A DNA stretch of 24,207 nt from a virus. Below the pieces are notes generated by a model. That model worked only from the letters and a program-made list of their open reading frames with translations, made no database searches and was not told the origin of the DNA. The DNA lies in the IMG/VR virus record IMGVR_UViG_3300009596_000004, positions 1-24,207 of that record. One strand, written 5' to 3'. The position numbers and the translations under genes are program-made. Every line of letters starts with the position of its first letter. The stretch's first letter is position 1. Positions 1 to 24,207 of this stretch are shown piece by piece.

Positions 1-30
1 GAGGAGGGGGGTTGAAGTGAGAAGATGGGA

Positions 31-57
31 ATTGGCAAAGATAGAAGTAACGAAAAA
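31..57 (+). repeat. 27-base direct repeat, copy 1
   Basis: This copy matches 216-242 at 25 of 27 positions; both differences are C to T (positions 6 and 21 of the repeat). It starts ATTGGCAAAGATAGAAG. It lies in the purine-skewed region upstream of the replication gene, so an iteron-like role is conceivable but not shown. Confidence 0.7.
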
Positions 58-215
58 CTAAAATGAAAAAGAGATGATGAGACGGGAGATGAAAGGGAGT
101 GGCTTGGCAAAGAATCAAACAGATCTGACAAGGAGGAGATTAGAACAGAATCGATTTGGCTGGGGACAGAAGTAGAGAAGAACTGAGGAAAGTAGAGCAG
201 GAAGGAAAGAAATGG

Positions 216-242
216 ATTGGTAAAGATAGAAGTAATGAAAAA
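216..242 (+). repeat. 27-base direct repeat, copy 2
   Basis: Second copy of the repeat at 31-57, starting ATTGGTAAAGATAGAAG, in the same orientation and 185 bases downstream. Similar purine-rich sequence with GAGATGA follows both copies, so the duplication may extend further in degenerate form. Confidence 0.7.
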
Positions 243-553
243 ATGGAGATGAGTCGAACCGATTAAGAGTGGAGGGGGAGGGAAGGGAGATGACGGGAAG
301 CGATGAGGAGATTGTGAACAGGAATGGAGAGAGAAAGGTGGAGAGGTGAAATGAAGCGAACAAATCAGAAATATGTTGGAATTTGATGCGGAAAAGAATA
401 AAAAAAGAAAAGAAGGGACTTGAACAGATTCGGAAACGGAGAACGTCATAGCAGAAGGGGGGTGGAAGAGTGTTAAAGTTTAAAAGAAAGGGAGTTGAGA
501 CGAAGAGAAAATGAACTGAATGGACGAAAAATTCTTTAAAGGAAGGAAGGACC

Positions 554-3235
554 ATGAAAATTCACCGTCAACCTCCTCGTCCTAAGATTATTGATCCTCT
601 TCTCGAAGAATATTTAAAACTTTACGAAAAATATAATTTTAAAGTCATACCTTTAGCTTTTAACTCTAAAATTCCCATTAAAGACCTACCTTTACATGAT
701 ATATACGAAGGGAAACCTTTTTATTACAACTGGGATAATCATGATGGGAATATTGGTATCGTAACTGGGTTCGAAAATTTGGCTGTTATTGATTGTGATA
801 ATGAGGAAACGGCGGCGTGGCTTGAAGAACAAACAGAATATCAACCAACCGTAGTAGTAAGGACACGACGTGGTTTCCATTATTATTTCATCATTTTTGA
901 TGCTACTCCCCAAGATCAGTTTACTACCTGTATTAAAGACAAAGACGGTAAATTTAAAATCGATTTCTGTTTCGGTAAAAAATACGTAGTAGCCCCACCT
1001 TCTGAAATTCGTGAAAATGGAACGATCTATAAATACCGTTTCCTAAGAAACTTTGATTTTGCGACTAAACGGTTAGAAATTGCCATACTTAGTTTAGCGG
1101 GATACCATTCCTTGATCAAAAAAGCCCGTGAAAAAGCTGGTAAAACTTTTATGGCTGAAGAAATAGCCGAGAAAATTAAGTTCTACAAAAACGCTGTTGG
1201 CGACGTTGGTGCTTTAAATTGCTTCCTTGAAATCGTGGAAATTATCAAAAAATACTACGCAGAAGGGAACAGGCAGTTGTTTTGGTTAGGATTAGCTGGA
1301 ATTGGGAGGAAATTAGGTTTATCGAAAGAGCAAGTAAGTGATATCTTAAGGCGAGAATTATATGAAGCTTTAAATGATACTGATCCTTGGTCGCAACGTT
1401 TAAGCGCTATTAGCGAAACATACGAAAAAGATCTTGATCAAATAGCTGGTATATCAATTATCACCCAATTAGTCGAACCAAGTACAGCCGAACATCTAAC
1501 CACCCTTTTAAAAGACCATGCTCGTAAATATCAGATTCTTCAGAAAGGTGAAGATGTAGTTTTAACCGAAGAAGCTTTAGTACAAGCCGTAAAAATCGTT
1601 AAAAAATGGGGTAAAACGTTTGCTTTAGTTGAAGGCGATTGGTACGTATTGACTACAAAAGGCTATTTAAAACCGGTTTGTAGCGGCTTCTGGGTTATAG
1701 AAACCTGTTACGATCCTAATCAGCAAAAAGCCGTTTTATTAATTAAAGACGCTAAAAATTACCGGGAAGGACAGGTTGGGCTTGATGCAGAAGAAATAAA
1801 AGAGTTCCTGGCTCGACCTATCTTAGACCTCGTTAACTTTAAATATTTGCTTTACGCTCTCTTAGACGAGAAAAAAGAAAAACAAATTTACCATCATACT
1901 GGATGGCTTGTTTTACCAAATAAAACGAAGGTCTTTTTACATCCTTTAAACAACGAAGCTTTAGGGCGTTATAATTTAGCTTGTCAATTACATGCTAACA
2001 AAAAGCTTGACAGGTTATTTTTATACGTGAACGTTGAAGAGCAACATAAAATCGTACGTAAGCTTTTACATGAAGGGAATTTGTTAGGGGTTAAGATCGT
2101 GCTTGGTTGTTCGGCGCTGTTTTTAGATGAAACGGCAAAAGGATTTTCGGTTTTTGACATAGGCCCTCGTGAAGTCGGAAAAACTTTAACCTCCCAATTC
2201 GTCGTTTCTTTGTTTTACGATGCAACTACCCCTCTAACCACGAAAGCAACCGCAACCGGTTTGGAATTAATAATACAACGTTTTAAAAATTTGCCTGTTC
2301 TTTTAGATGAGTTAGCGCTTATTTCGGATAAAAGCGTAGAAGAATTAGTATTTTTGGTTGCTTCAGGGAGAGGGAAAATGCGGGGGACAAGGACTTTGGA
2401 GATTGATTTTAGGGAGCAAAATTCGGTTATTTTTTGTACGGGGGAAAAGGAGTTACGGTTTGATCGTTGGGGTGCTTTTAGGAGAACGCTTTATATTGAA
2501 CCTTCGGTATGGACCGATTACACCATCTATTATCATCCACGTGAAATAGCTACGGCGGTTACGAATATGCAAGGGGTTGGGTTTGATTGGATTAAATATC
2601 TTGAAAACAATGATTTTGAAGAACGTTTGCCTCTTGAACAATATGAAAGCTTTCCTTTCATGAAAGCCATAGAGAAGGCTTTGGCCTTTTTAAAGAAATA
2701 TTACAATCTTAATGAAGCTGAAACCGAACGCTTGCTTAAAAAGATGGGAGAGGTTTTATCAGCTCAAGCTGAAAGAAAAATGATCAATATAGAAGACTTC
2801 GTCATAAACAGCTTTACTGAATTTATCCTTCAGAATTTGCCTCGTTTTTTGATTTATTCAAACGATGTCCTTACTAAAGGACCTACAGCTAATGTTGGGA
2901 ATTTGTATGGGATATTTTTCGTTGATAATAATAGGCTTTTCTTAATCTCTAAAGCCTTATCTGATTTTTGTGACTCTGCTAAGCTAAACGAAAACATCGT
3001 AAAAAAGGTCTTGATCGATAAAGAAATCCTGATTCCTAAAATAAAGATCACGAAAGGCGAAAAAGCTATTAGACAAATAAAACGAATCAGATATTCCACC
3101 ATCTCTTTAGTCGCCTCAGGATACGAATTTGATCTCGCTAAACTCGGCGAAGAATTTACTAACCAATTGCTCACCGAATTAGCTGTCCTGGAAGGCCAAA
3201 AGCTTTCGGTAGATACCGATGATCTTCCGTTTTAA
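554..3235 (+). CDS. Primase-helicase: prim-pol domain fused to DUF927-like NTPase
   Basis: An 893-aa replication protein, expected to prime and unwind phage DNA. The N-terminal 165 residues match the bifunctional primase/polymerase (prim-pol, AEP superfamily) pattern: NIGIVTG at 66-72, the metal-binding VIDCD at 78-82, the RTRRGFHYYF segment at 103-112 carrying the conserved His, and IDFCF...YVVAPPS at 136-150. The C-terminal part resembles DUF927-type helicase/NTPase proteins: a TGW motif near residue 455, a Walker A motif GPREVGKT around 537-544, a TKATATGLE segment, Walker B LPVLLDELAL near 580, and ASGRGKMRGT beyond it. The middle (about 190-400) is helical and unassigned. The start has an SD-like GGAAGGAAGG six or so bases upstream. 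It is the first gene of the + strand module. The prim-pol assignment is firm; the NTPase family name is somewhat less so. It could act as the sole replication initiator, since no separate helicase is seen. Confidence 0.85.
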   Translation: MKIHRQPPRPKIIDPLLEEYLKLYEKYNFKVIPLAFNSKIPIKDLPLHDIYEGKPFYYNWDNHDGNIGIVTGFENLAVIDCDNEETAAWLEEQTEYQPTVVVRTRRGFHYYFIIFDATPQDQFTTCIKDKDGKFKIDFCFGKKYVVAPPSEIRENGTIYKYRFLRNFDFATKRLEIAILSLAGYHSLIKKAREKAGKTFMAEEIAEKIKFYKNAVGDVGALNCFLEIVEIIKKYYAEGNRQLFWLGLAGIGRKLGLSKEQVSDILRRELYEALNDTDPWSQRLSAISETYEKDLDQIAGISIITQLVEPSTAEHLTTLLKDHARKYQILQKGEDVVLTEEALVQAVKIVKKWGKTFALVEGDWYVLTTKGYLKPVCSGFWVIETCYDPNQQKAVLLIKDAKNYREGQVGLDAEEIKEFLARPILDLVNFKYLLYALLDEKKEKQIYHHTGWLVLPNKTKVFLHPLNNEALGRYNLACQLHANKKLDRLFLYVNVEEQHKIVRKLLHEGNLLGVKIVLGCSALFLDETAKGFSVFDIGPREVGKTLTSQFVVSLFYDATTPLTTKATATGLELIIQRFKNLPVLLDELALISDKSVEELVFLVASGRGKMRGTRTLEIDFREQNSVIFCTGEKELRFDRWGAFRRTLYIEPSVWTDYTIYYHPREIATAVTNMQGVGFDWIKYLENNDFEERLPLEQYESFPFMKAIEKALAFLKKYYNLNEAETERLLKKMGEVLSAQAERKMINIEDFVINSFTEFILQNLPRFLIYSNDVLTKGPTANVGNLYGIFFVDNNRLFLISKALSDFCDSAKLNENIVKKVLIDKEILIPKIKITKGEKAIRQIKRIRYSTISLVASGYEFDLAKLGEEFTNQLLTELAVLEGQKLSVDTDDLPF

Positions 3236-3245
3236 AAAAGGGGAC

Positions 3246-3274
3246 TTGACAAAAAACGAAAAATATGGTATATA
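3246..3274 (+). promoter_or_regulatory. Sigma70-type promoter for the recombination cassette
   Basis: TTGACA at 3246-3251, a 17-base spacer and TATATA at 3269-3274 give a near-consensus housekeeping promoter. It lies eleven bases after the primase-helicase stop and just upstream of the AAAGGAGGTG SD of the next gene. This suggests that the genes from 3304 onward can be transcribed independently of the primase. Confidence 0.75.
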
Positions 3275-3303
3275 AAAAACAAAAAGAAAAAGGAGGTGTA
3301 AAA

Positions 3304-3894
3304 ATGGAAGGGCAAGGCATAAAGGGGCAAGAAAAAAAAGAGCAAATATCCATTGACTTTGAAGCCAGCGAATCAGCAGTACCTTCCGTAATAGAGCCGC
3401 TATCTTCTCTTGCTGTTAAAGACGAATTTATTGAAGCCATCACCCAAGTAGAGAAGCGCTTGGAGTTTTTAGATCGGCTGAAGTCGGCTGTTTTAAAGCT
3501 GACAAGGGCAACGGACTGGGTAAATTTTGGTGGTTCTGCTTATTTATGTTCTCAGGGAGCCGAACGATTAGCTCAAATGTTTGGGATTAACTTTAGAATT
3601 TTAGAAGAGCCTCAAAAAGTTGACCTTGATGATGGACATTTTTATGTGGTAATCAAAGGCGAATTTGAATGGAAGGGTAGAAAACTACAAGATTATGGTA
3701 TTCGTTCAAGTAAAGACATGAAATATAAAAACCTTCCTCCTGATCAGATTAAGGTTTCTGATGTGATAAAAGATGCGTACGGAAACTTAATTGCACGTGG
3801 AATATCACGAATGCTTGGTATAAGAGGATATAGTGTTGAAGAAATTGAAAGCGTAGTAGGACCAATCAAGAAAACTATTGTCTTTAAAAAATAA
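3304..3894 (+). CDS. Putative phage recombination (annealing-type) protein
   Basis: The ATG at 3304 follows AAAGGAGGTG with good spacing. An in-frame ATG at 3265 lies inside the promoter and is not used here. The 196-aa product has a polar, probably disordered first 35 residues, a helical stretch (40-68), then DWVNFGGSAYLCSQGAERLA at 71-90 followed by QMFGI. This DW...GG..YL...GAE..A..FGI pattern recurs in phage proteins encoded next to RecB-like nucleases. A strand-rich part (100-130) leads to the conserved-looking YGIRSSKDMK and ARGISRMLGI. Its position two genes before a Cas4/RecB-like nuclease fits an annealing-protein plus exonuclease recombination pair. I do not see clear RecT, Erf or Beta signatures, so the function is inferred from context and pattern. 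Confidence 0.5.
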   Translation: MEGQGIKGQEKKEQISIDFEASESAVPSVIEPLSSLAVKDEFIEAITQVEKRLEFLDRLKSAVLKLTRATDWVNFGGSAYLCSQGAERLAQMFGINFRILEEPQKVDLDDGHFYVVIKGEFEWKGRKLQDYGIRSSKDMKYKNLPPDQIKVSDVIKDAYGNLIARGISRMLGIRGYSVEEIESVVGPIKKTIVFKK

Positions 3895-3908
3895 ACAAGG
3901 AGGGACCT

Positions 3909-4127
3909 ATGAGGCAGTATATAGAGGTTGGCGGCGACTTTATATCCTTTTACAACATCTCTTCGATAACGTTCCTGAAAAACGAGAAAACAAATACGTG
4001 GAGCGTAAGATTTGGATTAGGCAAATATTACCTTGACTACGAAGTTACCCCAGAAGAAGCAGAGAAATTAAAACGCTTTTTGAGAGATTATACGGTGTTG
4101 AGTATTGACAAGATAGATGATGAGTAA
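3909..4127 (+). CDS. Small hypothetical protein (72 aa)
   Basis: Good SD (AAGGAGGG) just upstream of the ATG, and 14 bases after the preceding stop, so it is very likely translated with the recombination cassette. The product looks like a small alpha/beta protein: strands around 3-30 and 35-50 (FISFYNISSITFLKN, WSVRFGLGKYYLDYEV), then one helix TPEEAEKLKRFLRDY and an acidic tail. There are no cysteines and no membrane segment. No family is recognised. Confidence 0.6.
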   Translation: MRQYIEVGGDFISFYNISSITFLKNEKTNTWSVRFGLGKYYLDYEVTPEEAEKLKRFLRDYTVLSIDKIDDE

Positions 4128-4145
4128 GGGGAAGAGGAATGTAGG

Positions 4146-4727
4146 ATGAGGAAAATACTGTGTTTTCGGTTTGATAAAGATTTTTATGAAAAGATAGCCG
4201 CTTATTTGACAAGTGTTAATTGGCATTTTAGTCAGTTAGTTAATACCGCTCTTCAACGTGTTTTTGAAGCTTATAAAGAAGAATTCCCGGAGGTTTATGA
4301 TATTTATCTGAATAAGAAACCAAGCAACAAAGAAGATGATTTGAAATTCTATAGGATGGGAACAAGCATAAAAGAACACGTGATGGATGCGTTGGAAGCC
4401 TTGTCTGAAAAATTATGTATTCCTAAAAGCGAAATAGTTAGGCAAGCAATTAAAAGTTTTATTGAAGATGCCCCCTTATCTTTATTAGTCGCTCCTTCAA
4501 ACATAGATCTGGATTTATCAAGCCTTAATTCTATAAAAAGACGTAGAGCAGAAAAAACAGAAAAGAAAATTTATTACATAAGTCTCAATATTGGCGAGTC
4601 TTTATATAACAAACTCCAAGAAATAACCCGAAAATATCAAACAAATCTTTCTACTTTACTTAAATCTCTTATTGTTCAATTTATTAAAAAGTTAGAAGAA
4701 AAAGAAAAACAAGAAAAAGGAGGTTAA
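4146..4727 (+). CDS. Protein with three tandem ribbon-helix-helix-like units
   Basis: The 193-aa product can be read as three copies of the MetJ/Arc ribbon-helix-helix (RHH) pattern: a short strand, a helix, then a second helix beginning with Ser or Thr-Leu. Unit 1 spans about 3-45 (KILCFRF, then FSQLVNTALQRVF). Unit 2 spans 67-109 (KFYRMGTSI, then PKSEIVRQAIKSFIED). Unit 3 spans 141-183 (KIYYISLNI, then NLSTLLKSLIVQFIKKL). Spacing within the units is nearly identical. Linkers are charged; the second holds KRRR. RHH proteins usually carry one unit and dimerise to make a DNA-binding ribbon, so three in one chain is unusual. DNA binding, perhaps autoregulation of this cassette, is inferred. Unit 2 is the most canonical; units 1 and 3 are more divergent. 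The start has only a weak SD (GGAATGTAGG). Confidence 0.55.
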   Translation: MRKILCFRFDKDFYEKIAAYLTSVNWHFSQLVNTALQRVFEAYKEEFPEVYDIYLNKKPSNKEDDLKFYRMGTSIKEHVMDALEALSEKLCIPKSEIVRQAIKSFIEDAPLSLLVAPSNIDLDLSSLNSIKRRRAEKTEKKIYYISLNIGESLYNKLQEITRKYQTNLSTLLKSLIVQFIKKLEEKEKQEKGG

Positions 4728-4729
4728 AA

Positions 4730-5719
4730 ATGTTGATAGAAAAAATAGCTCAAATTAAAAAGGGTGGGGTTATTCCAGTTCACACCAATAGGGCCTCTAC
4801 GATAGGCCATGATTGTTTAAGATACTTGGTTTATGAACGAACCTTATGGCAGGTTAAGCCTCCTATATCTTTTGAACTACAGTGCCGGTTTGATGTTGGG
4901 AAAGCTCTTGAAAAACAGACTATCATTGATTTACAACAGGCTGGATTTGATGTGGTTATGCAACAACAAAGCTACTATTTGAAGGAATACGAGTTAAGCG
5001 GGAAAATTGATGGAAAAATAATTGTTGATGGGAAAACTTATATAATCGAAATCAAATCAGTAGATCCGTATCATTTCCATAAATTCCGCTCCCCTAATGA
5101 TTTGCTGGCTTCTGATCGGTTTTATTATCGAGGGTGGTATCACCAGTTGAACATGTATCTTCATATGGCTTATGCGGAGAACGAGAAGATTGAAGGAGGG
5201 ATTCTTTTGTTAAGAGGATTAGATGGGAAATGGAAGGAAGTTTTTATGAGTTATGATCCTGAAAGGGCAAAAGAGATTCTGAACAAATGCTTAGTTATTA
5301 ACGAATATGTTAAAAAAGAAGAGGTTCCAGAGCCTATTTTTAAAACGCATCCCGAAATGTTAAAAATGTGCTTGAATTGCGAGTATAAGGCCTTTTGTCT
5401 GAGGGAAACGACTGGCTTTGAACAAGTAATTTTTGAAGATGCAAATCAAGAAATTATCGAGAAAATTCGCCGCTTGAAGGAATTAGAGGTTTATAAAAAC
5501 GAATATGAAGCTTTAGAAGAGGAGATTAAAACAACTTTCAAGCCTAATAAGGAATTGATGAAAGAAATGTTGAGTAAAAACCAAGATTTTAAGGCTTTTA
5601 TGGTTGGGGAATATATGGTTAAAGTAAAGCTTTATTGGCAAACAAGGTATGATATCCCTGATGAAATAAAGAGGGAATATGCTAAAAAAGAGCCTGCGTG
5701 TAAGATAACGATTGAATAA
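4730..5719 (+). CDS. PD-(D/E)XK nuclease, Cas4/RecB-like, with Fe-S-type cysteines
   Basis: A 329-aa RecB-family exonuclease-like protein, expected to process DNA ends in phage recombination or replication. Visible motifs are GKALEKQ with E61, the catalytic Asp in SGKIDGK (D94), the EIK motif in YIIEIKS (E107, K109), and the QxxxY motif in HQLNMYL (Q139, Y143). One cysteine near the N-terminus (C29) and three after the nuclease core (C214, C217, C223 in CLNCEYKAFC) are placed as in Cas4 and AddB, where they hold a 4Fe-4S cluster. The C-terminal 100 residues are helical and lysine-rich. A strong AAAGGAGG SD precedes the ATG, two bases after the RHH gene. There is no CRISPR array or other cas gene nearby, so a phage recombination role is more likely than adaptation. 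Confidence 0.85.
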   Translation: MLIEKIAQIKKGGVIPVHTNRASTIGHDCLRYLVYERTLWQVKPPISFELQCRFDVGKALEKQTIIDLQQAGFDVVMQQQSYYLKEYELSGKIDGKIIVDGKTYIIEIKSVDPYHFHKFRSPNDLLASDRFYYRGWYHQLNMYLHMAYAENEKIEGGILLLRGLDGKWKEVFMSYDPERAKEILNKCLVINEYVKKEEVPEPIFKTHPEMLKMCLNCEYKAFCLRETTGFEQVIFEDANQEIIEKIRRLKELEVYKNEYEALEEEIKTTFKPNKELMKEMLSKNQDFKAFMVGEYMVKVKLYWQTRYDIPDEIKREYAKKEPACKITIE

Positions 5720-5722
5720 AAA

Positions 5723-6010
5723 ATGAAGGTCTTGTTCTTAAAAACCATTGTTTATTACGGACCTTACGGAATGAACAGAAAACAGATTACTTTCAAACAT
5801 GAAGCTCAAGACCTTAACGTTCTTCCCTCTTCAGGGGTTCGGCTTTTCTTAGAAAGCAACGGAGAAGTAAGAGTAGAAAACATAGAGGAAGTCTGGTGGT
5901 ACTATCCTAATGAAGTTAGATGTTATTTAAGTTGGTCAACGACCTCTTCTTTTGAAGAATTTTGCGCTTGGGAAGCTTTTTATCAAATGTTAGGTTGGGA
6001 AAAGGTGTAA
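5723..6010 (+). CDS. Hypothetical protein (95 aa)
   Basis: The start codon lies three bases after the nuclease stop (TAAAAAATG) with no SD, so translation is probably by re-initiation after the nuclease. The product is rich in aromatics (VWWYYPNEVRCYLSW), seems mainly beta in its first 75 residues, and ends with a short amphipathic helix (FEEFCAWEAFYQMLGW). No signal peptide or membrane span. No family is recognised; same-strand tight spacing suggests it belongs to the recombination cassette. Confidence 0.6.
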   Translation: MKVLFLKTIVYYGPYGMNRKQITFKHEAQDLNVLPSSGVRLFLESNGEVRVENIEEVWWYYPNEVRCYLSWSTTSSFEEFCAWEAFYQMLGWEKV

Positions 6011-6022
6011 AGGGAAACGGAA

Positions 6023-6664
6023 ATGAGAAAAAGAAAACATCCCCAAATCACAACGCAAGTCAGTAGTTATTACCAAACAGTTTTTTATGACGTGATATTA
6101 GAAGCTATTCATCTTTTTATTTTGAAAGGTATCAAGGAAAACTTAAGCTGGGTTGAGATAATTAAGACCTTTTATTATTTCTTTGATATTCCGGAGGTTT
6201 TTTCTTGGGATGAGGTTAAATCTTTGTTAAAGGCTGATGCTAAGTTTTATGCCAAAATATCCAAGAGAAAATATCGTAAGTTTTTAATCCCTGCTGATTT
6301 AAAAGATCTGTTAATAGAGACCCGTGCGCTCTATCTTTATCTTTTAACCCTTTTTCCTAAACCTTTTGCTCGCATTTTGGCTTATGATTATGCCTTTTTT
6401 CATCCTTCCTTTCAAAAATACCCTTTTTTTGTTACTACTTCTCTTATTGCTGATGCTTTATCCGTTCGTAGACGTTTCTACGAATACACCCCTTTAAGGC
6501 TCAAAAAAGCCTTCGAAAAGCTAAAAACTGTAGGTCCTTTACGAGGAGTTGATATAGATTTTGAAGATCTTTTCAGGGTTGAAATAGAAGAAAACAAGCG
6601 AGTTTCCCAAAACCCCCAAAATCAGGAATTATTGGATAGGTATGATAATACTGCCAAGCTTTAA
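6023..6664 (+). CDS. Hypothetical helical protein (213 aa), last gene of the + module
   Basis: No family is recognised. The protein is basic at the N-terminus (RKRKH), largely helical and rich in Phe and Tyr, with segments such as WVEIIKTFYYFFDIPEVFSW and IADALSVRRRFYEYTPLRLKKAF. The latter could form a helix-turn-helix-like unit, as could the region around 45-75, but neither is convincing. The last 30 residues are polar. Its final 36 bases overlap the 3' end of the terminase gene on the opposite strand. A weak SD-like AAAGGG is upstream. The coding call rests on length, operon position and protein-like composition. Confidence 0.6.
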   Translation: MRKRKHPQITTQVSSYYQTVFYDVILEAIHLFILKGIKENLSWVEIIKTFYYFFDIPEVFSWDEVKSLLKADAKFYAKISKRKYRKFLIPADLKDLLIETRALYLYLLTLFPKPFARILAYDYAFFHPSFQKYPFFVTTSLIADALSVRRRFYEYTPLRLKKAFEKLKTVGPLRGVDIDFEDLFRVEIEENKRVSQNPQNQELLDRYDNTAKL

Positions 6665-8380
6665 AACCTTCTTTTCTTTTGCGTATTGCTTTTTTATTCG
6701 ATCAACCCTTCCACGAACAAACCTCATATAAGTCTCAATAGCCAAAGCCGCTCCAATTACCCTATCATCCTTAAATCCTGATTGGGCTTCTATAATAGCT
6801 CCATCTTTTATTACCGTCTTCATTTCTTTTAATAGCTCTTTTGAACGTATTACCACCCTATTTTCGGCTATCGCTCCCCGCATAACATGAAATAAATCAA
6901 CTTTAGTATCAGGAGTAGTTTTCCAATGCCTTACATAGCTTTTTCGCAAAGAATCTGCTCTGCAATACAAATATTCTTTAATATAACGAATATTGTTTTG
7001 TAAATATTCCTTTGATTCATGGTCTAAAACCACTTCAGGAACCCATCCCATCTTTCGTAAATAATCAATTTCTCTTAAAGTGGATTGTCCTGGTCCTGTT
7101 ATTTCCAAATTGATATAAGCTCCGTTGTAAATACCAGCTAAAAGCAAAATAAATCTTGCAAAAAGCTGAGGACTTACTTGATTATCCACAAACTCAGCAA
7201 CTTGATAGACTTTTTCGGGTTCAGCTCTCCATACTGATATTACCGCATTATCGCTATCTGGATTAGCCGCCATAGTAGGATCAGCTCCTATTACATAAAC
7301 AGCCTCCGCATCAGGAAATTCCCAAATCAGTAAATTAGGCTTAACATTGGTTTCTTGAAATACAAAATTGCTCCCATCATAAGCTAAACGATAGCTTCTT
7401 TCTTTGATTAATTCGTTTTTGATTTCTTCTTTTAAATTATCCTCAAGGTTTTTAAGAAGTACCGCATCAAAGAATCGATTACCTGATAATTGAAAAGCTT
7501 GATCTTCATAAAAAGGAAGTTCCTGAAGGGCGTAGTTTTTATTTCCATGGTAAGCGTCATATAACTTCCATCTCCACCAAGCCATTTGAGGCATCGTTAT
7601 CTGAAATCCATAAAGCTTTTTGACAGCATCAACCCATTCTTTCTCCTCACGGTTTAATGGATAGCTGTAGTACTTATAAATCTTGCTTGAAGGGTCCAAA
7701 ACATAAGTTTCTTTAGCCCACCAACCTATAAAAATAGCTTTCATGGCTGGGGACTTTTTAGCAGTTTCATAAAGGTCGTAAAATTCGTTATAGCCGTTGG
7801 CTGTGCTTTCGTAAATGTAAAATCTATAAGGATGTAAATCCGATAAACTCTGTTGCAAGGAATGAAAATCTTCCCACGAGTTAAAGTAAGCTACCTCTGT
7901 AGCATGTAAAAAGTTATAGCCTTTACCTCGTCCGGTTTTCCCACGGTTGGTTGATCTTTTTGCAGTGTAAAGGAAGTGTATGGAGGAATTATTAGCAAAC
8001 CTTAAACCATCTCTTGAATTCCTGACTAAAAGAACCCTTTTTCTTTCATCTAACGTGTCATAAAAATCATGAACAATTGTTCGCCTAATAATCTCAAGAT
8101 CAGAATAATCAGCCATTAAAACGGCTCCCTTAGAGTTAGGGATTGTCTGATGATAAAAAAGCGTAAAAGCATTTAAAAAGGAAGTTATCCCTAATTGCCT
8201 GGCCTTAAGAACAATAAAGGTCCTTTGTTCGTCTTCTGATTCATAAATCTTTTTCAATAAAAGCTTTTGGCTACCCCACCATTTTTTAGGCGAAAACTTA
8301 ATCAGCCCGTAATCCTTGGAGTTTATCTGAAGAAAGTTGGCCCACTTAACAAATTTTCGACAAAGGTCTTGTAAGTTCAT
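6629..8380 (-). CDS. terL: Terminase large subunit
   Basis: DNA-packaging ATPase and nuclease that docks on the portal and cuts and translocates DNA into the prohead. The N-terminal ATPase has a Walker A-like KARQLGITS (about residue 60), in the divergent form common in phage terminases, and a Walker B region NFLHATEVAYF near 160, followed by a STANG coupling motif. The C-terminal RNase H-like nuclease shows VIGADPT with the first catalytic Asp (near 370), an acidic middle site around NLEITGPG, and a final FKDDRVIGAALA near the end. I start it at the ATG at 8380, one base after the preceding stop (TAAAATG). An in-frame TTG at 8392 is the alternative; neither has a good SD. Placed last in the late module, as gene 19 is in T7. 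Confidence 0.9.
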   Translation of the reverse strand: MNLQDLCRKFVKWANFLQINSKDYGLIKFSPKKWWGSQKLLLKKIYESEDEQRTFIVLKARQLGITSFLNAFTLFYHQTIPNSKGAVLMADYSDLEIIRRTIVHDFYDTLDERKRVLLVRNSRDGLRFANNSSIHFLYTAKRSTNRGKTGRGKGYNFLHATEVAYFNSWEDFHSLQQSLSDLHPYRFYIYESTANGYNEFYDLYETAKKSPAMKAIFIGWWAKETYVLDPSSKIYKYYSYPLNREEKEWVDAVKKLYGFQITMPQMAWWRWKLYDAYHGNKNYALQELPFYEDQAFQLSGNRFFDAVLLKNLEDNLKEEIKNELIKERSYRLAYDGSNFVFQETNVKPNLLIWEFPDAEAVYVIGADPTMAANPDSDNAVISVWRAEPEKVYQVAEFVDNQVSPQLFARFILLLAGIYNGAYINLEITGPGQSTLREIDYLRKMGWVPEVVLDHESKEYLQNNIRYIKEYLYCRADSLRKSYVRHWKTTPDTKVDLFHVMRGAIAENRVVIRSKELLKEMKTVIKDGAIIEAQSGFKDDRVIGAALAIETYMRFVRGRVDRIKKQYAKEKKVLKLGSIIIPIQ

Positions 8381-8381
8381 T

Positions 8382-8654
8382 TTAGCTGTCAAAATCCAAA
8401 GTAGTTTTGTAGTACTTGATACAAAAATCTAAAGCCAAATACCCAACCTGATCATGCTGATAGATAACAAAGATTATTAATTTTTTGCCTTTATTAATAG
8501 GATCCACCCCTTCAACCCTTACATTAATAACATTTTCAAAAATTTCGCATATCTTTTCATAGATTTTCCTTTTAATCGATGGATGAAGATTCTCGATCTC
8601 TTGAATTAACCTCTGGGCGTTTTTTGCTTGTTTAAGCGTTAACCTCGCTTCCAT
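8382..8654 (-). CDS. Hypothetical 90-aa protein, positional candidate for small terminase
   Basis: The frame is open up to 8753, but the ATG at 8654 gives only a 16-base overlap with the membrane-protein gene, whereas the longer form would overlap it by over 100 bases. The 90-aa product has helices at 5-45 (LTLKQAKNAQRLIQEIENLH and KRKIYEKICEIFENVI), then strands (VRVEGVD, KLIIFVIYQ). It sits directly before the large terminase, where T7 has its 89-residue small terminase (gene 18). That parallel is by position and size only; no sequence similarity is evident. No SD is seen, so coupling to the upstream gene is likely. Confidence 0.5.
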   Translation of the reverse strand: MEARLTLKQAKNAQRLIQEIENLHPSIKRKIYEKICEIFENVINVRVEGVDPINKGKKLIIFVIYQHDQVGYLALDFCIKYYKTTLDFDS

Positions 8655-8854
8655 ATTGGTAAATAGCTGATCAATAAAAATCCTAAAGAACAAATCATTG
8701 CCATCCAACTTTGAGATAACATGGCTTGATAGAAAAGATAACCGCTTAAACACGTGGCAAAAACATATAAAATACTTTTAACGTTCCCAAGTATCCCCAA
8801 AATTATCCCTAAAGCAAAATTGTTCGTCTGCTTCTTCTCTTTAGCTTCTTTCAT
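8639..8854 (-). CDS. Small membrane protein, possible second holin
   Basis: A 71-aa protein with a lysine-rich N-terminus (KEAKEKK), a hydrophobic stretch from about 13 to 43 and another from 48 to 66, and a basic end (WKRG). The architecture is that of a small phage holin or other inner-membrane protein. T7 has its holin (gene 17.5, of similar size) at the same place, between the internal virion genes and the terminase genes. The start is well supported: AAAGGAGG lies six bases upstream, and the ATG overlaps the preceding stop as ATGA. A second holin-like gene lies next to the lysozyme, so this one may have another role. Confidence 0.65.
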   Translation of the reverse strand: MKEAKEKKQTNNFALGIILGILGNVKSILYVFATCLSGYLFYQAMLSQSWMAMICSLGFLLISYLPIWKRG

Positions 8855-9264
8855 TTAGACCTCCTTTGAAGTTTTTGTAAAATATCCTCTAAAGTCAAAG
8901 TTTTTACTGCTCCTTCTACCGTATCTCCTTCAGATTCTTCAAATTCCTCCTCTTCATCTTCTTCAAATTCTTCCTCCTCTCCGTTCGTCTCCTCTTCTTC
9001 CTCGTCTTCCTCATCACTATTCGTTTGCTCAGGCTTTTCAGGAAGGAACAACTCTTCTAAGTCTTCTTCGTCTTCTTCCCACTCCGAGGTAGTTCCAGCA
9101 ATCAGGTTAAGTTCTCCAGCGGTTTTGATAGCTTTTCTAAACTCACTCATTAACTTAAGCCCTTGTTCAATTTGCCCTTCTTTAAAAGCATCACGGGCTA
9201 ATTCTAAAATTTCACTGGCTAATTCTTTTAAAGCTTCAGTTAAATCCCTCCAGGTCTGAGCCAT
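8851..9264 (-). CDS. Highly acidic protein with Glu/Asp-rich stretch (137 aa)
   Basis: The first 55 residues form an amphipathic helical region (DLTEALKELASEILELARDA). Residues 62 to about 117 are almost entirely Glu and Asp with a few Ser, Thr, Asn and Phe (EEDEEEEETNGEEEEFEEDE), and the end is a short basic helix (EDILQKLQRRSK). No family is recognised. Such acidic domains occur in DNA mimics, scaffolding proteins and factors that bind basic proteins. Here the location between the large ejection protein and the terminase suggests a virion-assembly or packaging role, by inference. Strong SD (AGGAGGTG) upstream; the extended -10 promoter at 9283-9288 lies just before it. Confidence 0.7.
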   Translation of the reverse strand: MAQTWRDLTEALKELASEILELARDAFKEGQIEQGLKLMSEFRKAIKTAGELNLIAGTTSEWEEDEEDLEELFLPEKPEQTNSDEEDEEEEETNGEEEEFEEDEEEEFEESEGDTVEGAVKTLTLEDILQKLQRRSK

Positions 9265-9282
9265 GATACACCTCCTATTTAA

Positions 9283-9312
9283 ATTATATCACTGTTTAAT
9301 GAATTCTTTAAA
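9283..9312 (-). promoter_or_regulatory. Extended -10 promoter for the terminase group
   Basis: On the minus strand TGATATAAT (9283-9291) is a perfect extended -10 element; TTTAAA at 9307-9312, 18 bases upstream, is a weak -35. The TG overlaps the stop codon of the 1378-aa gene. Transcription would start just before the SD of the acidic-protein gene and supply the acidic, membrane, 90-aa and terminase genes independently of the long structural operon. Confidence 0.6.
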
Positions 9313-12300
9313 CTTTTTAATTTCAAACCACCTCTTTATCTCTTTCTTATAAGAATTTCTTATGTATTCATAAATTCTTGTTTTGTAGTTTGCAGGTAGA
9401 GCCGAATGGGTAATATCTTCTCTGATTTGGGGTAACATCTGAGCTCCGATTTTATAGGCTTGTCTTAAATCTTCTGGGTCTTCCCGCTGTAAAACAGGCA
9501 AAATGAAGTACTTTATGTAGTGATTGCCCAATTGCTCGACAATTCTCCTTTGTAAATTTCTGTTGGGTATTGGGGTTTTAAAGAAAATTTCTTTTTGTCT
9601 TAAAACCTCTTGGTAATCCCTAATCCATTCGTTGAAGTATCTGTTTATATATGCTTCATTATGCCTTTGCTCAAAAATCACATCAGCAAAAATTTCGTTA
9701 GCTCTTATTTTAAAGCTCAAAGTATTTAAAAATCGAGCTATTTTAAAGAAATCTTCGTATTTTTTTGGAGTAGGATAAGGATACCTTATCCCTAAAAGTT
9801 GGATAAAAATCAGTGGAAAGAAAGAAGAAGCCACTCTGTTGCCCATTTCGTTAAGATCAATTAATTCCTTCTTTTCTTTTCTGATTAGATCTCTAAAATC
9901 AGCAAAAAATCTTAAAATTGAGGATAATTTAGTCAACCAAAAACCTGAAAATTCAAATCCAGTTCCCGCTATTAGCTGAGATATTTTTTGTTTAAAATCT
10001 AAAGTCGGATGTTCTAAAACATAAAGCAACCTGTCAGCAAATTGAGCTAACCCAATCAACTCAAACGTTTCATATTCGGGACCTAAAACATCAATTGTTA
10101 TTAATCGCTTTTTGCCTGTTTTATCAGTAATAGGAAATCTAATAATAAACATTTCACGCCAATCTTTTAATAAAAACCTTAACAAATTGTTGGGATCTGA
10201 AAAATCAAGGTGTTCTACCGGTGAATCTCCATAAATAGCATAGTTCAAAGCGTTGGCCACAAAAAACCTTAAACGCAATAAAGAAGGATAAAAATGGCTT
10301 ACCAAAGGGCTTGTTTGAGTAGCCCATGTTTTAAGGTTATTAAAAAGGCTGACATACCAGTCAGGAGCAAAAAGAAGCAAACGCCACATTTGTTGAGCTT
10401 TAGGACTAAAGTATTTCCATCCATGCCATCCACCAAAAACATCATTGATGCTTTTAAAAGTATTGGCTAACTGACCTTCCGTTATTACTCCTTTTTGGAA
10501 TAGTTTTATGGCTTCAGATGCTGTTCTAATTTTTAACCCAGAATAAAACCCCACCCACAGCATATTTTCAGGGACAAAGAAACTGTGGTTTAAAGCCCTT
10601 TTCCAAGGCAAAGACTCTATTTTTTGAAGAGTCTCAGGTTTTAAATAAGGCTTTATACCCTCTATAGCTCCTTTTAAATGTAAAAGATATTCACCAAACC
10701 TTTTGAAACCTTCTAAATAACCACTGATAGGGATATCTACCACATCATACCCTTTGTTTTTTAGAGCATTCGTTGTTCGATAAATTTCAATCAATTTTTG
10801 ATGAAAACTTAAATTATCTACTCCTGTGCTTATCACCCTAATTGCATCCCACAAAGAATTTATAATGATTCGCATCTTGGTCCACCATGGCAAATTCAAA
10901 GCCGCAGTACTCAAAGCCAATACATTTCCATGAAAAGTAACAGAGAACCACAAAAATAATCTTTTCATCAAACTATTAATTGGAACTAAAGATAATCCTT
11001 CATATATTGTTCGATGCCTTCCTGTGATTACAGCAAAATAATCCCCTAAAGCCTCAGCGATTTCACGGTTGATTTTAACGGTTTTTCCTAACCAGTTCAG
11101 CGTTATCAATTCTTTCTTTGTAGGATCTAAAAACTTAGAAAGATTGGGATCTTTTACAACATCATCAAGCTTATGATAAACCTCGTTTATAAAGCGAGGA
11201 ATTATATAACGATTAGCTATAGCATGTGGTAAAGTTAACCCGCCAGTGAAGGTAAACCGATCAAAAATACCCTCGATGATTTCTTCTGCTGTTTTGCCTT
11301 GGGCTTTTGCTTCTATGATGTATTTACCTAATCCTCTTTGGAAACTTTCAAATAAGGTTCTGAATTTTCTGGCTTTTAAAGCTTGTAAGGGTTCGTACAT
11401 ATAAACCCAATTTGGTGCTCGCTGGAAAACCCTTAGAATTTCGTCTTGCAGTTCCTCTAATACAAGTGTTTTTTTATCGTAAGGAGGTTTAAAGAAATGT
11501 TTAATACCTACACGAGGAATGTAAGCGTCAAAAATTTCACGGAAAATCGGCATCTCTGTCGTTTCTTTATATCTCCAGAAGTTTCGGCCTCCATACAACA
11601 GAAGATCAACAAGCTTGTCCTTTATAGGGGTTAAATCACCATGATGAATTACTTCACGGGCTAAAAGCCTCAGCCGATTAAGGTGGAACTTGTAACTTTC
11701 AAACTTTTTTACCAAATTCTTTAATTGACTTCCGCCTATTTTGGAAGCTGTAATACCAAAATGAGCAAATAACTCCTCGGTTCTTCCTCTAAACTGTGCT
11801 ATTGCATCGTTAAACAAATACCCCAAAACAGAATACTGAAGCGGGGGACTTCCTTTAAGAACGCTTTCAACAAACCTTCGAGCTTTTTTAGCTTTTAAAG
11901 CTTTAAATAAATTATTCCAAAAACTAAGTTCTTTTGATATCTCTTGGGGAAGCCTTACGGTTTTTTTGATTGGAGTAAAATCGCCAAAAAGTTTTTGGAA
12001 TAAAGAAACAGCAGTAATTGATGTGTTTAAAGCTTTTATCCTTTCTTTTAAAAGCGGCCGAGTAGCTTCAGTTAGCTCTGTTAAAATTTGCTCGGGAAAA
12101 ACATTTAAGTTTTTTACTACAGGGTTTTCATCCAAGAATTTGCGCAGATCTTTTATTAGGCTATTAAGTTCTTCTTGATAAAAAGCTAACTTCTCTGGAT
12201 CTTTAACCCTAAGTCTTTCTAAAGCTACGTTTAATTTTTGTAGACTGTTTTGGAGGAATGGAACATCGATTTTAGTTAAAGCTTCTTCAAGCTCGGCAAA

Positions 12301-13425
12301 CTGAGCTACATAAGGCTTTTTAGCAATATATCGTTCAAGATGTTGAGTTAAAATTATGCGGTTTAATTCTCTTTGCAAGCGAAGTTTAGCGTTTTCCCAA
12401 AAAGCTTTCCAGGTTTCTTCAACCACCTCAGGCATTTGCTGTTCTAATTGTTCCCAAAACAGGCGTTTTGTAGCTTGATAAGGAGTTTGTGGCTGTTTAG
12501 CTAATTCAAGAAAGGTTAATAAAAATGGGTTTTCGGGATAATGGTAAGCAGAAACTTTAAGTATAAAATCTTCAGCGGCTTCGTCCCCTAAAAGCCGTTT
12601 AACAGGTTCAGCTAAGTTTTTAACAAAGTCTCCCCATTCTTTTTGAACCACTGTGTTTTCAAAAGCCTCATTTAACGGCCTTACAATTGAACGAGCTAAA
12701 ATTTGCTCATTATAGCTACTTAACTTCCGTAAAACCCCAACAGCCTCAGGAGCTCTTTGATGAAAGAGCTTTAAAACTCGATCTTTTAAACTGATTACTT
12801 CTTTTTTAGGTTTTACCTTTTGTAAAACCAGCTTATCTATCACATCAATAGAAAAAGGAACAGCTTTTAATCCAAACCTAAAACCTTCTTTAACTACCCC
12901 TAAAACACCACGCATTCCGATCCCAAAAATTCCAAATTCTTTAATCAGCTCAGGAATATCCCGCTCTTCAACACCAACAATTGGTCCAACGGTTTTTCGG
13001 GCTAAACCAAGAATGGTTCCTAATTTGGCGGCCAACCAAGCTTCTTCTGCAACAGCCTCAGCTACTGGACCTATATATTTCGTTTTTGTAACGGCTCGTG
13101 TTATGCTATTTGCTAATCTGATGTATCTGTTTATTCGAAAAGGAAGCGTTGCCAACCGAGGCAAACCTACCCCCATACCCAAAAAAGTAAAAAATAAATC
13201 AAAACCTATTTCTTTTGCTAAATGTTTAAAATCTACTTCGTCTTTTGTTTTAAGTTTAATTTGTTCAGGCTCAGGTATTAATTGATCAATTTCAACTTTT
13301 TGAGGCTGAAAAAGATAAGGAAAGGTTTCTTTAAATTCACGAGGAACTTCTTCTAAAACCCCCTTTCCTAACGTAGGCTGAAAAAGCTCAGGAAAATTTT
13401 GTTTGAATTGCGCTACCTTTTCCAT
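9289..13425 (-). CDS. Very large internal virion / ejection protein (1378 aa)
   Basis: The longest gene of the window. Length, helical composition and position as the last of three ejection-type genes match the largest T7 internal core protein (gene 16, about 1300 aa). It would be carried in the head and form part of the DNA-ejection conduit. The N-terminus contains FKQNFPELFQP (7-17) and again FKETFPYLFQP, a short duplicated motif. Hydrophobic segments occur near 70-100 (FDLFFTFLGMGVGLPRLATL) and around 820-860, the latter with FHGN near 832. I do not see the lytic transglycosylase motif that T7 gp16 has at its N-terminus. Its start overlaps the 429-aa gene by 13 bases and has only a weak SD (TTAGGA), suggesting coupling. 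Placement as an ejection protein is inference from length and context. Confidence 0.7.
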   Translation of the reverse strand: MEKVAQFKQNFPELFQPTLGKGVLEEVPREFKETFPYLFQPQKVEIDQLIPEPEQIKLKTKDEVDFKHLAKEIGFDLFFTFLGMGVGLPRLATLPFRINRYIRLANSITRAVTKTKYIGPVAEAVAEEAWLAAKLGTILGLARKTVGPIVGVEERDIPELIKEFGIFGIGMRGVLGVVKEGFRFGLKAVPFSIDVIDKLVLQKVKPKKEVISLKDRVLKLFHQRAPEAVGVLRKLSSYNEQILARSIVRPLNEAFENTVVQKEWGDFVKNLAEPVKRLLGDEAAEDFILKVSAYHYPENPFLLTFLELAKQPQTPYQATKRLFWEQLEQQMPEVVEETWKAFWENAKLRLQRELNRIILTQHLERYIAKKPYVAQFAELEEALTKIDVPFLQNSLQKLNVALERLRVKDPEKLAFYQEELNSLIKDLRKFLDENPVVKNLNVFPEQILTELTEATRPLLKERIKALNTSITAVSLFQKLFGDFTPIKKTVRLPQEISKELSFWNNLFKALKAKKARRFVESVLKGSPPLQYSVLGYLFNDAIAQFRGRTEELFAHFGITASKIGGSQLKNLVKKFESYKFHLNRLRLLAREVIHHGDLTPIKDKLVDLLLYGGRNFWRYKETTEMPIFREIFDAYIPRVGIKHFFKPPYDKKTLVLEELQDEILRVFQRAPNWVYMYEPLQALKARKFRTLFESFQRGLGKYIIEAKAQGKTAEEIIEGIFDRFTFTGGLTLPHAIANRYIIPRFINEVYHKLDDVVKDPNLSKFLDPTKKELITLNWLGKTVKINREIAEALGDYFAVITGRHRTIYEGLSLVPINSLMKRLFLWFSVTFHGNVLALSTAALNLPWWTKMRIIINSLWDAIRVISTGVDNLSFHQKLIEIYRTTNALKNKGYDVVDIPISGYLEGFKRFGEYLLHLKGAIEGIKPYLKPETLQKIESLPWKRALNHSFFVPENMLWVGFYSGLKIRTASEAIKLFQKGVITEGQLANTFKSINDVFGGWHGWKYFSPKAQQMWRLLLFAPDWYVSLFNNLKTWATQTSPLVSHFYPSLLRLRFFVANALNYAIYGDSPVEHLDFSDPNNLLRFLLKDWREMFIIRFPITDKTGKKRLITIDVLGPEYETFELIGLAQFADRLLYVLEHPTLDFKQKISQLIAGTGFEFSGFWLTKLSSILRFFADFRDLIRKEKKELIDLNEMGNRVASSFFPLIFIQLLGIRYPYPTPKKYEDFFKIARFLNTLSFKIRANEIFADVIFEQRHNEAYINRYFNEWIRDYQEVLRQKEIFFKTPIPNRNLQRRIVEQLGNHYIKYFILPVLQREDPEDLRQAYKIGAQMLPQIREDITHSALPANYKTRIYEYIRNSYKKEIKRWFEIKKFKEFIKQ

Positions 13426-14702
13426 ATCCTAAGCTTTTCCAATAATGGCGTTAAGCTTATTCCTGTTTCTTTCTTTTTAAGTACAGAAGGTATAGTACCT
13501 GATGTAGGCCGCAAGCTTTCTTCAAACCTTATAAGCATGTCAATTCCTTCGTTCATTGCATATTGTCCTTTTAAAACGCTCATTAAGTAATCTTTAAAAA
13601 CTTTACCTAATCCAGGTTTTGATTCGTCTAACTCTCTTGTTTCTGTGGCTATCATCTTTTGGGCTTCTATTACTGCTTTTTCCAAATCTTCTCCTTTATA
13701 ATTTGCTAAAAAGTCATTAATTCTTTGGGCAAACTTTTCAGCATGCCCCATCATCCTGGTTCGATCGGTAGCCGTTATCTTTTCTTTTTCTTCTTGCTTT
13801 CCTCTGGAAAGTTCAAGCCTTTGAAGCATTAAGTAATTTCTGAGTTTTCTATCTGCTTCTTTTCTTTCTTCTGCTAATTGCCTTAATTGTAGTAACATCT
13901 CACGGTATTCGCTTGCGTCAATTACTTTGTAAGCATCCATAAGTCTTTTGGGTAAGTTAACCAATTCTTCAAGGTATTTTTTGAACAACTCGTTATCTAA
14001 TCCCAAAAAAGCCTTATACTCAGACTTCAAAAGCTCAAGTTGGTTTCTTAACGGTTCTATTTTGGTTTCTCTTTCAATATCCAACATTTTTTTCTCAGCT
14101 TCTAATAAAGTAGACAAATGTTCAATCTTAAGTTTGCCTAACTGTAAAGCGGCATTAAACCTGTTCATCGCCATTTCAAAATTAGCAAGATCCTCGTTCC
14201 TCCAATATTCCAAGACCTTCGGAATGGCTAAAAAATAATACAAAGAATGTCCTGGATGGAAAAATGAAGCTATCCCCATTAAAGCTAAGGCTAACTGTCG
14301 GGCCCACTGCGTTTTTTCATCGGGTGTCAGTGGAGGCGCCTTTTGTAAAAGCTCAGAATAAGCATCCGTTATTTTTGTAAGATACTCAGCTATCGTTTTC
14401 TTATAATTCTCGGCCCAATTTTGAGTTACTGATTGGATTTGATTTAAAGTATCAAAAATCTCTTCAAGGGCTTTTTCTTTTTTAGGAGTAATTTCCAGCA
14501 TTTTTTCTTCAAATATTTTGGGAGTTTCTATGGTGGTTTTTACTAAATAAGCCTGAAAAACCTTTGGTTGATCCAACATTTTTAATAAAGCATCAGTTTT
14601 TGATTCTAATTCTGTATATTTAGGTATTAAATTAAAACTTGTTTTTAAAGCCTCAGTGGGGGATGTAAGCTTAAATTCTTTTGCAAATTCACTCAAAGGC
14701 AT
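13413..14702 (-). CDS. Helical internal virion protein (429 aa)
   Basis: Mostly alpha-helical with long coiled-coil-prone regions, for example around 195-235 (LLEAEKKMLDIERETKIEPL) and 275-310 (LLQLRQLAEERKEADRKLRN). A more hydrophobic section lies near 135-165 (LALALMGIASFF, LYYFLAIPKVLEYW). No enzyme motif is seen. Placed between a small Ala/Gln-rich ejection-like protein and the giant protein, it corresponds to the middle ejection protein of T7 (gene 15) by order, though it is shorter than the T7 protein. Strong SD (AAGGAGG) overlaps the region just after the preceding stop. The function is inferred from order and helical character. Confidence 0.65.
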   Translation of the reverse strand: MPLSEFAKEFKLTSPTEALKTSFNLIPKYTELESKTDALLKMLDQPKVFQAYLVKTTIETPKIFEEKMLEITPKKEKALEEIFDTLNQIQSVTQNWAENYKKTIAEYLTKITDAYSELLQKAPPLTPDEKTQWARQLALALMGIASFFHPGHSLYYFLAIPKVLEYWRNEDLANFEMAMNRFNAALQLGKLKIEHLSTLLEAEKKMLDIERETKIEPLRNQLELLKSEYKAFLGLDNELFKKYLEELVNLPKRLMDAYKVIDASEYREMLLQLRQLAEERKEADRKLRNYLMLQRLELSRGKQEEKEKITATDRTRMMGHAEKFAQRINDFLANYKGEDLEKAVIEAQKMIATETRELDESKPGLGKVFKDYLMSVLKGQYAMNEGIDMLIRFEESLRPTSGTIPSVLKKKETGISLTPLLEKLRIWKR

Positions 14703-14712
14703 TTTAGCCTCC

Positions 14713-15402
14713 TTATTTAGTCAACCTAAAACCTAAATCTTCAAAAGACAATTCGGTCAAGGGTGAAGTAAAAGTTCCGGTTTGAGTAGCAGATTTTTGT
14801 TGTGAAAATCCAGATAATCCCCCAAGTCCAGCTGTAAGGCTTTGTATTCCTGATTGCATTCCTAAAGTTTGCCCTAAATAAGCAGAGGCTCCTAACTGAG
14901 TAGCAAGGGCTTGGGCTTGTGCCGCTTGTGTGTAAGCGCTTAATTCAGAAAGGATGGCATTTATGTCTTCCCCAGCTAAACCACTAAGTTTTAAAGCATC
15001 CTGAAGCTGTTGATTTAAAAGAGTGTAGTAGTTCTGCTGATACCATTTATCAAGCTCATTTATTACTTGTTGTTCAATAGAGGATCCTATTAATCCCCTT
15101 GCGGCTAATATGGCTTGAGCTTGGGCTCGTTTTTGAGCATAGGCAAAATCCAATTGAGTTTTGTATCTTGGATCTAAAATACCTTGCCTAAAACGATCTA
15201 AAGCTTCTAAAACTGTTCGTCTTGCCGTCTCGCTTATAGGAGTTATGCTTTCTATTCTCGTTCTAAGCCTGCTAAATACTTCTTGAGGTATTTCAATTTT
15301 AGGAATCTTAGGAGCTTTAAAAGCCCTAAGAATAGAAGATACCCCAGATAAAACCCCTATGATACTACTAACAATACCTACGATACCACCAACGGCTCCC
15401 AT
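14713..15402 (-). CDS. Ejection-type internal virion protein (229 aa)
   Basis: The protein begins with a Gly/Val/Ile-rich hydrophobic segment (GAVGGIVGIVSSIIGVLSGV) followed by KAPKIPKIEIP, then an Ala/Gln-rich helical body (AYAQKRAQAQAILAARGLIG) and a flexible Gly/Ser/Gln-rich part before a short conserved-looking tail. The combination of a membrane-active N-terminus and an Ala/Gln-rich helix is typical of phage DNA-ejection proteins such as P22 gp7-like and T7 gp14-like ones. The ARGLIGSS segment is common in such proteins. Strong SD (GGGAGGTG) lies just before the ATG; the gene overlaps the upstream 105-aa gene by 25 bases. Confidence 0.7.
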   Translation of the reverse strand: MGAVGGIVGIVSSIIGVLSGVSSILRAFKAPKIPKIEIPQEVFSRLRTRIESITPISETARRTVLEALDRFRQGILDPRYKTQLDFAYAQKRAQAQAILAARGLIGSSIEQQVINELDKWYQQNYYTLLNQQLQDALKLSGLAGEDINAILSELSAYTQAAQAQALATQLGASAYLGQTLGMQSGIQSLTAGLGGLSGFSQQKSATQTGTFTSPLTELSFEDLGFRLTK

Positions 15403-15695
15403 ACTTTCACCTCCCTTAACTTACCTTTTAGGTTAACCCATTTTACTACTCTTATTTTTTCATTAAAAAACCTCTGACGCAACTTTTTAAACGCTGACGG
15501 TTTGGGTTTCCCCCAGCATTTTAAAAAACAAACGGTATCAAATTCGTGTTTGTGTATTTTTTCTAAAAAATCCTCAACAGTCATAATCTCTTCCATGTTT
15601 TCTGGCAAGTAAGCCCATATAATCATCATATCCTCATCCGCATAAAACCATCCTAAAGTAATACATCCTTTTATAAGTTCGTCTAAAATCCCCAT
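15378..15695 (-). CDS. Hypothetical protein (105 aa) between tail and ejection genes
   Basis: An alpha/beta protein without membrane segments: an N-terminal helix and strand (MGILDELIKGCITLGWFYAD, MMIIWAYLP), a helix (TVEDFLEKIHKHE), a strand (DTVCFLKCWG), a basic helix (AFKKLRQRFFNEK) and final strands (IRVVKWVNL, KVWEPL). The layout and the position between the tail-hub and first ejection genes recall T7 gene 13, which has an acetyltransferase-like fold, but acetyl-CoA-binding motifs are not visible. Overlaps both neighbours (13 and 25 bases), a sign of tight translational coupling. Confidence 0.6.
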   Translation of the reverse strand: MGILDELIKGCITLGWFYADEDMMIIWAYLPENMEEIMTVEDFLEKIHKHEFDTVCFLKCWGKPKPSAFKKLRQRFFNEKIRVVKWVNLKGKLREVKVWEPLVVS

Positions 15696-16297
15696 ACTGT
15701 CTTATACAAATCCTCCGCTGTTATTTCTGTTATCCCTAATTCCTGCAAATATTTGGCCGTTGTTTCTAATAAACTAACATACTGCTGTTGAGCTTCACTT
15801 AATGCTCTTCTTACCTCTCTCCCTGCTGATCCGTAATCTTTCCCCCAAAAATAGCCATATTTTTGAGCTAATCCTCCAACTATACCGGCTTCAGGTGCAG
15901 TAAAAGCTTGAGCAAACTCAGAAAGTGAACGGATATATTCGGGAGTCAGCTGTTCCATAATTCTTTTTGTTTCTCTTTCCACCGCTTCTTTTTTTCTTCT
16001 TTCAAAAAATCTGCTTATATCCACAGGTAACGTACCAGGCGCTGTTTGAGCTAAACTAAGAGCCCTTTGCTCCGCCTCTGCCCATGTAGGAGTTATAGTA
16101 GTAGTAATTTGTTCCCTCGTTTCAGCTTCTTTTTTGGGCAAAACTATTCCTAAAAGCTTCCTAATTAATTCCTCCCTTTTAACAGTAGGTGTTTTTTGAG
16201 CAAGTGACCGATAGTAGTTAATAAATTCTTGAACGTTTCTTGCCTGCCTTTTAGCTTTTTTCTTCTTTTTCTTTATACTTGAAAAAAGATCCATCAT
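15683..16297 (-). CDS. Hypothetical basic, helical virion-region protein (204 aa)
   Basis: A run of lysines near the start (SIKKKKKKAKRQARN) is followed by helical segments, a Thr-rich linker near 80-90 (REQITTTITPTWAEAEQRA), and an Ala/Gln-rich C-terminal half (RRALSEAQQQYVSLLETTA). There is no family match that I recognise. Composition and position just before the ejection-type genes suggest a minor virion component. The ATG at 16297 is followed at once by another at 16294, which has better spacing from AGGAGG; the sequence GGATGATGG overlaps the previous stop. Confidence 0.6.
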   Translation of the reverse strand: MMDLFSSIKKKKKKAKRQARNVQEFINYYRSLAQKTPTVKREELIRKLLGIVLPKKEAETREQITTTITPTWAEAEQRALSLAQTAPGTLPVDISRFFERRKKEAVERETKRIMEQLTPEYIRSLSEFAQAFTAPEAGIVGGLAQKYGYFWGKDYGSAGREVRRALSEAQQQYVSLLETTAKYLQELGITEITAEDLYKTVWGF

Positions 16298-16671
16298 CCC
16301 CCTCCTAATAAAATAATATACTGCTCAATATCTCTGTGCATCAAGTACTCTTTATAAACCAAATCAGATTCGTCGTGAGCAAATAAAATTTTAGGAACAA
16401 CTATAATAGGAGGATCTAAAGACACCCCCAGATCCTGCATAAACTGCATTAAAGTTAAATGAATTCTATAATTTTTCAGCATAACATCATACCAATCATC
16501 TGTTTTGGCAATTTGCGCTAAAGTGGGTATTTGAAATGAAGGATCAACTCCTTTAAAGCTACGATATAACTCAGACAAAGTATCAACAAACATCAAATGA
16601 TCTTGATCAGTATCATACAACCAATCTGAAAGCTCTTTATAATAATCTTTGCTTGGTTTAACCTTAATCAT
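16294..16671 (-). CDS. Hypothetical protein (125 aa)
   Basis: Mostly helical and soluble: YYKELSDWLYDTDQDHLMFV, a PTLAQIAKTDDWYDVMLKNY helix, a short hydrophobic strand (PPIIVVPKILFA), and an acidic C-terminal helix ending LLGGG. Eight bases overlap the tail-hub candidate upstream (ATGATTAA), and an AGGA lies eight bases before the start. No family recognised; by location a minor tail or neck component is possible. Confidence 0.55.
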   Translation of the reverse strand: MIKVKPSKDYYKELSDWLYDTDQDHLMFVDTLSELYRSFKGVDPSFQIPTLAQIAKTDDWYDVMLKNYRIHLTLMQFMQDLGVSLDPPIIVVPKILFAHDESDLVYKEYLMHRDIEQYIILLGGG

Positions 16672-18088
16672 TCTGATATCCTACATAATAGAACCAATTT
16701 ATTGGTCCTAAGAGATGTATCTTCATGTAAATTTTGCTCACAAAAGCAAAATCTAAATAGTCGTCTGGTGTATAAATGGAAAAACCGATTTTATATCCTT
16801 TTCGCCCTATATGGCTTCTGAATTCTAAATAATCCGAACCAGTTTGGATATAAAACTCAGATTGCTTCAATCCATAAATGTCGTATAAAAAATCTACTAA
16901 TAAATGACCTTTGCCATTAAGCTTTAAATTTTTAATAAACTTAAAACGAGGTTGGTTTAAATCATGTAAAACCGAAGTGTATTTAAAAGGATAGTATTCT
17001 TCTTTAGCAAAAAGAATTTGGATGTAATCATCAGGCGGAAAAGAAAAACTTGTGTTGTCGCTATTATAAATGCCGTTTATGATTTTAAAAGGAAAATAAA
17101 AAAATTGATTGTATTCTACACTATAACCTACACTTATATTGTCTTGTATACTTGGTATGGTTATTATTTTTTGTCCCTGGTAATTTACAACGCCTGCTTT
17201 CTTAAAGTCTAAGCGCCAAATTTGATCAGCAATCGGCCAATCAAACCTTTCTAACTGCAAACCTTTAATCCAGAACATCCCTAAGTTGCTTAATACTGCC
17301 AATTTATCAAAAACTATAATAGGTTTGCTTTTTTTAAAGTTCATTCTTATGCCAGTATCAAGGATATAAAACGTAGAAGGTGCATTTGAGGCTAAAGATA
17401 CAGTTAACACAAATAGTCCACCATCTGTAAAAATGTAAAGCATATCTTCATAAGGAACTAAATATAAAATCTCAGAAACTTGAGGATGCTGTAAAACTAA
17501 ATAACCACCACCATTTTCGCTCGCAAAAGGATCACCTTGAAAAGAAGGATCAGTTATAGCAGTTCCTGAAAACCGCAAAATTTTCCCATCACCAATAAAA
17601 AGTCGCCCTTTAAAAAATCCCAAAACATTTCCGTTTTGGTTGTATATGTTAATTGTATTGGTTGGCCAAAAAAATACACGTAACGGACTCCCAAGCCCAG
17701 GAACTAAACAAGCAAAAGCAATATCATTAAGAATAATCGCTGTTTTAGGTTCAACTTCTTCAAACCTGAAAAAATAAAGAACCTCTAATTCTTTTAGATC
17801 AAGCAAATAAATACAAGAACCCTTTATTCCAACGATTACATCAACAGGAACATTAAAAGTATAAAAATCAAAAGCTTCCTGGTTGGTTGTAGTTTCTCGT
17901 GGGATGTTTGTCCATCCGTATTTAAGGTCAGGTAACCCGAAAATTTCTTGAGCGTGAGTAGGTTCCCTTTTGGTATTGTCTAAATTAGTAGCTAAACCCA
18001 TTAAGGGAGCTTCAATCTGAACTAAATTACCTAACCCTTCATATTTACGATTAACCTGATATTGCGCAACGGTTTGCTTTTTAGGCAT
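16664..18088 (-). CDS. Putative tail hub / nozzle protein (474 aa)
   Basis: The protein is almost entirely beta-strand in appearance, with repeated strand-turn units such as SEILYLVPYEDMLYIFTDGG, KPIIVFDKLAVLSNLGMFWI and YSVEYNQFFYFPF. This is the pattern of a beta-propeller-like podovirus tail hub such as P22 gp10 or T7 gp12. The segment from a YIFT...GLF unit to a strand containing W and RFDW is in keeping with that family. The gene lies directly after the head-tail adaptor candidate, the order seen in podoviruses. Its start overlaps the upstream stop as TAATG, with AGGGGG about eight bases upstream. The family is inferred from strand pattern and order, not from a diagnostic motif. Confidence 0.6.
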   Translation of the reverse strand: MPKKQTVAQYQVNRKYEGLGNLVQIEAPLMGLATNLDNTKREPTHAQEIFGLPDLKYGWTNIPRETTTNQEAFDFYTFNVPVDVIVGIKGSCIYLLDLKELEVLYFFRFEEVEPKTAIILNDIAFACLVPGLGSPLRVFFWPTNTINIYNQNGNVLGFFKGRLFIGDGKILRFSGTAITDPSFQGDPFASENGGGYLVLQHPQVSEILYLVPYEDMLYIFTDGGLFVLTVSLASNAPSTFYILDTGIRMNFKKSKPIIVFDKLAVLSNLGMFWIKGLQLERFDWPIADQIWRLDFKKAGVVNYQGQKIITIPSIQDNISVGYSVEYNQFFYFPFKIINGIYNSDNTSFSFPPDDYIQILFAKEEYYPFKYTSVLHDLNQPRFKFIKNLKLNGKGHLLVDFLYDIYGLKQSEFYIQTGSDYLEFRSHIGRKGYKIGFSIYTPDDYLDFAFVSKIYMKIHLLGPINWFYYVGYQND

Positions 18089-18657
18089 TAATATACCCCC
18101 TTAGAACCATAAATCAAACAAAGCAATTTATATTCGTTTTCAAAATAAGCTTTTAAACCATACTGTAAATCGTTTTCAGCAAGCCTAATACAAACCTGAA
18201 GAGCTACTAATTCTAAAACAATATCAGGCAAGTAATTTTCAACATCATCTAACTTGTTTAAATCAGTCAAAAAAGGAACATAAACTACCTTCAGTTTTTC
18301 GTTATCGATGCGATATTGCTGAGGGATTAAAAAAATCTTTTGCGGGGCTTTTAAAACGTAATGTAATGGCTTGGTATTAATTTGATAAGGCTCAAAAATG
18401 CTGGGTTTGCGGGTTAATTTGTACTGATAAACGTCTCCTACCAAATAAACACGTCTTACTGCTAAAAAAGGATTAGAAAGTTCCACATAAAAAGGTTTAT
18501 CGGTTAAGTCAAAAGTTTCTTCAGTGGTTATATCTAAATCTAACGCTACCTTATTGCGGCTAAAATTTAAGGTTCGATAAATAAAAGGGTTCTCATCCCA
18601 AGCAACAGGATACCTATCAAAAGCTCTTCGGAGATAATCAGCCGCTGTTATGGTCAA
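18088..18657 (-). CDS. Putative head-tail adaptor (189 aa)
   Basis: The product has an N-terminal helix (TAADYLRRAFDRY), a strand-rich middle, and a C-terminal helical pair LPDIVLELVALQVCIRLAEN / LQYGLKAYFENEYKLLCLIY. Helices of this type, with regularly spaced small and aliphatic residues, are common in phage adaptor or neck proteins (T7 gp11-like). Location between the capsid and tail-hub genes supports this. The start is a TTG at 18657 preceded by AGGAGGAGAGGTG, which lies inside the 3' end of the upstream gene; no better ATG is available in frame. Confidence 0.5.
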   Translation of the reverse strand: MTITAADYLRRAFDRYPVAWDENPFIYRTLNFSRNKVALDLDITTEETFDLTDKPFYVELSNPFLAVRRVYLVGDVYQYKLTRKPSIFEPYQINTKPLHYVLKAPQKIFLIPQQYRIDNEKLKVVYVPFLTDLNKLDDVENYLPDIVLELVALQVCIRLAENDLQYGLKAYFENEYKLLCLIYGSKGVY

Positions 18658-18659
18658 AT

Positions 18660-18950
18660 TTATTCACCTCTCCTCCTTGTTCTAACCTTGCCTTCACTAA
18701 CCAAACCTTCATTGACCAAAGATTGATGAATCTTCAAAAAGTCTTCATAACTTATTTTGTTCCCAAGACTCCTCAGACGGTTATAACATTCTTTTAACTG
18801 AGCCTCGGTAGTTAAAGTAAATCCAAAAAATAGCTCAGCCAACCCATCAGGCAAAACATAATTAGACATTGGGGGGATTTCGATCCCTTCTTCTTCCCAT
18901 CCTAATTTAATGTAAATGTGGGAATTAGTATGATTATATAAAAACGCCAT
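18660..18950 (-). CDS. Hypothetical protein after the capsid gene (96 aa)
   Basis: The N-terminal half is strand-like (HIYIKLGWEEEGIEIPP, a turn-rich LPDGLAELFFG), the second half helical (EAQLKECYNRLRSLG and YEDFLKIHQSLVNEG), ending in a basic tail (KVRTRRRGE). No family is recognised. It is the first gene after the terminator-like hairpin, has a strong SD (AAGGAGG), and lies between capsid and adaptor, so a capsid-decoration or connector role is possible but unproven. Confidence 0.6.
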   Translation of the reverse strand: MAFLYNHTNSHIYIKLGWEEEGIEIPPMSNYVLPDGLAELFFGFTLTTEAQLKECYNRLRSLGNKISYEDFLKIHQSLVNEGLVSEGKVRTRRRGE

Positions 18951-18969
18951 CTGCTTTCCTCCTTATAAA

Positions 18970-18999
18970 GGGGGAAGAGCATGTGAAAATGCTCCCCCC
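18970..18999 (-). terminator. Terminator-like GC-rich hairpin after the capsid gene
   Basis: GGGGG and CCCCC pair outside a second stem of GAGCAT with ATGCTC, with a two-base bulge (AA) and a six-base loop. On the minus-strand transcript the stem is followed by UUUAUAA, so only a short U-run. It may act as a leaky terminator or an mRNA-end stabiliser that raises capsid output relative to the genes beyond. T7 also has a terminator directly after its capsid gene. Positions may be off by a base. Confidence 0.55.
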
Positions 19000-19014
19000 C
19001 CTGCTTAATCAATA

Positions 19015-20103
19015 TTAACCAATAGAAGGTACTCCCTTAATGATAAAGTGAGCCCTGGGCCTATCAGTGTAAAGCTGACCGGTTATCAATGCTAAAGCAC
19101 TCCAAGCCAATTTGCCAGCAACCTGCTTGTTTACCCATTCCGTAATATAGTATTCAATCGGAGAAGCTCCGGTGAAGAAAATGTGGTCCAGGTTAATAAA
19201 GTAAATATCACCATAATAGGAATTACTTACTTGGTAATTGCTCAAATAAGGATCAGGGAATATAGCTATTCCGCCTATATCTATACCTCTAATGTTGTAT
19301 TCCCTGACCTCAGCTATACTCCTCAGGTCGCCAACCATATACCTTTCAATAGACACGAAGCTTTCAGCAATTTTTGTAAAAGTCATAGTATCAGTAAAGG
19401 CAACAGCCGGCATACCGTAAATGTTTCCATAATCTTTCCAGTATTTATTTATCCCACGGTTAATTACCGCATAAATAGGCAAGTTCTCATTACCAGCTAA
19501 GTCTGAATAATTAAACACAGGAGAATTCCACCATGGATACGTTGAGCGGCTAAGTCCACCAAAAGTAGGCTGGTTAACACCGTTATCAATTACATCTTTA
19601 ATTCCGTAAAATTTCTGATCGTTGGTTCCTCGAGTTCCCATCAAATCAGTTTGTAACCCTAAAAACAACTGCCTAACTGCTTCTTCGATTTTTAGCTGAA
19701 CGGTATCAATGATGTTAAGCGGGCTTTCCATAATCAAACCTTCAAAGAACTGAACTTCAAAAGTCTGATAGAGACCAGAAGGAGTAAACTTAGCATATTG
19801 AACATCTACGTAGTAATCTTGCTCAGTAAATTGACCAGTTGTGAAGTTCATATATCGTGGTTGCATGTTAGCTTGGTTAGAAGAATCAGGCCCGCCATAC
19901 ACAGGGAACATCACAAAATCATGTTGGAATGGTTGGCTATCCTGTTTTTCTAAAATTAACTTTAAAAGCGCCGAAACTTTAGGAAGGTTTTGGGCCAAGG
20001 CGTACATTAAAATATTACGCCTTGTAACATTTAACCACCTTGTTAAGGTGGCTGAATCTCTAAAACCTCCACCAATATCAGTTATATATGGGGTAATAGG
20101 CAT
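19015..20103 (-). CDS. Major capsid protein (HK97-fold type)
   Basis: A 362-aa shell protein, of the length usual for HK97-fold capsid proteins. The N-arm (TPYITDIGGGFRDSATLTRW) is followed by a long helix, beta-rich segments with the E-loop (QYAKFTPSGLYQTFEVQFFE), a spine helix (IIDTVQLKIEEAVRQLFLGL), GIKDVIDNGVNQPTFGGLSR and a WW, features seen in many phage capsid proteins. A strand region with P-domain character and AIFPDPYL lies toward the end. The next gene upstream is scaffold-like, as expected. I choose ATG at 20103, seven bases after GGAGGT; a GTG at 20112 would sit almost on the SD. The hairpin at 18970-18999 follows. The call rests on pattern, length and position. Confidence 0.8.
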   Translation of the reverse strand: MPITPYITDIGGGFRDSATLTRWLNVTRRNILMYALAQNLPKVSALLKLILEKQDSQPFQHDFVMFPVYGGPDSSNQANMQPRYMNFTTGQFTEQDYYVDVQYAKFTPSGLYQTFEVQFFEGLIMESPLNIIDTVQLKIEEAVRQLFLGLQTDLMGTRGTNDQKFYGIKDVIDNGVNQPTFGGLSRSTYPWWNSPVFNYSDLAGNENLPIYAVINRGINKYWKDYGNIYGMPAVAFTDTMTFTKIAESFVSIERYMVGDLRSIAEVREYNIRGIDIGGIAIFPDPYLSNYQVSNSYYGDIYFINLDHIFFTGASPIEYYITEWVNKQVAGKLAWSALALITGQLYTDRPRAHFIIKGVPSIG

Positions 20104-20126
20104 CTCTTCCACCTCCTCCTAAAAAT

Positions 20127-20645
20127 TTATTTGGCAATAGCTTTATATAATTCTAAAAGATCTTGTTTTAAGTTGTCACGTCCTTCTATGCCTGAATACC
20201 TGCTTATCAAATCCTTCTCCCGTTTTGTAACTGGTTTGCCTACCATCATGTTTTTTAGCTCCATCTGTTTCTGAGCATAAAACGCACAAGCCGTTTCCCA
20301 TTTCGTAATTCCTGCCTCCTTAGCCAATTGTTCGACCTCAGCCAATTTTTCTCTTGGTATTCCGTACCTATCCATTATTTCATAGGCTTTTTGTAATTTT
20401 TTCTCGTTCTCTAAAGTCTTTAATTTAGTCTCAAGCTCTATCGCTTTTTCATCAAGCTTTTCTATCTTTTTGTTTACCTTTTCCTCTACCCGCTTTTTAT
20501 CCTTAGGCTCAGGGATGTAATAATCGATATTATATTGCTGAAGTAACTGATTCACCTTTTCACGCCACTCGTCATCATACTGGATTTCTTCTAACAACTT
20601 TTCAAAAACCTTCATTAACTCTTTAGGTATTTCGTTCCTTTCCAT
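20127..20645 (-). CDS. Putative scaffolding protein (172 aa)
   Basis: Highly charged and helical, with a coiled-coil segment at about 53-92 (KVNKKIEKLDEKAIELETKL and following), an N-terminal helix (PKELMKVFEKLLEEIQY), and a helical C-terminus that includes a basic stretch (PVTKREKDLISRY). Scaffolding proteins of short-tailed phages are of this type and lie immediately before the capsid gene, as here. No protease domain is seen. The SD is AGAGGAG, eight bases before the ATG. Confidence 0.65.
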   Translation of the reverse strand: MERNEIPKELMKVFEKLLEEIQYDDEWREKVNQLLQQYNIDYYIPEPKDKKRVEEKVNKKIEKLDEKAIELETKLKTLENEKKLQKAYEIMDRYGIPREKLAEVEQLAKEAGITKWETACAFYAQKQMELKNMMVGKPVTKREKDLISRYSGIEGRDNLKQDLLELYKAIAK

Positions 20646-20647
20646 GT

Positions 20648-20791
20648 TTACTTACTCCTCTTACGAGTAGGTTTGTTAAATTTGCCCTCGTATTTAGGAT
20701 CTGTTTGACCAGGGCAAGCCTCAACACCTTTCCCACTTAATATCCCCGAATATTTCTCGGGGTTATATACTTTACCCTTCTTAGTAGACAT
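20648..20791 (-). CDS. Small basic protein (47 aa)
   Basis: A short ORF starting at ATG with an excellent SD (AAGGAGGTG) and ending two bases before the scaffold gene's start. The product MSTKKGKVYNPEKYSGILSG... is rich in Lys and Gly and finishes with TRKRSK. It has a single cysteine and no membrane segment. No family is recognised. Tight spacing and the SD make translation likely. A small basic component of the virion or a DNA-binding peptide are possible roles. Confidence 0.6.
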   Translation of the reverse strand: MSTKKGKVYNPEKYSGILSGKGVEACPGQTDPKYEGKFNKPTRKRSK

Positions 20792-20804
20792 GATTTACAC
20801 CTCC

Positions 20805-20885
20805 TTATATAAATATTTTAAATATTTTAGCTCTTCTTTTCAAAACTTCTTTGATTTCTTCTTTGATTATTTTAACAAATTTCAT
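20805..20885 (-). CDS. Tiny amphipathic peptide ORF (26 aa)
   Basis: The ATG at 20885 lies one base after the preceding stop, with GGAG seven bases upstream. The peptide MKFVKIIKEEIKEVLKRRAK (then IFKIFI) would form a strongly amphipathic helix with a hydrophobic tail. Its stop codon merges into the SD of the next gene. It could be a true short gene or a translated spacer that keeps ribosomes moving; no family evidence. Confidence 0.4.
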   Translation of the reverse strand: MKFVKIIKEEIKEVLKRRAKIFKIFI

Positions 20886-20886
20886 T

Positions 20887-21330
20887 TTAAATCTCCATTC
20901 CCTCTAAAACTTCAGTTTCTTCTTCTTCAGGAAGAGCAACAGTAGGCGGCGCTTCCGTAGTTGCCGGCGTAGCCGTAGGTGATGGCGCCGGTGGTGTTGG
21001 CGATGGTATCGTTGTTCCTGGTCCCGCTACCATTCCCATAATATTTTGCGCTTTTAACAAAGCTTCATTTACATCTATAGCCTTTCCAACACGTTTCATT
21101 ATATCAAGCGCAACATCATTATAATCATCATAAGGCGGAGTAGTAGCTACCGCTTGAGCAAGTACATAAATCAACGCCAAAGCTCCCTCTTTCATAACTT
21201 CTAACCCCTCAGGAGCAGGCCCAGATAAATTAGCCCGTAACACCTCTGGTGATACCGGCCCTGCCTCCAAAGGAGGAGGTATCGTTCCGCTTAACCCCAA
21301 AGTTTTTAATATGTCATTTTTCACATCCAC
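20887..21330 (-). CDS. Hypothetical protein with Pro/Thr-rich linker (147 aa)
   Basis: First full-sized gene after the leader at 21347-21519. An N-terminal part (LKTLGLSGTIPPPLEAGPVS) is followed by a helical domain (GLEVMKEGALALIYVLAQAV; VALDIMKRVGKAIDVNEALL), then a low-complexity Pro/Thr/Ala linker around 105-130 (TIPSPTPPAPSPTATPATTE) and an acidic tail (LPEEEETEVLEGMEI). No family is recognised. Operon position, ahead of the scaffold and capsid genes, suggests a head-assembly or minor virion protein. SD AAGGAGG, in close proximity to the 3' arm of the inverted repeat. Confidence 0.6.
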   Translation of the reverse strand: MDVKNDILKTLGLSGTIPPPLEAGPVSPEVLRANLSGPAPEGLEVMKEGALALIYVLAQAVATTPPYDDYNDVALDIMKRVGKAIDVNEALLKAQNIMGMVAGPGTTIPSPTPPAPSPTATPATTEAPPTVALPEEEETEVLEGMEI

Positions 21331-21346
21331 CCTCTACCTCCTTAAT

Positions 21347-21364
21347 TAGTGGGGAGACATCTGA
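21347..21364. repeat. Inverted repeat arm (distal in the transcript)
   Basis: TAGTGGGGAGACATCTGA on the + strand; pairs at 17 of 18 positions with the arm at 21502-21519. In the minus-strand transcript this arm reads UCAGAUGUCUCCCCACUA, contains an anti-SD-like UCUCCCC, and lies a few bases upstream of the SD of the 147-aa gene. Confidence 0.8.
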
Positions 21365-21400
21365 CTTTTAAAATATTTAAAAAATAGTTTTAAAATTTAG

Positions 21401-21448
21401 TTATTTCCTGGCCTTTTTTCTCACAGTCCTCTTTTTACGCCTCGCCAT
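21401..21448 (-). CDS. Tiny basic peptide ORF (15 aa)
   Basis: ATG at 21448 after AAAGGAGG; product MARRKKRTVRKKARK, eleven of fifteen residues Lys or Arg. The stop of the 16-aa leader ORF upstream overlaps this gene's SD (AGGAGGTAA), so the two are probably coupled. It lies inside the loop of the inverted repeat. It could be a leader peptide or a protamine-like basic peptide; only the SD, start and composition support it. Confidence 0.45.
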   Translation of the reverse strand: MARRKKRTVRKKARK

Positions 21449-21451
21449 GGC

Positions 21452-21502
21452 TTACCTCCTTTTATGGTTTTTGTTTTGTTTGAAAATTTGTTTAACCCTC
21501 AT
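21452..21502 (-). CDS. Leader peptide ORF (16 aa)
   Basis: ATG at 21502 with GGGGAGG six bases upstream; product MRVKQIFKQNKNHKRR. Its SD and the A of its start codon lie in the inverted-repeat arm at 21502-21519, so pairing with the other arm would hide them. The predicted transcription start is only about 16 bases upstream. The stop overlaps the SD of the 15-aa ORF. Best seen as a regulatory leader peptide; expression is not proven. Confidence 0.45.
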   Translation of the reverse strand: MRVKQIFKQNKNHKRR

Positions 21503-21519
21503 CAGATGCCTCCCCACTA
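21502..21519. repeat. Inverted repeat arm (proximal in the transcript)
   Basis: TCAGATGCCTCCCCACTA on the + strand, the partner of 21347-21364. In the transcript it reads UAGUGGGGAGGCAUCUGA, which includes the SD of the 16-aa leader ORF, and starts about where transcription from the promoter at 21525-21552 would begin. Confidence 0.8.
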
Positions 21520-21524
21520 TTATT

Positions 21525-21552
21525 AGTATAACCAACTTTCAAAACATTTCAA
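21525..21552 (-). promoter_or_regulatory. Sigma70-type promoter of the structural operon
   Basis: On the minus strand TTGAAA (21547-21552), a 16-base spacer and TATACT (21525-21530). Expected transcription start is near 21518. It lies between the lysozyme gene and the leader, so the head and tail genes downstream can be driven separately from the lysis group. Confidence 0.6.
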
Positions 21553-21560
21553 CATCCATT

Positions 21561-22004
21561 TTAAAATAAAAGTTTTAAACCTTCAAGATACAACCCTCTT
21601 TCAGCCTCTCTTCTTCTAATCAAGCCTTTTAATTTTCTACCTCCTGCATAAACCCATCTTAAAAACTCATCTGCGGCCTCTAAGTATTCTTGAGCATTTA
21701 ACTTTCTTCTAAGCGTTGAAGCTTTAAAAGCGTAAATTCCAACATTAAAACTAAAACTGATCAGTGCATCAAGCATAAAAGGATGAATCTTTGCTGTTAT
21801 AAAAGGAATTATAGCTTTTTCTACTCTTAAAAGATCGATTATCAAAATAACTTCAGCTTCTTCTTTTGATAATGGTATTTTAATGTTTTCCTCTGGGGTA
21901 ATTACATGTCCATAACCTATTGTTTTAACACCAGCAGGACATAAATAAGGAACAGGCGAAAAACCTTCAAAATGCTTAACTAATTCGATGCATCGGGGAG
22001 TCAT
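21561..22004 (-). CDS. Endolysin, GH24 (T4-type) lysozyme
   Basis: A 147-aa muramidase that cleaves the glycan backbone of peptidoglycan at the end of infection. LVKHFEGF carries the catalytic Glu (E13), followed by YLCPAGVKTIGYGHV with Cys at position 22 where T4 lysozyme has Asp20, and Thr28 as the third residue; spacing E-8-C-5-T matches the T4 E-8-D-5-T. Helical C-terminus with SFSFNVGIYAF, TLRRKLN and LKGLIRRREAERGLYL, typical of the family. No signal peptide or SAR segment, so a holin is needed. I use ATG at 22004, one base after the holin stop and seven after an AGG; an in-frame TTG at 22019 would add five residues and overlap the holin gene. Confidence 0.9.
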   Translation of the reverse strand: MTPRCIELVKHFEGFSPVPYLCPAGVKTIGYGHVITPEENIKIPLSKEEAEVILIIDLLRVEKAIIPFITAKIHPFMLDALISFSFNVGIYAFKASTLRRKLNAQEYLEAADEFLRWVYAGGRKLKGLIRRREAERGLYLEGLKLLF

Positions 22005-22005
22005 T

Positions 22006-22479
22006 TTATAGCCTACCAAAAACCCTTGAAAAAGCCCTATGCCCGAACCAAAAACTGATGATAGCCGCTACAAACTCGTTTTCGCTTGAAGTCCAAACAA
22101 GAGGGATAGCTTCTAAAGTTCCTCCTGCTGTTTTCCACATAGCTATTTTCATTGCTAACCAAAAAGCAATTACTAAATAAGTTATGGTAGGTCTGACGGT
22201 TTGATTAAAAACATTAGACAAAACCTGTAAGGCATCTATCCAGGTTTTTCCGGTAGGTTTAATTTCCATAGGAGCGGCAAAATCATAAACTTTTTTATCA
22301 AGTTCAATAGCGGCTAAAGCCTTTGCTTCTTCTATTCGTAAGGCTGTCATTTCTCTTTGGTATTTCAGCTGAAGTTCAAGCATTTCTATTTCTTGCTTGT
22401 GCCGCTGTTTTTCTTTATAAATTTTTATAACCTCAGGAATCAAAGAACCCACTAAACCTACTATGCTACCTAAAAGCAT
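22006..22479 (-). CDS. Holin-like membrane protein (157 aa)
   Basis: The first 20 residues are hydrophobic (MLLGSIVGLVGSLIPEVIKI), followed by a charged helical region at 21-65 (KEKQRHKQEIEMLELQLKYQ). Two further hydrophobic segments lie at about 98-115 (TITYLVIAFWLAMKIAM) and 134-148 (EFVAAIISFWFGHRAF). VRPTITY before the second and the FWFG.R motif after the third recall the three-transmembrane holins of phages and gene transfer agents. It is placed directly before the lysozyme and would release it. Strong SD (GAGGAGGGG). The family call is from pattern memory, the membrane topology is clear. Confidence 0.7.
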   Translation of the reverse strand: MLLGSIVGLVGSLIPEVIKIYKEKQRHKQEIEMLELQLKYQREMTALRIEEAKALAAIELDKKVYDFAAPMEIKPTGKTWIDALQVLSNVFNQTVRPTITYLVIAFWLAMKIAMWKTAGGTLEAIPLVWTSSENEFVAAIISFWFGHRAFSRVFGRL

Positions 22480-22491
22480 TTAATCCCCTCC

Positions 22492-22776
22492 TCAGACATG
22501 GCTCTTCTTGTTTATTAAATCAATCAAAAAATCAAACTTTTTGTCTATTCTGTTGCTCAAAGCTTCTATTTTATTTTCCAGCCTTTCATAAATATTTTCT
22601 ATCTTGTCATAAAGAGCCTGGATTTCACGCCAATGTAGTTCAAATCTTTCTTTGCAATCTTCATACATTTTAAAATGATGGTTATTTTTCCGGTTTCGTA
22701 AATAATCATAGATTATCTTATACATCAAACCTATAGCCCCACCTACTAATATGTAAGTTACCCAGAAGTCGGTCAT
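22492..22776 (-). CDS. Membrane-anchored coiled-coil protein of the lysis group (94 aa)
   Basis: An N-terminal transmembrane segment (about residues 4-24, WVTYILVGGAIGLMYKIIY), a short basic stretch (RNRKNNHH), then a long coiled coil (38-88, including ALYDKIENIYERLENKIEAL). The topology resembles an inner-membrane spanin or a holin regulator and the gene precedes the holin and lysozyme genes. No outer-membrane partner with a lipobox is seen. AAAGGAGG SD overlaps the end of the 55-aa gene upstream. Function inferred from topology and neighbours. Confidence 0.6.
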   Translation of the reverse strand: MTDFWVTYILVGGAIGLMYKIIYDYLRNRKNNHHFKMYEDCKERFELHWREIQALYDKIENIYERLENKIEALSNRIDKKFDFLIDLINKKSHV

Positions 22777-22779
22777 TTT

Positions 22780-22947
22780 TTATTTCCTCCTTTTCTTTTG
22801 CCGCTTCTGAGCTTGTTGCTTCCTTACTTGGGAATAAGCTATAGCTACTGCTTGACGAGGCGGATAGCCTTCATCAATGTAATGTCTAACTAAACGATTG
22901 CGGTATTGAGACCATGTTTCATCCTTCTTTTTGCGAGGCTTAGGCAT
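22780..22947 (-). CDS. Small Lys/Arg-rich phage protein (55 aa)
   Basis: A short ORF with SD AGGAGGGG before its ATG. The product begins MPKPRKKKDETWSQYRNRLV, continues with a helix and DEGYPPRQAVAIAYSQVRKQ, and ends in QKRQKKRRK. The EGYP..QAVAIAYS core resembles a motif seen in many small phage and bacterial proteins (variants of GxPxxQAxAIAY). The function of that family is unclear to me. High basic charge suggests nucleic-acid binding. It lies between the 116-aa gene and the lysis group. Confidence 0.65.
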   Translation of the reverse strand: MPKPRKKKDETWSQYRNRLVRHYIDEGYPPRQAVAIAYSQVRKQQAQKRQKKRRK

Positions 22948-22956
22948 TTACCCCTC

Positions 22957-23307
22957 CTATTTTTGTTTAAAAGTAAACTTTATTCGTATCCCAAAAATTT
23001 GGGACCCACTTTTTTTAGGTCTCCAACCTATATAAAACCTAAACCATTTACATCTAAAACTGAATAAAGGCAAAATTAAATTCCAACTTCTTTTGCTGTG
23101 ATAGGTATTCCATTCAGAAGGAAAATTCCCTGTTCCTATCCAATAATGATCAAAATTATGAAGCGGATTCCTTATAAAATACCAATAAACCCAAGCAAAC
23201 CCCCCATACTTAGTAAAACACCACTCTGGAGGAATAGGATCATCATAATTACCAAAAGGATTCCATTTTGAATTCCAAATTCTCAGTATTTTATCCTTCA
23301 AACTCAA
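22957..23307 (-). CDS. Hypothetical Trp-rich phage protein (116 aa)
   Basis: TTG start at 23307 with GAGG seven bases upstream; a stop lies four codons earlier in frame, so no longer start is possible. The product is unusually rich in Trp, Tyr and Phe: WNSKWNPFGNYDDPIPPEWC, WVYWYFIRNPLHNFDHYWIG, a HSKRSWNLILPLFSFRCKW segment and IGWRPKKSG. The RNPLHNF...YWIG core looks like a conserved phage protein of unknown function that I recall from other tailed phages (a DUF7338-like pattern). No clear membrane span or enzyme motif. Confidence 0.6.
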   Translation of the reverse strand: MSLKDKILRIWNSKWNPFGNYDDPIPPEWCFTKYGGFAWVYWYFIRNPLHNFDHYWIGTGNFPSEWNTYHSKRSWNLILPLFSFRCKWFRFYIGWRPKKSGSQIFGIRIKFTFKQK

Positions 23308-23427
23308 TTCTGACCTCGCTCAACTCTTCTAAAGTTTTAGCATTTTTATTGCTTGCTTCATTTTTTATTTCATTTTCTTATTTTATTTTTAAACCCCTAA
23401 AAACACTTTTATAAAACCATCTAATCG

Positions 23428-23634
23428 TTATTCTATTAACCTATAAAAGCCTTTCCCTTCTATGTACAAATCAGAAACCGAACCCGTATTTGTTGGTTTT
23501 AATATTACTTCATCTTTTCTAACAATTTTCCCATCAGGAGTTACTAAAACTATATCAGGAACTTTATCTAAGCTTTCTACTTCTATTACGTTTATTACTT
23601 CATTGGTTGTAGGATCAATACAAGCAACTCTCAT
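23428..23634 (-). CDS. Small protein downstream of the fibre gene (68 aa)
   Basis: Strong SD (AAGGAGGTGG) and ATG. The product MRVACIDPTTNEVINVIEVE is mostly beta-strand and is similar in outline to small proteins often found after phage tail-fibre genes (M..A.ID...NEV.N.I), which may act in tail-fibre assembly. No cysteine cluster or membrane segment. Its gene follows the glycine-rich fibre gene by 13 bases. The gap after it (23308-23427) is AT-rich and shows no convincing gene. Confidence 0.55.
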   Translation of the reverse strand: MRVACIDPTTNEVINVIEVESLDKVPDIVLVTPDGKIVRKDEVILKPTNTGSVSDLYIEGKGFYRLIE

Positions 23635-23647
23635 TTTACCACCTCCT

Positions 23648-24207
23648 TTAACTGCTTAAATACATTATCTCAACGACGCCCTGGCTCCCTGCACCTCCGT
23701 TTCCACCGGTCGACCCGTTAATTGTTCCACCGCCGCCTCCACCACCTGCACCATAGCCTTGCGCTGTCTGCCCTGGACTACCATTAGCATAACCCGCTCC
23801 ATTTCCTCCGTTGCCGCCTGCTCCCCAGGGGGATCCTGCTCCTCCACCGCCAGCAGGCTCAACTGATCCGGCGTTTCCACCATTATTGTGAGAATATAGA
23901 AACGACGCTTGCCCCGGACTGGCAGTAACACTAAGATCCGAAGCTCCTCCGTTCCCACCCCTTCCGATATATGCGATTTTTCCTGCATATAACCCACCAG
24001 CTCCTCCACTCGTTGATCCTCCTCCGCCACCACCCCCACCCGGAAGGGTTATTAAAGTCCCAGACGTTGAACCAACAACACTCGTTGTCCCTCCTGACCC
24101 ACCAGGAGCTCCATTATTTCCTCCACTTCCGCTTCCGCCTGAACCGCCTGCGCCGATAGTTATTGTTATAGTCTCATTTGGCGTTACTTTCACGATATGA
24201 TTAAGCA
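23648..24207 (-). CDS. Glycine-rich tail fibre / adhesin tip, C-terminal part (cut by window)
   Basis: The frame is open to the right edge, so a GTG at 24193 is probably internal and the N-terminal part lies outside. The visible 181-plus residues begin VKVTPNETITITIGAGG, typical of the start of glycine-rich fibre modules, and continue with runs such as GGSGGSGSGG, GGGGGGGG, GGNGGAG and GAGGGGGGG separated by Ser, Asn and Thr. The end, GSQGVVEIMYLSS, is the usual final strand of this family. Such segments fold as polyglycine-II sandwiches in phage receptor-binding tips and set host range. The call as a tail fibre or adhesin rests on composition and this pattern. Confidence 0.75.
   Translation of the reverse strand, partial: LNHIVKVTPNETITITIGAGGSGGSGSGGNNGAPGGSGGTTSVVGSTSGTLITLPGGGGGGGGSTSGGAGGLYAGKIAYIGRGGNGGASDLSVTASPGQASFLYSHNNGGNAGSVEPAGGGGAGSPWGAGGNGGNGAGYANGSPGQTAQGYGAGGGGGGGTINGSTGGNGGAGSQGVVEIMYLSS

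What the first reader, a model, noticed from the sequence alone, without database searches (positions are those of the whole stretch)
21347..21552. Leader with two tiny basic ORFs bracketed by an inverted repeat and an anti-SD arm
Seen: a sigma70-like promoter (TATACT at 21525-21530) whose expected start falls at the edge of an 18-base repeat arm; that arm includes the SD of a 16-aa ORF (MRVKQIFKQNKNHKRR). The stop of that ORF overlaps the SD of a 15-aa ORF (MARRKKRTVRKKARK). The second arm, 17/18 complementary, carries UCUCCCC and ends close to the SD of the 147-aa gene. Inference: the two arms may pair to hide the first SD while leaving the structural operon SD free, or the reverse when ribosomes translate the leader. 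That would be a translation-controlled switch at the head of the capsid operon. The repeat could also be a remnant of a small mobile element.
Basis: partly seen in the sequence, partly recalled or inferred. Interest (0 to 1): 0.72.

Follow-up and report, generated by a model that had tools for sequence, protein, structure and literature searches.

The report
Stem-clamped micro-gene before phage capsid operon
Just upstream of its capsid genes this phage carries a real, previously unannotated 15-amino-acid gene made mostly of lysine and arginine, enclosed by an RNA stem that seven related phages keep by paired mutations; a large group of freshwater phages carries similar 12-14-residue genes, often in tandem around an RNA pseudoknot not found in the RNA family library.

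Summary
In detail: promoter, 17/18 inverted repeat, 16-aa and 15-aa ORFs and the SD of the 147-aa gene are where stated. Comparison changes the interpretation. Seven contigs of the window's clade share promoter / 5' arm / tiny polybasic ORF / 3' arm / SD. The arms covary (95.7% of cells paired; 22 double-changed cells against 7.4 in shuffles), so the stem is real and very probably acts as RNA. The 15-aa ORF is conserved and coding. The 16-aa ORF is not conserved, and the anti-SD alternative is no stronger than with shuffled arms, so the translation-switch reading is not supported. The tiny ORF sits in the loop with at least 20 nt clearance and can be translated with the stem closed. Tiny basic ORFs also occur between portal and capsid genes in about 36 of 46 distant freshwater phages, usually in tandem around a covarying H-type pseudoknot. 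A motif scan of IMG/VR gave 118 of 118 stand-alone 12-13-aa ORFs. Best explanation: a micro-gene for a protamine/Mu-like nucleic-acid-binding late peptide, on a capsid-operon mRNA whose 5' end is clamped for stability or processing. The peptide's function and the stem's role are inferred, not shown.

The parts
21525..21552 (-). sigma70-type promoter, TTGAAA-16-TATACT
   Evidence: a similar promoter is at the same place in the six relatives by inspection
21502..21519 (-). 5' arm of the long-range stem, starting 6 nt after the -10 box (about +1 of the mRNA)
21452..21502 (-). ORF1, 16 aa; not conserved in close relatives, probably not a conserved gene
21455..21461 (-). Shine-Dalgarno AAGGAGG of the tiny basic ORF
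21401..21448 (-). Tiny polybasic gene, 15 aa, MARRKKRTVRKKARK; conserved, coding
21347..21364 (-). 3' arm of the long-range stem (UCAGAUGUCUCCCCACUA)
21337..21343 (-). Shine-Dalgarno AAGGAGG of the first large structural-operon gene
20887..21330 (-). 147-aa protein of unknown function, first large gene of the capsid operon
   Evidence: no Pfam or PHROG match
20127..20645 (-). 172-aa protein, profile-homologous to the gene just before MCP in the freshwater phages (putative scaffold, name from position only)
   Evidence: E 6e-6
19015..20112 (-). Major capsid protein
   Evidence: PHROG 9953, E 7e-13; E 2e-13 against freshwater MCPs

Best explanation
The segment is the 5' leader of the late capsid operon. 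A sigma70 promoter starts the mRNA at the 5' arm. Its first 14-19 nt pair with the segment just upstream of the ribosome-binding site of the first large structural gene. This closes a loop that holds a stand-alone micro-gene for a 15-25-residue polybasic peptide (shown by comparison, apart from transcription and translation themselves). Inferred: the stem is a static 5' clamp that protects the polycistronic mRNA from 5'-end-dependent decay, or serves as a double-strand processing site, and it leaves both the micro-gene and the capsid-operon start site translatable. Inferred: the peptide, made beside the capsid proteins, binds nucleic acid as a protamine/Mu-like polycation, in DNA packaging or head assembly.
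For: Seven leaders share the order and spacing: arm1 to tiny ATG 44-68 nt, tiny stop to arm2 20-36 nt, arm2 to SD 3-9 nt. Covariation: 9 of 14 pairs change on both sides, 22 cells against 7.4 shuffled, slid controls 1-5 or 0. Several of the imperfect positions are G.U, as expected for RNA. Each leader's best long-range helix (38-46) lies far above its shuffle mean (18-20), and above the maximum of 200 shuffles in six of seven. The 5' arm begins 6-10 nt after the -10 box in six of seven. Coding of the tiny ORFs: third-position excess (50, 80, 231 differences at positions 1, 2, 3 for 13-aa tiny2) and many synonymous changes. Specificity: 47 such ORFs in 24 kb of portal-to-next-gene gaps against 2 in 1.6 Mb elsewhere, both of those at the same place on contigs that end early. 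A motif scan found 118/118 stand-alone ORFs. In the window clade the composition is kept (60-76% K/R) while sequence and length drift (15-25 aa), as expected for a polycation. Precedent: adenovirus Mu, a 19-aa basic peptide at 100-300 copies per virion (PMC7998265).
Against: No expression, 5'-end or virion-proteome data. In the freshwater phages the peptides keep specific residues (MYKxxKRGRKTRR; RKGRKxRK), which suits a specific RNA or DNA target better than a bulk polycation. The window clade has only seven leaders, and the arms were picked because they pair. In L008 the 5' arm lies about 20 nt after the -10 box, so the 5' end may not be fully closed there. Some of the distant freshwater relatives lack the tiny ORFs, so they are not essential to that capsid type.
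Confidence: 0.45

Rival explanations
1. RNA-binding regulator: the peptide is an arginine-rich-motif peptide (N- or Tat-like) that binds a phage RNA, possibly its own leader stem or pseudoknot, and sets transcription or translation of the late operon.
For: Size and K/R content fit ARM peptides. In freshwater phages the peptides flank a covarying pseudoknot (117/118 loci) and conserve G, Y and T residues. Both clades place a structured RNA at the tiny gene.
Against: The RNA elements differ between clades (pseudoknot in one, long stem in the other) while the peptide stays polybasic. Some freshwater loci have only one tiny ORF. No boxB-like common hairpin was seen.
Confidence: 0.22
2. RNase III-type processing unit: the stem mainly serves to cut a small mRNA for the peptide away from the capsid mRNA (the peptide's role left open).
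For: A 14-19 bp duplex enclosing about 130-190 nt at the 5' end resembles processing stems around rRNA and T7 mRNA (own knowledge). Pairing is conserved while sequence varies.
Against: No processing data; the stem is at the short end for efficient cutting; the purine/pyrimidine bias of the arms is not explained.
Confidence: 0.15
3. Translation-controlled SD switch: the 5' arm is an anti-anti-SD; when ribosomes use the leader, the 3' arm folds on the structural SD and shuts the operon.
For: The 3' arm is CU-rich and adjacent to the SD in all seven. Removing the 5' arm lowers predicted SD opening in six of seven at 37 C, strongly in L004 (0.82 to 0.01).
Against: ORF1 is not conserved. The local hairpin is no stronger than with shuffled arms, and deleting both arms gives broadly similar opening. 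The conserved ORF2 is 20 nt or more away from both arms, so its ribosomes should not open the stem.
Confidence: 0.1
4. Leader-peptide attenuation: Lys/Arg codons of the tiny ORF sense charged tRNA and control the downstream genes.
For: Short ORFs rich in two amino acids ahead of an operon resemble biosynthetic leader peptides.
Against: No terminator-like hairpin in the window leader. In the freshwater clade the scan finds none after tiny2 on the coding strand, and L006 has a TTGACA promoter-like site after it. Synonymous codon switching with conserved non-K/R residues points to peptide function.
Confidence: 0.06
5. Remnant of a mobile element with terminal inverted repeats.
For: Near-perfect 15-19 bp inverted repeats about 130-190 nt apart.
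Against: Same orthologous position in all seven contigs with different, covarying arm sequences; G.U pairs tolerated; no further copies in the window and no exact copy in IMG/VR.
Confidence: 0.02

Closest known systems
Adenovirus core peptide Mu (protein X) and protamines
   Same: Very short, extremely Lys/Arg-rich; made with the structural proteins
   Different: Mu is cut from a precursor by a protease and is proven in virions (PMC7998265); here the peptide is its own 12-25-codon gene, in a tailed phage, with no virion evidence
Microvirus DNA-binding protein J
   Same: Small basic protein encoded among capsid genes (own knowledge)
   Different: J is longer, binds ssDNA and belongs to unrelated capsids
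Lambda-type N / ARM peptides with boxB RNA
   Same: Short arginine-rich segment acting with a structured RNA (PMC11480772 abstract)
   Different: No boxB/nut element found; stand-alone 12-25 aa; in tandem in freshwater phages; late rather than early position
Downstream-peptide (glutamine-II) RNA motif
   Same: Structured RNA directly upstream of an unannotated short ORF (PMC2864571)
   Different: No match in Rfam for the freshwater pseudoknot of L034 or the window leader (one search gives only chance-level hits); different hosts and sequence
5'-terminal mRNA stabiliser stems and RNase III sites of phage T7 and bacterial mRNAs
   Same: Base-paired 5' end on a polycistronic structural mRNA (own knowledge)
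   Different: Here the stem is long-range and encloses a coding micro-gene

Membership tests
Mu/protamine-like virion core peptide | Short and more than half Lys/Arg | tested here: met
   15 aa, 67% K/R; relatives 60-76%
Mu/protamine-like virion core peptide | Present in virions and bound to genome DNA | not testable with these tools
   needs virion proteomics
Mu/protamine-like virion core peptide | Matured from a precursor (Mu) | tested here: not met
   stand-alone ORFs, 118/118 in the motif scan
Lambda N-type ARM antiterminator | Cognate conserved hairpin (boxB/nut) near the gene | tested here: not met
   no shared hairpin: pseudoknot in the freshwater clade, long stem in the window clade; no Rfam match at gathering scores
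Translational attenuator with anti-SD switch | Conserved leader ORF overlapping the switching arm | tested here: not met
   ORF1 not conserved in seven leaders
Translational attenuator with anti-SD switch | Alternative pairing with the downstream SD above chance | tested here: not met
   shuffled-arm control
Transcription attenuator leader peptide | Intrinsic terminator after the leader ORF | tested here: not met
   no terminator found in the leader
RNase III / 5' stabiliser stem | Conserved duplex of about 14 bp or more at the mRNA 5' end | tested here: met
   transcript start inferred from the promoter only
RNase III / 5' stabiliser stem | Cleavage or slower decay | not testable with these tools
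   needs RNA from infected cells
Glutamine-II / other Rfam riboswitch | Match to a covariance model | tested here: not met
Transposable element with terminal inverted repeats | Same repeat ends found at different sites | tested here: not met
   orthologous position in all relatives

The most novel reading that the evidence does not exclude
Tailed phages carry a widespread, overlooked class of 12-25-codon genes for stand-alone polybasic peptides. They sit just before the capsid genes and are controlled by dedicated RNA structures: a long 5' clamp in the window clade and an H-type pseudoknot absent from Rfam between tandem genes in freshwater phages. The peptides would be the smallest known packaged DNA-condensing (or capsid-RNA-binding) phage proteins.
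Probability: 0.35. Interest if true: 0.88.

Novelty: new variant of a known kind. Interest (0 to 1): 0.72.

Why it matters
Genes of 12-15 codons lie below the usual cut-off of gene callers; in a deposited genome the two tiny genes are overlaid by annotated antisense ORFs. If the peptides are packaged or bind RNA, a whole phage group has a structural or regulatory component that nobody has looked for. The strict conservation makes it directly testable with synthetic peptides and proteomics, and the two RNA structures give independent, covariation-backed elements to probe.

Tried and rejected
Nucleotide search of phage records: no match. Exact arm search in IMG/VR: none. Rfam at gathering and at E<=10: nothing credible. 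Mx8, Mx9, TM7, Microcystis, Stenotrophomonas and Bradyrhizobium phages with distant capsids were checked and have no comparable tiny ORF before the capsid gene. I first read a terminator after tiny2 in the freshwater phages; the scan did not support it. The anti-SD switch looked plausible from the removal test but failed the shuffled-arm and both-arms controls. Profile comparison of the 147-aa gene with the freshwater 162-aa gene was not significant, so their equivalence rests on gene order only. Scans for host genomes gave nothing for the window clade and MAG contigs of mixed taxa for the freshwater clade. Whole-leader MAFFT alignment misplaced the arms, so the arms were aligned apart. Literature searches found no report of such peptides; the library is incomplete.

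Full report
What is there. On the minus strand a TTGAAA-16-TATACT promoter is followed by an 18-nt arm at 21519-21502, a 16-aa ORF, a 15-aa ORF (MARRKKRTVRKKARK) with a strong SD, a second arm at 21364-21347, the SD of the 147-aa gene, and then the capsid operon (172-aa protein, MCP at 20112-19015). The window is a 24,207-nt IMG/VR record; the host is unknown.

The stem is real and very probably works as RNA. Protein searches with the 147-aa gene, the capsid protein and their alignments gave six more contigs of the same clade: L002 (a contig also fetched as L003, L007 and L021), L004, L008, L009, L010 and L101. A further scan with the capsid alignment added none. All seven have a sigma70-type promoter, a 5' arm, a tiny basic ORF, a 3' arm and the SD of the 147-aa homologue, in that order. 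In each leader, searched on its own, the best long-range helix is this one. Its score is 38-46 against shuffle means of 18-20, and it exceeds the best of 200 shuffles in six of seven. On the aligned arms (A7), 95.7% of cells pair, 9 of 14 pairs change on both sides and 22 cells carry double changes. Shuffles average 7.4, and slid registers give 0-5. Because the arms were chosen for pairing, the paired percentage is partly built in; the weight lies on the double changes at one orthologous place. G.U pairs recur among the imperfections, which points to RNA rather than a DNA palindrome.

The 15-aa ORF is a gene; the 16-aa ORF is probably not. The tiny ORF is MARRKKRTVRKKARK in the window, MARRKKRATRKKSRK in L002, MARRTRRKKRTTKRTKRAKRS in L004, MARRKRKKTRKAGRKAGRRKKRTTA in L008, MARRKRRKKRTSRKKKR in L009, MARRKRRTKKRTSRKKKR in L010 and MARRKRRAKKRGSRKKKR in L101. 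ORF1 has no counterpart in L008, only an unrelated GTG-started frame in L002, a 17-aa ATG frame of unlike sequence in L004, 9 codons in L009, and frames running into ORF2 in L010 and L101.

The tiny gene reaches far beyond this clade. The capsid protein is distantly related to those of two spring phages, MW202825.1 and MW202753.1 (profile comparison with freshwater capsids E 2e-13), as is the gene before it (E 6e-6). Both phages have two unannotated tiny basic ORFs at the corresponding place, after the portal gene. The deposit for MW202753.1 annotates antisense ORFs there instead. The window's terminase brought in 79 further distant contigs. Using strict criteria (ATG, SD, 10-30 aa, at least 55% K/R), 47 tiny ORFs fall in 24 kb of portal-to-next-gene gaps and 2 in 1.6 Mb elsewhere. 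Those 2 lie at the same place on contigs that end early. Of 46 complete intervals 29 have at least one, and 7 more have a looser form such as MYARKMMRGRKTRR or MFQRKMLRRSRPSRR. Codon positions show the third-position excess of coding sequence. All 118 analysed matches are stand-alone 12-13-aa ORFs, 117 with the same RNA signature upstream and 102 with the first tiny ORF.

A second RNA element. Between the tandem ORFs of the freshwater phages lies an H-type pseudoknot: AGGG/CCCU with a loop UGGCUGC paired to GUGGCCG downstream. In 20 sequences it has 23 double-changed cells against 6.5 shuffled. In 81 distinct sequences, 76 of which could be scored, the two outer pseudoknot pairs are CG 63 / AU 11 and CG 54 / UA 19, with one mismatch each. 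Rfam gives no credible match for the element tested (L034; L005 and L006 at gathering scores). The element is absent in the window clade, where the two ORFs, if both counted, are 3 nt apart.

How it most likely works. Shown: the pairing, the conserved coding ORF, the geometry. In all seven leaders the tiny ORF starts 44-68 nt after the 5' arm and stops 20-36 nt before the 3' arm, so its ribosomes should not open the stem. The structure therefore looks static. Inferred: it clamps the 5' end of the capsid mRNA against decay or marks it for double-strand processing. The translation-switch reading was tested and not supported: ORF1 is not conserved, the alternative 3'-arm/SD hairpin is no better than with shuffled arms, and removing both arms gives broadly similar SD opening. 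Inferred: the peptide binds nucleic acid. A bulk polycation such as adenovirus Mu (19 aa, 100-300 copies per virion; PMC7998265) fits its drifting sequence and constant charge in the window clade. A specific RNA-binding role fits the fixed residues in the freshwater clade. I give the whole model about 0.45 and the RNA-binding regulator 0.22.

Limits. No host, no expression data, seven leaders only in the window clade. Homology of the window's tiny ORF to the freshwater ones rests on position, size and composition, since sequences this short cannot be tested statistically. Two of four MAG contigs with a freshwater-type capsid carry the module and are labelled beta-proteobacterial (L103, L104), a weak hint of host.

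Noticed in passing
L034:6343-6413 (and 80 other distinct inter-ORF sequences): Covarying H-type pseudoknot between two tandem tiny basic ORFs of freshwater phages, no credible Rfam match; a candidate new phage RNA family.
   Followed up: partly
L102 (MW202753.1) 4740-5038: Two annotated minus-strand ORFs (UOF81572, UOF81573) overlie the tiny plus-strand ORFs and are probably spurious.
   Followed up: partly
L057 and L006, just after the second tiny ORF: Shared inverted repeat GGGGGAGGG...TCCCCC directly before a TTGACA promoter-like site that precedes the next structural gene; could be an operator or leader element.
   Followed up: no
L004:60-210: A small conserved-looking basic-tailed frame is interrupted by one in-frame TGA; sequencing error, mutation or recoding not distinguished.
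   Followed up: no
window 8851-9264: Strongly acidic 137-aa protein (long Glu/Asp runs) near the terminase; a shifted frame of it gives spurious basic ORFs.
   Followed up: no
window 1-24207 and L021: No portal gene was recognised in the window clade by tblastn with the freshwater portal; it may lie outside the fragment or be very divergent.
   Followed up: partly
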